Assembly: GCA_022712915.1 (NCBI GenBank)
Contig: JAFLJQ010000040.1
Span: 1-64,000, forward strand
DNA from: Gammaproteobacteria bacterium
Lineage (GTDB): Bacteria; Pseudomonadota; Gammaproteobacteria; UBA6429; Thiohalophilaceae
DNA: 64,000 nucleotides
Direction: 5' to 3'
In this document: positions 1-64,000 of the stretch, in pieces
How the letters are laid out: the number at the start of each line of letters is the position of its first letter
Position numbering within the stretch: position 1 is the stretch's first letter
Notes under the pieces: model-generated
The model's input: only the letters and a program-made list of their open reading frames with translations
Database searches by the model: none
What the model was told of the DNA's origin: nothing
Made by a program: the position numbers and the translations under genes

Positions 1-221
1 TCCGATGGGGTTCAATAAGTTCCCTTATTTTTCAATGAGTTTAAAGATCCTACGTATGATGAAACGCTGGAAATAGCACTATTTCATACGATGGGGAAGC
101 TTCCTGAGCCGGAATCAACCCACAGATTTTTCTGAAGAGCCTTAATAACATACAATACAAGTCTGTAATGACAAGAATTTAACCTGTTCTCTTAGAGTTG
201 ATATCCTCGTTTCGAGGCCTA

Positions 222-285
222 AAATTTCAGAGCCTTGTTTGTGGTTGATATGTATTCCTACGTAGAACATGGGAACAAGAAAAGG
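222..285. repeat. Degenerate half copy of intergenic repeat family B
   Basis: The stretch carries the right-hand end of the family-B repeat seen complete further on: a run resembling 'cagagccttgtttgtggtt', then a degraded 'tattcctacgtagaacatgg' and 'gaacaagaaaa'. The inner palindrome has lost several bases. The rest of 1-1262 holds only repeat material and I see no gene in it. Confidence 0.5.
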
Positions 286-329
286 CTGCTTAGGTTGTGG
301 GGGATTGTCGAGGGAGGTGATCATTTTGG

Positions 330-361
330 CCGGGCGCATGCAATGCGCCCCTACAGGGGGA
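330..361. repeat. Intergenic repeat family A, copy 1
   Basis: This is a REP-like palindromic motif, 'cgggcgcatgcaatgcgccc', followed by 'ctacaggggga'. It is preceded by 'gaggtgatcatttt' and followed by 'tgttggattaaattgatga', and both flanks recur around the other copies. The core is a near-perfect palindrome that would form a hairpin in RNA. Confidence 0.8.
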
Positions 362-575
362 TGTTGGATTAAATTGATGATACTAAACCGGACACCCATC
401 GTAATCAATACCCATAACGCCACTAAAAACAACTGGTTACATGTTGGCTTGTCGGTTTGTTATGGTGGGTATTTAGATATATTAACGAGGGTGATGCCGG
501 ATTAAATTAATGATGGGTGGTTGTTTTAATGTGGTTGAGGTTGTGGGGGATTGTCGAGGGAGGTGATCATTTTGG

Positions 576-606
576 CCGGGCGCATGCAATGCGCCCCTAC
601 GGGGGA
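576..606. repeat. Intergenic repeat family A, copy 2
   Basis: This is a second copy of the 'cgggcgcatgcaatgcgccc' palindrome, with the same upstream 'ttgtgggggattgtcgaggg' and the same downstream 'gttggattaaattgatgatg' context as copy 1. The repeated unit is therefore longer than the palindrome, about 110 bp. Confidence 0.8.
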
Positions 607-666
607 TGTTGGATTAAATTGATGATGGGCCATTGTTTTCATGCGGCTGGGGATGTTGGGTTAAAT

Positions 667-1069
667 CTTCTCGTTCCCACGCTCTGCGTGGGAATGCATA
701 CGCACAGCTAACCTGTACATTTTCCCTAAATACAGTTGAATGTCTGGTCTGCCTCAGCATGAATATAATTTCAGTGCTTTGTTTGTGGTTGGTATGTATT
801 CCCACGCAGAGCGCTGTCTCTTATACACAAGTCAAAACAATCACATTATCATGCCACTATAACGTAGAGTTTCCCTCCCCTTGCGGGGGAGGGGTAGGGT
901 GGGGGGATTAAAATTCAGTTATTTTTCCAGAATTAACCACCTCCCCCTAGCCCCCTCCTGCAAGGAGGGGGGATAATTCAGCAGGCTCGTCTGAGTTTTG
1001 GAAAAATTCCAAGATTACGTACAGGCAGATAATTTGTGTATAAGAGACGGCGCAGAGCGTGGGAACAAG
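667..1069. repeat. Intergenic repeat family B, full copy split by a MITE
   Basis: The copy begins with 'ttctcgttcccacgctctgc' and ends with the inverted counterpart 'gcagagcgtgggaacaagaa', giving roughly 35-bp imperfect terminal inverted repeats around an internal segment of about 90 bp. The right end is interrupted at 813/814 by the 237-bp IS50-like element. Removing that element and one 9-bp duplication restores a continuous repeat of about 155 bp. There is no coding potential. The family itself looks like a non-autonomous mobile or REP-like element. Confidence 0.75.
814..1050. mobile_element. MITE-like element with IS50/Tn5-type ends
   Basis: The left end is 'ctgtctcttatacacaagt' (814-832) and the right end is its near inverse, 'tttgtgtataagagacgg' (to 1050). 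Tn5/IS50 (IS4 family) ends are known to read CTGACTCTTATACACAAGT (outside end) and CTGTCTCTTATACACATCT (mosaic end), so this end is intermediate between them. The element is flanked by a perfect 9-bp direct repeat, cgcagagcg (805-813 and 1051-1059), the duplication length expected for IS50. It is 237 bp long and encodes no transposase. Inside are two inverted G-rich/C-rich blocks around 'ccctccccttgcggggg' (about 872-908) and 'ccccctcctgcaaggagggg' (about 951-970). Confidence 0.85.
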
Positions 1070-1074
1070 AAAAG

Positions 1075-1161
1075 ACCTAGTCTGCCTCAGCATGAATATA
1101 ATTTCAGTGCTTTATTTGTGGTTGGTATGTATTCCCACGCAGAGCGTGGCAACAAGAAAAG
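1075..1161. repeat. Intergenic repeat family B, right-half copy
   Basis: This is a second, partial copy directly after the full one. It starts at 'ctagtctgcctcagcatgaa', matches the internal part of the full repeat, and ends in 'cgcagagcgtggcaacaag'. It lacks the left terminal inverted repeat. The same full-plus-half arrangement occurs again at 1762-2009. Confidence 0.7.
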
Positions 1162-1277
1162 GCAGGTTGAAAAAATATTATGTTATTTCAGTTTCAATTC
1201 AGCTCTCGTCTGTAATCTTATGGATAAGGGATCGTTGAATGATCAGCGCTCTATAAAAAAATGAAGGTGAGGTTATT

Positions 1278-1679
1278 ATGAATATGAAATTTATCGGTGT
1301 TACTGCATTGTTGATGGCAATACCATTCTACGCTCAGGCGGGGGCAGTGTCGGAGCTTGAGGCTGAATATCAAACTCAGGGGGCAGGCCCATTCAGTGCT
1401 AGTGCTGGAGAGGCGTTGTGGAACAAAAATTTCATCAATACTAAGACAGGTAAAGAGCGTAACTGCACTAGCTGTCATGGCGCTGATCTAACAAAGGTAG
1501 GCAAACATGTACGTACTGGTAAGGCCATTAAACCCATGGCTGCATCTGTGAATCCGCAACGTCTTACCAAGGTCAAAAAAATCAATAAGTGGTTTGTCCG
1601 TAACTGCAAGTGGACTCTGGGACGTGTGTGTACTGCTCAGGAAAAAGGCAATATGCTGGCCTATCTCAAGAACCTTTAA
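1278..1679 (+). CDS. DUF1924-type monoheme cytochrome c
   Basis: This is a small periplasmic c-type cytochrome of 133 residues. A cleavable signal peptide covers about residues 1-22, ending AQA. A single heme-attachment motif CTSCH lies near residue 63, followed by a Lys/Arg-rich C-terminal half with two more cysteines (RNCK, RVCT). The layout fits the DUF1924/SHP-like family, which is usually encoded beside a diheme cytochrome c and a cytochrome b561; neither is present here. 'aaggtgagg' lies five bases before the ATG and fixes the start. The gene is isolated, with repeats on both sides, so it is probably the survivor of a disrupted redox operon. The family assignment is from recognition of the motif and overall layout. 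Confidence 0.75.
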   Translation: MNMKFIGVTALLMAIPFYAQAGAVSELEAEYQTQGAGPFSASAGEALWNKNFINTKTGKERNCTSCHGADLTKVGKHVRTGKAIKPMAASVNPQRLTKVKKINKWFVRNCKWTLGRVCTAQEKGNMLAYLKNL

Positions 1680-1709
1680 GCGACTGAACTTTATATTAAG
1701 AGGTCTATT

Positions 1710-1748
1710 ATGAAACGTAAACCGTCGGCAATGAATTCCATCCGATGA
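1710..1748 (+). pseudogene. Possible 5' stub of a lost downstream gene
   Basis: After the cytochrome, 'ttaagaggtctatt' gives a convincing ribosome-binding site before an ATG. The frame that follows (MKRKPSAMNSIR) stops after 12 codons, a few bases before family-B repeat sequence begins. The good initiation signal followed by an abrupt end suggests the remains of the next gene in the cytochrome operon, truncated when the repeat region formed. A genuine tiny peptide is possible but less likely. Confidence 0.3.
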
Positions 1749-1761
1749 TTGCACCTCATTC

Positions 1762-1920
1762 TTCTCGTTCCCACGCTCTGCGTGGGAATGCATACACGCA
1801 ATTAGCCTGTACACACACCCTAAATACAGTTAAACGTCTGGTTCGTCTCAGCATGAATATAATGTCAGAGCCTTGTTTATGGTTGGTATGTATTCCCACG
1901 CAGAGCGTGGGAACAAGAAA
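1762..1920. repeat. Intergenic repeat family B, intact copy
   Basis: This is a complete copy of about 159 bp. It runs from 'ttctcgttcccacgctctgc' through 'cctaaatacagttaaacgtc' and 'cagcatgaatataatgtcag' to 'cgcagagcgtgggaacaag'. The terminal inverted repeats pair over roughly 35 bases, and the transcript would fold into a long hairpin. It shows the uninterrupted form of the copy split by the IS50-like element. Confidence 0.8.
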
Positions 1921-2009
1921 ATGTCTGATCTGTCTCAGCATGAATATAATGTCAGTGTCTTGTTTATGGTTGGTATGTGTTCCCACGCAGAGCGTGGTAA
2001 CAAGGAAAT
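1921..2009. repeat. Intergenic repeat family B, right-half copy
   Basis: This directly follows the intact copy. It begins 'tgtctgatctgtctcagcat' and ends 'cgcagagcgtggtaacaag', repeating only the internal and right-hand parts, as at 1075-1161. Confidence 0.7.
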
Positions 2010-2029
2010 TTAACGAAGGGAATGCCGGA

Positions 2030-2360
2030 TTAAATTGATAATCGGCTAGTGTTTTAATGCGATTTAGGTTGCTGGGGATGGTTGATGGAGGTGATTGTTT
2101 TAACCGGGCGCATGCAATGCGCCCCTACAGGGGGATGGCTGATTAAATTAATGATGGGCGATTGTTAAATATGGTTTGGGTTGTGGGGAATTATTGATAA
2201 AGGTGATCATTTTGACCGGGCGCATGCAATGCGCCCCTACGGGGGGATATTGGATTAAATTGATGATGGGCTATTGTTAAATACGGTTTGGGTTGTAGGG
2301 GGTTATCGATAAAGGTGATCGTTTTAACCGGGCGCATGCAATGCGTCCCTACGGTACGAT
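2030..2360. repeat. Three tandem family-A units of about 111 bp
   Basis: Palindrome cores of the type 'cgggcgcatgcaatgcgccc' lie at 2105, 2217 and 2330, spaced by about 111 bp. Between them the segments 'attaaattgatgatgggc', 'attgttaaatatggtttggg' and 'ataaaggtgatcattttgac' recur with few changes. The last copy has degraded ('atgcgtccctacggtacg') and abuts the end of kdsB. There is no open frame with coding character. Confidence 0.75.
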
Positions 2361-2379
2361 ATTAAATATTCGTGTTGTG

Positions 2380-3141
2380 TTAACTCGAAAACAGGGCTTC
2401 GGCTTTTTTTAAATCTTCTTCGGTGTCTATTCCTGGGCCGGGGGATTCACTGGCTATGGCCATGGCAATCTGTTCACCGTGCCAGAGGACTCTTAGCTGT
2501 TCGAGTGATTCGGCTTTTTCGATGGGGCTGGGTGTGAGTGTTAAGTAGGTTTTGATGAATCCAGCCCGGTAGGCATAGAGGCCGATGTGTCGATAATATA
2601 AATCGGGTTCGGATGGTAATATTTTTTCGTTATGACTGAATGCCTCTTGATGCCATGGCAAGGGGGCACGACTGAAGTAGAGGGCATGTTTCTTTTTGTC
2701 CAGTACGACCTTGACGACATTTGCATCAAATAGATCGGCGGCGGTGGCAACAGGTTCACACAGGCTGGCCATTTTGCAGTCGATGTTATTAATCAATAAC
2801 GCGGCCACTTGATCGAGGCAGGCCGTTGGCATCATGGGTTCGTCACCTTGAAGATTGAGGATGATGTCATCTTCGACAAAGCCTTTAATATCGATAACCT
2901 CTGCAAGTCTTTCAGTGCCTGAGGCGTGTTCTGCCGAGGTCATGCACACATGGGCACCGAAGGATTCCGCCGTTTGCTTTATTCGTTCATCATCGGTTGC
3001 GATGATGACGGATTTTGCCTGGCTTTTGTTGGCTTGCTCATAGACATGTTGCAAGATGGGTTTGCCTGCCAACTGAAGCAGAGGCTTACCGGGTAATCGG
3101 GTCGAGGCATACCGGGCCGGTATGATGATGTGAAACTGCAA
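2380..3141 (-). CDS. kdsB: 3-deoxy-manno-octulosonate cytidylyltransferase (CMP-KDO synthetase)
   Basis: This cytoplasmic enzyme activates KDO with CTP to give CMP-KDO for the lipopolysaccharide inner core. The 253-residue protein has the family N-terminus IPARYASTRLPGKPL (about residues 7-21), the nucleotide-sugar motif LNLQGDEP near 95, and RHIGLYAYR further on; the length is normal. The start is a TTG placed directly after the TGA of the upstream ycaR-type gene, so translation is probably coupled. It is the last gene of the exbB-exbD-msbA-lpxK-ycaR-kdsB series. The murB neighbour seen in some relatives is absent because the repeat island follows. Confidence 0.95.
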   Translation of the reverse strand: MQFHIIIPARYASTRLPGKPLLQLAGKPILQHVYEQANKSQAKSVIIATDDERIKQTAESFGAHVCMTSAEHASGTERLAEVIDIKGFVEDDIILNLQGDEPMMPTACLDQVAALLINNIDCKMASLCEPVATAADLFDANVVKVVLDKKKHALYFSRAPLPWHQEAFSHNEKILPSEPDLYYRHIGLYAYRAGFIKTYLTLTPSPIEKAESLEQLRVLWHGEQIAMAIASESPGPGIDTEEDLKKAEALFSS

Positions 3142-3321
3142 TCAAACTTCCTCTTCTGCCTCAAGTTGTCTGGCTTCTTCTTCGAGCATGACGGGAATGC
3201 CTTCTTTGATCTGGTAGGCCAGTCTGTCAATTTTACAGATGAGTTCTTGTTGATCTTTGTTGTAGAGCAACTTGCCTTTACAAACGGGACAGGCAAGGAT
3301 ATCAAGTAGTTTGTTGTTCAT
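3142..3321 (-). CDS. ycaR: Trm112/YcaR family small zinc-ribbon-like protein
   Basis: This 59-residue protein starts [18 protein letters not shown] and contains a CPVC knuckle with a later single cysteine (LICK), as in the YcaR/UPF0434 branch of the Trm112 family. In gammaproteobacteria the family lies between lpxK and kdsB, exactly as here. Its start overlaps the end of lpxK by 20 bases and its stop codon touches the kdsB start, so all three are probably translated together. A zinc or protein-interaction role is inferred from the family; the exact function is not established. The C-terminus is rich in Glu. Confidence 0.88.
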
Positions 3322-4345
3322 CAGACTTTATTTCCTTTAATTTTTCAAGAATGGCTTTACCAAAGGTTTCCTGGACTTCAACCGTCACGGGGACATACCA
3401 GTGATGTTCTTTGGCGAAGCGTTTACATTTTACCGCATCTTTCTCTGTCATGAATACCGGTTTATCGTCATCAAATTCCAGTTCTTCTTCCTTGTAGAAG
3501 TAGTGATCTGAAAAAGCATGGGCGATCACGTCAAGTCCCAGCCCAGTAAGTTGATTAAAAAACCGATCAGGGTTACCGATACCGGCAATGGCATGAACTT
3601 GCTGGCCCTTGAATTTTTCGATTGGCTGGCATTGTTTTGAGTCTTGCAAACGACAAGCATGGGTAATGCTGTAATACATGCTGTATTCGCCCTCTTCTGC
3701 CGAACCATTGCCCGCCTTACCATTGGCCACGATAAAGTCGACTTTCTTGAGACGTTGAATGGGTTCACGCAAAGCCCCGGCAGGCAGGCAATAGCCATTG
3801 CCAAAACGCAGCTTGCTATCGATTACGGCCACTTCGATGTCACGGTGCAGGGCGTAATGCTGTAGTCCATCATCGGAAATGATGATGTTGCACGTTGGGT
3901 GGTAGTGTAATAATTCTTGCCCGGATATCAACCTTTCAGGCCCCACGGCCATGGGACAAGCGGTGCGTTTGGATATCAAAATGGCTTCGTCACCGACTGT
4001 GACCGGGTCGCCATCGGGTCTGACCTGTTGTGGCCAGTGTCGAGCTTTGCCACCGTAACCGCGACTGATAATACCAGGATGGTAGCCATGTTCTTTTAGG
4101 TAATTTGCCAACCAGGCCACCAATGGTGTTTTACCCGTGCCTCCGACAGTCAAATTGCCTATCACGATCACCGGTGCGGCCACTTTTTCTGTCTTTTTAA
4201 ATTTTAATGTATAGGCTAGGCTGCGGAAAAATACGACCGAGCAATACAGCCAGGATAGGGGCCTTAAAAATTTGGCGGTACCCTGTTTACTTTGCCAGAT
4301 GGTAAACAGCTTCAATTCGAGTTTACGTTTAAACGACGAAATCAA
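3302..4345 (-). CDS. lpxK: Tetraacyldisaccharide 4'-kinase
   Basis: LpxK phosphorylates the 4' position of the tetraacyldisaccharide lipid A precursor at the inner face of the inner membrane. The 347-residue protein has an N-terminal hydrophobic helix, the Walker A motif [14 protein letters not shown] (about residues 62-75), the SRGYGG motif and the [12 protein letters not shown] segment, all typical of the family. The start is TTG, overlapping the msbA stop as TTGA. Its end overlaps ycaR. Placement after msbA is the classical arrangement for lipid A export and finishing. Confidence 0.95.
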
Positions 4346-6120
4346 CTGTCACCCCTTGTTATCTGATTATTTTCCTGAAATTGCAGCTTGTACAATTTTG
4401 CGTAAATATCATCTCGTTCTAACAATGCCTGATGGCTGCCCTGCTCAACAATTTTACCCTGGTCCATCACCACAATTTTATCCACCCGCTCAATGGTCGA
4501 TAACCTGTGGGCAATCACCAGGGTGGTACGGTTTTTCATCAGCTCATTCAGCGCCTGTTGAATATAACGCTCGGATTCATTGTCCAGCGCAGAGGTGGCT
4601 TCATCGAGTATAAGGATAGGTGCATTTTTGAGGATCGCACGGGCAATGGCCAAACGTTGCCGTTGACCACCGGATAATAAGACCCCATCCTCACCCACCT
4701 GAGTTTTGAGGCCCTCTGGCATTTGCTCAATAAACTCCATGGCATGGGCCATTTTGGCGGCCTGAATGACATCATCCTCTGTCGCCGTATCCAGTGCGCC
4801 ATAGGCAATATTATGACCAATGGTGTCATTAAATAAGGTAACGTGTTGGCTGACCAGGGCAATCTGGCTTCGTAGGCTGCTCATCTTGATATTACATAAA
4901 TCGATGCCATCCAGTGTAACCCGGCCTTCTGTCAGTTCATAAAAACGAGGAATCAAACTCACCAGGGTTGTTTTGCCCGCCCCGGAACGGCCTACAAAGG
5001 CGACACTTTCACCGGCCTTGATCTGTAAATTAACATCATCCAGCACCTTCGCTTTGTCTTTATTATATGAAAAGTTGACATGCTCAAAAATGATATCGCC
5101 TTTTATGCTGGTGATATCCTGACCCTCGATATCTTTTTCCTGTTCCATATCCACAAAGTCAAACACGCTTTGCGCTGCGGCTATACCCTGTTGCAGTAAG
5201 GCGTTGACACTGGTCAGGCGTCTGATGGGTTGCATCAGCATGAGCATGGCCATCATGAATGAGACAAAGGTATCGACCCCGATGATTTCCCGTAATCCCG
5301 GCATGGTTGCAAGATAAACGATAACTGCAAAAGCGATGGCCACAATCAACTGCACAAGCGGGGTGCTGATGGCCGTGGTGGCGGCAATTTTCATGGTTTG
5401 ATTGCGGTTATATTCATTTACTTTGGCAAACTGTCTGGCTTCATATTCCTGACCACCAAAGATTTTGATCACCCGTTGGCCTTCAATGGCCTCTTCCGAG
5501 ACGTGAGAGATACTGCCCATGGAAGACTGGATGCGTTTGGCCAGTTTACGAAAACGTTTACTCACGAAGACAATAATCAGTGCGAGGATAGGGGCGAGAA
5601 TTAAAAAGATGATGGTCAGTGACCAACTGATGTAAAACATCCAGGCCATCAGGGCAATGATAGTGATGGTGTCGCGTATCAGAATCGTAATCGCTTGTGA
5701 TGAGGCCGTGGCAACCTGCTCTACGTCATACAATAATTTGGATAAAAGCACACCCGATGAAGATGTTTCAAAATAAGTCACTGGCAAACGTAACATTTGA
5801 TCAAACATGTTAGCTCGAAGTGTTTTAATCACGTTGCGGGCAATCCAGCTCATGCCATAACTTGAGAAAAAACCAGCAATCACACGGATAATAAACAGTC
5901 CGATGATCATAAATGGGATCCAGCGTATGGTCTGGGGATCCTTGTCGACAAAGCCCGCGCCGGTGATCAACTTCATGATGGCGGCAAAGGCGGCATCGGT
6001 AGAACCGAAGACGATCATACCGAGAACGGCAAGAATAAAGACCTTCCAGTAAGGAAAAACATACGACAAGAGGCGACGATAAATTTTCATTCCATCGGCC
6101 TGCTCAGATTGTTGATCCAT
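4342..6120 (-). CDS. msbA: Lipid A/phospholipid flippase, ABC transporter MsbA
   Basis: MsbA flips core-lipid A from the cytoplasmic to the periplasmic leaflet using ATP. The protein has an N-terminal six-helix ABC transporter domain and a C-terminal nucleotide-binding domain. The latter has Walker A GRSGAGKTTL, the signature LSGGQRQRLAIARA, Walker B ILILDEATSAL and the switch His in IAHRLST. I choose the ATG at 6120 (MDQQSEQ...), 592 residues; GGAAG lies upstream of it. A TTG 33 bases earlier would overlap exbD. It is followed by lpxK with a 4-base overlap. Confidence 0.95.
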   Translation of the reverse strand: MDQQSEQADGMKIYRRLLSYVFPYWKVFILAVLGMIVFGSTDAAFAAIMKLITGAGFVDKDPQTIRWIPFMIIGLFIIRVIAGFFSSYGMSWIARNVIKTLRANMFDQMLRLPVTYFETSSSGVLLSKLLYDVEQVATASSQAITILIRDTITIIALMAWMFYISWSLTIIFLILAPILALIIVFVSKRFRKLAKRIQSSMGSISHVSEEAIEGQRVIKIFGGQEYEARQFAKVNEYNRNQTMKIAATTAISTPLVQLIVAIAFAVIVYLATMPGLREIIGVDTFVSFMMAMLMLMQPIRRLTSVNALLQQGIAAAQSVFDFVDMEQEKDIEGQDITSIKGDIIFEHVNFSYNKDKAKVLDDVNLQIKAGESVAFVGRSGAGKTTLVSLIPRFYELTEGRVTLDGIDLCNIKMSSLRSQIALVSQHVTLFNDTIGHNIAYGALDTATEDDVIQAAKMAHAMEFIEQMPEGLKTQVGEDGVLLSGGQRQRLAIARAILKNAPILILDEATSALDNESERYIQQALNELMKNRTTLVIAHRLSTIERVDKIVVMDQGKIVEQGSHQALLERDDIYAKLYKLQFQENNQITRGDS

Positions 6121-6127
6121 ATTTTTT

Positions 6128-6547
6128 TTATTCTTCCACTTGCTTCGTCGCAAAGGTCAAGTTGACCAGACCTAGCTGCCGGGCAGCGTCCATTGCGGTA
6201 ATAACTGACTGATAGGATGTATTTCGGTCAGAACTGATAATAAGTTGAGGGTCTTTTTCTTTCCCTCGAACCAGGCGAATAGCCCTTTTTAATGTAATGA
6301 GTTCATTGTTTTTCACACGTTGTTGATTCACAAAATAACGGCCCTGGCTGTCAATTTCGACCTCTATTCTAAATTTGTCCGTTTTAAGTGGTTTGCCGCT
6401 GGCCTCTGGCAGCTCAATACTGATTTCCGATTGTTTATTAAACGTAGTTGAAACCATAAAAAAAATCAGCAACAGGAACACCACATCGATCAGGGGTGTC
6501 AAATTTAGCTGTGGTTCTTCCTCGCTTTGATTATGGCGAAAATTCAT
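6128..6547 (-). CDS. exbD: Biopolymer transport protein ExbD/TolR family
   Basis: This is the proton-channel partner of an ExbB/TolQ-type motor in the inner membrane. The 139-residue protein has a short cytoplasmic N-terminus, one membrane helix containing the essential aspartate (LTPLIDVVFLLLIFFMV), then a periplasmic domain with the SSDRNTSYQ segment common to the family. It overlaps exbB by four bases and lies just before msbA. This exbB-exbD pair beside lipid A genes is widespread in gammaproteobacteria. The energised partner is not encoded here, so TonB versus other coupling cannot be decided. Confidence 0.92.
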   Translation of the reverse strand: MNFRHNQSEEEPQLNLTPLIDVVFLLLIFFMVSTTFNKQSEISIELPEASGKPLKTDKFRIEVEIDSQGRYFVNQQRVKNNELITLKRAIRLVRGKEKDPQLIISSDRNTSYQSVITAMDAARQLGLVNLTFATKQVEE

Positions 6548-7167
6548 GCCACACTGGCCTGCTCACGATCTCCATGCATCACATCGATGACCTTCATGGC
6601 CTCCTCTTCCATTTTGAGTACCAGTACATCGACCTTGCCCCGAAAATAGCGATAGAAAATCAGGCTTGGAATGGCCACCAGCAGGCCTGCTGCGGTGGTG
6701 ATCAGGGCCTCTGAAATCCCGCCTGCCAGGACAGTCGGGTTACCAACTCCCTGGGTCGTTATTGCAGCAAAGACCTTTATCATGCCGATAACGGTGCCCA
6801 ACAGTCCGAGTAGTGGCGTAATTGAAGCAATCGTGCCCAGTGAATTAAGATACCGATCCAGATCCTGAACTACCTGGCGTCCCGTTTCTTCGATGCTTTC
6901 TTTCATAATTTGTCGGGGATGGTGCCGATTAATCAGACCGGCGGCCAAAACCTTGCCCAGGGGGGAACTCGCTGCCAGGGCCCGAATATGTTCCTTATCA
7001 AGGGAATTGCTCTTGTTCCATTGCCAGATCTGCGCCAGCAAATTTTTGGGGGCTATCTTTTTTTCCTGCAATGACCAAAATCGCTCACCTACAATTGCCA
7101 GAGCAATCACTGAACATAAAATAATCGGTAGCATTAACCAGCCACCTGCCTGCACCATCTCAAACAC
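6544..7167 (-). CDS. exbB: MotA/TolQ/ExbB proton channel family protein
   Basis: This inner-membrane proton-channel subunit pairs with the following ExbD. The 207-residue protein has an N-terminal membrane helix (about residues 8-25), a cytoplasmic stretch, and two later helices. The family region runs through GTIASITPLLGLLGTVIGMI and GISEALITTAAGLLVAIPSL. It is probably the first gene of the exbBD-msbA-lpxK-ycaR-kdsB transcript. The 94 bases to comEC may carry a promoter, but I see no clear one. Confidence 0.92.
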   Translation of the reverse strand: MFEMVQAGGWLMLPIILCSVIALAIVGERFWSLQEKKIAPKNLLAQIWQWNKSNSLDKEHIRALAASSPLGKVLAAGLINRHHPRQIMKESIEETGRQVVQDLDRYLNSLGTIASITPLLGLLGTVIGMIKVFAAITTQGVGNPTVLAGGISEALITTAAGLLVAIPSLIFYRYFRGKVDVLVLKMEEEAMKVIDVMHGDREQASVA

Positions 7168-7261
7168 TAATATAACTCTCCATAAATTAAGCTTGCCAGA
7201 ACCGCGGCTAACTTTAGCAAAGACCAGCCAGAGTCGAAAGGCTAATCAGGCAGGATGACAA

Positions 7262-9595
7262 CTAATATGCGTGTTTGTGATGCCAATAACGTTGCTGTGA
7301 CGGGCGAAAAAATTCAGGCTCCAATCTATCCTTGTCATCTTTGTTGGCTTTCAACCTGAAACCAATGGCACCCTGACGGGCCGTGTCATGCTGAATGGCG
7401 TTGGCCTGTTGATAACGGGCGACCACTTTGGCAGATGGGAAACGGTAGCGGTTACGGTAGCCGACAGGGAAGAGTACATAAGCAGGTTGCACCGCACGAA
7501 TAAACTCCTCTGTCGAGGAGGTCTTACTGCCATGATGTGGTGCCACCAGAATATCGACCTTCAGTGTGGCGGCAAATTGCTGTACCAGGAGGTACTCGGT
7601 CTCTTTTTCGATATCACCCGGTAATAACACACTGCCATATGGGCTCTGAATATAGAGTACACAGGACTGATTATTTTCTTTCCCGCCTGAATCGATGTCT
7701 CTCGGATGTAGCATGGTAAATAACACGCCATCCCATTGCCACGCTTGACCTTGCTGGCAGGATGCCGCCCTGTTGGAGTCCAGCAATGCCGGGGCACTGC
7801 TATAAATCTGTTTTACCGGCATCCGAGCCATCAGGCTATCAAGGCCACCGATATGGTCATTATCACCGTGACTGATAATCAACGTATCGACGGCTGTTAT
7901 CTGTTTACGATATAAAAACGGCAACAACACGGCACTGCCAGTATCAAACTTACGGCTAAAACGGGGGCCAGTATCAAACACCAGAGTATGATATTGAGTC
8001 TGAACAACCGCCGATAGCCCCTGCCCCACATCCAGCAAGGTAAAAAATGCCTCACCCTGACTTGGCCTGTCCGGTTGATGAAAGATCAATGGCAAGAGGC
8101 AGATAATGCCCAACCAACGGCCAGAACGGATCGGGCCAAACATCAAGATCAGGATGCCTATAACAGAAAGCAACAATATCAACATCCCAGGCACGACGCC
8201 GACCCAGGTGGCATAACTCAACTGTCCCATCCAGGCCAATATGTCAGTCATATATTCCAGTACGGTGGCACCCAGCTCGATGAGGCTGCGTCCAAGCACC
8301 GTGGACAAGCCAGAAATCAGCAGGCCCGTGAGTAACAGCGGCACCACTAACAGGCTGACCACGGGCACAGCCATAAAATTCGCCAGGGGCGAAATGAGTG
8401 AAGACTGCTGAAAAAAGAGTAATAAAAAGGGTAACAGACCCAGGCCAACAAGCCATTGCACTTTGAACCACTTATCCCACCAGTAGGCACCATTACGCCT
8501 ACCCTGCATGCCCATGAAGATTAAACTAACGGCACCGAATGACAGCCAGAAACCGGGACTCAGAACGGCCAGGGGATCATGTAATAACACCAATAACAAA
8601 GCCAGGGCCAGCCCATAACTGGGGGAGACATGGCGTTTAAACAGCACCGCCAACATCACCACCGCCACCATGATCAAGGCCCGTTGAGTTGGCAGCGACC
8701 AACCGGCCAGGGCCGCATATACCCCGGCCGCCAGAAAAGCGAACAAGGCTGCGGCCTTTGGCGCGGCAATAAGTAATGGCAAGCGGCCTAAATGTGCCCA
8801 GACCACTCTGATGAGCATGAAAACCAGACCGGCCACCAGGCCGATATGCAAGCCTGAAATGGCCACCAAATGATTGGTGCCGGTCTGTCGAAATGTCTCC
8901 CACTGCTGCGGGCTGATCTCTTCCCGATAACCGAGGGTCAGGGCAGAGACCACCCCTTGCATGGGATGATCCGGTAAATACGACACCAATTGCCGTTGAA
9001 GCCGTTGGCGAAATCGTTGCAATGGGTAATCAAGGGGGCTGCTGGTCAGCAAGTTATAGTCCGAGTTAGTCCTGACATAACCTGTGGCCCGGAGCCGTTT
9101 GGTGAAAAGCCACTGCTCATAATCAAAACCGCCCGGATTCATAAAGCCATGAGGACGTTTCAGACGAACGGTAAAACGCCACTGATCGCCAACGTTTAAA
9201 TCAGGTGGCTGTCCATACCAGCTGAGCCGGACGTATTTCGGTAAAGCCAGCGGGTGGCCCTTAAAACGGGCATGCAAGACATCAAACTCAAACTGCCATA
9301 AACGCCCTTTATCTATTGGAATACTGGCAATATGGCCTGTAATGACCACATCTTTTCCTTCAATATGCTCTGGCAAGTGCTGGCCGAGAATCCAGCTGGC
9401 ATTGAACCAGGCCCAGACAAACCCCATAACGAGCCAGTTGATTAATTTTAAATTTAGTCCTGGGTAACGAAGGTTGAAGAGCAAGACAAGGAATAATATT
9501 ACGAAAATTAATGCCAACCAATATAATTCTGGTAGCTCTTTGAATGCTTGTAAGGCTAAAATACCCGCCAAGAATGCTATCGTCCCTGATCGCAT
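7262..9595 (-). CDS. comEC: DNA internalization-related competence protein ComEC/Rec2
   Basis: ComEC is the inner-membrane channel that carries single-stranded DNA into the cytoplasm during natural transformation. The 777-residue protein has the full three-part layout: an N-terminal DUF4131/OB-like part with membrane helices (about 1-190), the multi-helix competence domain (about 210-480, with HLVAISGLHIGLVAG), and a C-terminal metallo-beta-lactamase-like domain with DVGQG, SHGDNDHIGG and APHHGSKTSS. The metal-ligand motif HGDNDH is intact, so a nuclease role for this domain is plausible. The gene is full length, with no frameshift. It lies head-to-head with the DUF2062 gene. Confidence 0.93.
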   Translation of the reverse strand: MRSGTIAFLAGILALQAFKELPELYWLALIFVILFLVLLFNLRYPGLNLKLINWLVMGFVWAWFNASWILGQHLPEHIEGKDVVITGHIASIPIDKGRLWQFEFDVLHARFKGHPLALPKYVRLSWYGQPPDLNVGDQWRFTVRLKRPHGFMNPGGFDYEQWLFTKRLRATGYVRTNSDYNLLTSSPLDYPLQRFRQRLQRQLVSYLPDHPMQGVVSALTLGYREEISPQQWETFRQTGTNHLVAISGLHIGLVAGLVFMLIRVVWAHLGRLPLLIAAPKAAALFAFLAAGVYAALAGWSLPTQRALIMVAVVMLAVLFKRHVSPSYGLALALLLVLLHDPLAVLSPGFWLSFGAVSLIFMGMQGRRNGAYWWDKWFKVQWLVGLGLLPFLLLFFQQSSLISPLANFMAVPVVSLLVVPLLLTGLLISGLSTVLGRSLIELGATVLEYMTDILAWMGQLSYATWVGVVPGMLILLLSVIGILILMFGPIRSGRWLGIICLLPLIFHQPDRPSQGEAFFTLLDVGQGLSAVVQTQYHTLVFDTGPRFSRKFDTGSAVLLPFLYRKQITAVDTLIISHGDNDHIGGLDSLMARMPVKQIYSSAPALLDSNRAASCQQGQAWQWDGVLFTMLHPRDIDSGGKENNQSCVLYIQSPYGSVLLPGDIEKETEYLLVQQFAATLKVDILVAPHHGSKTSSTEEFIRAVQPAYVLFPVGYRNRYRFPSAKVVARYQQANAIQHDTARQGAIGFRLKANKDDKDRLEPEFFRPSQQRYWHHKHAY

Positions 9596-9660
9596 AGAAT
9601 GTGCAACTCCCTGTTAGTATATATTGAGTTCTTAAAACGTAGTTAAATAACAAATTATCC

Positions 9661-10194
9661 ATGCCAAGAAAGTTCTTTAAAAAGGTGTTACCAGACCCGG
9701 ACAAGTATCGTCGGCACCCCTACCTTAATAAAGTTTTTGGTCCGCTGCTGCAAGATCCAAACCTGCTGCACCTCAATCGCCGTTCCGTCACGGGTGCCTT
9801 TTTCATTGGCCTGTTTATTGCCTTTATGCCCATACCGCTGCAAATGGTGGTTGCTGCGGCACTGGCCATTTATTTTCATACCAATTTACCTCTTTCAGTC
9901 GCGCTGGTCTGGATATCGAATCCTTTTACCATTCCGGCCCTTAGCTGGTTTTGCTATAAAGTCGGGGCAATACTCCTGGGCACTAAACTGCATACGATTC
10001 AATTTGAATTTACTTTCAGCTGGCTAACAACCGAGTTGCTGATGATCTGGCAACCGTTTTTACTGGGCTGCTTTCTGGTCGGAGCAATCAGCGCACTGTT
10101 AGGCGGATTTAGTGTAAACCTGATGTGGCGTATCAATGTCGGTCGCCAGTGGCACTTGCGTAAAATGCTTCGCAGCAAGAAATCAACCAAATAA
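9661..10194 (+). CDS. DUF2062 domain membrane protein
   Basis: The 177-residue protein starts MPRKFFKKVLPDPDKYRRHP. It has a basic N-terminus and two or three hydrophobic segments (about 45-70, 80-110 and 130-160), with the family pattern FIGLFIAFMPIPLQM near 50-64. DUF2062 proteins are predicted inner-membrane proteins of unknown function that recur between comEC and the lol genes in gammaproteobacteria. Here the gene is divergent from comEC (65-bp shared upstream region) and convergent with lolD. The conserved location hints at an envelope role but proves nothing. Confidence 0.85.
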   Translation: MPRKFFKKVLPDPDKYRRHPYLNKVFGPLLQDPNLLHLNRRSVTGAFFIGLFIAFMPIPLQMVVAAALAIYFHTNLPLSVALVWISNPFTIPALSWFCYKVGAILLGTKLHTIQFEFTFSWLTTELLMIWQPFLLGCFLVGAISALLGGFSVNLMWRINVGRQWHLRKMLRSKKSTK

Positions 10195-10204
10195 CTATTT
10201 GTTA

Positions 10205-10906
10205 TTACTTGATTTTTCCATCTTCCAGGTGAAGCACGCGATCCATTTTTTCAGCAAAGCGCAAATCATGGGTCACGACAACAAAACTGGTATTCAAGTC
10301 CCGGTTCAGTTCCTGCATTAAGCCGTAAACACCATCCGCCGTTTTGCCATCCAGATTACCCGTCGGTTCATCGGCCAGCACACATTGCGGGTGACTGACC
10401 AAAGCCCGAGCCACGGCAGCACGTTGTCGCTCTCCTCCTGATAATTCGTTAGGCTTATGGGCCAAACGCGGTTTCAGACCGACTCGTTCAAGCATGTCTG
10501 TTGCCTCCTGCAAGGCCTGACGCGGCTCAGTACCACGTATCAGCAGTGGCATAGCCACATTTTCAAGGGCGGTGAATTCCATTAACAAGTGATGAAACTG
10601 ATAGATAAAACCCAGGGTTCGATTTCGTAATACGCCCCTGGCCGCCTCATCCAACGAAGACATCTCCTGGCCGATCACTTGTACATGGCCTTTAGTCGGG
10701 ACATCAAGGCCACCCAGAAGATGCAGCAAAGTGCTCTTGCCTGAACCAGAGGCCCCCACAATCGCCACCTGTTCACCTGGATTAATGTGCAGATCCACCT
10801 CACTTAATACTTCGACCGTTGCCGGGCCTTCGACAAAGGTTTTGGCCAGTTGCTGGCAGGCCATCACCGGCCCGTCATAAATGGCTTGAGTTTGAGGTTT
10901 ATTCAT
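10205..10906 (-). CDS. lolD: Lipoprotein-releasing system ATP-binding protein LolD
   Basis: LolD is the ATPase of the LolCDE complex, which extracts mature lipoproteins from the inner membrane and hands them to LolA. The protein contains Walker [17 protein letters not shown], the Q-loop [10 protein letters not shown], the signature [15 protein letters not shown] and Walker [13 protein letters not shown]. The ATG at 10906 (MNKPQTQ...) gives 233 residues, the usual size; a longer frame exists but is only the tail overlap with lolC/E, whose stop is 8 bases inside. It forms a two-gene operon with the permease. Confidence 0.94.
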
Positions 10907-12146
10907 AGCGCAATGCCTGAGCTGGCTGTGTCTGGCTGGCACGTCGCGCAGGGTAAATCGTCGAGCCAACACCTAATAAAAAAGAAATAGAACATATCAT
11001 CCATACGTCTGACCAGTGCAGATCCGACGGTATGGCACTGATGTAATAGACAGTGGGATCAAGAATATGAAAGCCAAACAAACTTTCAACCACGGGCACA
11101 ATCACATCTAGATTCAAGGCCAGACCCACGCCTCCCAGGGTACCCAGTACTGTTCCAACCGTACCTATTATTGTGCCCTGCACCATAAAAATAGCCATGA
11201 TGGTACGCGGAGATGCCCCCAACGTGCGTAAAATGGCAATGTCACTCTCTTTGTCGGTAACGACCATCACCAGAGTCGAGACAATATTGAAGGCCGCGAC
11301 GGCAATAATTAGCAAGAGCAACAAGAAGATCATGCGCTTTTCAATTTTGACGGCACGAAACCAGTTGGAGTGGTAACTACTCCAGTCTCGAACCCAATAT
11401 GCGGCCAGTTCATCCGATTGTAGTTGTTTGCGTATCCAGGGTGCCTCAAACAGATCTTTTACCTGCACACGCACGCCTGTGGCCTGACCTTTCATACGTA
11501 ACAAACGGGCGGCATCGTCCATATGGATCACACCCAGACTGGCGTCATAGATATTATGCCCAACCTGGAAAATGCCTGTCACAGTAAAGCGCTTCATACG
11601 GGGGGCTATACCGGCCGGGGTGACATTGATACTGGGGGTCACCAAAGTCACCTTGTCCCCCATTCCAGCACCAATCAAGCGGGCTAAATCATAACCTAAC
11701 AGAATATTAAACTGGCCAGGCTGGACGCTGTCCCACGTGCCCTCCACCATGCGCTGGGCAATTTTTGATACACGGGCTTCTTGTTTGGGTAATACGCCAC
11801 GAATCAGGGTGCCATTAACATTGCCGGCAAAGATCAGCATGCCTTCAGCCTGAATATAAGGTGCGGCCGCCACTACCTTGGGGTTTTTTTCAGTCGATTC
11901 AACCACTTTTTCCCAGTTGCGAATGCGGCCTTCAAAATCAGAAATAGTGAGATGGGAAATGGTATCGAGCATCCTTTCTCTGACCTCTTTTTCAAAACCG
12001 TTCATCACTGACAAAACGGTAATCAGGGCCGTCACCCCCAGAGCAATGCCCAGCATGGAAGATAGTGAGATAAAGGAAATAAAGTGATTACGGCGCTTGG
12101 CTCGGGTATAGCGAAGGCCGACAAACAGGGCAAATGGTTTATACAT
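10899..12146 (-). CDS. lolC: Lipoprotein-releasing ABC transporter permease LolC/LolE family
   Basis: This is the permease of the lipoprotein-releasing transporter. The 415-residue protein has one N-terminal membrane helix (about 22-47, [20 protein letters not shown]), a large periplasmic MacB-like domain, and three C-terminal helices with the conserved segment [19 protein letters not shown]. Only one permease gene is adjacent to lolD. Either this is a homodimeric LolDF-type system, known from several proteobacterial groups, or the second permease lies elsewhere. The gene symbol is therefore approximate (lolC/lolE/lolF). Confidence 0.9.
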
Positions 12147-12201
12147 AGGACGGCATTAAAACATAAACACTGGCGGTTCGCTACGTGTCAAAACACATAG
12201 C

Positions 12202-12906
12202 TCACATTTCAATCATGAGCTGATTTTGTAAACAAATTTCAGCCTCTGTCACCTCAGCCTGCCAGGCCATAACTTCCACACCGGCGGCAAATACCTCTGT
12301 TAACGTTTTGGCATAACATGGATCAATTTCGTTGGCAGACCTAAAACCAGTAACATCAGCGCGCTGCACAGAAAAAAAGATCACCGCCCGATGTCCAGCC
12401 TCGACCATGGCCTTTAATTCGCGCAAGTGTTTGCTGCCCCGCTGGGTGACCGCATCAGGAAAGATAGCCAGCCCCCTGGCATCCGCTGCTGTAACATTCT
12501 TAATCTCAATATAACAGTCTTGTGACTTATTCTTGAGCAACAAATCAATACGGCTGTTTTCATGACCATAAGGCACTTCACTTAAGATCTGCTCATAACC
12601 TTGCAGTTCAGTGATAAGACCGGATTCAATGGCTTCTGTGAGTAGTTGATTACTGAGCATTGTGTTTACACCGATTTTTACACCGTCATTGTTCTCACTC
12701 ATCTCCCAGGAATAACGGTATTTACGCTTCAGATTTTGCGTATCCCGCAACCAAACCCGCATCCCTGGCTCGGCACAACCCAACATACTGCCGGTATTAG
12801 GGGTATGAACCGTGAGTTCTGTACCATCGTCCAGGCGAACGTCGGCCAAAAAACGTTTGTAACGTTTTAACAAGGTGACAGGAAACAAGGGGGGGTCAAT
12901 CAGCAA
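12202..12906 (-). CDS. sfsA: DNA/RNA nuclease SfsA family protein
   Basis: This is a full-length SfsA homologue of 234 residues. The family segments are KRYKRFLADVRL near residue 14, TPNTGSMLGC near 35, the SRIDLLL element near 118, IEIKNVT near 133, and FPDAVTQRGSKHLRELK near 148. SfsA was first described as a regulator of sugar fermentation; family members bind DNA and have a predicted PD-(D/E)XK-like nuclease core, to which the D and E-x-K residues here would belong. The start is a TTG, the only plausible one before the first conserved block. Confidence 0.9.
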   Translation of the reverse strand: MLIDPPLFPVTLLKRYKRFLADVRLDDGTELTVHTPNTGSMLGCAEPGMRVWLRDTQNLKRKYRYSWEMSENNDGVKIGVNTMLSNQLLTEAIESGLITELQGYEQILSEVPYGHENSRIDLLLKNKSQDCYIEIKNVTAADARGLAIFPDAVTQRGSKHLRELKAMVEAGHRAVIFFSVQRADVTGFRSANEIDPCYAKTLTEVFAAGVEVMAWQAEVTEAEICLQNQLMIEM

Positions 12907-13083
12907 TTTAAATCTCGATTCAATTTCAAAAATATAAAGCTTGAGTCTATTGAATATCTCACCACACTTCCATCATGTTAAATATTGAGCAGGCACACTT
13001 ACCCGCTTACCCGATTACCGAAAAATCGAAACATCTAGTAAGGATATTAACCTGTACTAACGACACACCGATGCATATCAACC

Positions 13084-13376
13084 CACTGCTGTCCCGTTAA
13101 GTATTTAATCCATTTTAAAGATCTAAACCGCAAAGGGCGCAAAGGATCGCAACGTTATTTTGTTTTATATTAGGGGAAAATTAGCGCTTATCCGAAAACT
13201 TCAAGCTCATTTTTTATACATTACCAAATTTATTTTTTCTTTGCGCCTCTTTGCGACCTTGGCGGTAAAATGTGTTTTATAAACAATTTTCATGTCTCAT
13301 GCTCATTTCAACCTCCTCAAGCCGTTAAATACTCGGTAGATACATGATTTTTTAGATGATTAACGGGACAGCAGTG
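13084..13376. mobile_element. MITE-like element with 17-bp inverted ends and 9-bp target duplication
   Basis: The left end 'cactgctgtcccgttaa' (13084-13100) is matched exactly by its inverse 'ttaacgggacagcagtg' (13360-13376). A perfect 9-bp direct repeat, atatcaacc, flanks the element (13075-13083 and 13377-13385). The 293-bp body encodes nothing. It contains a second inverted repeat built on 'aaccgcaaagggcgcaaag' and 'ctttgcgaccttggcggt'. The rest of the 12907-13643 gap shows no gene. Confidence 0.85.
13126..13270. repeat. 'aaccgcaaagg' inverted repeat inside the MITE
   Basis: The arms 'aaccgcaaagggcgcaaagg' (13126 onward) and 'tttgcgcctctttgcgacct' followed by 'tggcggt' (ending about 13266) are imperfect inverse copies about 100 bases apart. 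The same motif family recurs at 15041-15145, outside any such element, so the repeat appears able to exist independently of the element that carries it here. Confidence 0.65.
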
Positions 13377-13643
13377 ATATCAACCACACTTATATAATGG
13401 ATGTGTACCTCCGTTTACGACAGGAGAACAAATCCACGCTATAAATATCCATCAGACATTTTCACAAAAAAACATCGAAAACGGGGAATCCATGGCCTCC
13501 ACTTAGACTCTGTGCTACTGGTTAAATAGGCTATCAAGCAAAAATTTATCAGCAACATAATGGGTTATGTAAATTTATGTAATGTTATAACAGACTTTGC
13601 CGACACAACTTCTATACTTTATATCAAACAAAAAAACCTTGCT

Positions 13644-14270
13644 ATGACTACTACCCATACACAACAAACTGAAAGTAAATTTGTCGCACTAGCCAGCATT
13701 GCAGCAGAATTGTATTCCGTTATGACCGTCGCTTGGGGTGTATCCCTGGCTGCAAAAAATGCCAAAGTCATTTCAGCCCAGTCTGGCGAGAAAGGACGCG
13801 GATTCCAACCTATCACGGAATTTATCGATGAAATTGCACAACTAGCCATGACTGGGGTTAACGAAATAAACAACGAAGCCTTACAGCTAACCAAAATAGC
13901 TGTAACAGAATACCGCAATATTGATGCTTACCATCGTTTTGACTCCGTCAGAGAAAAAAATAGCAAAGCCCAATATATAAAATCTATGACACCCGCCATG
14001 AAACAAGTTGAACAAAACATGCAGCTCTCAACAAAAATATTCAAAAAAAGTTTAAGCAACCTAACCCAGCTACTTGAAACCATGGATGAATATATGTTGT
14101 CAGCACGCGCCATTGCATCTGTCTCACGAATTGTCACCTCCAACGCCCAGGAATATAGCAATCAACTCAAAGTTGTGGCAGATGACCTTGATCAAGCCGC
14201 CTCTTATATCAAGGATAAATTATCAGAAAGTTATCAACACTTAAACAATGTGAAAATGCAAACACACTAG
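13644..14270 (+). CDS. Small soluble chemoreceptor-like (MCP signalling domain) protein
   Basis: The 208-residue protein is almost entirely alpha-helical, with no membrane helix and no HAMP domain. Residues 33-68 (VSLAAKNAKVISAQS, then GEKGRGFQPITEFIDEIAQL) align with the hairpin tip of methyl-accepting chemotaxis proteins, where the conserved sequence is of the form [21 protein letters not shown]. The GExGRGF core is exact. Later residues form a long coiled-coil-like helix. I choose the ATG at 13644 (MTTTHTQ); an earlier in-frame ATG at 13560 would add 28 residues that resemble no receptor. The gene lies 28 bases before the ODP-like gene. I infer a cytoplasmic adaptor that couples the oxygen sensor to CheA; a phasin-like role was considered and is less likely. 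Confidence 0.65.
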   Translation: MTTTHTQQTESKFVALASIAAELYSVMTVAWGVSLAAKNAKVISAQSGEKGRGFQPITEFIDEIAQLAMTGVNEINNEALQLTKIAVTEYRNIDAYHRFDSVREKNSKAQYIKSMTPAMKQVEQNMQLSTKIFKKSLSNLTQLLETMDEYMLSARAIASVSRIVTSNAQEYSNQLKVVADDLDQAASYIKDKLSESYQHLNNVKMQTH

Positions 14271-14298
14271 TCGACATAAACTACCATCAGGGATAAAA

Positions 14299-15042
14299 AT
14301 GAAAGCAACAAAAATATTCGACCAGGGGCATCAGTGGTATATGTTTGGCCGGGATCCAGAAAAACCAGAAGGCATTATTGATACCAATCAGTATATGGTG
14401 GTAGCCGGTAACCGGGCATTGTTAATGGACCCCGGTGGTATTGAAGTGTTTGCCCCCATGCTGGGAGCCATCTTGCATCATGCCAACGTCGATCAAATCA
14501 CGGATCTGTTTGCCTCCCATCAAGATCCCGATATTATTTCATCGCTTGGTCTATGGGATCAGGCTCTACCAAATGCAAAGCTTCACGCACCCTGGATATG
14601 GGAGGGATTTATTCGGCATTTCGGCATGAATAACATCCAGTATGTGGCTATCCCAGATGAAGGCCATAACATCAGCCTTGGCTCAGTTGATTTTGAGCTT
14701 ATCCCGGCACACTACCTGCATGCCTCAGGCAATTTTAATGTCTATGACCGAAAAGCAAAAATATTAATGAGTGGTGATATTGGTGCAGCACTGGAATCAA
14801 GTGAATCCCCCCTGTTCGTGGAAGATTTCAATAAACATATTCCAAAAATGAAAATGTTCCATCAACGCTGGATGCCTTCAAACCGAGCCAAAAATGACTG
14901 GGTAAATCGTGTCCGTGAGCTGGATATTGAATACATGGCACCTCAGCACGGTAGAATATTTAAAGGCGACGATGTCAAACGCTTTCTTGATTGGTTTGAG
15001 GCGTTAGACGTTGGAATAGCGGTTCAATCAGAGGCATTCTAA
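14299..15042 (+). CDS. Oxygen-binding di-iron protein (ODP-like, metallo-beta-lactamase fold)
   Basis: The 247-residue protein has the flavodiiron metallo-beta-lactamase fold without a flavodoxin domain. Putative iron ligands are H74, D76 and D78 (ASHQDPDII), H141 (HYLHASGNF), D160 (SGDIGAA) and H217 (PQHGRIF). Their spacing matches the H-x-E/D-x-D...H...D...H set of flavodiiron proteins, with D replacing E at the second position as in ODP-type proteins. ODP of Treponema is known to sense oxygen and iron for chemotaxis. The preceding receptor-like gene makes the same role likely here. A di-iron hydrolase or oxidase is the alternative. Confidence 0.78.
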   Translation: MKATKIFDQGHQWYMFGRDPEKPEGIIDTNQYMVVAGNRALLMDPGGIEVFAPMLGAILHHANVDQITDLFASHQDPDIISSLGLWDQALPNAKLHAPWIWEGFIRHFGMNNIQYVAIPDEGHNISLGSVDFELIPAHYLHASGNFNVYDRKAKILMSGDIGAALESSESPLFVEDFNKHIPKMKMFHQRWMPSNRAKNDWVNRVRELDIEYMAPQHGRIFKGDDVKRFLDWFEALDVGIAVQSEAF

Positions 15043-15145
15043 CCGCAAAGATCGCAAAAAAAAATAAACCGGAATACATCGGATAGCCTCTCATTTTTTC
15101 TAAAACAGAAACAAAGCAAGGTCGAGATCCTTTGCGGTTTAGATT
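15041..15145. repeat. 'aaccgcaaag' inverted repeat between the ODP gene and relA
   Basis: 'aaccgcaaagatcgcaa' begins within the ODP stop codon region, and its inverse 'gatcctttgcggttt' lies at 15126-15140. The arms are about 70 bases apart and belong to the same family as the repeat inside the 13084-13376 element. It separates two convergent genes and may act as a bidirectional terminator (inference). Confidence 0.55.
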
Positions 15146-15184
15146 TTTAACAAGCCAAAACCTTATGGCCCTGCTTTAAAAAGA

Positions 15185-17395
15185 TCAAATATCCCGCCGC
15201 ACTTCCATCACATTGGGAAGTGCGCCAATACGATTTAACACTAGACTAAGCTGATCAACATCGTGGATCTCCAGGCAGAATTTCATAATTGCGGTATGAT
15301 TCTGAGTATCGGAATGGGTATTCACCGCCAACATATTAATATGCTCGTTACTCAATATCGAGAGGACGTCTCGCAACAAATTTTGTCGATCAATGGCCTC
15401 AACCGTAATGTCCACCGAGTAGGATTCTGAAGCGGCGTTGCCCCACTCCACCGTAATAAGCCGACTACGTCGGGCCTCATCCATTTTGAGAATATTGTGA
15501 CAATCCCGCCGATGCACAGTGACACCTCGACCCTGAGTAATAAAGCCAATAATTTGATCGCCTGGAACTGGTTTACAGCAATTGGCCATACTGGTCAGCA
15601 GATTGCCTACACCCTCAATATCAATATCATTACCCGAGGAGCGACTCGGCCGACGGGGTAATGACTGGTTGGTAGTGAGTAATTTCTCCGGTTGCGCCTT
15701 CAGTAATAAACGCTGTATCGCACCTGCTAGTTGGGTGGAATTAATATCACCACGACCCAGGGCAACCAAAAAACTATCCAGATCCTTAAATTTAAACTGT
15801 TCCGCCAGGATACGATGATTGATCTCCTGCACACCGAGACGGTGCAACTCCTTTTCCAGTGCAGTGCGTCCAGAGATGGCATTAATCTCATAGTTCTGCG
15901 CCTTTAACCAGGTACGCACCTTGGCACGCGCCCGGTTGGTTTTAAGATAACCCAGTTGAGGATTAAGCCAATCACGGCTCGGACGACCATGCCGAGTGGT
16001 CAGGATATCCACCTGCTCACCGCTTTTAAGCTCGTAAATCAGGGAAACAATACGTCCATCCACCCGCGCCCCACGGCAGCGATGCCCAACCTCGGTATGG
16101 ATGTGATAGGCAAAATCCAGCGGTGTGGCCCCTTGTGGCAGATCAACAACTTTGCCTTGTGGCGTCAGCACATAGACACGATCCTGAAATACCTCTGATT
16201 TGAAGCGATCAATAAAATCACCATCATCATCAGACTCTTCCCGCCACTCGAGCAACTGGCGTAACCAGGCAATCTTCTGCTCAAAGGCAGCGTCTTGTTT
16301 GCTGCCTTCCTTGTACTTCCAGTGAGCGGCAACACCCAGTTCGGCATGGGCGTGCATATCTCGAGTGCGGATCTGTACTTCCAGAGTCTTGCCACCACTG
16401 CCCATCACCGCCGTGTGGATCGATTGGTAATTATTTTCCTTGGGTGTGGCGATGTAATCATCAAATTCTTTGGGAATGTGCTTCCACATACCATGAACAA
16501 TCCCCAGCGCGGCATAACAATTCCGCTGGGCATCCACCATAATGCGCAAGGCCCGTACATCATAGAGTTCATGAAAACCCAGTCCTTTACGTTGCATCTT
16601 TTTCCAGATGCTATAAATGTGTTTTGGTCGGCCTTGTATCTCTGCCTCAATACCAGCCTGGAGCAGTTCCATTTTCAGGATATTGATAGCATGTTCAATA
16701 TACTGCTCACGATCAACGCGGCGCTCATCAAGAAAACTAGCCACCTGTTTATAGGCATCGGGCTCCAGATAACGAAAAGACAGATCTTCCAACTCCCACT
16801 TGATTTGCCAAATACCCAGACGGTTGGCCAAGGGGGCATAGATATCGAGAGTCTCACGCGCAATACGCAATTGCTTGGATTCAGGCAGATACTTTAGGGT
16901 TCGCATGTTATGCAGCCGATCAGCCAGCTTGATCAACACCACACGCACATCTTCAGCCATGGCAAGCAATAGTTTGCGCAGGCTTTCAGCCTGCATGATG
17001 GCCTCATCACCATCCGCCATAGTACCGTGATCGATGATTTTCATCTTGGTCACACCATCGACCAGATTTGCTACGACATGACCAAACTGCTCACTCAAAT
17101 AGTCCAGAGTGTAATTAGAATCTTCCACCACATCGTGTAAAATGGCAGCGACAATGGCATCTGCATCCAGATGCAGGTTAACCAGGATGTCCGCCACGGC
17201 GACCACATGATTCACATAGGGTTCTCCCGAGGCACGTTGCTGCCCCTCATGGGCTTGCTTGGCCAATTCAATAGCCTGCCAGATGAGCATAGCTTCCGAT
17301 TCAGAATGCTTGGCACCCAGACCTTCCAGCCAAGCCGTCACGGCATCGGTGCTGGTAAGCTGATCTGCCGTCTGTTGTATGCTCGTCTGTACCAT
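15185..17395 (-). CDS. relA: RelA/SpoT family (p)ppGpp synthetase with intact HD domain
   Basis: The 736-residue protein has the full long-RSH layout: an HD hydrolase domain (H63, HDVVED at 87-92, then LADRLHNM near 157), the synthetase domain with YDVRALRI and EFDDYIA (310-316), then TGS, helical, zinc-finger-like (MANCCKPVPGD) and ACT domains. The acidic EFDD element is the RelA-type signature; SpoT-type enzymes carry a basic RxKD. The C-terminal half also resembles RelA. The HD residues that RelA of enteric bacteria has lost are present. It may therefore be bifunctional. The ATG at 17395 (MVQTSIQ) is preferred over an upstream start. Confidence 0.88.
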   Translation of the reverse strand: MVQTSIQQTADQLTSTDAVTAWLEGLGAKHSESEAMLIWQAIELAKQAHEGQQRASGEPYVNHVVAVADILVNLHLDADAIVAAILHDVVEDSNYTLDYLSEQFGHVVANLVDGVTKMKIIDHGTMADGDEAIMQAESLRKLLLAMAEDVRVVLIKLADRLHNMRTLKYLPESKQLRIARETLDIYAPLANRLGIWQIKWELEDLSFRYLEPDAYKQVASFLDERRVDREQYIEHAINILKMELLQAGIEAEIQGRPKHIYSIWKKMQRKGLGFHELYDVRALRIMVDAQRNCYAALGIVHGMWKHIPKEFDDYIATPKENNYQSIHTAVMGSGGKTLEVQIRTRDMHAHAELGVAAHWKYKEGSKQDAAFEQKIAWLRQLLEWREESDDDGDFIDRFKSEVFQDRVYVLTPQGKVVDLPQGATPLDFAYHIHTEVGHRCRGARVDGRIVSLIYELKSGEQVDILTTRHGRPSRDWLNPQLGYLKTNRARAKVRTWLKAQNYEINAISGRTALEKELHRLGVQEINHRILAEQFKFKDLDSFLVALGRGDINSTQLAGAIQRLLLKAQPEKLLTTNQSLPRRPSRSSGNDIDIEGVGNLLTSMANCCKPVPGDQIIGFITQGRGVTVHRRDCHNILKMDEARRSRLITVEWGNAASESYSVDITVEAIDRQNLLRDVLSILSNEHINMLAVNTHSDTQNHTAIMKFCLEIHDVDQLSLVLNRIGALPNVMEVRRDI

Positions 17396-17546
17396 GTTCC
17401 ACTTATGGCTCTTTATTTGCGAGTATTCAAGCCATTGCAGCAAGAATAAGCTAAATAACTATAAATTCGATTAGGTATAGAAGCTAATTAATTGATATCA
17501 TCACGTTTAACAGAATAAATATCAGGATCTTTTGTTGGAGAACACC

Positions 17547-17834
17547 ATGTACAGACCGCTACTTGCTACACTGGCAATCAGTCTGCTTTCTATTTCTGCT
17601 GGCCCGGTATCAGCTGACACCCTGCGTGTCCCTGAAACCCCCAAAGAAACTTTTTCAATCACTCTGCCTGGTCGCGGCATGACCATGGAACAAGTGGAAA
17701 AACGTTTTGGCGTGCCCGAGGAAAAAAATAAAGCCATCGGCATTCCCCCCATTACCACCTGGCTATATGATAAATTCACAGTCTATTTTGAAGACCGTTA
17801 CGTCATCCACGCTGTATTCCATAAACCCGAATAA
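17547..17834 (+). CDS. Secreted small BamE/OmlA-like protein of unknown function
   Basis: The 95-residue protein has a signal peptide (about 1-25, cleavage after VSA) and a mature part of about 70 residues with RGMTMEQVEKRFGVPEEKN, followed by PPITTWLYDKFTVYFED. The pattern of a helix 'M..V...FG.P', a turn and a beta-hairpin resembles the BamE/OmlA/SmpA fold. There is no lipobox. 'ttggag' before the ATG fixes the start. It lies 47 bases upstream of aguA in the same direction. Similar small periplasmic proteins are common in gammaproteobacteria but have no assigned role. Confidence 0.7.
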   Translation: MYRPLLATLAISLLSISAGPVSADTLRVPETPKETFSITLPGRGMTMEQVEKRFGVPEEKNKAIGIPPITTWLYDKFTVYFEDRYVIHAVFHKPE

Positions 17835-17881
17835 TCTGGTTTTTCCGAGCACTCTGTTTTTCTCTGAGCGTCATTACATCT

Positions 17882-18922
17882 ATGTCCAAGCTTCAATTGC
17901 CCGCAGAATGGGCCCCGCAAGACGGCATCATGTTAACCTGGCCTCACCCGCATGGTGACTGGTTGCCCTGGCTATCACAGGTTGAGCACGTTTATAGCCA
18001 AATCGTAACAGCCGTTAGCCCTTATGAACAATTGTTGATCATCTGTTACGACCAACAGCATCAATCACACATTGAAAACATACTACACCAACAAGGCGTA
18101 GACCAAAACCAGTTCCAGTTTCACATCATCCGTGGCAATGATAGTTGGGCGCGAGATCATGGTCCAATCACGGTAATAGAAGAATTATCACCCAAACTGC
18201 TCGATTTTGGTTTTAATGGTTGGGGTAATAAATATGAAGCTGAACAGGATAACCTTATCAGTCAGACTCTCTATAACCAAAAAGCATTTGCCGATGTTGA
18301 TATAGAGGCCTGGCCGTTAATTCTGGAAGGCGGCAGTATCGACAGTGATGGTCAAGGTACATTGCTAACCACCGAGCATTGCCTGCTGAGCCCTACCCGC
18401 AATCCTCAACTCAACAAGTCGGACGTAGAAGGCATACTAAAAACCAGTATGGGGATTGATCGAGTTCTCTGGTTAAATAAGGGGGAATTGATCGGCGACG
18501 ATACCGACTGTCACATCGATATGCTGGCCCGTTTTTGTGATGTCGATACCATCGCCTATACCGATTGTGATGATGAATCCGACCCGCATTACCTGCCACT
18601 AAAGGATATGATGGCAGAGCTGACGGCCTTCAAAAAGGCCGATGGTCAACCGTACAAACTCGTGGCCCTACCTATTCCAAAAGCCATTTATAATCAAGAT
18701 GGGCAGCGACTACCTGCCAGTTATGCCAATTTTTTGATTATCAACCAAGCCGTATTACTACCCACTTATGGTGATGAAATGGATAAAGTGGCATCACAGC
18801 GACTTAGCAGGTGTTTTCCGGATCGAAAAATAATTGAAATCAATTGCCAAGCCTTGATTGAGCAATTTGGCAGCCTGCACTGCATTACCATGCAACTACC
18901 TAAAGGTATATTAAGGCCATAG
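17882..18922 (+). CDS. aguA: Agmatine deiminase
   Basis: AguA hydrolyses agmatine to N-carbamoylputrescine and ammonia, the first step of arginine-derived putrescine synthesis. The 346-residue protein has the pentein-family features PAEWAPQDGIMLTWPH, NDSWARDHGPITV, GFNGWGNK, the ILEGGSIDSDGQGT block and the catalytic Cys334 in GSLHCITMQ near the C-terminus. Its length is slightly under the usual 360-370 residues. AguB, the next enzyme, is encoded 700 bases downstream, with an opposite-strand lipoprotein gene and a repeat between them. Confidence 0.93.
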   Translation: MSKLQLPAEWAPQDGIMLTWPHPHGDWLPWLSQVEHVYSQIVTAVSPYEQLLIICYDQQHQSHIENILHQQGVDQNQFQFHIIRGNDSWARDHGPITVIEELSPKLLDFGFNGWGNKYEAEQDNLISQTLYNQKAFADVDIEAWPLILEGGSIDSDGQGTLLTTEHCLLSPTRNPQLNKSDVEGILKTSMGIDRVLWLNKGELIGDDTDCHIDMLARFCDVDTIAYTDCDDESDPHYLPLKDMMAELTAFKKADGQPYKLVALPIPKAIYNQDGQRLPASYANFLIINQAVLLPTYGDEMDKVASQRLSRCFPDRKIIEINCQALIEQFGSLHCITMQLPKGILRP

Positions 18923-18928
18923 AATTTA

Positions 18929-19145
18929 GGACTCTTCTAAAAATTCAATCAAGCAGACGATGGCAAGACAAAAATAAGCAACAAAATCATCAGGAATGAT
19001 TTTGGTCATGCTATAGCATGGCACCGAAGGGGCTCATCATAGGGATGTGATGAGCAGAACGTGCAACTTACACGTAGTAAATGAGCATTTTGAGCTTGTT
19101 ATTAACGCAGTCAATGCTGCTTCAGTGGATTTTTAGAAGTGCCCT
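18929..19145. repeat. Terminally inverted repeat element, about 217 bp
   Basis: The left end 'actcttctaaaaattcaatc' (from about 18931) and the inverse of the right end, 'agggcacttctaaaaatcca' (19145 leftward), are related inverted sequences. Both ends are also related to the two ends of the shorter element at 32730-32829. The interior has smaller inverted repeats ('catcatagggatgtgatg') but no coding frame. I find no clear target duplication. It fills the gap between two convergent genes. Confidence 0.6.
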
Positions 19146-19541
19146 TTATTCAAAAACAGGGAAAGGCGTCAGTAAAACCCAGGATTGCCTCGCTTCTTCG
19201 TAGACCCATTCCTGATCAACTCGGGTAGATCGAACAATTCCATAGGAACGGTTGTAGTACTTAATATCAATAAGCTGAACGAATTTTTTCCCACCAGGCA
19301 TTAATTTGCTTCTTAACACATCATAATTGGTGACTTTGATTGATTTAAGCTGTTCATGTTGACGCGGTGACATATTCTGGCCTTTATGTGAAGACAGAAT
19401 GTAATCATACTCACTCCACAACATGGCCTTTTCATAATTCTTCAAGGTCGTATCCAATGTATCCAGCTCCTCGGGAACGGAGGCACAGCCAGCCAGTAAC
19501 AGCCCCATCAGCAGGCCCAGATAGATTACAGATTGTTTCAT
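19146..19541 (-). CDS. Putative lipoprotein of unknown function
   Basis: This protein of 131 residues from the chosen start (MKQSVIY) has a signal peptide ending in the lipobox LLAGC, so it should be lipidated; the +2 residue is Ala, which favours the outer membrane. The mature part begins with a short helix rich in Leu/Thr and continues with a mixed domain containing IKYYNRSYGIVRSTRVDQEW. I do not recognise the family. It lies divergent from aguB and convergent with aguA. Confidence 0.75.
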   Translation of the reverse strand: MKQSVIYLGLLMGLLLAGCASVPEELDTLDTTLKNYEKAMLWSEYDYILSSHKGQNMSPRQHEQLKSIKVTNYDVLRSKLMPGGKKFVQLIDIKYYNRSYGIVRSTRVDQEWVYEEARQSWVLLTPFPVFE

Positions 19542-19650
19542 ACACCGCATGCTCGAAGCCTCTCCTTATTTACATCGCCATTATCATCGCAGGGAGCCAA
19601 TTATCAGGATATAATTACACAAGAGCCAGACAAAAATAAATAGAATTTTC

Positions 19651-20556
19651 ATGACCCCGTCTACACCTGAAATCCATATTGCCATGCTGCAACAGACTTG
19701 CAGTGAAAATGCTGAAGATAACTTCAGCCAAATCACCGCAGGCATCGAATCTGCCGCCAAACAAGGCGCTAATCTGGTATTACTTCAAGAGTTACATAAC
19801 AGTCTATACTTTTGTCAAACAGAAGATACCCGCCAATTTGATCTGGCCGAGACCATACCAGGATCCAGTACAGATAAACTGGGCCAGCTAGCCAAAATAC
19901 ACCGACTGGTGATTGTGGCATCCTTATTTGAAAAACGCGCCGCTGGTCTGTACCACAATACGGCCGTAGTCATTGATCGCGATGGCAGTATTGCCGGTTG
20001 CTATCGCAAGATGCATATCCCGGATGATCCCGGTTTTTACGAAAAATTCTATTTCACACCAGGGGATATGGGCTTTAACCCGATTCACACATCAATCGGC
20101 AAGCTCGGCGTACTGATCTGTTGGGATCAGTGGTTTCCCGAGGCGGCGCGCCTGATGGCCCTGGCCGGGGCCGACTTGTTGTTATACCCCACCGCCATTG
20201 GCTGGGATCCGAACGACAATCAAGCAGAACAACAGCGCCAGCTCGATGCCTGGGTTACTATTCAGCGTGCCCATGCCATAGCAAACGGCATTCCGGTCGC
20301 GGTCTGTAATCGTACTGGCTTTGAGGCCGCACCGGATAACAGTGGTAACGGTATACAATTTTGGGGTAATAGCTTCATCGCCGGTCCTCAGGGAGAACTA
20401 CTCACTCATTGCAGTAAAGACAAGGCTGAAATCGTGTTAACCCACCTGGACATGCACCGCAGTGAATCTGTCAGACGCATCTGGCCTTATCTGCGTGATC
20501 GACGCATTGATGCCTACGATGAACTGACACTTCGTTATCGAGATAAGAATAAATAG
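19651..20556 (+). CDS. aguB: N-carbamoylputrescine amidase
   Basis: AguB, a nitrilase-superfamily enzyme, converts N-carbamoylputrescine to putrescine, CO2 and ammonia. The 301-residue protein carries the Glu-Lys-Cys triad: E47 (LLQELHN), K120 (YRKMHIPDD) and C157 (LICWDQWFPEAAR). The segments DDPGFYEKFYF, IGWDPND and WGNSFIAGPQG also fit plant and bacterial N-carbamoylputrescine amidases. With aguA it completes the agmatine route to putrescine. It ends nine bases before the DAHP synthase gene, so the two are probably cotranscribed. Confidence 0.93.
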   Translation: MTPSTPEIHIAMLQQTCSENAEDNFSQITAGIESAAKQGANLVLLQELHNSLYFCQTEDTRQFDLAETIPGSSTDKLGQLAKIHRLVIVASLFEKRAAGLYHNTAVVIDRDGSIAGCYRKMHIPDDPGFYEKFYFTPGDMGFNPIHTSIGKLGVLICWDQWFPEAARLMALAGADLLLYPTAIGWDPNDNQAEQQRQLDAWVTIQRAHAIANGIPVAVCNRTGFEAAPDNSGNGIQFWGNSFIAGPQGELLTHCSKDKAEIVLTHLDMHRSESVRRIWPYLRDRRIDAYDELTLRYRDKNK

Positions 20557-20565
20557 GACCATGAC

Positions 20566-21681
20566 ATGATCGTTATTCTACAACCTGACATCAGCAAAGA
20601 CTCACCGGAATATGAATCCTTATTTGATCACCTGAAGCAACTTCCTAATATCCAGCTTCGAATTCATGAAGAACATGGTACACAACAAGTTCTGACCGAA
20701 ATTTATCTGGTGGGTGATACAGCAGCATTAGCAAAGGAAGAGATCGAAGCACTTCCGGGTGTTGAACGCGTGGTACGCATTTCACAGGAATACCGTATTC
20801 TCGGGCGACATAAAGATGATCATCGACCTACCTCATTTGAATATAATGGCATTCGCTTTGGGCAGGACAACCTCAACCTATTTGCAGGTCTGTGTGCCGT
20901 AGACAATCCCGAGCACGTGGAAATGATGATGAAGGCCCTGAAGGAAAATGGCCAACAATGTACCCGCATGGGGGCCTATAAACCCCGCACCAACCCCTAT
21001 TCCTTTCAGGGTCACGGCAAAAGTTGTCTGCCCTATGTCTTTGAGCTGGCGGGCAAGTACGATATCAAAGTCATTGCCATGGAGATCACCCACGAGAATC
21101 ATATTGAGGAAATCCAGCAAGCATTGGCTGCCACAGGCAACCCAACCGGCGTTATGTTGCAAATCGGCACCCGTAACACCCAGAACTTTGAACTGCTTAA
21201 AGCCGCTGGCCGACAACGGCAATTCCCCGTGCTCATCAAACGCGGCTTTGGCATCACCCTGGAAGAATCCATCAATGCCGCCGAATACCTGGCCAGCGAA
21301 GGCAATACCAAAATTATCTTCGCCCTGCGTGGCATGAAAACGAATATGGGTGACCCACATCGCAACATTGTCGACTTTGCGCATGTCCCGGTCATCAAAC
21401 GACTGACACGAATGCCTGTTTGCATCGATCCATCTCACTCCGTGGGTACCCGGCAGGCTGCCCCCGATGGTCTGCTGGATATCATGCACGTTACTGCCCA
21501 GGGCGTCATCGCCGGGGCGAACATGATCTTGATAGATTTCCACCCCGTACCCACCAAGGCGCTGGTCGATGGTCCGCAGGCACTGACCCTGGATGAATTA
21601 CCTTATTTCATTGAAGACATGACAATAGCAAGACAAGCCTATGAAAAACGAGCCCGACTTGCAAAAAGCTTTATGAAATAA
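20566..21681 (+). CDS. aroF: 3-deoxy-7-phosphoheptulonate synthase (DAHP synthase, type I-beta)
   Basis: The enzyme condenses phosphoenolpyruvate with erythrose 4-phosphate, the first step of the shikimate pathway. The 371-residue protein has an N-terminal ferredoxin-like domain (about 1-75) of the kind used for feedback control in Thermotoga-type enzymes, then the TIM-barrel catalytic domain with GAYKPRTNPYSFQG, IGTRNTQNFELLKAAG, PVLIKRGFG and CIDPSHSVGTRQ. It belongs to the I-beta group rather than the E. coli AroFGH I-alpha group. The symbol is approximate. Confidence 0.9.
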   Translation: MIVILQPDISKDSPEYESLFDHLKQLPNIQLRIHEEHGTQQVLTEIYLVGDTAALAKEEIEALPGVERVVRISQEYRILGRHKDDHRPTSFEYNGIRFGQDNLNLFAGLCAVDNPEHVEMMMKALKENGQQCTRMGAYKPRTNPYSFQGHGKSCLPYVFELAGKYDIKVIAMEITHENHIEEIQQALAATGNPTGVMLQIGTRNTQNFELLKAAGRQRQFPVLIKRGFGITLEESINAAEYLASEGNTKIIFALRGMKTNMGDPHRNIVDFAHVPVIKRLTRMPVCIDPSHSVGTRQAAPDGLLDIMHVTAQGVIAGANMILIDFHPVPTKALVDGPQALTLDELPYFIEDMTIARQAYEKRARLAKSFMK

Positions 21682-21700
21682 ACCATAATCTTACGTCCTT

Positions 21701-21730
21701 ATTAATTGTGCGCCATTCGTCACAATTAAT
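21701..21730. promoter_or_regulatory. Perfect 10-bp inverted repeat after the DAHP synthase gene
   Basis: 'attaattgtg' (21701-21710) and 'cacaattaat' (21721-21730) are exact inverses around a 10-base loop, 'cgccattcgt'. There is no T tract right after it, so a factor-independent terminator is uncertain. An operator or a stem at the transcript end are both possible. It lies 19 bases after the stop codon and 84 bases before the outer-membrane protein gene. Confidence 0.45.
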
Positions 21731-21813
21731 GTAATAAATCACTATAAAATATTGATTTATGGCCGATTAGGCTATCATTACATTTAAAGAATATTACTTG
21801 GAAGGTACCGGTT

Positions 21814-22563
21814 ATGAAGATAAATAAAATTCTTGTTACAATTATTGCCTTGTCCACAGGGTTGTTTTTTCAGGCCGCGACTGCCGATACCCTCGGATTC
21901 AGGGTCGGTGGTGGTATCTGGCAGCCAGATGTCAGCGGAACCTTCCGGCACGGTGGTGGTGATATTGATTTAAAAAGCGATCTCTATCTAAAGGATGGTG
22001 AAAATCAAAACTACGTCTACGCCCTGTTCGAACACCCCATCCCCCTTATCCCAAATATTAAGATAAGTCAGACAGCCTTATCCTTTGATGGTACAGGAAC
22101 GGCAGGTAGCTATCAATTTGGAGCAACGACCTATTCAGCTGCGGTTACAACCCAGATGGTCCTTGACCATACCGATACCACTATCTATTACTCACTGCTG
22201 GATAACTGGTTTCATTTGGATCTTGGGCTTACCGCGAAAACCTTTAATGGCAAAGTCTCCGTCAGTGATGGTACTACAACAGAAACCACCAATATCGATA
22301 AAACCATCCCCCTGCTATACGCAGCAGCAGGTATCGAACTACCTTTTATCAACAATCTCTTTTTTGGTGTTGAAGCCAACGTCTTAAGCATAGGCGACCA
22401 TACCGTCCGCGATATGATGGCAAAAGTATCCTATACCACAGACTACTGGCTGGGCTATGAAATTGGCGTGCGCACGTTTACAGTAGAGCTGGATAATTTA
22501 AACGGTAATACCAGTAATATGGAATTCACAGGCAGTTTTGCCAACCTGTATATCCATTTCTAA
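21814..22563 (+). CDS. TIGR04219-type outer-membrane beta-barrel protein
   Basis: The 249-residue protein has a signal peptide (about 1-24, ending ATA before DTLGFR) followed by alternating amphipathic beta strands. The mature start LGFRVGGGIWQPDVSGTFR, the IPLIPNIKISQT segment and the final strand ending in an aromatic residue (NLYIHF) fit the TIGR04219 family of predicted outer-membrane barrels. The function is unknown. 'ggaagg' precedes the ATG. A strong terminator follows, so it is probably transcribed alone or with the upstream gene. Confidence 0.82.
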   Translation: MKINKILVTIIALSTGLFFQAATADTLGFRVGGGIWQPDVSGTFRHGGGDIDLKSDLYLKDGENQNYVYALFEHPIPLIPNIKISQTALSFDGTGTAGSYQFGATTYSAAVTTQMVLDHTDTTIYYSLLDNWFHLDLGLTAKTFNGKVSVSDGTTTETTNIDKTIPLLYAAAGIELPFINNLFFGVEANVLSIGDHTVRDMMAKVSYTTDYWLGYEIGVRTFTVELDNLNGNTSNMEFTGSFANLYIHF

Positions 22564-22587
22564 ACACCCGTTACACATTAAATATTC

Positions 22588-22613
22588 TTGCCGGGCAATG
22601 CCCGGCATTTTTA
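22588..22613 (+). terminator. Factor-independent terminator after the outer-membrane protein gene
   Basis: 'tgccgggcaatgcccggca' forms a GC-rich stem of about 8 pairs with a 3-base loop, followed by 'tttttat'. It lies 25 bases after the stop codon, the expected place for a terminator of the preceding gene. Confidence 0.85.
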
Positions 22614-22831
22614 TATCTACTGCCTTCAAGCTACTCAACAAGCTCTTTACTCACCACCGTCTCCCGAAGTAATTCCAGACAACACAAACTAATGTTTCCT
22701 CCAAATACCTGGTACCGATACTTTGTTGCCTGGATCAGATGGTATTTGCAATCCAAAATAACTGAAGGCTATGACGATATTAAAAAGAAAATCACACCCC
22801 CCGCATCCTTTGCAGTATCGTTGTATCTGGA

Positions 22832-25057
22832 TTAGAAGCTGATCATATGACCCGCTGAGAGATAAGCCTGTTCATAGGCGTCTTCTTTTTCTATTTCAGC
22901 AAGTTCTTCCGGTACACGGATATTATTCAAGAAATCATAGAAGGCAAGACCTTCCATTATCCCTTCTGAGTGAGAACGTTTTGAAAAATAGATCCGTGAC
23001 TTGCCTTTAAGACGCTCCAGTTCACCACTATGATTGGCAACGACCATTGCCAGGGTATCACCCAATAGCATTTCTTCATCATTACCGGAATCACCCGCAA
23101 CAAATATATGATCCAACGGAATCCCCCATTTCATTGACAAATAACGAATAGCCAGTCCTTTCGAGGCGCGAATGGGTAATACATCAAGATTTTTTTCTTC
23201 AGAACAAATCAACTTTGCATGCAAATCATGCCGACGCAATTCTTTTTTTATCGCTGCAATTGCAGGAGCCCGTTGTCTATTAATAGAGTAACTAATCTTG
23301 TGTTCACGCTGTTGTGATTTGGGTAACAAACGAAGCCCCGCTAATTTATCGATCACGCTCCTCAACTCTCTAGGCTGCCAGCGATAATCAATATGGCGTC
23401 GCCAGTTAATATCCTCGACCATACGCGTTCGTTGATGACAGTAATGGATCTCTGTGCCAACCGAACTGATCAAAATATCCGGCATAGCAATGCCTCGCTG
23501 CTTCAGAACTCGTAAAGTTGAATCCAGTGTCCGTCCAGTTGCCAGTCCAAAACCTGTATGCTTAGCATTACGCTTAAGATAGGTAAGCAATTTGTGCAGG
23601 CTTTCATCATTGCCAATCAAGGCATTATCGATAGAGGAAAAGGCAAGTCGATCCACCGTGGGCAGGCGATTCTTACTTTCAAGTGAAATATTTAAACGAT
23701 GTCGTTTGCTCAATAACTTATCGAGTTGCTGCAGATATGTCTGTGTATGACCAGACCAGGAAAAATGACGATTGGCACCCATAATCCCATTTTTAGACCA
23801 ACGCCTCCATGAACTGCGTTTATGAAATACCTTCAATAAAGCCTTTTGTAACGCCTCCACATCCAGTGGATCAAACAGCAGGCCATTGTTACAGTACTTG
23901 ATAATATCCTGCGGCCCACCATCATGGGTGGCAATCACGGGTAAACCACTGGCAGCGGCTTCAATTAGCGTCAGACCAAAGGGCTCCGTCAACGCAGGGT
24001 TAACGAAGACACCTTTTGAGCGCGCGGCTAAACGGTACATAATCGGCACATCGGTGGATACATGCTGCTTGGGATAGGCCACCTTGCCATAAAGATCATA
24101 TTTATCAATTAACAACAATATCTGTTGCAAAACCTCCCGCTGGCCTTTTGGCATAGAGGGAATGTCATCCCGATTACCGGCAACAATAACTAGATTGGCG
24201 ATATCCTGTAGTTCATTTGATTCACCGTAAGCCTTAATCAGTGTCGTAATGTTTTTACGCTCATCAGCACGAGACAAAGCCAGGATCATAGGTTTGCTAA
24301 TACTTTCCAGGAATCGATTCAAGGTTTGGTATATCGCAGGCTTGAACAAACCTACCTTAGGTGGGTAAAACCGTTCCAGATCAACGCCGGGTGGAATCAC
24401 GGTCATACGCCGAGGATGATAATTATCATAACGAGCATATTGCCCCTGGACTTCCTGATCCGTACTGGCAATCACCAGATCTGCCGTACCGAGGGAAATT
24501 TCCTCAGCCTCAATCCGTTGATCAATGTGGTATTGATTCTGAATGGTCTCTCTTTTAACGCCTTTATTCAGCAACTGCTTGAGCTTGTCACGACCAAGGG
24601 AATGTCCGGTGAAAACCATCGGCACCCCGAGCAGTCCAGACAGACGAGCACCCACATAACCGGCATCGGCATAATGACTATGTATCACATCCGGTACACG
24701 TCCAATTTGACGAACATATTGCAGGGCTTGATCAATAAAGCCATCAAGATGAGGCCACAAAACTTCTTTGCGCAAATAACGCCTCGGTCCACAGGGCAAA
24801 CGAACAATATTCGCTTTCATGGAGATAGGCTCTACCGGTACTGCATAATCATCAGATATCTTGTTATCAATAACCATGCGGGTAAATAAATCAACCCGCT
24901 CGACCTCAGCTTGCTCAGCAAGTGCCCTGGCCAACTCAATCACGTAGAGACTTTGCCCACCAGTATCTGCATCCCGCCCCAGTTCCATATCTTTGCCACG
25001 AATCAGGCCATGAACACTGATCAAGGCTATATATAAACCGGTTTCTTTAATGCTCAT
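22832..25057 (-). CDS. sps: Sucrose-phosphate synthase with C-terminal HAD-like domain
   Basis: SPS transfers glucose from a nucleotide sugar to fructose 6-phosphate, giving sucrose 6-phosphate. The GT4 glycosyltransferase part (about 1-455) has the N-terminal glycine-rich region GKDMELGRDADTGGQSLYV, HSHYADAGYVGARL, FTGHSLGRDK, LSRADERKN and the PALTEPFGLTLIEAAASG nucleotide-sugar motif. The C-terminal part is a HAD domain. Its motif I reads SIDNA (Ser475) where sucrose-phosphate phosphatase has DxDxT, although VAGDSGNDEEML is intact, so phosphatase activity is doubtful. The start at 25057 (MSIKETG) overlaps the fructokinase stop as ATGA, giving 741 residues. Confidence 0.92.
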   Translation of the reverse strand: MSIKETGLYIALISVHGLIRGKDMELGRDADTGGQSLYVIELARALAEQAEVERVDLFTRMVIDNKISDDYAVPVEPISMKANIVRLPCGPRRYLRKEVLWPHLDGFIDQALQYVRQIGRVPDVIHSHYADAGYVGARLSGLLGVPMVFTGHSLGRDKLKQLLNKGVKRETIQNQYHIDQRIEAEEISLGTADLVIASTDQEVQGQYARYDNYHPRRMTVIPPGVDLERFYPPKVGLFKPAIYQTLNRFLESISKPMILALSRADERKNITTLIKAYGESNELQDIANLVIVAGNRDDIPSMPKGQREVLQQILLLIDKYDLYGKVAYPKQHVSTDVPIMYRLAARSKGVFVNPALTEPFGLTLIEAAASGLPVIATHDGGPQDIIKYCNNGLLFDPLDVEALQKALLKVFHKRSSWRRWSKNGIMGANRHFSWSGHTQTYLQQLDKLLSKRHRLNISLESKNRLPTVDRLAFSSIDNALIGNDESLHKLLTYLKRNAKHTGFGLATGRTLDSTLRVLKQRGIAMPDILISSVGTEIHYCHQRTRMVEDINWRRHIDYRWQPRELRSVIDKLAGLRLLPKSQQREHKISYSINRQRAPAIAAIKKELRRHDLHAKLICSEEKNLDVLPIRASKGLAIRYLSMKWGIPLDHIFVAGDSGNDEEMLLGDTLAMVVANHSGELERLKGKSRIYFSKRSHSEGIMEGLAFYDFLNNIRVPEELAEIEKEDAYEQAYLSAGHMISF

Positions 25058-25956
25058 ATAAGCCGCCATTGCCCCTTATAAAAGTCATACAGATCCATGT
25101 TTCGACTGCTTGCACCTCGCTGCTCACAAATTTTTGCTGCAAATTCAGTCGCACGTTCAAGAATGAGGGCATATTCCCAACCATGAATCACACCCAGCAT
25201 ACAAACAGAACTGAAGGCATCCCCTGCCCCTACCGTATCCTGCATATTGTTTACCTTCACCGGCTGCGATCGAATAACATTATCCTGCGTGACCATTAGT
25301 GCCCCCTGCTCACCCAGGGTAACCACCACCATTTCAATATTATGTTCCCGTATTAACACTCGACTTACATCGATCATTTCATCCAGTTCAGCCCTGACAC
25401 CGGTCAAACTTATCAATTCATCATCATTGACCTTTAAACAGCTTACACCGTGCATGAGTTTGCTGACCTTTATCTTATCCCACCACGGTGGTCGCAAATT
25501 GATATCAACAAAGCTGCATGATGTGCCTTGTCGAAGCTGCTGGATAGCAGCATAAACCTGTGGATGTCTGGCGGCCAGACTGCCATAGTAAAGGAAGGGT
25601 GATAAAACATTGGCTAGGCCTGAATCTACCTCTGCAATGTCAATATAGTCATAGGCAACATCATCACGAATATCGAATGAAGGCTGTCCCTTATCAAGCG
25701 CGACCGTCACCAGGCCCGTTGAATGTTGTGGGTCGATTTGCAAGCCGGAGACATCCATGCCCCAATCCAGCATGGTTTTATTAATTTGCTCACCATACCG
25801 ATCTTGGCCGACACGGCTAATAAACAAGGGAGACTGCCCAAAACCTTGTAAATGCCATGCAACATTAAAAGGTGCACCACCTAATATCGCCTGCCCATCT
25901 TCAAACAGGTCATACAAAACCTCTCCGAAAATGACGGGTTGGAGTTTGTCTTTCAT
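25054..25956 (-). CDS. PfkB-family fructokinase
   Basis: This kinase of 300 residues from the chosen start (MKDKLQPVIFGEVLYD, preceded by GGTGA) has the ribokinase-family features GGAPFNVAWHLQGFG near residue 27, DINLRPPWW, and the catalytic DTVGAGDAFSS near 250. Its place in front of sps, with a 4-base overlap and opposite a neutral invertase, points to fructose as substrate: fructose 6-phosphate is the acceptor for sucrose-phosphate synthase, and fructose is released by invertase. Similar fruK-sps linkage is known from methylotrophic and ammonia-oxidising proteobacteria. The substrate is inferred from context. Confidence 0.88.
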   Translation of the reverse strand: MKDKLQPVIFGEVLYDLFEDGQAILGGAPFNVAWHLQGFGQSPLFISRVGQDRYGEQINKTMLDWGMDVSGLQIDPQHSTGLVTVALDKGQPSFDIRDDVAYDYIDIAEVDSGLANVLSPFLYYGSLAARHPQVYAAIQQLRQGTSCSFVDINLRPPWWDKIKVSKLMHGVSCLKVNDDELISLTGVRAELDEMIDVSRVLIREHNIEMVVVTLGEQGALMVTQDNVIRSQPVKVNNMQDTVGAGDAFSSVCMLGVIHGWEYALILERATEFAAKICEQRGASSRNMDLYDFYKGQWRLI

Positions 25957-26139
25957 AAAATTCACCAACAATCCACAACTCAGCCGGTTTGAGAACCAAG
26001 AAGCAGATTTAGCCATTTTTTTGCATACTTACAATTTAAGTATAACAAAACAAATTTGAACGACCGTTAAATACACCAATTAAAACTGTAATTTCAGTCG
26101 ATTATGTGCACAATTATAAGTAATTATTGAGGATTAAAA

Positions 26140-26178
26140 ATGTCCTGGTTAAATCGAGATTATTTGAGGGTTAGTTGA
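26140..26178 (+). other. Possible 12-codon leader peptide ahead of the invertase gene
   Basis: 'ttgaggattaaaa' precedes an ATG that opens a 12-codon frame (MSWLNRDYLRVS) ending at 26178, seven bases before the invertase ATG. The ribosome-binding site is better than the one visible for the invertase itself, where the upstream sequence reads 'gttagttgatctgaca'. The peptide may therefore couple translation to the invertase. It has no attenuator-like amino acid bias. It could also be chance. Confidence 0.3.
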
Positions 26179-26185
26179 TCTGACA

Positions 26186-27556
26186 ATGAATACAAAAAAA
26201 ATTATCAAGGCTGCATACGAGATCCTGGAAAAATCCATCATGTATTATGAGGGAAAACCCATAGGGACGATTGCCGCACTCAGCTCACCTGATTTGGCCG
26301 CAGCCAATTATGAGGAATGTTTCATACGCGATTTTGTCCCCTCTGCCCTGGTCTTTCTAGCCGATGGACGGACGGATATCGTGCGAAACTTCCTCACCAC
26401 CGTACTCACACTACGTACACGTGAACGCACCTCAGCAGGTCATGAGATCCAACCAGGCGTGATGCCCGCCAGCTTTCGCGTTATTGAGACAGAAGACGGT
26501 GAGGTTTTGCAGGCTGACTTTGGCGAAAAAGCCATTGGTCGGGTTGCACCTGTCGACTCCATGATGTGGTGGGTTATTCTGCTTTACATCTACACCAAGA
26601 GCACCGGCGATAAAGAACTCGCTAAATCCGGCGAGTTTCAAGACGCCATCCAGCAAATCTTGCATCTTTGTCTCAAAGATTCATTTGAGGTCAGCCCAGC
26701 CTTACTGGTACCCGATGCCTGTACCATGATTGATCGCCGCATGGGCATATATGGTCACCCCCTGGAAATCCAGGCACTATTTTATGCCGTTTTACGCATT
26801 GCGGACAAACTTCTGAATAAGCAGGGTTCACGACTTAAAAATGATAACTCCATTCTAGATACGGCTGCCATCCGACAGCGGGCTTTGCAAAGCTACGTGC
26901 GTATCTTTTACTGGCTGGATGTGGAACGGCTTAATGAAATTCATCGTTACAGCAACGAGCAGTTAGGCGCTGATAGCATCAATATATTAAATATCTACCC
27001 AGAATCCATTCCAGACTGGGTCGTAGACTGGTTACCTGAAAATTGTGGTTATCTGGTCGGTAATATAGGGCCGAGTCGAATGGACTTTCGATTATTCACT
27101 CTGGGTAACCTGATTGCGGTTATGTTTGGTCTCGCTACGGATGTACAATCTGAAAAAATTATTCGTCTTTATGAAACAAAATGGGATGATCTTATCGGTG
27201 CCATGCCTGTAAAGATAATTTACCCCGCAATGGAAGGACTCGAATGGCGTGTTCGAACCGGCAGTGACCCAAAAAATGTTCCCTGGTCCTACCAGAACGG
27301 CGGAAACTGGCCTGCCCTGTTGTGGCCATTCGTAGCCGCCGCCCTCAAAACAGGTCGGGGAGACCTGGCCGAACGTGCCTTTCAGACAGCCATTGTCCGC
27401 CTCCACGATGACAACTGGCCAGAATACTACGACAGCAAAACTGGCCGTCTGATTGGGCGTCGTTCAAACCTGCAACAGGTCTGGAGCGCAACATCCATAA
27501 TTCTGTCCCATAAATTACTCGAAGATCCAGATTTACTAAAATTATTACCACGCTAA
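26186..27556 (+). CDS. Neutral/alkaline invertase, glycoside hydrolase family 100
   Basis: The enzyme hydrolyses sucrose to glucose and fructose in the cytoplasm. The 456-residue protein has no signal peptide and shows GH100 segments seen in cyanobacterial and plant neutral invertases: EECFIRDFVPSALVFLADG, VAPVDSMMWWVILLYIYT, PDACTMIDRRMGIYGHPLE, GPSRMDFRLFTLGN and YQNGGNWPALLWPF. It is transcribed away from the fructokinase-sps pair across a 230-bp region. Together the three genes allow both synthesis and recovery of sucrose, so sucrose may serve as a storage compound or osmolyte here. Confidence 0.93.
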   Translation: MNTKKIIKAAYEILEKSIMYYEGKPIGTIAALSSPDLAAANYEECFIRDFVPSALVFLADGRTDIVRNFLTTVLTLRTRERTSAGHEIQPGVMPASFRVIETEDGEVLQADFGEKAIGRVAPVDSMMWWVILLYIYTKSTGDKELAKSGEFQDAIQQILHLCLKDSFEVSPALLVPDACTMIDRRMGIYGHPLEIQALFYAVLRIADKLLNKQGSRLKNDNSILDTAAIRQRALQSYVRIFYWLDVERLNEIHRYSNEQLGADSINILNIYPESIPDWVVDWLPENCGYLVGNIGPSRMDFRLFTLGNLIAVMFGLATDVQSEKIIRLYETKWDDLIGAMPVKIIYPAMEGLEWRVRTGSDPKNVPWSYQNGGNWPALLWPFVAAALKTGRGDLAERAFQTAIVRLHDDNWPEYYDSKTGRLIGRRSNLQQVWSATSIILSHKLLEDPDLLKLLPR

Positions 27557-27641
27557 TCGATATTTATACCCTTCATCTAAAATATGACTGTTTCATCGTC
27601 TCTTTAGGTGCAGGATCTGTAGTTTGGCAATTAAAAAAACG

Positions 27642-30017
27642 ATGCATTTCATAAAAACATTTCATCAATTCCAGCAAAATACCGTTCAATACTGGCTTTT
27701 AGCCGTATTGAACGGCCTGATAATATTTCTGCCTTTCACGCTGGCCTCTGCTGAAGAATATGTTGAATCACAACAGGCCGTTCAAAAGCTTGATACCAGC
27801 ATTGATAAAATCGAACGCAGTTTGAAGCAGCGAGTTCGGGATCTTGAGCAACTGGCACAATGGACCAAGCGGCTTAATGAAACAAAAAATGAGGCGGAAA
27901 AATGCACCACTGACGTAACAGAACAAGTGGCTAAACTGGCTAGTGATCTGGGAAAACTAGGGAAACCCATCCCTGCTGAGTCAGGTGATGTAAGACGCAA
28001 ACGTAATCTGTTTAATGAACAAAAGACGGAACTGGAAAAACGTCTGGCCAGTTGCCGTCTATTGGTTATCCGTAGTGATGAAATCCTGCAAACCATTGCT
28101 AAAAAACAAAAACTGATCATTTCCAGTCATTTGCTAGCGAAAGGGCCAGGGCTTCACACACTGATCAAGGAAAATTGGGATCAGCCTGCACAATGGTTTA
28201 ATTCAACCGCAGCCTTTGTTCGCAAGCACAGTGGTATGGAAAGATTGACCCAGCTGAATATGGCTTTAATGTTTATCCTGATGGGCATTGGCATTATCCT
28301 CGGCATGTTGTATCGACGGCGTACCCTTATAAAAAATAGAGACAAACGTTGGGACAGCAGTTTATCCAATTGCTTCTATTGTGCTCTATCTAGTAACTTT
28401 GCCCATTATGCACCAGCGATGTTTGGCAGTCTGGTCGGGGTGGCTTTCCTATTCTTCAGCTTTACCAGCATTCGGCCCGTTCCCTTTATCAATGTAGTGG
28501 CCTACGGTCTACCGGTTTATTTAACGCTGCTGGCGATTATTCGATCCTTTTTACGACCCCATTCCCCGGCCCCATTAGTCGTGAAACTGCCCGTCAAAGT
28601 GGCCAGTGCTTTCTCACGCCGATTGGAATTACTGGTCTTGCTATTGTTTGCAGGTTATCTGTTGTTTGCCACCCTGTTATCACAAAGTCTGCCTGAAACA
28701 GCCTTGTTAATGGCAAGAAGCGTGTTTGCCTCAATCTTTATTCTCAACCTTATCTGGGTAGTCTGGTTAGTCCGTCATCTACCTCGATTGGGTGAAACTC
28801 TGTGGGCCAGGGCCATCCTGATCCTGGCCTTCTTATCCGTATTGGTCATCGAATGGCTGGGCTATCGCAACCTGTCAGTGTGGATCCTGCGAACCCTGCT
28901 GGGCAGCGTCTTTACGGCCGGATTGATGTGGCTGGTGTTACGCTTGCTGCGTGAAATCTATCATGGACTGAATCAGGGCCGGATGCCATGGCACCAGACC
29001 ATCCGACAGTTATTCGGTCTGCACGGTGATGAACATGTGCCAGGCCTATTCTGGTTTTATGCTATTTTGGTACTGGGTAGCTGGACGGGGTTTGTCTGGG
29101 TGATACTGGTTATCTGGGGCTTGTCAGAAACAGCCGTACAACAAGCCTCGATCTATTTCTTTGAAGGTTTTGTGGTGGGATCCCTTAAGGTGGTACCTGC
29201 CCGCATCCTGCTGGCCGTGGCCGTGTTTGCTGTGTTGTCATCCCTCAGCGGCTGGTTCAAACGCCGCCTGGAACGTGAATGGCTAATCCATACTCGCATG
29301 GAACGCAGTGCCCGTGAGACCTTCGTCACCCTGAGTGGCTATACCGGTTTTGGCATCGCTATCATCATCGCCCTGAGTGTGGCGGGCTTCGCCTTTACCA
29401 ATCTAGCAATCATTGCTGGTGCCCTCTCTGTAGGTATTGGCTTTGGTCTACAGAATGTGGTGAATAATTTTGTCTCAGGTTTGATCTTGTTGTTCGAACG
29501 GCCAATCAAGACCGGCGACTGGATCGTGGTAGGGAATACAGAAGGTTATGTCAAACGTATCCAAATGCGTTCAACCTTGATACAGACCTTTGATCGCGCC
29601 GATGTAATTGTGCCAAACTCGGAGTTAATCTCATCCCAGGTGACTAACTGGATGCTCTATGACATACGCGGACGTGCCAAGTTACCAGTGGGCGTAGCCT
29701 ATGGCACGGATACCCTGCTGGTCAAAGAGGTATTACTCAAGGTAGCCGCTGATCAACCTGAGGTGATCCAGGATGGCAGTTCACCCGAACCGAAGGTTCT
29801 GTTTCTTGGTTTTGGGGACAGTAGCCTGAATTTTGAACTACGCTGTCATATAAACAACATTGACAATCGACTAGAATGTGTCAGCAATATGAATTTTGCG
29901 ATTGATGCGGCATTTCGCAAGCATGGAATCGAAATACCCTTCCCGCAACGTGATATCCATATTCATAACGGACAAAATAAACCTGATCCTGGTACCCTTT
30001 CGGGGCAGGATAAATAA
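27642..30017 (+). CDS. Large mechanosensitive channel, MscK/KefA-like
   Basis: This 791-residue membrane protein has a signal peptide (about 1-37, cleaved before AEEYVES). A periplasmic coiled-coil segment follows (about 38-180, with many Glu/Lys/Leu heptads), then about ten membrane helices, and a C-terminal MscS channel domain with LSVGIGFGLQNVVNNFVSGL, LFERPIKTGDWIVVG and VPNSELISSQVTNW. The pore-lining helix corresponds to AGALSVGIGFGLQ. I choose the ATG at 27642; a TTG 18 bases earlier is possible. Such channels protect against osmotic downshock, which fits the neighbouring sucrose genes. Confidence 0.88.
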   Translation: MHFIKTFHQFQQNTVQYWLLAVLNGLIIFLPFTLASAEEYVESQQAVQKLDTSIDKIERSLKQRVRDLEQLAQWTKRLNETKNEAEKCTTDVTEQVAKLASDLGKLGKPIPAESGDVRRKRNLFNEQKTELEKRLASCRLLVIRSDEILQTIAKKQKLIISSHLLAKGPGLHTLIKENWDQPAQWFNSTAAFVRKHSGMERLTQLNMALMFILMGIGIILGMLYRRRTLIKNRDKRWDSSLSNCFYCALSSNFAHYAPAMFGSLVGVAFLFFSFTSIRPVPFINVVAYGLPVYLTLLAIIRSFLRPHSPAPLVVKLPVKVASAFSRRLELLVLLLFAGYLLFATLLSQSLPETALLMARSVFASIFILNLIWVVWLVRHLPRLGETLWARAILILAFLSVLVIEWLGYRNLSVWILRTLLGSVFTAGLMWLVLRLLREIYHGLNQGRMPWHQTIRQLFGLHGDEHVPGLFWFYAILVLGSWTGFVWVILVIWGLSETAVQQASIYFFEGFVVGSLKVVPARILLAVAVFAVLSSLSGWFKRRLEREWLIHTRMERSARETFVTLSGYTGFGIAIIIALSVAGFAFTNLAIIAGALSVGIGFGLQNVVNNFVSGLILLFERPIKTGDWIVVGNTEGYVKRIQMRSTLIQTFDRADVIVPNSELISSQVTNWMLYDIRGRAKLPVGVAYGTDTLLVKEVLLKVAADQPEVIQDGSSPEPKVLFLGFGDSSLNFELRCHINNIDNRLECVSNMNFAIDAAFRKHGIEIPFPQRDIHIHNGQNKPDPGTLSGQDK

Positions 30018-30045
30018 TAAATTGTGATAAATAGGGAGCAAAACA

Positions 30046-31071
30046 ATGAAACAGTTTAAATATCTAATCCTGCTGCTGGTTCTAACGATACCGACAACAA
30101 TACTAGCCGATCAACAATATGATCGACTCTATATCTTTGGTGACAGCCTGTCAGATACGGGTAATTTCGCCTCGATCGTCGGTGATTTTCCACAACCGCC
30201 TTATTTCCAAAATCGGGTCACAAATGGTCTGGTTGGGATAGAGACCCTGGCGAACCGACTTGGTCTGCCACTAAAAGCATCTCTGCACCTAATCGGGCCT
30301 GCCAGTGGCACCAATTACGCCGTGGCGGCAGCCAGGACAGCGCGTAACGAGGCGATTGATCTGAGTGCCCAGGTAGCTTTGTTCCTGGCTAATCATGGCG
30401 GCGTTGCCCCACCTAATGCGCTATATGTCATGTTTATTGGCGGTAATGATGTACGCACCGCTCGTGACCTGGACGCTGACGCTGCCTTGCAAGTACTAGA
30501 TGAGGCTGCCAGCACCATTGCTACACAAATGCAGGTATTGTCTGCCAGTGGAGCGAAAAACTGGCTAGTAGTGAATTCACCTGATATCGGCAAAATTCCC
30601 GAAAGCCATTTGATTGCCGCAATAACAGGCGACACCAGTTTGCCTGAACGAGCGACGGCCCTGTCTATTCAGTTTAACAAGATGCTTAAGCGCCAGGTTC
30701 AATTGCTGGAAGAGGAAGAAAATATTGAAGTGGAACATTTTGACCTGTTCAAACTGTTTGGCCGTATTCTAAAAAAATACGACAAACTGGATTTTACCAA
30801 TAAAACCGATCCTTGTTTTAGCTCCGAACAGTATCAATTTACCCCCGGCTGTAATTATGGGTTAAATTTTGACCAATACATATGGTTTGATGAAATTCAC
30901 CCTACTGCCAGAGTGCATGCCATGATTGGCGAGGCGATGTATCGCAAAGTGAATAAGGATGAGGATGAGGATGAGGATGAGGATGAGGATGAGGATGAGG
31001 ATGAGGATGAGGATGAGGATGAGGATGAGGATGAGCATGGAGAAGCACTAAAAATAGCCAAAAGTCATTAA
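30046..31071 (+). CDS. GDSL/SGNH-family lipase/esterase with acidic repeat tail
   Basis: The 341-residue protein has a signal peptide (about 1-21) and an SGNH hydrolase domain. Block I is YIFGDSLSDTGNF with the nucleophile Ser (about 35), block III is MFIGGNDVRTA, and block V is DEIHPTARVH with the catalytic Asp/His. The fold matches the thermolabile-hemolysin/SEST-like branch of secreted esterases. After residue about 304 the protein ends in 13 Asp-Glu pairs, encoded by a perfect gatgag repeat, then a short HGEALKIAKSH tail. The hydrolase part is complete without the tail. It is followed by a hairpin. Confidence 0.88.
   Translation: MKQFKYLILLLVLTIPTTILADQQYDRLYIFGDSLSDTGNFASIVGDFPQPPYFQNRVTNGLVGIETLANRLGLPLKASLHLIGPASGTNYAVAAARTARNEAIDLSAQVALFLANHGGVAPPNALYVMFIGGNDVRTARDLDADAALQVLDEAASTIATQMQVLSASGAKNWLVVNSPDIGKIPESHLIAAITGDTSLPERATALSIQFNKMLKRQVQLLEEEENIEVEHFDLFKLFGRILKKYDKLDFTNKTDPCFSSEQYQFTPGCNYGLNFDQYIWFDEIHPTARVHAMIGEAMYRKVNKDEDEDEDEDEDEDEDEDEDEDEDEDEHGEALKIAKSH
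30958..31035 (+). repeat. (gatgag)13 microsatellite inside the GDSL hydrolase gene
   Basis: This is a perfect array of 13 hexanucleotides, 78 bases, encoding (Asp-Glu)13. Because the unit is two codons, copy-number change would lengthen or shorten the acidic tail without a frameshift. The perfection of the array over its full length suggests recent slippage or active turnover. Confidence 0.95.
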
Positions 31072-31078
31072 TCTATCA

Positions 31079-31112
31079 GGAGGTCTCTGATTTATTCTTA
31101 ATCAGAGACCTC
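31079..31112 (+). terminator. Hairpin after the GDSL hydrolase gene
   Basis: 'gaggtctctgatt' and 'aatcagagacctc' form a perfect 13-bp stem around 'tattctt', seven bases after the stop codon. Only 'tgaattt' follows, so the U tract is weak. It is the best candidate terminator for the gene. Confidence 0.65.
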
Positions 31113-31174
31113 TGAATTTAAATCCTGTTATGCTCTAATTTACCTTACTCTTTAAATTATTGTGTAGTTATCGT

Positions 31175-31984
31175 ATGAATCTTCCGTGGCAAACCCTTTT
31201 TCAGGCCGCTCATGCCTGCCTGATGGAGCAGGATATTGAACAAAAGCTCACTCTGACTGAACAGATCCAACAAGCATGGTTAGCCGGGCAATTAACCATG
31301 GATATCACCGATGCCCCTGTCAGGATTGATATTCCCGGACGTCCTGTACACCCGCAACTCGTATCCCCCAAACACTTGCCCAAACGTTCCATGCACACTG
31401 AGCAGGGGCGGGCAACCTTAATTCATGCCCTTTGTCATATTGAATTTAACGCCATCAATCTGGGTTGGGATGCGGTGTATCGTTTTCAAACTATGCCAGA
31501 GAATTTTTTCACCGACTGGATTCAGGTGGCCGTAGAAGAGGCCTATCACTTTTCTCTTTTGCGTGATCACCTGCGGCAAATGGGTCATGACTATGGTAAT
31601 TTTGATGCCCATAACGGCCTGTGGGAAATGGCCATTAAAACCGATTTTGATCCTATGGTACGCATGGCTTTAGTGCCGAGAGTACTGGAAGCGCGCGGAC
31701 TGGATGTCACACCGGGCATCATGGCCAAACTGGCTGAAGCCGGGGATGAACAAGCAGTAGCAATCCTGAAAATTATTCACCGTGATGAAATTGGTCATGT
31801 CGAGATCGGTTCCCGCTGGTTTCAGTATTTGTGTGATGAACGGCAATTATCGTCGATGGAAACCTTTGAAAAGCTGATTGGCCAATATATGAAGGGCAAG
31901 TTAAAAGGCCCGTTTGATCGGGCATCTCGCCTCAAAGCGGGTTTTAGTGAAGCAGAACTTGATTATCTTGATGGTACAGGTTGA
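31175..31984 (+). CDS. DUF455 ferritin-like protein
   Basis: The 269-residue protein starts MNLPWQTLFQAAHACL and contains the DUF455 segments IEFNAINLGWDAVYRF, EEAYHFSLLRDHLR, RVLEARGLDVTPG and HRDEIGHVEIGSRWF. The paired E...ExxH sets are typical di-iron ligands of a ferritin-like four-helix bundle, so iron binding is likely. The biochemical role of the family is not established. Its stop overlaps the next gene's upstream region, suggesting cotranscription with the lipoprotein. Confidence 0.88.
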   Translation: MNLPWQTLFQAAHACLMEQDIEQKLTLTEQIQQAWLAGQLTMDITDAPVRIDIPGRPVHPQLVSPKHLPKRSMHTEQGRATLIHALCHIEFNAINLGWDAVYRFQTMPENFFTDWIQVAVEEAYHFSLLRDHLRQMGHDYGNFDAHNGLWEMAIKTDFDPMVRMALVPRVLEARGLDVTPGIMAKLAEAGDEQAVAILKIIHRDEIGHVEIGSRWFQYLCDERQLSSMETFEKLIGQYMKGKLKGPFDRASRLKAGFSEAELDYLDGTG

Positions 31985-31989
31985 AAAAA

Positions 31990-32730
31990 ATGAGACATAT
32001 GAAATTAACATCGTTAATCATCCTGTCTCTGCTGATATTACTAGCGGCATGTAATCAGCAAACCAATCAGGTATCGCAAAATTTATTACTAATATTTGCC
32101 GATCAGGAAGAAGATGTGGAGCCTTATACGACCCGTATCCTGATAACGCCTGATTATATGCGCTTTGATGATGGTGAGGGTGCAGTGGACTATCTTATTT
32201 TCGACCGCAAACAAAAGACCATATACAACATGGTACAGGAGAGCCAATCCATTACTGTTATCACAGCCCTGCCATCAGATGTAAAGCCCCCCATTAAACT
32301 TAACTTAAGTCATAAAATGGTTGATGACTTGCAGGATGCGCCAACCATGCAGGGTGTTAAACCACAACATCATATTTATATGGCGGATAGGCAAATTTGT
32401 TTTGAAGTGGTGTCCGTGCCTGGTTTTTTACCCGCCTATGTCAAGGCAATGAAAGAATTCAATACTGTACTGGCGAATGACAGTACCGTGACCATGAACA
32501 ATCTACCGGCTGATATGCAAAATGCTTGCAGTCTGGCGAAGAATACTTTTGCACCTAATAGGCATTTTCAGGCAGGCTTTCCCTTGCAGCAATGGGGTCC
32601 GGATGGAAAGCGTTCAGCACTCCTCGATTTCAAAACAGATTACCCGATAGACAAGACCCTATTTGAGATCCCCGTCGATTATCAGCGCGTGAATATTCAG
32701 GACATCCGTGCTAGTTTTTCCAAGCAATAG
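31990..32730 (+). CDS. Putative lipoprotein of unknown function
   Basis: From the ATG at 31990 the protein has 246 residues, with a signal peptide and lipobox LLAAC at about residues 17-21. The mature region is mostly beta: TRILITPDYMRFDDGEGAVDY, then DYLIFDRKQKTIYNMV, with two later cysteines (RQICFE, NACSLA) that could pair. The first segment resembles the DUF4412-like fold of lipoprotein-carrier domains, but I do not assign it. Starts at 31981 (TTG) and 31999 (ATG) are also possible. Confidence 0.7.
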   Translation: MRHMKLTSLIILSLLILLAACNQQTNQVSQNLLLIFADQEEDVEPYTTRILITPDYMRFDDGEGAVDYLIFDRKQKTIYNMVQESQSITVITALPSDVKPPIKLNLSHKMVDDLQDAPTMQGVKPQHHIYMADRQICFEVVSVPGFLPAYVKAMKEFNTVLANDSTVTMNNLPADMQNACSLAKNTFAPNRHFQAGFPLQQWGPDGKRSALLDFKTDYPIDKTLFEIPVDYQRVNIQDIRASFSKQ

Positions 32731-32829
32731 GCACTTTTAAAAATCCACTAAAGCAGTACTGGCTACGTTGCTTTTCGCTTTTTTTTGCCTTGCTAACGCT
32801 ACTTGATTGAATTTATAGAAACACCCTTT
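32730..32829. repeat. Short terminally inverted repeat filling a convergent gap
   Basis: Its left end, 'ggcacttttaaaaatccact', and the inverse of its right end, 'gggtgtttctataaattcaa', match the two ends of the longer repeat at 18929-19145. The 100-bp copy lies exactly between the stops of the lipoprotein gene and lpxH. It can form a long imperfect hairpin and may end transcription in both directions. Confidence 0.6.
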
Positions 32830-33545
32830 TAGTCTACCGCCTCCAGACGACAGCCGTCTGCCTCACACACCAGCACACCACCGGTTTGATACCAATCTGC
32901 CAGCACAATACGCTTGGCGGCCTGATCTTCAAGCTGAAATTCATGCACAGCCGGGCGATGAGTATGACCGTGTATAAGTTGTTGCACATGATGTGTTTGC
33001 ATAGCTTGTTCAACCGCAGCTTGATTTACATCCATGATCCCAGCCTCTTTACCTTGCATTTCGGTCTTACTGATCTGGCGGAGTTTTTGTGCCAGTTCCA
33101 GTCGTTCAGCAGGTGTCTTGTTGAGTAGTTCGGCTTGCCATTGCGGATTTCTAACCATGGTGCGGAATTCTTGATAGGCAATATCGTCAGTACACAGGGT
33201 ATCACCATGCATTAATAATGTAGGGCAACCATAGAGATCAATAACGGTTTCTTCATCAAGTAACTTACCGCCTGTCATGGCCTCAAAACCCTCTCGCATC
33301 AGAAAGTCACGATTGCCATACATGATGTACAGCGGCACGACCTCACTTAAGGCCTTTAATCCGGTAATGGCGGCCTGGTAATCGGGCAGCACCATGTCAT
33401 CTCCCAGCCAGGCCTCAAACAAATCACCCAGAATATAGAGAGCCTCCGCTTGTCGGGCCGGGCCTTGTAGAAAGCGGAGCAATAACGGGGTGATAGTCGG
33501 CCGTTCCTGGCTGAGATGAAGATCTGAAATAAACAGGGTCGCCAT
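32829..33545 (-). CDS. lpxH: UDP-2,3-diacylglucosamine diphosphatase
   Basis: LpxH cleaves UDP-2,3-diacylglucosamine to lipid X and UMP in lipid A synthesis. The 238-residue protein has all metallophosphoesterase blocks: ISDLHLSQERP, LGDLFEAWLGDD, YGNRDFLM, MHGDTLCTDD and HGHTHRPAVH. The length matches gammaproteobacterial LpxH. It follows ppiB by 11 bases, the same gene pair found in E. coli and many relatives. Confidence 0.95.
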   Translation of the reverse strand: MATLFISDLHLSQERPTITPLLLRFLQGPARQAEALYILGDLFEAWLGDDMVLPDYQAAITGLKALSEVVPLYIMYGNRDFLMREGFEAMTGGKLLDEETVIDLYGCPTLLMHGDTLCTDDIAYQEFRTMVRNPQWQAELLNKTPAERLELAQKLRQISKTEMQGKEAGIMDVNQAAVEQAMQTHHVQQLIHGHTHRPAVHEFQLEDQAAKRIVLADWYQTGGVLVCEADGCRLEAVD

Positions 33546-33556
33546 GAGGTAATGGA

Positions 33557-34051
33557 TTATTCCTTAATCTCTACCTTAGTGATAATCACATCTTCCGAGG
33601 GCACATCCTGATGAGCACCATAGGACGTCGTGGCCACATCCTTGATGGCATCGACCACGTCCATTCCATCTGTTACTTCCGCAAACACACAGTAGCCAAA
33701 ACCATCTGATGTTGCTGACTTGAAGTCGAGGAAGGTGTTGTCAGACAGATTGATAAAGAACTGCGAGGTGGCCGAATGGGGACTGGGCGTTCGGGCCATG
33801 GCGATAGTGCCACGGGTATTACTCAGGCCATTACTGGCCTCATTCTGGATCGGTTCTCGATTGGCCTTTTCCTTCATACCCGGTTCCATACCACCACCCT
33901 GGATCATGAATCCATCAATAACGCGGTGAAAAATGGTACCATCATAAAAACCTTCTTTGGCATAATCGATGAAATTTTTCACGGTCTCCGGTGCCTTGTC
34001 GGCAAACAGTGTCAGGCTGATGACGCCTTTGGACGTGTGCATTTTTATCAT
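33557..34051 (-). CDS. ppiB: Cytoplasmic peptidyl-prolyl cis-trans isomerase, cyclophilin type
   Basis: The 164-residue cyclophilin has no signal peptide. It shows the family core [39 protein letters not shown] and [18 protein letters not shown]. The catalytic Arg lies in [11 protein letters not shown]. It should assist folding in the cytoplasm. It is placed between lpxH and a paralogue with a signal peptide. Confidence 0.93.
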
Positions 34052-34072
34052 ATTGACAACTCCTGCTGGCTA

Positions 34073-34642
34073 TTAATTACTGACGCGAGCGGCACGCTTG
34101 ATCACAACTGCATCACGAGGCACATCTCTGGGGAATGGTCCAGCCGGTACCGTGGGGATCATTCTAATGGTATCGACTACATCCATGCCCTGTACTACCT
34201 TGCCGAATACGGCATAACCCCAGCCATTTGAAGTTTTGCTTTTGAAGTTCAGAAAATCATTATCAACGACATTGATAAAAAACTGTGCAGAGGCCGAATG
34301 AGGATCGAAGGTTCTCGCCATAGCGATGGTTCCCTTGTCATTTTTCAGTCCGTTGTCGGCCTCATTCATGATCGGTGGATGAGTGTTTTTACGTTCATAC
34401 TTGGGATCAAAGCCCCCCCCCTGAATCATGAAACCTTTGATCACCCGGTGGAAAATGGTATTGATATAATAGCCTTCTTGCACATATTGCAGAAAATTGG
34501 CCACACTTTTAGGGGCCTTGTCAGGGTAGAGTTCAAGAACAATATTACCCTTGTTAGTTTCCAAAATAACTCTGGTTGTGGTGGCCTCTGCCCAACTGGC
34601 GGTACTGAGCAAAAGTAATAATGTAGTGAGCAAATATCGCAT
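34073..34642 (-). CDS. ppiA: Periplasmic peptidyl-prolyl cis-trans isomerase, cyclophilin type
   Basis: From the ATG at 34642 ([20 protein letters not shown]) the protein has 189 residues, with a clear signal peptide cleaved around residue 20. The cyclophilin core shows [39 protein letters not shown] and [16 protein letters not shown]. It is close in sequence to the neighbouring cytoplasmic cyclophilin and is probably a tandem duplicate that gained export. It is divergent from cysS. Confidence 0.9.
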
Positions 34643-34796
34643 AGTTTCTATCCTGTTTGTTATTGAAACGCGCACGAATGATAAAGGGTTTGAGTCGGGC
34701 TGCAAAGTATCGGGTAATGATTCCTTTGTTTTTTTGAGCTTGAGGTCGGTTTCAGCTAATCTAGGCCTTTAGCATAATAATGAGTAATCAGCACAT

Positions 34797-36191
34797 ATGT
34801 TGTACGTCCATAATAATCTGACCCGGCAAAAAGAAGCTTTCCAGCCCATCGACCCACAGAATGTTCGCATGTATGTCTGTGGTATGACGGTTTATGACTA
34901 TTGCCATATTGGTCATGCCCGAGTGCTGGTGGTATTTGATGTTATTTATCGTTATTTACGCAAAGTATATGGTGAACAGCATGTCACCTATATCCGTAAT
35001 GTTACCGACATTGACGACAAAATTATTGCGCGGGCCAATGAAAACAAAGAATCTTTTCAGAACTTGACCGAGCGTTTTATCACTGCGATGCACGAGGACG
35101 CAGATTTGTTAGGTGTAATACGCCCGAATGAGGAGCCCCGTGCCACAGTCTTCATGAAAGAGATCATCAACATGATCAAAACACTGGTGGAAGGTGGTCA
35201 TGCCTATGCCGCCAACAACGGTGATGTCTATTATGATGTCAGTAGCTTTGCCAATTATGGCCAATTATCTGGCAAGCAAATGGAGGATTTGCGTGCCGGT
35301 GCCCGCGTGGCTGTTGATGAGGCCAAGCAAGACCCTCTGGATTTTGTGCTGTGGAAAGCCGCCAAACTAAATGAACCAAGCTGGGACTCCCCCTGGGGCA
35401 AAGGTCGCCCCGGTTGGCATATCGAATGTTCAGCTATGTCGACTCACTGTCTGGGCAACCATTTTGATATCCACGGTGGAGGGCTGGATCTACAGTTTCC
35501 ACACCATGAAAATGAAATCGCCCAATCTTGTGCCGCAACCGGGGAGGCCTTCGTCAATGTCTGGCTGCACAATGGCTTTGTGCGGGTGGATGATGAAAAA
35601 ATGTCCAAATCTCTGGGTAATTTCTTCACTATTCGTGAGGTGCTTAAAAAATATGCCCCAGAAGTGGTGCGCTATTTCATTCTCACCAGCCACTACCGCA
35701 GCCCATTAAATTATTCAGACAAACATCTTGATAATGCCAAGTCAGCCCTGACCACCTTATATACCGCCGTGCGCGGTCTGAATGCACCAGAAATTATTGT
35801 GGATAACAAATTCACCAAGCAATTTGAAAAGGCCATGGAGGATGACTTTAATACCTCTGAGGCCATTGCTGTACTGTTTGAGATAGCCAAAGAGATTAAT
35901 CGTCAGCGTGATGCAGCCCCTGAGCAGGCAGCACTACTAGTCAGTCAGTTACGCCAATTGGGGAGTTTGCTAGGTCTGGTACAGGATGATCCTGAGGCCT
36001 TTCTACAAGGTAAAAACCAGATTAGCCAAGATGGATTGAGTGATATTGATGTGAATGAGATAATTAAACAACGAGAGCAAGCTCGTATTGATAAAAATTG
36101 GGCCGAGTCTGATCGTTTACGGGATGATCTCAAGGCACAAGGTATTATACTTGAAGACAGTGGTGGCAGTACGAGCTGGCGTCGAGCCTGA
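34797..36191 (+). CDS. cysS: Cysteinyl-tRNA synthetase
   Basis: The class I synthetase charges tRNA-Cys. The 464-residue protein contains the HIGH-type motif [13 protein letters not shown], zinc ligands in [20 protein letters not shown] and HHENEIAQS, and the KMSKS motif ([10 protein letters not shown]). The C-terminal DALR-like helical part is complete. Length is typical. The lpxH-ppiB-ppiA-cysS order is conserved among gammaproteobacteria. Confidence 0.96.
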
Positions 36192-36249
36192 GTAGCGAAT
36201 TATATCGTCTGTCCCTTTTTTGTTGTCACAAAATGAGAAGGAGCAATAA

Positions 36250-36882
36250 ATGGGAAGGCTGATATTGTTGGTTATATGTTTATTTGCTGCACCGCTTCAA
36301 GCAGCAGAACAACAGTCCATGAAAAGTGACACACTCCATATACGCCAATGGAGTGGCTTTGTAAAAAACCTTCTCAAACTGCATGAAAGATTAATCAGTC
36401 AACAAGTTCACGTCATCAAGACCCGCATGGGCGGTAATACCCACTTACCCAATTTTTATAAAGAGTATAAATATATAAATAAAAAAACTGGCCAGGTCAT
36501 TAGCCAGTTGCAATGGGAAAAGGCCTATCCAGACAACCTGCATACAATTAAAGTTTATGTCTACGATGATTACGGCAGGGTGGTGCGTGATTATCGAGCT
36601 ACTTACTTGCCTGACTATCGAGATACACCGAACCAGACGCAGATCAGTTTTCATGTTTATAACGGTTTGTTACGAGCCATTCGCCGTTTTGATGCAACGG
36701 GAACCCGCCTTCTGGAACGGTGTACCGGCAAATTTAATGCCAAAAAAATAAATATCCAATTAAATAAAGGTGAGTTCAACGAAAAGCAATTTTCCAAAAA
36801 GGGTGTTATACAGTCAGATACTTATAAGGAATGTTTCAAAGGTCTGCCAATAGCGACAGGCAAATACCTTATTCCTCAGTAA
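36250..36882 (+). CDS. Secreted protein of unknown function
   Basis: The 210-residue protein has a signal peptide (about 1-18, LQA before AEQQ). The mature part starts with a helix, LHIRQWSGFVKNLLKLHERL, followed by predicted strands (KEYKYINKKTGQVISQLQWE, KVYVYDDYGRVVRDYRATYL). The second segment has the spacing of a single RHS/YD-like or NigD-like hairpin, but not enough to name it. The 'aagga' before the ATG fixes the start. Its 3' end overlaps the PilZ gene convergently by 14 bases. Confidence 0.7.
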   Translation: MGRLILLVICLFAAPLQAAEQQSMKSDTLHIRQWSGFVKNLLKLHERLISQQVHVIKTRMGGNTHLPNFYKEYKYINKKTGQVISQLQWEKAYPDNLHTIKVYVYDDYGRVVRDYRATYLPDYRDTPNQTQISFHVYNGLLRAIRRFDATGTRLLERCTGKFNAKKINIQLNKGEFNEKQFSKKGVIQSDTYKECFKGLPIATGKYLIPQ

Positions 36883-37438
36883 TATCACGATTATGACTCA
36901 GTAAACTGGGTATGCTGCGGGTAGTATGACACTCACTGCAATTATATAAGGGCATAATAGTTGGTGGTGGTACGCCTTCTTGCTGACCAACCAGAACAAA
37001 CCAGCTACGTTGTTCACAGGCAGGGCAAATAAAGCTGGCACCAGCAGGTACTGCGATGCCATGACCAACAGAATCAGAAATAGAATCTTTGTTGTCCACA
37101 ACGGTGTTTTTTTCAACGGAGATGATCGATACACCGACACGATATTGCTGCGCAGCCAGATGCTTGCACCAACGCACCTCAGTTGTCATAACTTCATCGT
37201 CACCCTCAGGGGTTTTAATAACAACTAACAAATTCTGTCCAGACTCTAATGGCTGTTTAATATCAAAGGCTATACCAGCAAGACTGATGTCATGTGAGCT
37301 TGCCTGTATTAAGGTTTGACTAACACCACTAAGTATCATGTGTTCAAGAGGAGAATAAAGCAGATCAATACCAACCCAGGGAAAACGAAATTGTTGGCGT
37401 TGTTCATTGGAAGTCCAATCTTTACCAGGCATCATCAT
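36869..37438 (-). CDS. PilZ domain protein with C-terminal zinc-ribbon-like pairs
   Basis: The 189-residue protein begins with a PilZ domain. The c-di-GMP motifs are RxxxR (NEQRQQFRFPW, about residues 11-21) and D-x-S-x-x-G (SHDISLAGIAFD, about 48-59). The C-terminal 50 residues hold two CxxC pairs (CPACEQ and CSECHT), as in a rubredoxin-like or zinc-ribbon fold. It may therefore link c-di-GMP binding to a metal-stabilised interaction module. It ends 26 bases before the hybrid kinase gene starts its run on the same strand, so the two may be linked in regulation. Confidence 0.82.
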   Translation of the reverse strand: MMMPGKDWTSNEQRQQFRFPWVGIDLLYSPLEHMILSGVSQTLIQASSHDISLAGIAFDIKQPLESGQNLLVVIKTPEGDDEVMTTEVRWCKHLAAQQYRVGVSIISVEKNTVVDNKDSISDSVGHGIAVPAGASFICPACEQRSWFVLVGQQEGVPPPTIMPLYNCSECHTTRSIPSLLSHNRDITEE

Positions 37439-37463
37439 TGTCCATCATTTGAATGTTAAGCCG

Positions 37464-40400
37464 CTAGAATTCATCAATAGTGCGAGTAATCGTTTCCAAT
37501 AGTTGATCACTTGTGGTGTGAGATTTAATAAGTACGGCACTAACCTGCTTTGCAATTTCTGAATCTATATTGTGGGCAGAAAATATTACAACCCCTGGCG
37601 GATTGACCTGACGTTCAATGACTTCCAACAGCTCCAGACCTGAACCGTCGGGTAAACTGATATCAAGCAAGACCAAATCAAACTCTTCCTGTTCAAGAAT
37701 ATTTTTTGAAGCGGATACCGTGCTAGTCCATACCAGTTCACAATCATATTGCAACATCTTGCTGACAATCATGTGAACATCCTGTTCATCTTCAACATGC
37801 AAAACACGAGATAATGGTTTGAGCCCTGCCGCATGTTTAACAGCGTGCTTCAGGCGTGTCTGATCAATGGGTTTGTTTATCCAGTCAATAATACCTACTG
37901 CCCCTCCCCTCAATTTTCGTTTTGCCACATCGGCCTCGATGGAAACCACAATGACTGGCAGATCTCGGGTTTTTTCTTGTTGCCGAAGGGACATCAGCAA
38001 GTCAATGCCGTCTTCATCAGGCAGAACAATATCCAGGGTCATAGCTTCATAATAACCAGCTTGCTCATCAAGTTTTTTACGTGCCTCTGCGGCAGTATAG
38101 GCAACATCTGAATTAAAGCCGGCCTCGGCCAACATACGTTGCAAGAGAGCCACCACATCCGGATCATCTTCGACAATCAGGACGCAGGGCACATGTGTGC
38201 CCTTAAGTTCGACGGGCAGATCGCCAACACTGAAGTCTGATATTAATTCTGGTAACTCAATAAAAAAGGTTGTTCCCACCTGAGTTTGTGAGACAAAATC
38301 AATTAAACCACCATGTTTCTCAACAATCAAACGGGTAATACTCAATCCCAAACCTGTACCACCTTTTTGTCGTGCATCGGTCGAATCATACTGAGTAAAT
38401 TTTTCAAATAGTTTATCGCGAAAACTCTCGGCTATACCTGGGCCATGATCGGAAACAGAAATACGTATGACCCCGTTGTGCCGAGCAAGATTAAGCTCAA
38501 CAGTTTCACCCTTGGGGGAAAATTTTGCTGCATTAGACATCAAGTTATTCATAACCTGCATAAGACGATCATCATCGGCATAAATATATACATTATCCAG
38601 GTTGGCTTTTAGAACAAACCTCACATCGTATTGATCTGCATAGGACTGGTTGATCTGAATGGCTTGTTCTAAAAATGGCTTCAATTCCAGACGATGGAAA
38701 CGGAAGGCCATCATGCCAGATTCTATTTTCTGAATATCAAGAATATCATTAATCAACAACAACAGGCGTTCAGTATTATTGGCAGTAATGGTCAACATGT
38801 CTCTTACTGAAGTGGATAACTCACCCATAGTTCCTGACATAACCAAGCCTAGTGAACCCCGAATTGAAGTTAATGGCGTACGAAGTTCATGACTGACGGT
38901 AGAAATAAATTCATTTTTCATTTTTTCTATTTGCTTTCGTTCGGTGATATCACGTACAACACCGCTATACATGGACTCTCCATCTACCTGCATTTCACTT
39001 ACAGCCAAATCAAGAGGAAAAATGGAACCGTCTTTGCGCTTTCCTTCAACTTCACGACCAATGCCCATAATATGTGCAGTGCCAGTATTAATGTAGTTTT
39101 GCAGATAACTGTCATGCTCTTCATGGTAAGGAGAGGGCATCAGCATCTTGATATTATGTCCTATTACCTCATAGGCGTTATAGCCAAAGATGCGTTCTGC
39201 TGCAGGATTAAATGATTGTACCGTTCCTTCATTATTGATGGTAATAATACCGTCAACCACATTGTTCAAAACAGTTTGCAATCTGGAGGCACTGGCCTGA
39301 ATGGCTTTCTCCGCCTCAACACGTTCATGGATGTCACGCACAGTGCCACTAAACATGCGCTTGTTTTTAAATCTAATTTCGCTTACCGCAAGATCCAGCG
39401 GAAATGTACAACCATTCTTATGCAACCCAGTTACTTGTCGGCCTATACCGATAACCTTCGCCTGCCCTGTCGTGATGTAATCTTTCAAGTAATCATCATG
39501 CTCTTCTTGATAGGGCGAGGGCATCAGCATTTTAACATTTCTGCCAATGAGGTCATCAGCGGCATAACCAAAAATATGTTCACCTGCGGGGTTAATGCTA
39601 TATATTATACCTTCCTCGTCAATGGTGATGACACCATCTATCATTTTTTCAAGAATCGTGCGTTGTTGTTTCTCTGCCTCTTCAGTTTCTTTTTTAGCCA
39701 GCAGAACAGAATAAAGTGCCTGCCGATTTAAGCGATAAAAGGAACTTATAAAAAACACTATCAACAGGATAGTAAGTGTACCGATGCTGATAGTAATGCG
39801 TCGTTGTTGGTATAATGACTGCATGCGGTTTTCAATTAGTGTATTCAGGTTAGCCGTAACATGAATAAATATCTCAGTGCTAAATTCAACTAAAGTGGTG
39901 CCTTCTGCAAACAACATATTCGCATACGACAAAACATTTGCATTGACTTCTTCAAGTGATGTTTTTTTCAAGTATGATTGAAAATCCGCTGCCAGCCTTT
40001 CAAATTCCGTAGATTGTATATTATAAATAGATGAATCCAGAGTGTGCTGCCCTTTAAGTAAATTATGCAATATTGTTTTAAGTGCTATTGCGTGATAATG
40101 AATATCTAGTTCTGATTGTTGTTTGTTGGTATTATTTAATAAAACGTTAATAGCCAGCCCTCGTACCTGGCCAAGATGCTCAATCATTAACGGCAATTGC
40201 TTCACAGCAATATCAACCATATAGTATGCATCCAGGCTAGATTCGAGAATAAGACTACTTTGACTAACAACCATCAAGGATACATTGTAAAGGGTATTAA
40301 TTTGCTCACTGTAAGCATTAAATTGTTTTAATGCCTTGGCGCGATTAGCTGTATTGGTAATTTGCTGATTTAATTGTTGACTCTGGTGCAGGATATTGAT

Positions 40401-40730
40401 TAATGAATCACGGATCGTAAAATCACTTGCGAGCTGTTGTTTAATGAGATGGTTGATTCTGTCTTCAAATATTTGTTGACTTTCTGCAATGTCCCCATCG
40501 TATGATTTAATGTCCGCAAACTGGAACTGACGCATACCACGAATATTTTTTAATGCCAAAGCAGCATGGAATAAATGCTGAATTGCATTCTGACCTTGCA
40601 ATGCATGTTGAGTGGACGTGATGTTTTGGTTCAGCTTACCAATGTAAAAAACCAGTGAGATAATGACAAAAGCCGTTGGGATTGCAGTGGCAAGCAGATA
40701 GCGTCCTACAGAAATTTTTCCCTTATTCAT
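37464..40730 (-). CDS. Hybrid sensor histidine kinase with two FixL-like PAS domains and two receiver domains
   Basis: The protein has 1088 residues from the ATG at 40730. In order it has a membrane helix (about 13-33), a large helical periplasmic sensor region (about 34-300), a second membrane helix, two PAS domains, HisKA (VSHELRTPLTSIRGS, phospho-acceptor His), HATPase (DHGPGI, GTGLGLSITRL) and two receiver domains (LDIVLPDEDG and LDISLPDGSG). Both PAS domains keep the H-D-x-Y...IGIGR pattern with a 20-residue H-to-R spacing, like heme-binding FixL. A separate response regulator is encoded 65 bases upstream on the same strand. A long upstream frame is not used. Confidence 0.9.
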   Translation of the reverse strand: MNKGKISVGRYLLATAIPTAFVIISLVFYIGKLNQNITSTQHALQGQNAIQHLFHAALALKNIRGMRQFQFADIKSYDGDIAESQQIFEDRINHLIKQQLASDFTIRDSLINILHQSQQLNQQITNTANRAKALKQFNAYSEQINTLYNVSLMVVSQSSLILESSLDAYYMVDIAVKQLPLMIEHLGQVRGLAINVLLNNTNKQQSELDIHYHAIALKTILHNLLKGQHTLDSSIYNIQSTEFERLAADFQSYLKKTSLEEVNANVLSYANMLFAEGTTLVEFSTEIFIHVTANLNTLIENRMQSLYQQRRITISIGTLTILLIVFFISSFYRLNRQALYSVLLAKKETEEAEKQQRTILEKMIDGVITIDEEGIIYSINPAGEHIFGYAADDLIGRNVKMLMPSPYQEEHDDYLKDYITTGQAKVIGIGRQVTGLHKNGCTFPLDLAVSEIRFKNKRMFSGTVRDIHERVEAEKAIQASASRLQTVLNNVVDGIITINNEGTVQSFNPAAERIFGYNAYEVIGHNIKMLMPSPYHEEHDSYLQNYINTGTAHIMGIGREVEGKRKDGSIFPLDLAVSEMQVDGESMYSGVVRDITERKQIEKMKNEFISTVSHELRTPLTSIRGSLGLVMSGTMGELSTSVRDMLTITANNTERLLLLINDILDIQKIESGMMAFRFHRLELKPFLEQAIQINQSYADQYDVRFVLKANLDNVYIYADDDRLMQVMNNLMSNAAKFSPKGETVELNLARHNGVIRISVSDHGPGIAESFRDKLFEKFTQYDSTDARQKGGTGLGLSITRLIVEKHGGLIDFVSQTQVGTTFFIELPELISDFSVGDLPVELKGTHVPCVLIVEDDPDVVALLQRMLAEAGFNSDVAYTAAEARKKLDEQAGYYEAMTLDIVLPDEDGIDLLMSLRQQEKTRDLPVIVVSIEADVAKRKLRGGAVGIIDWINKPIDQTRLKHAVKHAAGLKPLSRVLHVEDEQDVHMIVSKMLQYDCELVWTSTVSASKNILEQEEFDLVLLDISLPDGSGLELLEVIERQVNPPGVVIFSAHNIDSEIAKQVSAVLIKSHTTSDQLLETITRTIDEF

Positions 40731-40795
40731 AGCACCTGCTGTCATAATCCCGCTTAAGTTGGTCACCAAATCGTAACATCGCTTAATACCTGATT

Positions 40796-41197
40796 TTAGA
40801 CTAACTCAAAGGCATTCCAGATATCTTTTATCTGTTGCGACAAGGTAACTGGATCAAACGGTTTGGTAATAACATCCAGTACTCCCAGTGTCATATACTC
40901 GCTAATTTCATGTGGCTGTACTTTAGCTGTCATAAAGATAACCGGCAGGTTTTTAAAAGCTTCAAATGTACGAATTTCCTGTAGAGTGGTCGGACCATCC
41001 ATTCCAGGCATCATCACATCAAGAATGACCAAATCAGGTTGGCAGGTCTGGATTATTTTCAGAGCCTCATGCCCGGAGCTACAAACCTCAACATCGAACC
41101 CCCCGATATCACCCAAGGCAACACTAATAATCTTGCGAATATCCGCTTCATCTTCAACGAGCAGAATACTTTTTAGATTTTTGGGTGGCACGGGCAA
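40796..41197 (-). CDS. Single-domain response regulator
   Basis: The 133-residue protein is a CheY-like receiver with acidic pocket residues EDEAD, the phospho-acceptor Asp in DLVILDVMMPGMDGP, the Thr/Lys switch in IFMTAK and VITKPFDPV. It lacks an output domain. The start is a TTG at 41197 or a GTG at 41191; the 'agggagag' upstream suits either. It lies directly before the hybrid kinase gene, in the same direction, and is probably its partner or a phosphate sink. Confidence 0.9.
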   Translation of the reverse strand: MPVPPKNLKSILLVEDEADIRKIISVALGDIGGFDVEVCSSGHEALKIIQTCQPDLVILDVMMPGMDGPTTLQEIRTFEAFKNLPVIFMTAKVQPHEISEYMTLGVLDVITKPFDPVTLSQQIKDIWNAFELV

Positions 41198-41439
41198 ATC
41201 TCTCCCTGAATAAACCGCTTAAAATAAAAGTCCTGCTCAAATTATAGGTTATAAAACATTAAATCTACCAGGATAACGTTGAAATGATACTATTTAAATT
41301 AAAAACTTGAGAGTGTAACTATGCTTATACCTAATCTAGGTGTACTACGCTAAAAAAGCACGGAAACCGGTTAATAACTCCCGAGCTTTATTATTGGAGA
41401 AAATTTTAACGTAACATTAACGTTTACGAAGATCGTGCA

Positions 41440-42297
41440 CTAAATTGTGTGATACAAATCTGCCGCTTCAACTGTATTTTCCAATAAAGTTGCGACCGTC
41501 ATGGGACCAACCCCACCGGGCACTGGTGTGATCCAGCCAGCTTTTTCCTTCGCAATATCAAAATCCACATCGCCTACCAGTTTGCCCTCTGCCGTGCGGT
41601 TGATACCGATATCAATGACTATGGCCCCAGGTTTGATCCAGTCGCCTTTTACAAAGCCGGGCTTACCCACAGCGACAATGACGATATCCGCCCGACTGAC
41701 ATGTGCGGCCAAATTACGGGTAAAACGATGACAGGTGGTAACCGTGGCACCTGCCAGCAACAATTCCAGGCCCATTGGTCGTCCCACATGGTTCGAGGCA
41801 CCCACGACCACCACATCCTGCCCCTGCACTGGCTGACCCGTGCTTTCCAGTAAAGTGATAACCCCACGCGGGGTACATGGGCGTAACAAGGGCATGCGCA
41901 AGGTAAGGCGGCCAATATTATAAGGGTGAAAACCATCCACATCCTTGTCAGCCTGGATACGCTCAATGACCGTTTCGGTATCAATGTGTGCTGGCAGAGG
42001 TAATTGCACGAGGATACCATCAACACGCTCATCTGCATTCAGATCATCGATCAGGGCCAGTAATTCCCCCTGGCTCACTGTGTCAGGTAAATCATGGGAA
42101 AAAGACAACATACCAGCCTCATCGCAGGCCTTGCGCTTGTTGCGTACATAGACCTCAGAGGCTGGGTCTTGCCCGACCAGCACCACCGCCAGACCGGGGG
42201 GGCGAAGACCCTGGCTAAGACGCTCATCAATGCGGTTTTTAACTTTATCACGGGTGGTAGCGGCAACGGCTTTACCATTAATAATCTTGGCGGTCAT
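41440..42297 (-). CDS. folD: Methylenetetrahydrofolate dehydrogenase/cyclohydrolase
   Basis: FolD interconverts methylene-, methenyl- and 10-formyl-tetrahydrofolate using NADP. From the ATG at 42297 (MTAKIINGK) the enzyme has 285 residues. Family segments include [13 protein letters not shown] with the catalytic Lys, [31 protein letters not shown] and [10 protein letters not shown]. The length is typical. The three tRNA genes begin 170 bases away on the opposite strand. Confidence 0.95.
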
Positions 42298-42467
42298 AGA
42301 GAGATTCAGTATATTCGGTTGAAAACAGGTTATTATGATCGCATGAAGCAACAATTCATGCCAATGCTGCATGGGAATAATTGACGTTTTGAGGCTGGGC
42401 TAGTATTATCCCCCGCCTTACTTTCGCCTACAGACATTCTGGTAAGATATGTAGGCTAAGGCAATAA

Positions 42468-42544
42468 CGGGGTATAGCGCAGTCTGGTAGCGCGCCTGCT
42501 TTGGGAGCAGGATGTCGGGAGTTCGAATCTCTCTACCCCGACCA
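42468..42544 (+). tRNA. tRNA-Pro (anticodon TGG)
   Basis: A 77-base cloverleaf begins 'cggggtatagcgcagtctgg' and ends 'ctaccccg' with the encoded acca end. The anticodon loop is tttggga and the T loop region is 'gggagttcgaatctctc'. The acceptor stem pairs cggggta with taccccg. It is the first of three tRNA genes in a row. Confidence 0.96.
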
Positions 42545-42641
42545 GATATTAAAGTAACGAGGTTTGGATACTGAGGGGCACGATCAGGTTTAGCTGGATA
42601 TCTTCAAGTATCCTGTACTGATTCAATTGATAGAGGTAAAA

Positions 42642-42718
<77 letters not shown>

Positions 42719-42847
42719 AATTTGAGTGTCGAGGGATAAGGGTAGTAGGGACAAATGTTTAAGCGCTAATGCAGAATGATTACGTTTTACATTGTTCGTG
42801 CTATGCTCCTTAAACCTTCACGTTAATACCTCGTTACTATGTTTTAT

Positions 42848-42924
42848 GGTGGTTGTAGCTCAGTTGGTAGAGCCCCGGATTGTGATTCCGGTCGTCGAGG
42901 GTTCGAGTCCCTTCAGCCACCCCA
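42848..42924 (+). tRNA. tRNA-His (anticodon GTG)
   Basis: The sequence begins 'ggtggttgtagctcagttgg', including the G(-1) characteristic of tRNA-His, and ends 'agccacccca' with encoded CCA. The anticodon loop is ttgtgat and the T arm is 'gagggttcgagtcccttc'. Confidence 0.96.
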
Positions 42925-42994
42925 ATTTAACCCTCACCAATTTAACTAGCTACAAAATTTCATAAATAGTTAAAAATCAGCCATTGTCTAATAA

Positions 42995-43098
42995 AGGGCG
43001 TTTCTATAAATGCACTTTTCACCCAAGGGGTACAAATCCGCGATAGCGGCGTCAGCGCCGTGCTCTCACAAAAAAATCACTATTTACAGAAGCGCCCT
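42995..43098. repeat. Inverted-repeat element after the tRNA cluster
   Basis: 'agggcgtttctataaatg' at the left and the inverse of 'atttacagaagcgccct' at the right are related termini, 104 bases end to end. Inside is a smaller palindrome, 'gcggcgtcagcgccg'. The ends resemble the 'gggcacttctaaaaat' ends of the elements at 18929-19145 and 32730-32829, while the interior differs. There is no coding potential in 42925-43248. Confidence 0.6.
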
Positions 43099-43248
43099 AT
43101 AGTATATTTGACAAATCTAATCTTAATTTTCTCTTTGGCTACCCTGCACCAAGTAATATCCCAGTTTATCTAGAGCTGAAACATTCGGTTTGCTTTTAAG
43201 CTTCTTCTTTATAATTTACCAACACTTCACACAAAATGCATTGTTCAC

Positions 43249-44502
43249 CTAATCTCGAGTTTTACAGACAATAATCAAGTCCATCACATTGCTACCGGTT
43301 GGGCCAGTTGACAGCAAATCACCACTGGCTTCAAGAAAGACTCCTGCATTGGCTTCATCCAAACAGGCTTTTGCATTAAAACCCTCATTTTCACCGTGCC
43401 TGATAGTTTTCCCATCCACCAAACCGCCCGCATCATCCGTTGCACCATCACTGCCATCGGTCGCGGCAACAAGAATATGAAGATCATCCCTTTGACTGAT
43501 CCTGTTGGCCAATAACAGGGCCAGATGTTGATTGCGCCCTCCTCGCCCGAAATTCTCCGGCAAACAAACGCTCGGCTCAGCACCCCAAATATGAATACCC
43601 GCTTTGGCATGGTTCAGCTGATTTACAATCAACTCAGCCACTTGGTTCACATCAGCCGTTAAACATTCCGGGTAGACGGTAACCGGATAACCTTTCTGTC
43701 TGGCACATTTAGCCGCAGCTTCACAGGCCATTTTATTATCCGCCACAATGACCGTCTCTGCCCTTACCTGAGAGGATATGGGCCTAACGTCATCTATACA
43801 TTTTGACAAAACATATCCAACTTCATCTGGTAAATTCACGGGCAAGCTTATCGCTTGCTTTGCTTCAATTAACAAACCCGAACCTATTACAGCAGGGTCA
43901 TTATTCGGCACATCAGACAACAACAGATTCATCACAAGCCGTTCCCCCACATGCTCCAATAACCGTCCACCCTTGATACATGAAATAGCTTTACGCACCC
44001 GACTCATTTCATCAATCGACAAACCAGCAGCCAGCATCTTGGCATTCACCAATTGTAAGTCACTCAACGTGATACCTTGCGGCAAAACCTCCACCAGTGC
44101 CGAACTGCCCCCAGAGATCAAAAACAATACCGGCAAATCCGCTGCCAAGCCTTGCAAGAACCCGATCAAATGCTGACCCGCTACCAGACTACGTTCATCC
44201 GGCAGCGGGTGAGCACTCTCGATAACATCAACATCAGGATGCTTGTGAAAAGCCTGATTAGCATAACCAGCCTTAGTAATAACCAAACCTTGACTGATTT
44301 GAGGACCAAAGAAGCTAGCGGCCCCTTCCGCCATCGCCATCGCGGCCTTACCTATCGCCACCATGGCCAATTTACCCGATGGCAGGTCTGCCTGTTTGGC
44401 AAAATATGTGCATACACCATCACGACCATTTACCGCCCGCAAAGCCGCCTGAAAACAATCTAACAAGTCCGCCCGAACTGGATTTAGCGATGAATTTGCC
44501 AT
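43249..44502 (-). CDS. Glycerate 2-kinase (GckA/TtuD, MOFRL family)
   Basis: The 417-residue enzyme phosphorylates D-glycerate, giving 2-phosphoglycerate in this family. The N-terminal DUF4147 domain has VAIGKAAMAMAEGA, the SAHPLPDERS motif, FLISGGSSALVEVLPQGI and RKAISCIKGGRL. The C-terminal MOFRL domain has RGGRNQHLAL and VAATDGSDGATDDAGG with GPTGSNVMDL at the end. It is full length. The family acts in glyoxylate, serine-cycle or hydroxypyruvate metabolism; nothing adjacent specifies which. Confidence 0.93.
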   Translation of the reverse strand: MANSSLNPVRADLLDCFQAALRAVNGRDGVCTYFAKQADLPSGKLAMVAIGKAAMAMAEGAASFFGPQISQGLVITKAGYANQAFHKHPDVDVIESAHPLPDERSLVAGQHLIGFLQGLAADLPVLFLISGGSSALVEVLPQGITLSDLQLVNAKMLAAGLSIDEMSRVRKAISCIKGGRLLEHVGERLVMNLLLSDVPNNDPAVIGSGLLIEAKQAISLPVNLPDEVGYVLSKCIDDVRPISSQVRAETVIVADNKMACEAAAKCARQKGYPVTVYPECLTADVNQVAELIVNQLNHAKAGIHIWGAEPSVCLPENFGRGGRNQHLALLLANRISQRDDLHILVAATDGSDGATDDAGGLVDGKTIRHGENEGFNAKACLDEANAGVFLEASGDLLSTGPTGSNVMDLIIVCKTRD

Positions 44503-44627
44503 TTCTCTTTATTTTTATCGTGTTTTAATATGGGGTCAATTATCATCAGTTTAATTGATCTCCCCTGCCAAAATGCTATAGAGTGTTAAACAACACACGA
44601 GTGACATGGAATATCCATTAAAAACAT

Positions 44628-44852
44628 ATGATAACCAAGCATATTTTCTTCCCCAAAGCCATTTACGAACTCTTCCCGCTGTTATACATAAGTCTTGGTG
44701 CAATTTGCATTATCGCCAATTATTCAATCGGGCTGGATATCCTGGCGGCCTACCTTATCATCCAGGGTTTATTCAAATCGATATTACGTATTAATTACCG
44801 TTCACCACTCCAGGCCCTAACCCAAAGCCCCATCCATCGCAGTGAGCACTAA
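44628..44852 (+). CDS. Small membrane protein of unknown function
   Basis: The 74-residue frame has two hydrophobic segments (IYELFPLLYISLGAICIIAN and LAAYLIIQGLFKSILRI) and a hydrophilic tail, LQALTQSPIHRSEH. It overlaps the NUDIX gene by 11 bases, which suggests translational coupling. The start at 44628 has only a weak 'ggaat' upstream. I do not recognise a family. The strong hydrophobic character and the overlap make it a likely real gene. Confidence 0.5.
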   Translation: MITKHIFFPKAIYELFPLLYISLGAICIIANYSIGLDILAAYLIIQGLFKSILRINYRSPLQALTQSPIHRSEH

Positions 44853-45258
44853 AACACCGCAAGTCGGTGTCGGTGCAGTTGTATTCCATCAAAATCAGAT
44901 TTTATTAATCAAGCGTGGTCAGCCACCCAATGTCAATCAATGGACTATTCCTGGTGGCCGCATCGAAATGGGCGAAACTCTACAGCAGGCTGCAGAACGA
45001 GAGATCCTCGAAGAAACGGGTATAATAATAAAGGCTGGTGACCCAGTGTTTGCCTTTGACCTCATCCAGCATGACGATGATAACCAAGACCAACTTCATT
45101 ACGTCATCATCGACCTGGCCGCAAAATACCTCAGCGGTAAACCCGTAGCCAATGATGATGCCACTGAGGCACGCTGGGTTAGTGCAAGTGAGTTAAGCGA
45201 GCTGGCAGTTAATGAAACAACCTTGCGATTGTTAAAAAACCACTACGAGTTTGGATGA
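44842..45258 (+). CDS. NUDIX hydrolase
   Basis: The 138-residue protein contains the complete NUDIX box, GRIEMGETLQQAAERE followed by ILEETGI, near residues 39-61. It cleaves a nucleoside diphosphate linked to some moiety; the substrate is not predictable here, although ADP-ribose or oxidised nucleotides are common for proteins of this size. The start is a GTG inside the upstream small gene. No further partner is visible. Confidence 0.9.
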   Translation: MSTKTPQVGVGAVVFHQNQILLIKRGQPPNVNQWTIPGGRIEMGETLQQAAEREILEETGIIIKAGDPVFAFDLIQHDDDNQDQLHYVIIDLAAKYLSGKPVANDDATEARWVSASELSELAVNETTLRLLKNHYEFG

Positions 45259-45333
45259 TCTAACATCATTATTCCCCGTGACCTGCTTGCTCATGTTACA
45301 AATGATGTGTCAAATAAGGTCGAAACCAATAGT

Positions 45334-46119
45334 CTAGCCACCGATCAATCGTGAAAAGAAACCTTTTTTGCGTGGTTCATTTACAGTTGCCATTTTATCT
45401 GCTGCTTCCAATTCAGCGGCACGCTGTTGTTGTTCATACAGAACTTTGGCTCGGATCCTGCGCCGTTCGATATCCGGCAGATCCAGACTGAAAAATCCCC
45501 GGTTCTTTCTTGCCACGTATTCAGTCAAATTTTTCATGAACTCGTTAGTAATGGATTCCGGTGAGAACTGCATACAGGCCTCACCCAGGGTATCGTAGTT
45601 TCTAATACACAATTCAATCGAGGCGTTCTGAATATCTACTTTAAAACTAAATGTCACCGGTACGTAACGGATAATAATAAACTTCGCCCCGGTCACAAAG
45701 TTTGAATCATTTTTACTGGTCGTGCCCTTGAACCTGAGTTTATTCTCCGTCAGTAATTCGATATACATATCGACATTTTTTTTGCCTTCGATATAGACAT
45801 TCAACTCACCTTCTGAAAAACAATGGTATTTGAAGGTAATTTCATTGATTTCTATAAGGTTGTCTGCCTCCACCTGGTAATCGGACTGAACTAAATTTTC
45901 AAGTCGTCCCAAGCCTTCGATAAAATAATTTACCTTAATGGGACTGTCTGACTGGTTCATGTCCGCACATAACTTGCTGAGACCAGCATGGATAAACTTC
46001 ATCCTGGGCAGAATACGTTCACGATAGACAAGATCCAGATGAACGGTTCGATTTTCTGCCGCGCGATTCACCACTTGTCGCTGATAAAGCTGTTTTTTTG
46101 ACTCGTCCAGACTTCCCAT
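45334..46119 (-). CDS. Cytoplasmic protein of unknown function
   Basis: The 261-residue protein has no signal peptide or membrane helix. Residues about 1-50 and 205-245 are helical and charged. The middle is beta-rich with KVNYFIEGLGRLENL and KFIIIRYVPVTFSFKVDI. The C-terminus is a basic tail, EPRKKGFFSRLIGG. A C-terminal 'KKGFFSRLxG' tail occurs in several membrane-proximal cytoplasmic proteins, which may hint at peripheral membrane binding (inference). It lies in the same direction as def, 65 bases downstream of it. Confidence 0.7.
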   Translation of the reverse strand: MGSLDESKKQLYQRQVVNRAAENRTVHLDLVYRERILPRMKFIHAGLSKLCADMNQSDSPIKVNYFIEGLGRLENLVQSDYQVEADNLIEINEITFKYHCFSEGELNVYIEGKKNVDMYIELLTENKLRFKGTTSKNDSNFVTGAKFIIIRYVPVTFSFKVDIQNASIELCIRNYDTLGEACMQFSPESITNEFMKNLTEYVARKNRGFFSLDLPDIERRRIRAKVLYEQQQRAAELEAADKMATVNEPRKKGFFSRLIGG

Positions 46120-46184
46120 CTATGCCTCACACCTTCGCCAGTCTATCAATTCAGAACATACATCCATTCCTGCTTAATCAATAT

Positions 46185-46706
46185 TCAATTTTCATGCCCA
46201 TTCAGCTCTTCCTCAAAACCAAATGCCTGCATATCCCGAATTCGTTGTGGATACAGCACTCCATCAAGGTGATCCACCTCATGCTGCACCACCCGGGCAT
46301 GAAATCCACTGACCTGGCGTTCCACTCTTTGCCCTTGTGGGTCATATCCCCGGTAAATAATTTCCTCATAGCGAGGAACCCTGCCGCGCATACCTGGAAT
46401 ACTCAGACAACCCTCCCAACCCTCAGTCACGTGGTCACCCAAAAATTCAATCTGTGGGTTGATAAGGATAGTTTCGGGCACGTGTTCTGCGTCCGGATAA
46501 CGAGGATTCTCTTGCACCGAAAATATAACGACCCGTTGACTCACCCCAATCTGTGGGGCTGCCAGACCCACACCATTTCTGGCTTCCATGGTGTCAAACA
46601 TGTCCTTAACAAGGCTCTTCAACTCGGGTGTGTTAAACTCGGTGACAGGCTCCGCGATCTCCCTCAAAACCGGATGCCCCATACGAAATACTGTTTTGAC
46701 AGCCAT
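46185..46706 (-). CDS. def: Peptide deformylase
   Basis: The enzyme removes the formyl group from nascent protein N-termini. The 173-residue protein contains the three motifs GVGLAAPQIG (about 46-55), EGCLSIPG (metal-ligand Cys) and QHEVDHLDG with HExxH-type His ligands. The fmt and sun genes that often neighbour def are absent. Start MAVKTVFRMGHPVL is typical, although many homologues begin 'MAIRTVL'. Confidence 0.95.
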   Translation of the reverse strand: MAVKTVFRMGHPVLREIAEPVTEFNTPELKSLVKDMFDTMEARNGVGLAAPQIGVSQRVVIFSVQENPRYPDAEHVPETILINPQIEFLGDHVTEGWEGCLSIPGMRGRVPRYEEIIYRGYDPQGQRVERQVSGFHARVVQHEVDHLDGVLYPQRIRDMQAFGFEEELNGHEN

Positions 46707-46755
46707 ATACGATATACTATTAAATTAAATGTTCATCAATAACACACTAGCGACT

Positions 46756-47571
46756 ATGAAGGCATACAACTTGAGAATCCTCCTGGGCACAGGCCTGTTT
46801 TTTTTCCTTTTCCAACTAGCCCTAAGTGAAGAAAATATTCGCTACTACGATATTGAAATCGTGGTATTCGAAAGCCTGCAAGACACCACAGAAAATAATG
46901 AAATATGGCCCACAGCCAAACAACTGGTCATCCCAGAAAACGCCGCCATTCTGGGCCGAAAATATGAGGGTAAACTACCCCCAAAATATGATCCGAGTCT
47001 ACTGTTTAACAGCCTGTCGATAAAGGATTTTCAGCTCAAGGAAGAAGTTGAAAATATCAAGGCATCGGAACAATACCAACTACTGCTACATACCGGCTGG
47101 CGCCAACCGGGCCTAAGCAAAAAAGAGGCTGTCACTGTCTATTTTAACCATGCTCTCTCAGAAAATGATGAAAACATCTCCTCCGAGGACGTAACAGAAT
47201 CAAGCGAAATTGCAGCACAAAGCGCTGAACAAACACTTGAAGCCATCCCGACTATCCCCTTACCCCACCAGCTCACGGAAGCTACGGCCAACCTGCAAGG
47301 CTTGATCACCGTTGAACTGGCCCGTTATTTACATCTAGAGGTGGAGATGCTCTACAAAAAAGTACCTCACATAGGCACGGTTGATATGTTTGATTTCAGT
47401 TTTCTCGAAGATCGCCGAGGTAAGGAATCCGTTTATTATCTAAAGCAAAATCGACGTATGCGCAGTAAAGAGACCCACTATGTTGACCATCCCAAGTTCA
47501 GTATACTGTTTCGCATCACGCAATACGAAAAAATTGTGACCCAGGTGCCAACAACACAAACTAGTAAATAG
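46756..47571 (+). CDS. csiV: CsiV-family protein
   Basis: From the ATG at 46756 (MKAYNLRILL) the protein has 271 residues. It has a signal peptide (about 1-24) and a mature start IRYYDIEIVVFESLQ, the hallmark of the CsiV/PF10972 family. Two family parts are visible: the N-terminal E/V/F block with WRQPGLSKKEAV (about 115-127) and a C-terminal LQGLITVELARYLHLEVEML plus FRITQYEKIV part. CsiV of Vibrio is a peptidoglycan-related factor needed for growth with D-amino acids. An upstream ATG at 46729 is less likely. Confidence 0.82.
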   Translation: MKAYNLRILLGTGLFFFLFQLALSEENIRYYDIEIVVFESLQDTTENNEIWPTAKQLVIPENAAILGRKYEGKLPPKYDPSLLFNSLSIKDFQLKEEVENIKASEQYQLLLHTGWRQPGLSKKEAVTVYFNHALSENDENISSEDVTESSEIAAQSAEQTLEAIPTIPLPHQLTEATANLQGLITVELARYLHLEVEMLYKKVPHIGTVDMFDFSFLEDRRGKESVYYLKQNRRMRSKETHYVDHPKFSILFRITQYEKIVTQVPTTQTSK

Positions 47572-47654
47572 CTATACTATTTATAGATGTATTAAATTTA
47601 TTTAGGCCATAGGTTAACAAGGTCATAAAGGCACGAAACATAAGCAATGGTTAC

Positions 47655-48608
47655 CTAATGAGCAAGTCTAGATTGATCTTCCAATGTCTTAGGCAGGCGG
47701 AAAACCACCGATTCCTGACAACCTGATAGCTCCCGAACAATCTGCACACCTTTACCCTTAAAATTTTCCACTACTCGCTGCACAAGCAACTCGGGTACGG
47801 ATGCACCAGCAGTTATGCCAATGGACAGCTTGCCAGACAACCATTCTGGATTTATATCCTGCTCTTCATCAATCAAATAGGCAGCTGTACCCATTTTTTC
47901 AACCAGAAGCCTCAGGCTATTTGAATTTGAACTGTGCTTTGAACCCACCACCAATACGACATCGCACTGTCGAGCCAAATCTTTCACCGCCTGCTGGCGA
48001 TTTTGAGTGGCATAACAAATGTCATTGTCATCAGGGCCAATAATATTTTTAAATCGGGATTGCAGCACATCAATTATCGCCTTCGTCTCATCCACGGATA
48101 AAGTAGTCTGAGTGACATAAGCCAACTTATGTGTGTCTCTCACCTCAAGTTGATACGCATCCTTCACTGTTTCAATTAGGTAAGATTGGCTGCCGTGATG
48201 TGTATTCACATGTCCCTGGATGCCCACTATTTCTGCATGCCCAGGCTTACCGATAATAACAATGTCATAACCTCTCACCGACAGCTTATCAACCTGACGA
48301 TGAATTTTTGTGACCAGTGGGCAGGTTGCATCAATTACCATCAAGCCTCGTACTTCAGCCTGCTGATAAACATGTTTAGCCACACCATGCGCGCTAAAAA
48401 TAACAACAGAATCATCGGGTATCTCACATAGCTCGTTAACAAACACCACACCGCGACTGCGAAAATCTTCGATTATAAAACGATTATGAACTATCTCGTG
48501 ACGAACATAGATTAGCGGGCCATATTTAATGAGTACCTGTTCAACGATATTGATGGCACGACTGACTCCGGCGCAGAAACCACGCGGATTAGCAAGAGCA
48601 ATTTGCAT
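47655..48608 (-). CDS. ispH: 4-hydroxy-3-methylbut-2-enyl diphosphate reductase
   Basis: IspH makes IPP and DMAPP in the last step of the MEP isoprenoid pathway, using a [4Fe-4S] cluster. The 317-residue protein has cluster ligand regions ANPRGFCAGVSRAI, DATCPLVTKIH and NDICYATQNRQQAV, and the substrate-loop VGSKHSSNSNSL. Its position, transcribed away from a large cluster that encodes a prenyl diphosphate synthase and a geranylgeranyl reductase, makes a local isoprenoid theme notable. The start at 48608 (MQIALANP) is preferred over MIMQ. Confidence 0.95.
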   Translation of the reverse strand: MQIALANPRGFCAGVSRAINIVEQVLIKYGPLIYVRHEIVHNRFIIEDFRSRGVVFVNELCEIPDDSVVIFSAHGVAKHVYQQAEVRGLMVIDATCPLVTKIHRQVDKLSVRGYDIVIIGKPGHAEIVGIQGHVNTHHGSQSYLIETVKDAYQLEVRDTHKLAYVTQTTLSVDETKAIIDVLQSRFKNIIGPDDNDICYATQNRQQAVKDLARQCDVVLVVGSKHSSNSNSLRLLVEKMGTAAYLIDEEQDINPEWLSGKLSIGITAGASVPELLVQRVVENFKGKGVQIVRELSGCQESVVFRLPKTLEDQSRLAH

Positions 48609-48969
48609 AATCATCCTGTTTTGCTTGTTATATCCAATTTATGCCCAAGTCTTCCTCGGCCACAAAATGTAATTGGCTCACTTGAATATACATCAATCAT
48701 GACAAATTCGTCTAGAGGCATGGTAAGTAACACATCTATCAACAACTTCCCTCCTCCTTATTGACTACAGGGCTTGACTGTACTGCAAACACAGGCGAGG
48801 ATAAGGAGCTTTATAAAAACCGACAAGCTGATAATCACGCATTTAAAACAACAACAAAAACAGCCGCGAGTTAATTTATACTCAAAAATCAAAGCGCTGT
48901 AAATGATATCATCTGATTTTAAGTTTTAAAATTAATCCCTGCTTGTTGGGTGAATAATATAAGGGTGGA
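48609..48969. other. A+T-rich intergenic region with no gene seen
   Basis: This is a divergent region between ispH and the granule-like cluster. It contains 'ctccttat' and its inverse 'ataaggag' about 50 bases apart (48750-48811), two TTGACT runs that could be -35 elements, and a very A-rich stretch after 48840. I cannot place a promoter with confidence. I see no repeat copy. Confidence 0.4.
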
Positions 48970-49797
48970 ATGGAAATGGCCGTAAAAAAAACCAGTACCG
49001 AAAAAATACAAGCAAAGACAAAAAAGACTGGAACAACCCGTATCACAAAACGAAAAACCCAAACAAAAAAAACATCCTCTGACACCACATCAGACTCAAC
49101 GAAACAACAACATAATACCGAAACTGAAAACCCACAGGCAAAAGACAAAACCTCCGGTCAATCTAAAGACAAACCATCCGAAAACAATAAAACTGAAGCC
49201 TTTAACATCATCGAACAGGCTGCCTCTATTCTGGAGGAGGAAATTTCAGCCGGGATTATTGCCGCTAAAAGAGTGGAAGAACGTTATGTCGATGTCAATT
49301 CCTTGCGCACGGGTGCCCCCGAACATGTCATGCAACGCTTTCGCAAGGATGCCCATGAAGTGCTCGATATTATGCTGGACATGGTCAATCTCAGTGTTTC
49401 AGCACTAGGTGGCTTGAGTGAAAGGGCCATGTCCATCCGCAGCGGTACTGTACAAAAAAATGGCAATGATAACTTACCCGAACTCCTCGTACCCAAGGTA
49501 TTAAAACCCGGTGAATCGGGTCGCGTCAGTATGCTTGTTGAGAATGAAGAAGATAAAGATTCTGCCCCCTTCAAGTTTTCAAGCTCGGGCCTGCTGAGTG
49601 ATACAGGAGAACAACTTGATAGCAGCAATATTTCTTTTGTACCCGCAAACCTGCAAGTTGCAGCCAATGACATTGAGAAGGTCGTCATTAACGTTACTAT
49701 CCCAGAAACGGCCACAGCTGGACGCTATTCCGGTTTATTACAGGCTCCCGAGCTTGAAATAAGGGCTCTCCTAACCGTACAAGTTGAAAAAGAATAA
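48970..49797 (+). CDS. Cluster protein 1: basic tail, phasin-like helix and Ig-like beta domain
   Basis: This 275-residue protein has three visible parts. Residues 1-75 are very rich in Lys, Thr and Ser, with no signal peptide. Residues about 76-155 are helical and amphipathic (FNIIEQAASILEEEISAGII, then LDIMLDMVNLSVSALGGLSE), like a phasin. Residues about 170-275 form a beta domain (LKPGESGRVSMLVENE, then NVTIPETATAGRYSGLL). The same beta domain occurs in the cluster gene at 55537. 'aagggtgg' lies just before the ATG; a second ATG two codons on is also possible. It lies 28 bases before the prenyl synthase gene and is probably its operon partner. The function is unknown; a surface protein of a hydrophobic inclusion is my inference. 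Confidence 0.75.
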   Translation: MEMAVKKTSTEKIQAKTKKTGTTRITKRKTQTKKTSSDTTSDSTKQQHNTETENPQAKDKTSGQSKDKPSENNKTEAFNIIEQAASILEEEISAGIIAAKRVEERYVDVNSLRTGAPEHVMQRFRKDAHEVLDIMLDMVNLSVSALGGLSERAMSIRSGTVQKNGNDNLPELLVPKVLKPGESGRVSMLVENEEDKDSAPFKFSSSGLLSDTGEQLDSSNISFVPANLQVAANDIEKVVINVTIPETATAGRYSGLLQAPELEIRALLTVQVEKE

Positions 49798-49825
49798 GCC
49801 ACGCGGAGAATCTGGAAAATAAGTC

Positions 49826-50863
49826 ATGCAAGCAGACACTATCGAGTGGATAGAAAATTCACTAACCGAATACATGGACATGACTCAAAAGGCCATGTTG
49901 GACTATTTCCCGAACAAGGAACCACACCGCTACCTGTATGATCTGATCCCTTCGTACCCAAAGCGTTCTGGAAAAGGCCTGCGCCCCGGCCTGTGCATTG
50001 CAACATGTCACGCCTTTGGTGGTAGTACCCATTCGGTTATACGCACGGCCGCCGCCATTGAATTATTCCATAACGCCTTTCTTGTGCATGATGATATTGA
50101 AGATGGCAGTGAATTCCGCCGGGGACTGCCCACCATGCATAAGGAATACGGCATAGGCATCGCCATCAACGTCGGAGATGCCATGAATGTCTTGAGTATC
50201 CGTGCCCTGATGGATAATTTAAACAGCCTTGGCCCCAATCTGACCTGGCTGGTCTTTGCCGAAATTGAACACATGGTGCGTGAATCTGTCGAGGGCCAGG
50301 CGATGGAACTGGGTTGGGTGTGGGATAATGACGGCAAAATAACCGAAGCCGATTACCTGCGTATGATACTCAAAAAGACATGCTGGTATACCTGCATTCA
50401 TCCCTGCCGCATCGGTGCCCTGATTGGCTCAGGGGGAAGTGCTGATCTTGATTCATTCAACCGCTTTGCCTATTACATGGGAGCCGCTTTTCAGATCCAG
50501 GACGATGCCCTGAACCTGGATGGTGAACATGAGCGCTACGGCAAAGAAATTGGCGGTGATATCTATGAAGGCAAGCGTACACTGATGCTGATTCACCTGC
50601 TGAATAATGCCACACCCGCTGAATACCAGTACATCCTCAACTTTCTCGCCCTGCCGCGTAAAGATCGCAGTAGCTATAAGGTTACTGAAATCTATGAGCT
50701 GATGTTAAAATACAAAAGCATCAAGTTGGCACGAACCAAAGCTCGGCATCTTGCCGGTGCAGCACTACGAGAATTTCATATCGCCTATGGGCAACTACCT
50801 GACAGCAAAGATAAAAAACTCATTGAGAGTATTATTTTGTATATGATTGAGAGGGATATTTAG
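49826..50863 (+). CDS. Geranylgeranyl/polyprenyl diphosphate synthase family protein
   Basis: This trans-prenyl diphosphate synthase has 345 residues. The first Asp-rich motif is DDIED (residues 89-93) followed by GSEFRRG, the second is DDALN (226-230, within FQIQDDALNLDG), and KRSGKGLRPGL near 46-56 binds the substrate diphosphate. The second motif ends in N rather than D, as in several short-chain GGPP synthases. Product chain length cannot be set from sequence alone. The geranylgeranyl reductase encoded downstream makes a C20 product likely. The gene overlaps no other and is convergent with the reductase with a 2-base gap. Confidence 0.88.
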   Translation: MQADTIEWIENSLTEYMDMTQKAMLDYFPNKEPHRYLYDLIPSYPKRSGKGLRPGLCIATCHAFGGSTHSVIRTAAAIELFHNAFLVHDDIEDGSEFRRGLPTMHKEYGIGIAINVGDAMNVLSIRALMDNLNSLGPNLTWLVFAEIEHMVRESVEGQAMELGWVWDNDGKITEADYLRMILKKTCWYTCIHPCRIGALIGSGGSADLDSFNRFAYYMGAAFQIQDDALNLDGEHERYGKEIGGDIYEGKRTLMLIHLLNNATPAEYQYILNFLALPRKDRSSYKVTEIYELMLKYKSIKLARTKARHLAGAALREFHIAYGQLPDSKDKKLIESIILYMIERDI

Positions 50864-50865
50864 TC

Positions 50866-52344
50866 CTAACGAGTACTTCCATATCGTGTAGCAAGATCCT
50901 GATAGACATTCACAACCAGTTCTGATCCCCCCTTCACCACATCCTGTCCCCACTCTATGGATTCACGATAATGCTGTAAGGTCTCGACGCCCATACTAAC
51001 GCCGCCCCTGGCAATATCAAAACCACTATGCAGCGCCATCATTGGACGAGATACAGAATGAGCAACCGTATCAACTCCCAGCGATAGTGCAGCCTGTTTT
51101 AGGGTGCCCCCAATAATACGATAACTTAATAGATCATTGGCCGGCAACAAACCCGCCAACACCCCCCCCGTAATCGAGGTATATTCAGGACTCTGGCGCG
51201 CTGCGGCACCAATTATCTCGAGTGCTCGTAACCAAACAGGGTTAAATGTCCGGTTTCGGATGACTTGCACAATTAAAGAGGAAACAGCCATATCATACCG
51301 AAGCTCCTGCTCAAGCTGTTTAACATAAATGTTCAAAGCGGCCTGACTCAAATTATCATCCACCAATAATTTACCTGCGGCCTCCGCTGCCCAGCGCCCA
51401 CTTAATAAGGCGTACTGAATACCTTCTCCATTGAGCGGATTAATCAGACCCGCAGCATCACCCACCAACATAACTCTATCGCTGGTAACAGGTAGATGAT
51501 GATCATAGGTTGTCAGTGGCCAGCCATTAATCTTTGAAGACAGTTGGGCATTGGCCAGGCGTTGATGCAAGACCTTGTCTGTTTTCACCAGATTAAGTAA
51601 CAGTGATTTCAGGCCTAACTTACTGGCAGGGATCATTTTTGCCGCCACACCCACCCCGACATTTGCCCGTCCTTCACCCGTTGGGAATAACCAGCAATAA
51701 CCGGGAAAACTGGTTTTAGTGAAATAGAGATCAGCCCGATCCTGCGGCCCATCAACATCTTCAAAATAAGCCCGCACTGCGACAATACGATCCTTGTCTG
51801 GCGGTGAATAACCACGCACCGCACGTGCAATCATCGAATTACTGCCATCTGCTCCAATTAATAAACGTGTTCGGAAATAAAATGTCTGCTTGTTTGCCTT
51901 AGCGGTTACCGTGACACCATACTTGTCTTTATGTATGGCCGTAACACGATAACCTTCGCGGATTTCCACACCCGCATCAGCTGCTTTTTGAAAAATCCAG
52001 TTATCCAATAAAAGTCGAGGGATCACCCTTCCATGAGTAGGGAAACCGGTTATTTCAGGTATCGTTGCAGACACAAGTTCACGATTCTCCAGGAATGCCG
52101 AGGCATAGTTAATGATATTTGTTTGCGATTCGATGGCTTGCTCAGAAATACCAAGACGGGATAGTTCAAGCAATCCAACCGGCCCAACAAAGTCACCACA
52201 TATTTTATCCCTTGGGAAGTGATGTTGATCCAGGAGCAAGACTCGATGGCCCGATGTCGCCAAATGTGCCGCTGAAGCAGAACCCGCAGGCCCCGCGCCA
52301 ACAACTAAAACGTCACAATCATATGCCTGTGAAACTTTAACCAT
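50866..52344 (-). CDS. Geranylgeranyl reductase family flavoprotein
   Basis: The 492-residue FAD-dependent oxidoreductase has the dinucleotide-binding motif VLVVGAGPAGSASAAHL, then HHFPRDKICGDF, RLLIGADGSNSMIARAV, and MLVGDAAGLINPLNGEGI. These are features of the geranylgeranyl reductase (ChlP/GGR) family, which saturates isoprenoid double bonds. The final 100 residues are helical. The gene lies on the opposite strand to the rest of the cluster, with a 221-bp divergent region to the next gene. It could act on GGPP, on prenyl lipids, or on quinone side chains. Confidence 0.88.
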   Translation of the reverse strand: MVKVSQAYDCDVLVVGAGPAGSASAAHLATSGHRVLLLDQHHFPRDKICGDFVGPVGLLELSRLGISEQAIESQTNIINYASAFLENRELVSATIPEITGFPTHGRVIPRLLLDNWIFQKAADAGVEIREGYRVTAIHKDKYGVTVTAKANKQTFYFRTRLLIGADGSNSMIARAVRGYSPPDKDRIVAVRAYFEDVDGPQDRADLYFTKTSFPGYCWLFPTGEGRANVGVGVAAKMIPASKLGLKSLLLNLVKTDKVLHQRLANAQLSSKINGWPLTTYDHHLPVTSDRVMLVGDAAGLINPLNGEGIQYALLSGRWAAEAAGKLLVDDNLSQAALNIYVKQLEQELRYDMAVSSLIVQVIRNRTFNPVWLRALEIIGAAARQSPEYTSITGGVLAGLLPANDLLSYRIIGGTLKQAALSLGVDTVAHSVSRPMMALHSGFDIARGGVSMGVETLQHYRESIEWGQDVVKGGSELVVNVYQDLATRYGSTR

Positions 52345-52565
52345 TTTTATCTGTCCACGTCCTGTTTAAACTTAATTGCACATAGTATACCCATTTTATA
52401 AAATGCAGCAAAATGACTAACATTCATGTGCATGACCTCGTCTATTGACACATTAAAATCACCCGCGTATAAACAACTAAAGTGTAGGATTATGTCGCAA
52501 CAAAATACGCACCATTAATTAAGAACAATAACGATACAGTGGCCCATAAACTACGGCTCAAATAA

Positions 52566-53015
52566 ATGACAAACATTAAAAAACCTGTTTCATTTTATTC
52601 GTCCCATCAAGGACATTTTAAAATTTTATCCACAGATAATGACGCTGCCCAACATGTCTTGTTAAAAATCAAGACCCGATCATTACCTGAGCATCTAAAT
52701 CAACAATATTCCGACACTGTGTCCTTAAAAACACGGCAATATCACAACATATTACCAGAAACCAAATCAGCCGCTTCAGCCCATGAGCAACAACAATCTT
52801 TATCTGAACAAAGCGTATCTTCAGTTTCCCCCGCTCATGTCCTGTTAGAAACCTTGCCCACTCTAATTACGATTGGACGTGCCATTCTGACAACAAACTT
52901 TGTTCCCATACTTAACTCTGTGCATACTCAATTACAACATTGCAGTCGCAGCATACAACAACGACCCATCCCATTTAAAAACATGACGAGAAACGCTGAG
53001 CAACCCAATGGTTAA
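52566..53015 (+). CDS. Cluster protein 2: unknown with one hydrophobic helix
   Basis: This 149-residue protein has no signal peptide. The N-terminal 80 residues are polar and low in structure, with many Gln, Ser and His. A hydrophobic/amphipathic stretch follows (ETLPTLITIGRAILTTNFVP, about 97-118), then a short tail. I do not recognise it. It is the first gene of the + strand run after the divergent reductase. Its one-helix layout recurs in most members of the run. Confidence 0.55.
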   Translation: MTNIKKPVSFYSSHQGHFKILSTDNDAAQHVLLKIKTRSLPEHLNQQYSDTVSLKTRQYHNILPETKSAASAHEQQQSLSEQSVSSVSPAHVLLETLPTLITIGRAILTTNFVPILNSVHTQLQHCSRSIQQRPIPFKNMTRNAEQPNG

Positions 53016-53092
53016 TACAATGAAATATTGTCTGTTATACTGTCTGTACAAATAATCATCAGTACAGCCTAAATTATTTTTGGAGAATACAA

Positions 53093-53287
53093 ATGTCGGC
53101 AAGTATGTCGCTCAAAATTAGACTTGGTCCACTTGTTACACTTGAAGTTTCAGGTGATAACTGTGAGGAACTCAATGATGCTCTGGAAGGCTTTGAGCCA
53201 CTCAACAAACAAATTGACGCCATGTGTAGTGATCTCGCTGAACGCATGTATCCTGAACAAACTGACATAAATACGCAACCAGACTAA
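53093..53287 (+). CDS. Cluster protein 3: small 64-residue protein
   Basis: The sequence begins MSASMSLKIRLGPLVTLEV, continues with an acidic helix (CEELNDALEGFEPLNKQIDA) and ends DLAERMYPEQTDINTQPD. 'tttggaga' precedes the ATG, so initiation looks real. The predicted beta-hairpin plus acidic helix is compact for such a small protein. There are two cysteines. I do not recognise the family. It is nine bases before the next gene. Confidence 0.6.
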   Translation: MSASMSLKIRLGPLVTLEVSGDNCEELNDALEGFEPLNKQIDAMCSDLAERMYPEQTDINTQPD

Positions 53288-53296
53288 GGGTATAAC

Positions 53297-53764
53297 ATGA
53301 AATTTAAAGCCTATGCACAGATGAAGAGTTGCCCCGGTTTTGATTTGGTTACAAAATTTGATCCCCTCGATTTTGAAACAACCATCGGTGGTGCATTTCA
53401 GGCAAGGCTTGGCCCATTTTCGGCAGACATAAGTGAAATCCCTATTCGCATGACTATCCCATTCATGAAACGTTGCCACAGCCCCGTTATTGCCTCTATT
53501 GGCGGCATTAAACTAGGGCTTGATAGCTTCAATCTTAGTGTCGATAAAGTCGCCATGAATCTTAAAGGTGTGGTGGGGAAAGACGGAATAAAGGCCAACA
53601 TGCATGCCAAAGTAGATTGTGAAACGACCATGGAGGTTGATGGCATTGCCAGTGGACGTATTGGACTCTCACACCTGGATCTTGGCGGCGATGATGAACT
53701 CCCCGACCATCCAACACAGGCTTGTTGCGATAATAAAGACAAAGAAGATAAACACGGGAAATAA
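53297..53764 (+). CDS. Cluster protein 4: beta-rich unknown
   Basis: This 155-residue protein has no signal peptide and is mostly alternating beta strands (FKAYAQMKSCPGFDLVTKF, FNLSVDKVAMNLKGVVG, KANMHAKVDCETTMEVDG, GRIGLSHLDLGGDDEL). The C-terminus is acidic and Cys/His-containing (QACCDNKDKEDKHGK). It lies 9 bases after the preceding gene and 5 before the next, so it is in the same operon. The strand periodicity looks like a small barrel or sandwich. I do not recognise it. Confidence 0.65.
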   Translation: MKFKAYAQMKSCPGFDLVTKFDPLDFETTIGGAFQARLGPFSADISEIPIRMTIPFMKRCHSPVIASIGGIKLGLDSFNLSVDKVAMNLKGVVGKDGIKANMHAKVDCETTMEVDGIASGRIGLSHLDLGGDDELPDHPTQACCDNKDKEDKHGK

Positions 53765-53769
53765 ACCTG

Positions 53770-54459
53770 ATGGGCTCCCTACATCAATGCAGCTGCAGCC
53801 ACCTTCATACGCAACACAGTAAGGAATGCTGTCGCCAGATTGAATTAGCCATTGAACCGGCCACTGCCCATATCTATTTTTCAGATGAAGCTTATGTTGA
53901 TCCTATCAATACACAAACCCGATTTTTTGCCACCATTTTTAATAGCCATACTCATAATGTAAGATGGCAGTTAAACAATGCCAACGGCCGGCCTGCCATC
54001 GGTACCATTGACGCTTATGGGCTCTATACCGCGCCCAATAAAGGCATGCTCCCCAGTGGTTATACCGAGGTCATTACAGCCGTCAGTATTGAAGATCCCA
54101 CCCGGCGAGCCTGTGCACTCGTGACACTCCAGGGACACGGCCCTGCGCCCATCTCTAAGCCTCAAATCCAGATTTATCCCGGTGTCATTAGCCTTTATTT
54201 TCAGGACGGGACAAATAATGCCTATATGGATAGAAGCAATAAGACACAGCGCTTTCGCTACATGCTTAAAAACAGTCCTCTTGATGAAGTGGAATGGGTG
54301 ACCTCATACGGTACTATTGATCCAAATGGCCAGTACTTCACCCCACTAAGTGGCTCATCTACATCCACGGCGACAGTGACGGTCTCACTGAAACATGACC
54401 CGGCCATCAAAGATACCGCATTTGTGACATTGTTAAATTACACCTGGCCAGCAATATAA
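53770..54459 (+). CDS. Cluster protein 5: two Ig-like domains, Cys/His N-terminus
   Basis: This 229-residue protein starts with a Cys/His-rich stretch (HQCSCSHLHTQHSKECC) and then holds two Ig-like/BIG2-like beta domains. The first has VRWQLNNANGRPAIGTIDAY and GLYTAP; the second has VEWVTSYGTIDPNGQYFTP. Both show the W...G.ID..G.Y..P pattern of such domains. Proteins of this type are usually secreted, yet no signal peptide is present, so export would need another route. It may form part of an internal assembly instead. Confidence 0.7.
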   Translation: MGSLHQCSCSHLHTQHSKECCRQIELAIEPATAHIYFSDEAYVDPINTQTRFFATIFNSHTHNVRWQLNNANGRPAIGTIDAYGLYTAPNKGMLPSGYTEVITAVSIEDPTRRACALVTLQGHGPAPISKPQIQIYPGVISLYFQDGTNNAYMDRSNKTQRFRYMLKNSPLDEVEWVTSYGTIDPNGQYFTPLSGSSTSTATVTVSLKHDPAIKDTAFVTLLNYTWPAI

Positions 54460-54491
54460 TCACTGAAACTTAATGTTTAAGGAAGATTTTT

Positions 54492-55217
54492 ATGGCAACT
54501 GATATAAAACTAACCAGTCAGTCAGAGTTAAAAATAAAGGAAGTCAAGAATATTGACCCAGTTGGCATTCATATAAATGAAGTCAATCAGATCGCTCCTG
54601 TTGCGGTTCACCTGAAAGAGGTCAACCACATTGATCCTATTACCATTGATGATTTGCACATCAGTGAGGTAAAAAATATTGATCCGCTTAACATAGCGAG
54701 CTTTAATGTTACCAAGCTGCCCATGGTCAATGTAAGCTTGCAAAAACTCCCTGCTCTGGACGTAAACCTGCGGAATCTCCCACCAATATCAGTGGGGACA
54801 CATCAGACATTTTCCATCCCCTCAAACTATACCTTGCGAGCACGTTTTTTAGGTATCGAACTGGTTCGACTGAACCTTGAAGGCAAAACCTCCATCTTAC
54901 CCAGACAGCGCATACCCGTTGAACGATACAAAGATTTTAACAAAAGTTACAGCGAAACCCGCTTGGCAACTGAACCGGCCGCCCCGGTAAAATGTGCACA
55001 CACCACAACAAGAGTGAAAACCCGTTGTGTGCAACACACACATAGCCATCCCCCACAAGCACATCACAGTGGTGGAGCATCAAAGGCTTCATGTCAGCAT
55101 CACCCCATCAGCAAGGGGTCCTCATTGTCCTTTGGCACACCCTCGGCATCATTTAAGTTACATGATGAGCCAGTCAAATCAAACCTGTCTGAAAATCGCA
55201 TTACAAGTGGAGATTAA
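54492..55217 (+). CDS. Cluster protein 6: tandem 'EV-IDP' repeat protein with Cys/His tail
   Basis: This 241-residue protein has short repeats over residues about 13-75: KEVKNIDPVGIHI, NEVNQIAPVAVHL, KEVNHIDPITI, SEVKNIDPLNI. Each unit has a KEVxxIxP core spaced by 16-20 residues. Repeats of the form 'LP.V.VSL' and 'LP.L.VNL' follow, then a globular part, SNYTLRARFLGIELVRLNLE. The last 80 residues are rich in His and Cys (CVQHTHSHPPQAHHS). No signal peptide. The periodicity resembles a beta-solenoid or a scaffold that binds several partners. I do not recognise the family. Confidence 0.65.
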   Translation: MATDIKLTSQSELKIKEVKNIDPVGIHINEVNQIAPVAVHLKEVNHIDPITIDDLHISEVKNIDPLNIASFNVTKLPMVNVSLQKLPALDVNLRNLPPISVGTHQTFSIPSNYTLRARFLGIELVRLNLEGKTSILPRQRIPVERYKDFNKSYSETRLATEPAAPVKCAHTTTRVKTRCVQHTHSHPPQAHHSGGASKASCQHHPISKGSSLSFGTPSASFKLHDEPVKSNLSENRITSGD

Positions 55218-55218
55218 T

Positions 55219-55485
55219 ATGCACAATCAACATCCCTGTTGTCACCACAACCATCATCATGCCCACCGTCACTGTGCTACTCATGGCGGAATTGTTGGCG
55301 TATTAGGTGGCGTGATTAACTTAACAACCATGGCACTCTATGGCGGGGCCCGAATAATTCAAACCGTTGTTGACGGGGCAGCATGGCATGCTGATCACTC
55401 CCCTTATTCCTGTCACCAACATCATGGCCATCATCACCATGGAGATTGCAGGGTGGGGCATCATGACTGTTGTTGCCATGACTGA
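55219..55485 (+). CDS. Cluster protein 7: Cys/His-rich protein with a single hydrophobic helix
   Basis: This 88-residue protein contains about 22 His and 8 Cys. The two ends are almost only metal-ligand residues (HPCCHHNHHHAHRHC and CHQHHGHHHHGDC). Between them lies one hydrophobic segment, GGIVGVLGGVINLTTMALYG (about 23-42). The ATG is at 55219, one base after the stop codon of the preceding gene. This architecture suggests a membrane- or lipid-inserted helix with metal-binding ends on both sides. Metal binding is inferred from composition only. Confidence 0.7.
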   Translation: MHNQHPCCHHNHHHAHRHCATHGGIVGVLGGVINLTTMALYGGARIIQTVVDGAAWHADHSPYSCHQHHGHHHHGDCRVGHHDCCCHD

Positions 55486-55536
55486 TATGCCACATTTCCG
55501 ATATACTAAATTTGAATTTGAAGACGAGTAGATAAT

Positions 55537-56151
55537 ATGCCCGATCCAACCACCGAGACGACACCGGATGAAAACAAGCCGTCCCAACCCGACAATGGAA
55601 ACCAACCCCAGAGCCTGAGTCAGGTTGAAGCCATTGTCCATAAGGGCTTGGATATTGCCGAGGCCGGAATAGAGCTGGGGGTGAACATTGTCTCCCGCCT
55701 GGGTTTGATCCTCAAAAATCAGCTCGTTGACAATACCAATAACGTCAGCCAGGCATACCCTACCGAGGAATGTGCGCAGAATGAAACCAGTTCAACTGTG
55801 ACAGATGCAACCGAGGAATATTACCTGATTAACCGCCTAGCCCTGCATCCCGGTGATTCTGTTTCAATTTCCTTTTCCATGAACAATGATTCACTAACAG
55901 ACGAAAAAACCATTAGTCTCAGCCCTATTGATTTCAAAGGTGCTGAACATCATGTGGTGATCCCTGAAAGTAACTTCAGCATTAGTCCCGCATCTAAAAC
56001 TATAGCGCCCATTGATTTCGAAAAATTTATATTAACTGGCACTCTACCAGCAGATATCCCAGCAGACACCTACTATGGAAGCATTATTGTGGAAGACCAA
56101 ACGCAACATAAAATTTCTGCTGTTATTGTTGTAACCGCAGCCAATGCATAA
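55537..56151 (+). CDS. Cluster protein 8: phasin-like helix plus Ig-like beta domain
   Basis: This 204-residue protein repeats the layout of cluster protein 1: a polar N-terminus (1-28), an amphipathic helix (LDIAEAGIELGVNIVSRLGL, about 40-59), then a beta domain (about 95-204) with LHPGDSVSISFSMNND and TLPADIPADTYYGSIIV. The motif xDxEKxxxxxxxPxxxxAxxYxG is shared with the beta domain of the gene at 48970, so the two are probably paralogues. No signal peptide. 51 bases separate it from the previous gene. Confidence 0.7.
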   Translation: MPDPTTETTPDENKPSQPDNGNQPQSLSQVEAIVHKGLDIAEAGIELGVNIVSRLGLILKNQLVDNTNNVSQAYPTEECAQNETSSTVTDATEEYYLINRLALHPGDSVSISFSMNNDSLTDEKTISLSPIDFKGAEHHVVIPESNFSISPASKTIAPIDFEKFILTGTLPADIPADTYYGSIIVEDQTQHKISAVIVVTAANA

Positions 56152-56183
56152 TCAACACAGTTCAAAAATGGAGAGAACTTAAC

Positions 56184-56378
56184 ATGGCAATTAAAATACT
56201 AGGCTTTATGAATAAAGTTATCAATGATACAACAAGCAAAATTCTGGATGATCACGTCATTAATAAAATAACCAATGTGATTGGCACTTTTTTCACTTCC
56301 AGCGTTGAAACCATAAAAGAAGCAACAAAAGAAGAAGTGCCAACGAAAGAAGAATCAACACCAGAGTCCACTCCGTAA
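56184..56378 (+). CDS. Cluster protein 9: small amphipathic-helix protein
   Basis: This 64-residue protein has an N-terminal helix (MAIKILGFMNKVINDTTSK), a second one (INKITNVIGTFFTSSVETIK) and a charged Glu/Thr/Pro tail (TKEEVPTKEESTPESTP). The helices have one hydrophobic face, as in phasins and small granule-associated proteins. No membrane helix and no cysteines. 'gagag' precedes the start. It lies 32 bases after the previous gene. Family unknown. Confidence 0.6.
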   Translation: MAIKILGFMNKVINDTTSKILDDHVINKITNVIGTFFTSSVETIKEATKEEVPTKEESTPESTP

Positions 56379-56499
56379 CTTATTTTATTTAAGTTACAGA
56401 GTGTCCTTGTCTCATTAACAATTTAACAATATATGAGAAACTAAGGCTGCATAATTATTGACATTAAATATATTGCACAGAAAACAGGAAGACTAGACC

Positions 56500-57138
56500 A
56501 TGCATACACATCATTCACGCCATACTCATCACCATAGTTGTCAGGGCTGTGGCCACCCGATATCACAGTGTTGCTGTCATATGACGTGCAAACAAGTTGA
56601 TAGAGAGTTACTGGTAGAGGCTCAAACAAAGCAAGCAACGCCTGATGGCGCTGCTAGCGCTAGCACTCTGCAACTTTTATCCCAAACACAAAGAGTCACC
56701 CAGCAAGTGCTTAACATTATGCAAAAGGTTGATTTTTCCGGTATGGAAGAAAAAGATGTGGAAAAGGCGAGTCTTAATATTAATACGCCACAATTAGATC
56801 AAACTGCCACCCTGCCTCAACAATTTGAATTGCTGAGAAAACTGGTCACAGCATCCCGCCTGCCTATCGGGGCCGACACAGCCATTATCGGCGGGCTATG
56901 TTGCGTCAAATTGTCATTAGAGTATATGCCCATTTCACCCCTCGTCACACAACCATCATTTGTCGCGGTAAGCGTGATGGATAGTCAGGGAACAGTCATG
57001 GCCTGGGGGAAGATTTTTCAAAATGGAGATCATCAATATAAGGAAGCCATTATTACCGTTAATCCAGGGGCAAAATTAATGGCCGTAGCAGTCAATGCCA
57101 TCGGTCGGGTCAGATGGTGCGAAACCATTAGTTGTTAA
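56500..57138 (+). CDS. Cluster protein 10: Cys/His N-terminus, helix and beta domain
   Basis: The 212-residue protein starts MHTHHSRHTHHHSCQGCGHP and continues with further cysteines (ISQCCCHMTC), a probable metal-binding segment of about 30 residues. A helical part follows (QLLSQTQRVTQQVLNIMQKV, about 58-77), then a beta-rich region (LVTQPSFVAVSVMDSQGTVM and AIITVNPGAKLMAVAVNAIG, ending WCETISC). No signal peptide. A 121-base gap precedes it, so it may have its own promoter. I do not recognise it. Confidence 0.65.
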   Translation: MHTHHSRHTHHHSCQGCGHPISQCCCHMTCKQVDRELLVEAQTKQATPDGAASASTLQLLSQTQRVTQQVLNIMQKVDFSGMEEKDVEKASLNINTPQLDQTATLPQQFELLRKLVTASRLPIGADTAIIGGLCCVKLSLEYMPISPLVTQPSFVAVSVMDSQGTVMAWGKIFQNGDHQYKEAIITVNPGAKLMAVAVNAIGRVRWCETISC

Positions 57139-57168
57139 TTTTCACTCAATACAAACGGGACTCAAGCA

Positions 57169-57660
57169 ATGGAAAAAAGAATATCCAAAAAAAGTATACA
57201 AAAAGAATCCAAAATTGTTACCTCACAGGATTCATCTACGACCGACAGACCCGTTGATACCAATATGTCAAACGAGGCCACTTTCAGAACACCTGTAAGG
57301 ATGGCTGGGCCATCAATTTCGTCTTATCGGGATGTAACAACCAGACCAGGAAGACGGCCTGATGACAGGGTCGATATCGGCAATGCTATATCAAGCAATA
57401 TAGAGGGTATCTCAAGGTTGGCTGCGAAAATTATCCAGTCAACGCTCGCCAACACAAACGATATATTGAACGCCCTGACGGGCTCAAAGGAATACGAACA
57501 CAATGGTTGCAGTGATTCACATTGCTCCTGTCATCAAGAACAACATCATCCCTGTTGCCACGAAGATCATCATGAGCATTATCACGATAGCTGTTGTCAT
57601 GCCCAACATGGCGGGCACAGCTATGCAGTGTCACGTTGTAATAGTGTGCATGGTTGCTGA
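57169..57660 (+). CDS. Cluster protein 11: phasin-like helix with Cys/His-rich tail
   Basis: The 163-residue protein has a basic polar N-terminus (about 1-65), one amphipathic helix (ISRLAAKIIQSTLANTNDIL, about 83-102) and a C-terminal tail of about 50 residues dominated by Cys and His (CSCHQEQHHPCCHEDHHEHY). It unites the helix seen in cluster proteins 1, 8 and 9 with the Cys/His tail of 6, 7 and 10. No signal peptide. It is the last gene of the + strand run. Confidence 0.65.
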   Translation: MEKRISKKSIQKESKIVTSQDSSTTDRPVDTNMSNEATFRTPVRMAGPSISSYRDVTTRPGRRPDDRVDIGNAISSNIEGISRLAAKIIQSTLANTNDILNALTGSKEYEHNGCSDSHCSCHQEQHHPCCHEDHHEHYHDSCCHAQHGGHSYAVSRCNSVHGC

Positions 57661-57750
57661 AAAGGGCCATGTCCACCATTTTTTTAGCCGCTAAATACGG
57701 CTAACGATCTGCTCGTGCATTAAAAATGCACAGCGACCCTGCTAGCTTAT

Positions 57751-58491
57751 TTATAGTTCCTCAATAAGTGCTTCCAGCAATTTCCGGACATCGGCCATTG
57801 CACTTAGCAGGGTCTGTTCAATTTCCTGCATGGTGATTTCCCCCTCTCCCCGACCTGCCGCCATATTGGCTACGACAGAGACACTGGCGTAACACAATTC
57901 AAGTTCACGGGCCAAAGCGGCTTCCGGCATGCCTGTCATACCGACAATATGACAACCATCCCGATCAAGACGGTTTATCTCAGCCGGCGTTTCCAAACGA
58001 GGTCCCTGAGTGGCCGCATAAGTACCATAATCCAGAAAAACAACACCCGCCTGTTGTCCAGCCTGAATCAGTTTATTCCGCAGGGATTCACAATACGGAT
58101 GCGTAAAATCAATATGCTCTACGCCACTCTCTCCACCGTCAAAAAAGGTGTGCTCACGAGACCAGGTATAATCAATAAGCTGATCCGGTATGGCGATCAC
58201 CCCAGCCTGCATTTCGGCTGTAATACCCCCCACCGCATTGACCGCAATAATGTATTCCGCCCCCGCCTGCTTTAAGGCTGAAATATTTGCCCGGTAATTG
58301 ACTTTGTGTGGAGGAATGCTGTGTGCATAGCCATGACGAGGTAAAAATAAAATCTCTTTACCTGATAAATGACCCTGAGTTATCGGACCGGAGGCTTCGC
58401 CATAAAGGGTTTCAACTGTCTCTTTACCGCTAATTTCAAGTCCGGCCAAAGAGGTCAAACCTGTACCACCAATAATAGCAATGCGGGTCAT
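57751..58491 (-). CDS. S-methyl-5'-thioinosine phosphorylase (MTAP/MTIP family)
   Basis: This nucleoside phosphorylase recycles the methylthio-nucleoside produced in polyamine synthesis. The 246-residue protein has GGTGLTSLAG, LPRHGYAHSIPPHKVNYRAN, the catalytic region NAVGGI, TQGPRLETPAEI and VGMTGMPEAALARELELCYA. The MTGMPEAALARE form is that of the methylthioinosine phosphorylase described in Pseudomonas, not the adenosine-specific MTAP. It lies beside hpt, which would reuse the hypoxanthine it releases, and follows nagZ as in Pseudomonas. Substrate choice is inferred. Confidence 0.88.
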   Translation of the reverse strand: MTRIAIIGGTGLTSLAGLEISGKETVETLYGEASGPITQGHLSGKEILFLPRHGYAHSIPPHKVNYRANISALKQAGAEYIIAVNAVGGITAEMQAGVIAIPDQLIDYTWSREHTFFDGGESGVEHIDFTHPYCESLRNKLIQAGQQAGVVFLDYGTYAATQGPRLETPAEINRLDRDGCHIVGMTGMPEAALARELELCYASVSVVANMAAGRGEGEITMQEIEQTLLSAMADVRKLLEALIEEL

Positions 58492-58492
58492 A

Positions 58493-59038
58493 TCACATCC
58501 CCTTCACAGCATAAATGCCATCGGCATTTCGCAAGTAATCTTTGTAGTCCATACCAAAACCAAACAGATAACGGTTGACTGCTTTAAGACCCGTAAAATC
58601 CGCCTTAATTTCAAATGGCCGGTCTTGTATTTTTTCGACCAACACGGCACTGTATACTTCTTTTGCTCCTTCGGCCTTACAGTACTTAATCAACTCATCC
58701 AGCGTAATGCCTTGATCCAACACATCATCTACAATGACGATCACCCGATCTTCTAGTGAAAAACTGGGTTTAACCAGCCACTTCAATGTACCACCGCTTG
58801 TTTCACCCCTATAGCGGGTCGCGTGGATATAATCTGTCTGTAAGGGAAAATGCAGTCGTGTCATTAAATGACCCATGGGAATAATACCTCCATTGACAAC
58901 ACATAACATCAAAGGATTTTTATCGTGCAGCTTGTCGTGCATGGCTTCAGCCATTTCATCAAAGGCCTGGCAAACGTCTTGATTGGAATACAGACAATCT
59001 GCTTCATCAAAAGTTTTTTTAATGTGTGCTACATCCAT
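58493..59038 (-). CDS. hpt: Hypoxanthine-guanine phosphoribosyltransferase
   Basis: The 181-residue purine salvage enzyme contains the PRPP-binding motif VIVIVDDVLDQGITL (about residues 103-117), a substrate-loop MLCVVNGGIIPMGHLM and the purine-contact region FGMDYKDYLRNADGIYAV. It joins the downstream methylthioinosine phosphorylase with a one-base gap. The pair would convert methylthioinosine to hypoxanthine and then IMP. Confidence 0.92.
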   Translation of the reverse strand: MDVAHIKKTFDEADCLYSNQDVCQAFDEMAEAMHDKLHDKNPLMLCVVNGGIIPMGHLMTRLHFPLQTDYIHATRYRGETSGGTLKWLVKPSFSLEDRVIVIVDDVLDQGITLDELIKYCKAEGAKEVYSAVLVEKIQDRPFEIKADFTGLKAVNRYLFGFGMDYKDYLRNADGIYAVKGM

Positions 59039-59054
59039 TATTTTTTCATCGCAT

Positions 59055-60131
59055 TTATAGCTTATTGGTCAGAGGTTCAGGTAATTCAACCGTTGTCGTT
59101 GGAAAGGCAATTGCCGCACCATGCTGTTCAATAATGGCGTTAACCTTGAACAACACGTCTTGTTTGATCTCGTGAAATTTTTGCCAGTCAGTTGTTTTGG
59201 TAAAAGTATAAATAAAAAAATCCAGAGATGACTCGGCAAATTTGTTAAAGTTTACCATCATGGTTTGTTGCTGATCAATCTCGGGGTGTTGTTGTAACAT
59301 CTGTTTGACGTCATCGAGAATAGTGGGTAAAGATGTAGCATCATCATAGCGCACACCAATGGTTTCATAAATGCGTCGATTGGTCATGCGTGATGGATTC
59401 TCCACCGAAACACTGGTAAACACCGAATTGGGAATATATAGTGGCCGTTTATCAAATGTGCGGATCACCGTTAAGCGCCAGCCAATCTTTTCTACCGTGC
59501 CCTCAATGTTCCGATCAGAAGAACGTATCCAGTCGCCAATAGAAAAAGGTCGATCAAGATAAATCATAATGGCACCAAAGAAATTGGCCAGTAGATCTTT
59601 TGAAGCAAAACCCACCGCCACACCACCAATACCACCAAAGGCCAGCACCGCCGATATATCAAACCCCATAGTCTGCAAAACCACCAGCATGGCGGTAATA
59701 ATGATTGAAATGCGCAATAACTGCGTCACAGCATTGGCCGTGGTACGATCGATTGGCTTACCTTTAACCTCACCCTCGTGCAGGATTTTTTTCTCGACAA
59801 AGCGCACGAAACGGGTCATCGTCCAGGTTACCAGCATAATGATCCCTACTTCGCGGGCCAGAGATGCCACCGTCAAACCAATCAATTGTGCCGCAAAACT
59901 AATTCCCAATAACCAAATAAGATAACTAAGGGGTTTGCGTACAGCATCAATTGCCACATCATCCCACAGAGTAGCTGTTTTGCTAATTCCAATATGGAGT
60001 CGATTGACAATACGCTTTTGAATAAAATCAATTAATAGCGACAAAAATATAATACCAAACACCTGTAACACCATAGTGTTATTACTACCGATATATTTCT
60101 CAAACCAGATTAAAATATCTTCAACATTCAT
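59055..60131 (-). CDS. MscS-family small-conductance mechanosensitive channel
   Basis: This 358-residue channel has three or four N-terminal membrane helices, then the MscS core: LAFGGIGGVAVGFASKDLLA (pore helix and beginning of the beta domain), MIYLDRPFSIGDWIRS and IPNSVFTSVSVENPSR. It is longer than E. coli MscS (286) because of extra N-terminal helices. It opens under membrane tension and releases solutes during osmotic downshock. It is separated from hpt by 16 bases and from nagZ by 15. Confidence 0.9.
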   Translation of the reverse strand: MNVEDILIWFEKYIGSNNTMVLQVFGIIFLSLLIDFIQKRIVNRLHIGISKTATLWDDVAIDAVRKPLSYLIWLLGISFAAQLIGLTVASLAREVGIIMLVTWTMTRFVRFVEKKILHEGEVKGKPIDRTTANAVTQLLRISIIITAMLVVLQTMGFDISAVLAFGGIGGVAVGFASKDLLANFFGAIMIYLDRPFSIGDWIRSSDRNIEGTVEKIGWRLTVIRTFDKRPLYIPNSVFTSVSVENPSRMTNRRIYETIGVRYDDATSLPTILDDVKQMLQQHPEIDQQQTMMVNFNKFAESSLDFFIYTFTKTTDWQKFHEIKQDVLFKVNAIIEQHGAAIAFPTTTVELPEPLTNKL

Positions 60132-60146
60132 GACAAACTGCCTTAA

Positions 60147-61196
60147 TTAAAAATCAAATTCCAAACTCGGGTCTTGCTGATAGCGTTGCAATGCCTCACT
60201 GGCTGAGCGCCAGCGGTCATTGTTGCGTAATTTATCCCAACTAATTGGATGACGGCCGTGCATACGGGCCAGGCGAACATGACTCACCGGGTCATCATAT
60301 TCACCGAGCCCATTCAGTGCCTGCAATGCTCCTTCACGATTATTACAAATAAGAACCATGTCACAGCCTGCATGCAGGGCAGCTTTTGCCCGGTCGGCAT
60401 AGTTTTCACCCGCTACGCTGGCACCTTTCATGTCCAGGGCATCACTGAAGATTACGCCCTGGAAATTGAGCCGAGTACGCAATACGTCCTTTAACCAGAA
60501 TTCTGAAAAACCCGCGGCATGGGGATCAACCTGATCGTAAATCACATGGGCTGGCATGATCGCCGTTAGATTTTTTTTAATCAACTTTCGAAATGGCGCT
60601 ATATCTCTGGCATAAATATCGTCAAAAACACGATGGTCTACCGGCATATCGGTATGTGAATCAGCCGCGATGGCACCATGACCGGGAAAGTGTTTACCCG
60701 TCGCAGCCATACCGGCCTCATGCATGCCTTTTATGAAGGAATGAGTCAGATCAGCGACAATATCGGGGTGGGAATGAAAGGCCCGATCACCAATCACGCT
60801 GCTAACACCGTAATCAAGATCCATAACCGGTGCAAAACTGAAATCAATATCCACAGCACGTAGTTCCACAGCCATTAGCCAACCACAAAGATTGCTCAAT
60901 GAACGCGCCTTGTTTTGATCTTTGTCATACACCTCACCAAAGCTAGCCATGGCCGGGATGCGGGAAAAACCATCTCGAAAGCGTTGCACGCGACCACCTT
61001 CATGATCGACGGCGATCAACAATCGTGGTGTGCGCAAGGCGTGAATATCCCTAACCAGACTTTCCAGCTGTTGCATGGATTTATAGTTACGGGTAAACAG
61101 GATCACACCACCGACTAATGGGTGTTGCAGCACTTGTCTATCTTCATTCGTCAACTCGATGCCTTCAATATCGAGCATTACCGGACCTAGCGACAT
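60147..61196 (-). CDS. nagZ: Beta-N-acetylhexosaminidase (cell-wall recycling)
   Basis: NagZ, glycoside hydrolase family 3, removes GlcNAc from imported muropeptides in the cytoplasm. The 349-residue protein has the family segments GVILFTRNY, IAVDHEGGRVQRF, GKHFPGHGAIAADSHTDMP (catalytic Asp-His dyad region), and FSDALDMKGAS. I choose the ATG at 61196 (MSLGPVM), with GGAG five bases before; the ATG at 61211 overlaps the upstream stop and is the alternative. No signal peptide, as expected. Confidence 0.94.
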   Translation of the reverse strand: MSLGPVMLDIEGIELTNEDRQVLQHPLVGGVILFTRNYKSMQQLESLVRDIHALRTPRLLIAVDHEGGRVQRFRDGFSRIPAMASFGEVYDKDQNKARSLSNLCGWLMAVELRAVDIDFSFAPVMDLDYGVSSVIGDRAFHSHPDIVADLTHSFIKGMHEAGMAATGKHFPGHGAIAADSHTDMPVDHRVFDDIYARDIAPFRKLIKKNLTAIMPAHVIYDQVDPHAAGFSEFWLKDVLRTRLNFQGVIFSDALDMKGASVAGENYADRAKAALHAGCDMVLICNNREGALQALNGLGEYDDPVSHVRLARMHGRHPISWDKLRNNDRWRSASEALQRYQQDPSLEFDF

Positions 61197-61210
61197 GGTC
61201 ACTCCATTCA

Positions 61211-61699
61211 TTATTCTGTTATGTAAACGTATGTTCCCACGTTGACGAGATCAAACAATTTCAGTACATCGGCATTACGCATCTTGATGCAGCCATGAGA
61301 GCTTGGGATACCCATCGGATCCTGATCAGGACAACCATGAATGTAAATATAACGTCGCATGGTATCGACCTTGCCGAGTCGATTCTTGCCAGGTTCGGTG
61401 CCACACAACCAAAGTATACGGGAGAGGATCCAGTCCCGTTCTGGCGATTGTTGTTTTAATGCCTGCTGATAGATTTCCCCGGTGGGTCTGCGTCCGATAA
61501 ACACGCTATCAACCGGGCAGCCTGCGCCAATTTTAGCACGGATATAATGTTGTCCACGCGGCGTACACTCACTACCCGACTGTTCACCCGAACCATTGCT
61601 TGCCGTTGCCACGGCAACATCCATTACCGTTTGATCACCACGGTAGTAACGTAGCTGTTGTTTTGAAATACTGATTTCGATCAGTTCGCCCTTGGGCAT
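61211..61699 (-). CDS. L,D-transpeptidase (YkuD) domain protein without a signal peptide
   Basis: From the ATG at 61699 (MPKGELIEISI) the protein has 162 residues and is one YkuD domain. The catalytic block IHGCPDQDPMGIPSSHGCIK has the conserved H and C of the HxxG...SHGC motif. No signal peptide or membrane helix is visible, also in the longer frame, whereas most L,D-transpeptidases are exported. Its position directly before nagZ suggests a link with peptidoglycan. It may act in the cytoplasm on a precursor or recycling product, as proposed for some cytoplasmic L,D-transpeptidase-like or L,D-carboxypeptidase proteins. Confidence 0.85.
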   Translation of the reverse strand: MPKGELIEISISKQQLRYYRGDQTVMDVAVATASNGSGEQSGSECTPRGQHYIRAKIGAGCPVDSVFIGRRPTGEIYQQALKQQSPERDWILSRILWLCGTEPGKNRLGKVDTMRRYIYIHGCPDQDPMGIPSSHGCIKMRNADVLKLFDLVNVGTYVYITE

Positions 61700-61703
61700 G
61701 TTG

Positions 61704-62177
61704 TTATTCTTTCCAATTTTTATACGGGTTTTTGACCAGGCACACATTATAATAGCGGGGTTCGTCTGAAACTTCCTCTCCTAGCCAGTCAGGTCGGGAA
61801 AATGCTTCGCCTTCATCCGCCAATTCAATTTCGGCAACCAACAGACCGGCATTATCCCCCTTGAACACATCGATCTCCCACTCATGGCCTTCATGTATTA
61901 AATGATAACGGGTCTTGTCGATAATGGGATGTTCACACAGACCGTGCAGTAATGACTCGGCATCCTCCATGGGCAGAGGATACTCATACTCCTGACGTGT
62001 AATACCCAGAGTGGCCCCCTTGATATTCAAAAAAGCCTGCTCGCCCTCGATGCGCACCCTGACAGACGCTGCTTTAGAGCCTATCAAATAAGCCTGTTGG
62101 TAATCCGTCCCGCCATCGGCCTCACCTCGCCAACGGTCATCCTTAATGAGAAACTTGCGTTCGATCTCAATGCCCAT
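61704..62177 (-). CDS. CYTH domain protein (class IV adenylate cyclase/triphosphatase family)
   Basis: The 157-residue protein starts with the CYTH signature EIERKFLI (residues 4-11). It keeps the alternating charged strands of the triphosphate tunnel: SVRVRIEGEQAFLNIKG, QEYEYPLP, KTRYHL, WEIDVFKGDNAGLLVAEIEL. Single-domain bacterial members of this type are usually inorganic triphosphatases rather than cyclases. It overlaps nothing and lies 3 bases after rlmD. Confidence 0.88.
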   Translation of the reverse strand: MGIEIERKFLIKDDRWRGEADGGTDYQQAYLIGSKAASVRVRIEGEQAFLNIKGATLGITRQEYEYPLPMEDAESLLHGLCEHPIIDKTRYHLIHEGHEWEIDVFKGDNAGLLVAEIELADEGEAFSRPDWLGEEVSDEPRYYNVCLVKNPYKNWKE

Positions 62178-62180
62178 GCT

Positions 62181-63506
62181 CTATTTCCTTTCAAACAGAG
62201 CAATCGATTCGACATGGGCAGTATGGGGAAACATATCCATCACCCCGACCTTTTTTAATGTATAACCGTATTCATTACACAGGATGTCGGCATCCCGCGC
62301 CAGGGTTGCCGGATTACAGGAGACATAGACGATAAGTGGTACTTTCATCTTTTTTAATAGCGGCAGAATACCATCAGCCCCAGTTCTGGCCGGGTCGAGC
62401 AGAATCTTGTTGTATTTCTGTTTCAGCCAAGGCGTTTGCGGATCAACATTAAACAGATCGGCAACATGAAATTCGGTATTGGTGATATGGTTCAGCTCGG
62501 CATTCTGTCTTGCCCGTTCAACCAGAACCTTCTCACCTTCCACGGCAGTAACATGTTCTGCTTGTCTTGCCATGGCAAAGGAAAAATTACCCACACCGCA
62601 AAATAATTCCAGCACCTTATCGTCTTTTTGAAGATCAAGCAGCTCAATCGCCAGTTTGATCATCTTATGATTGATCTCGCTATTAACCTGCACAAAATCA
62701 TTCGGCTCAAAGGCAATATTGACATCATATTCATCGAGTCGATAAATAAGTTTAGGTTCTTCTGGCCATAACGGTGTAATGGAATCTGGTCCTGCCGATT
62801 GCAGATATAGACAAATATTATGCTGTTTGGCATATTCGGTAAGTTTATCTTTGTCATCATCGGTCAGTTCAACCATATGGCGGAATATCAGGGCGGTTTG
62901 ATCGTCACTCACCGCAACCTCAATCTGCGGGATCTTGTCATAACAACTGAGCGAACGAACCAGATCAGCCAGTTGCACCAGATACGGCCCGACCGTGGGA
63001 TATAGAACCTCACAATGTTCCAGCTCAGCAAGATAACCCGAGCCCTTTTCACGAAAGCCCACCAACACCTTTTCTTTTTTATGCACGTACTTGGCACCGA
63101 GGCGCGCCTTACGCCGATAGCCCCAAACCGGCCCGGTCAGTGGAGGCAAGATTTCTTCTGCATTCACCTTACCAATCCGTTGCAGATTATCGAGCAACAC
63201 CTGTTGTTTGATCTTGATCTGCTCAACGGCATCAAGATGTTGCAGGCTACAACCACCACACAGCCCAAAGTGTGCACACTTTGGTTCCACTCGAAGCGGC
63301 GAGGCCTTGAGGATCTCAATGACCTTGCCTTCATCATAACGACGGTGCTGGCGTGTGTATTGAAATGACACTTCCTCCCCGCCCAGCACACCATGAATGA
63401 ACACGGTTTTACCATCAATATGCGTCACACCCTTACCATCATGCGTCATGGATTCAATGGTTGTGGTAACGGTATCGACAGGGAGTTTTTTCTTACGAGG
63501 GGACAT
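62181..63506 (-). CDS. rlmD: 23S rRNA (uracil(1939)-C(5))-methyltransferase
   Basis: RlmD (RumA) methylates U1939 of 23S rRNA using S-adenosylmethionine. From the ATG at 63506 (MSPRKKKLPVDT) the enzyme has 441 residues. It has an N-terminal TRAM domain, the [4Fe-4S] cluster region CAHFGLCGGCSLQH, the SAM motif LELFCGVGNFSFAMA, LDPARTGADG and the catalytic Cys in YVSCNPATLARD. Length and order are typical for RumA. In many relatives it lies beside cysM, as here. Confidence 0.94.
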   Translation of the reverse strand: MSPRKKKLPVDTVTTTIESMTHDGKGVTHIDGKTVFIHGVLGGEEVSFQYTRQHRRYDEGKVIEILKASPLRVEPKCAHFGLCGGCSLQHLDAVEQIKIKQQVLLDNLQRIGKVNAEEILPPLTGPVWGYRRKARLGAKYVHKKEKVLVGFREKGSGYLAELEHCEVLYPTVGPYLVQLADLVRSLSCYDKIPQIEVAVSDDQTALIFRHMVELTDDDKDKLTEYAKQHNICLYLQSAGPDSITPLWPEEPKLIYRLDEYDVNIAFEPNDFVQVNSEINHKMIKLAIELLDLQKDDKVLELFCGVGNFSFAMARQAEHVTAVEGEKVLVERARQNAELNHITNTEFHVADLFNVDPQTPWLKQKYNKILLDPARTGADGILPLLKKMKVPLIVYVSCNPATLARDADILCNEYGYTLKKVGVMDMFPHTAHVESIALFERK

Positions 63507-63535
63507 ATAATTTACTTTATTAAAAAGACCTTGTA

Positions 63536-63605
63536 ACGACCAAGACACCAAAGCGCCAAGATAAAATATTCTTTAACTTTGCATTCTTGGTGTCTTGGTG
63601 GTGAA
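63536..63605. repeat. Inverted repeat between rlmD and cysM
   Basis: 'accaagacaccaaagcgcc' and 'cattcttggtgtcttggtgg' are imperfect inverses about 30 bases apart (63539-63602). The RNA would form a stem of about 15 pairs. Similar 'caagacaccaag' motifs are a known dispersed repeat type in proteobacteria. It has the position of a terminator for cysM. Confidence 0.55.
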
Positions 63606-63622
63606 ATATTTTTTCTCTAAGT

Positions 63623-64000
63623 TTATCCAGCTGGAAATACATTGGTAGACAAATAACGATCACCTCGATCACAAATAATGGTGACTATAATAGCGCTCTT
63701 CTCTCGCGCAGCAACCTTAAGGGCTACGGCGACCGCACCACCCGATGAAATCCCACAAAAGATACCTTCACGGGCGGCCAGTTGACGGGTGGTCTCCTCG
63801 GCATCCTGTTGACCAACATCAAGCATCTCATCGACCCGGCTGGCATCGAATATGGAGGGCAGATATTCCTTAGGCCAGCGACGGATACCTGGGATCTTCG
63901 CCCCCTCTGCCGGTTCAACCCCCACGATCTGGATGGCCGGATTCTGTTCTTTCAAATACCGCGAAGTGCCCATAATGGTACCCGTGGTGCCCATAGCAGA
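63623..64000 (-). CDS. cysM: Cysteine synthase B, partial (C-terminal part)
   Basis: The visible 126 residues are the C-terminal part; the frame runs off the right window edge. It starts within SAMGTTGTIMG, the phosphate-binding glycine loop of the PLP cofactor. It continues with VGVEPAEGAKIPGIRRWPKE, the CysM-type EGIFCGISSGGAVAVAL and CDRGDRYLSTNVF at the end. The IPGIRRWP segment and the terminal sequence match CysM rather than CysK. It makes cysteine from O-acetylserine and sulfide or thiosulfate. Confidence 0.93.
   Translation of the reverse strand, partial: SAMGTTGTIMGTSRYLKEQNPAIQIVGVEPAEGAKIPGIRRWPKEYLPSIFDASRVDEMLDVGQQDAEETTRQLAAREGIFCGISSGGAVAVALKVAAREKSAIIVTIICDRGDRYLSTNVFPAG

Follow-up and report, generated by a model that had tools for sequence, protein, structure and literature searches.

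Small proteins of no recognised family beside a GGPP-type prenyl synthase: a possible protein-coated isoprenoid compartment

The window (the whole 64-kb stretch of DNA analysed) contains 13 genes between positions 48970 and 57660: 11 small genes, one gene for a GGPP-type prenyl diphosphate synthase (GGPPS) and one for a geranylgeranyl reductase (GGR). An ispH gene lies next to them. As the initial annotation had it, all 11 small genes are on the + strand and GGR is the sole exception in the interval. The spacings are 1 to 51 bp, save those between g4 and g5 (77 bp) and between g11 and g12 (121 bp); g1 and GGPPS are 28 bp apart. Neither the scans for promoters and terminators nor the short repeats were informative. 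The genes are as follows.

47655–48614, − strand: ispH2, HMBPP reductase, 319 aa; cluster-specific second copy
48970–49797, + strand: g1, Lys-rich disordered N-terminus, predicted helical hairpin (residues 73–149) and PapD/MSP-like Ig domain (170–275)
49826–50863, + strand: g2, GGPP-type prenyl diphosphate synthase; motifs DDIED and DDALN
50866–52344, − strand: g3, geranylgeranyl reductase family flavoprotein; FAD motif GAGPAG, and FPGYCWLFP
52566–53015, + strand: g4, 149 aa; amphipathic helix near residue 115; ORF only
53093–53287, + strand: g5, 64 aa; 64% identity and same order in Gallionella contig L127
53297–53764, + strand: g6, 155 aa; probably all-beta, acidic Cys-bearing tail; 49% identity to L127
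53770–54459, + strand: g7, Cys/His N-terminus and two apparently similar Ig-like repeats; 47% identity to L127
54492–55217, + strand: g8, I-D-P repeats, beta motif (98–138), Cys/His-rich tail; 53–55% identity to L127
55219–55485, + strand: g9, 88 aa; Gly-rich hydrophobic helix between His/Cys-rich ends; 43% identity to L127
55537–56151, + strand: g10, helix and PapD/MSP-like Ig domain; g1 paralogue
56184–56378, + strand: g11, 64 aa; amphipathic helix (helical moment 0.53); 54% identity to L127
56500–57138, + strand: g12, Cys/His-rich N-terminus, C-terminal domain ending RVRWCE..SC; 36–40% identity to L127
57169–57660, + strand: g13, amphipathic helix, Cys/His-rich tail; 30% identity and same place in L127

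The 11 small proteins had been described as lacking a recognisable family, and searches of Pfam, NCBIfam and PHROGs bore this out: sub-threshold noise aside, none was assigned to a family (for g9 and g11, some but not all of these collections were covered). No signal peptide was evident in any of them, in line with the earlier description, and no transmembrane-like stretch was seen (best 19-residue Kyte–Doolittle mean ≤ 1.52). The single amphipathic helix in several proteins and the Cys/His-rich ends in five were likewise found as reported; g9 contains 8 Cys and 22 His.

Nine of the small genes (g5 to g13) recur in a Gallionella MAG in the same order beside GGR. On its contig L127, GGR (− strand) is followed by g5 to g11, a short g12 paralogue, g12 and g13, with protein identities of 30 to 64%. 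Between the window and L127, the mismatch was 0.60 to 0.71 at codon position 3 as against 0.20 to 0.44 at position 2 (for g5, 0.22/0.20/0.69 by codon position). Since mismatches that pile up at the third position indicate selection on the protein, we take the small genes to be real genes. The Gallionella GGPPS (79% identical to g2) and g1 are on a separate contig, L040, where a thiolase gene follows; GGPPS-g1 and GGR-g5 to g13 thus co-occur in this MAG on different contigs. Co-occurrence and kept order with the isoprenoid genes had been named as the check on the original proposal, and both were found here for the nine genes beside GGR. Neither scattered homologues nor matches to unrelated known systems were seen: g5 to g13 stand in order beside GGR, and g1 adjoins GGPPS. 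The array g5 to g13 is known from these two genomes, in one of them off the contig that carries GGPPS-g1, which counts against a compartment of the kind considered below. Neither L127 nor any other locus yielded a homologue of g4, so it is known from this genome only. No g8 was found in 57 relatives or in a further 199 genomes from the order of genome G405, a scan of genome contigs for g6 yielded nothing, and the viral contigs searched gave no match.

The synthase g2 matched the IdsA/GGPPS-type models of NCBIfam with E values down to 9e-57, all under the curated cut-offs, and also, again under the cut-off, the model for the polyprenyl transferase cargo of family 2 encapsulins. The DD of both Asp-rich motifs is invariant, and K50, R53 and H82 are invariant in four relatives. 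From these features we judge g2 to be an intact GGPP-type synthase, with a predicted chain length of about C20. It is 70 to 80% identical to the synthases of loci L034 and L040. In a phylogenetic tree, g2-type synthases form a clade apart from the housekeeping enzymes (SH-aLRT 99), in which the window synthase is placed with one MAG each from Betaproteobacteria and Gammaproteobacteria and next with other phyla. Two housekeeping prenyl synthases are encoded elsewhere in this genome. The reductase g3 scored 221 bits against TIGR02032, above the cut-off of 158.8, and 157.7 bits against the menaquinone reductase MenJ, below the cut-off of 700; it is 52 to 56% identical to its relatives. Both enzymes resemble archaeal and plant GGPP synthases and geranylgeranyl reductases in family and motifs. 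No G(G)GP synthase was seen in this genome, the sole PcrB match being a 50-residue stretch in what reads as tryptophan synthase alpha, so that nothing points to ether lipid synthesis of the archaeal type.

The initial annotation had the neighbouring ispH supplying the precursor pathway, which proved an understatement. The other ispH of this genome, at C166:11336-12271, is 55% identical to the cluster gene, and related genomes carry a homologue of the C166 gene, the housekeeping copy. On this comparison the window ispH is a dedicated second copy and not the housekeeping gene. A second ispH at the cluster was found in seven genomes of three lineages; it lies next to g1-GGPPS in three Massilia and two deltaproteobacteria, and in genome G025 the cluster-side ispH is broken or fragmentary, at a contig end. 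The repeated recruitment of the IspH step suggests that the product is made in bulk and not for prenylation at trace level.

To describe g1, we used an AlphaFold model made with 36 relatives. The predicted helices 73–106 and 117–149 form a hairpin, and the Ig domain (pLDDT about 97) was found by Foldseek to be nearest to PapD, ASH and MSP-type domains. The G1 profile matched g10 with an E value of 1.5e-14 (hmmsearch), and HHalign with the Gallionella copy gave 1.4e-11; g10 is on these matches a paralogue of g1. For g1 and g10 this bears out the earlier claim of modules shared within one locus, as do, in Bacteroidota, the proteins G1, f7, f8 and f11 described below. The C-terminal fold of g1 and g10 is like that of MSP/PapD-like proteins (VAP, ASH), but g1 and g10 are bacterial, fused to a hairpin, free of a signal peptide and genetically linked to a prenyl synthase. 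We call the g1 hairpin phasin-like for its shape and amphipathicity and not for a family match; the phasin Pfam family matched neither g1 nor g10. A Bacteroidota relative of f11, itself related to g10, touched Pfam Phasin_2 at an E value of 0.1. The likeness to phasin-coated PHA granules lies in small, soluble proteins that bear an amphipathic helix or hairpin and, as we propose here, coat a surface. In contrast to such granules, the window system is tied to isoprenoid enzymes, has an Ig domain attached and lacks a PhaC_N synthase: PHA synthase PhaC (PF07167) gave no match in this genome, whereas the Caulobacter control was positive. The phasin-like parts therefore do not indicate a PHA granule, which we consider unsupported.

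A scan of 84,980 species genomes for the synthase gave 79 loci, or 81 with two plasmid records. A g1-type gene lay within 150 bp of the synthase in 59 of the 81, and in 52 of these 59 it was directly upstream on the same strand. No such gene was found beside housekeeping prenyl synthases in the control (0 of 28 loci, within the window's own family). GGR was present in 32 loci, every one of which also has g1. According to record titles, the carriers belong to Pseudomonadota, Bacteroidota, Balneolota, Chlorobiota, Gemmatimonadota, Myxococcota, Thermodesulfobacteriota, Actinomycetota, Chloroflexota and Cyanobacteriota, with MAGs labelled Bacillota and Bathyarchaeota. Judged from these records, several of which are MAGs in which mis-binning is possible, the linkage of g1 and GGPPS spans about 12 phyla. 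A search of 368 more genomes from the class found no g1, so the distribution of the cluster is patchy even in closely related genomes. The pattern of the tree and the absence from congeners suggest horizontal spread of the system. These results bear on the possibility that unrelated orphan genes merely adjoin two isoprenoid genes by chance. A gene without homologues (g4) and an array from two genomes would fit such an explanation, but the nine-gene order beside GGR is kept in another class with coding selection, and the g1-GGPPS link extends across phyla. We consider chance to be largely refuted, with hardly any probability left to it.

Five architectures were seen among the loci. The first, that of the window and Gallionella, consists of g1-GGPPS, GGR and the small-gene array. 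The second consists of a PolA-thumb-like gene (f6), a giant of about 1200 aa, f3small (a short relative of the C-terminal part of the giant), g1, GGPPS and often GGR, and occurs in other proteobacteria, Gemmatimonadota and some Bacteroidota. The third, in Bacteroidota, has the order f9-f7-f8-f11-g1-GGPPS-GGR; Ig-like domains are common to f7, f8, f11 and g1. In the fourth, an adenylate cyclase, an encapsulin, a DUF3237 protein and an HpnE-like flavoprotein accompany GGPPS and usually g1 (Ruegeria, Acaryochloris, relatives of Rhodobacter and some Actinomycetota). The fifth (Micromonospora and Chloroflexota) consists of a short g1 and GGPPS only. The short helix protein of this last group could be a simple enzyme partner, a possibility that speaks against a compartment.

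The N-terminal 630 residues of the giant were predicted with a mean pLDDT of 82, and in Foldseek searches the model resembled the TULIP proteins CETP, BPI, LBP and the P47/OrfX type (E values from 4e-11 to 6e-6), with weak matches to juvenile-hormone- and carotene-binding TULIPs. A lipid-binding class that includes insect isoprenoid binders thus recurs beside the enzyme pair in sister loci. The giant is like TULIP lipid-transfer proteins (BPI, CETP, P47/OrfX type) in fold but differs from them in carrying PKD domains and in its link to GGPPS-g1. It was found in sister loci and not in the window, which counts against a compartment here; so does the frequency of Ig and PKD domains in surface proteins. 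Such domains, those of PKD type being in sister loci, would be typical of an exported or surface layer or stalk built of Ig, PKD and Cys-rich proteins, whose lipid carrier or anchor the isoprenoid enzymes would provide. This we regard as very improbable, as the 11 proteins have neither signal peptides nor transmembrane segments and the locus has no secretion genes.

A shell protein of the encapsulin family was found near a g2-type synthase in 11 loci, nine of which have a G1-type match. These encapsulins scored 84 to 91 bits against PF04454 (cut-off 24.3). In the available part of the paper by Andreas and Giessen (2021, PMC8346489), polyprenyl transferase cargo belongs to family 2B encapsulins, and a g1-type partner is not mentioned. 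Family 2B likewise joins a prenyl synthase to a protein compartment, but the sister GGPPS branch adjoins a family 1-type encapsulin and the linked shells here fit the family 1 profile. A search of the window's genome with PF04454 (HK97-fold) gave no match while control genomes were positive, and a family 1 encapsulin is unsupported there; the SrpI-like PF19307 (family 2 encapsulin) also gave no match, and its control search was equally silent. Could the small proteins form a closed protein shell, a counterpart of encapsulins with GGPPS and GGR as cargo and no lipid core? The nine loci with GGPPS-g1 beside an encapsulin (e.g. in Ruegeria and Acaryochloris) and the sub-cut-off match of GGPPS to the cargo model would agree with this. 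Yet this genome yielded no family 1 shell and, in a search whose control was blank too, no family 2 shell, and the small proteins match no known shell family and vary widely from locus to locus; we find such a shell quite unlikely.

A larger though still minor share of probability goes to a metabolon at the inner membrane, where g1, as a scaffold or accessory subunit, would tie down GGPPS, together with GGR and IspH2, for an ordinary membrane lipid or quinone side chain; the small proteins would belong to the scaffold, and no inclusion would form. The minimal kept unit, g1 and GGPPS in Micromonospora and Chloroflexota, would suit this, an amphipathic hairpin is suited to membrane docking as well, and GGR has some score against MenJ, below its cut-off. 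However, a metabolon leaves unexplained the ten soluble Cys/His-rich proteins, the Ig/helix stacks, the TULIP giant and the encapsulin branch, and two housekeeping prenyl synthases are already present in the genome.

We give about an even chance to the interpretation that the locus encodes a dedicated cytoplasmic, protein-coated isoprenoid-lipid compartment with its own precursor supply. The earlier proposal of a lipid inclusion or scaffolded compartment has gained the gene ties described above, and its lipid theme is backed by the hairpin, the TULIP fold and the encapsulin; the inclusion itself we infer. The separate clade of the synthase, the second ispH, the occurrence of GGR solely in loci with g1 and the Bacteroidota stacks of four helix/Ig proteins ahead of GGPPS-GGR also count in favour of the compartment. 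In such a compartment, the cluster IspH would lift the supply of IPP and DMAPP, the GGPP-type synthase would build a chain of about C20, and GGR would saturate it partly or fully. The hairpins of g1 and g10 would adsorb to the hydrophobic product or to the enzyme assembly, with their PapD/MSP-like Ig domains facing outward as a docking platform. On this platform, g4 to g9 and g11 to g13 may form a cytoplasmic coat or matrix, probably stiffened via metal or disulfide links of Cys/His residues.

More tentatively, and with some doubt, the loci may represent a widespread type of prokaryotic organelle, an isoprenoid-filled compartment with a GGPP-type synthase and a coat of phasin-like hairpins and MSP domains. 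Its outer layers would be interchangeable by lineage: small Cys/His proteins, TULIP/PKD giants, Ig stacks or an encapsulin shell. We found no description of the g1-GGPPS system in an open-access subset of the literature. If the compartment exists, a mode of making and packaging isoprenoid lipids that has escaped notice is common to many unrelated bacteria, and it relies on a precursor enzyme reserved for it and on a modular coat. The few bacterial organelles known would gain another, encapsulins and phasin-like coats would be joined via one enzyme pair, and a tractable gene set, testable heterologously, would be at hand. Even a weaker reading gives an unannotated, conserved family of prenyl-synthase partners in about a dozen phyla.

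Finally, we compared small proteins of the window with proteins of the sister loci. Homology is not claimed for g6 and f9 (HHalign E 0.03) or for g13 and f8 (E 0.003), both at low probability. g8 and f3small scored 29.0, the highest score among 60 shuffles being 24.7 (probability 13%), and six of nine weak matches of the g8 profile were f3small genes, which adjoin g1 elsewhere. Homology between g8 and f3small is thus suggested, as a lead only.

In sister loci, a single operon encodes an encapsulin-family shell protein, an adenylate cyclase, a DUF3237 protein, an HpnE-like flavoprotein, the GGPP-type prenyl synthase (GGPPS) and g1, the helical hairpin plus Ig-like protein. The encapsulin–GGPPS–g1 operon was found at L032, L084, L085, L077, L099, L101, L116 and other loci. 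In the portion of an encapsulin survey consulted (PMC8346489), polyprenyl synthases are tied to family 2B encapsulins only.

In other lineages, the g1–GGPPS pair adjoins f6, a PolA-thumb-like family, at the two loci below and at 11 others.
L034:9753-10661, (-) strand, f6 beside g1–GGPPS
L045:4336-5052, f6 beside g1–GGPPS
L034:10881-11371 (contig C20 of genome G025), contig end, cluster-side ispH split over two frames, stops TGA and TAA

The PF00476 match of f6 (38.5 bits, above the cut-off) reflects likeness to one small segment of DNA polymerase I; the remaining polymerase parts are absent. An isoprenoid cluster with such a domain is an odd combination.

The G025 ispH is a second copy, either decayed or mis-sequenced. 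L046 and L047 carry a divergent cluster-side relative (≈ 26–27% to the window ispH), distinct from the genome's other ispH in a ≈ 600-codon frame.

The g1–GGPPS pair also occurs, with similar neighbours, in L042 and L049, from two MAGs labelled Bathyarchaeota; these are either archaeal carriers or mis-binned contigs.

Elsewhere in the window (13560-15042), a 236-aa helical protein adjoins a metallo-beta-lactamase-fold (ODP-like) protein, both assigned by eye alone.
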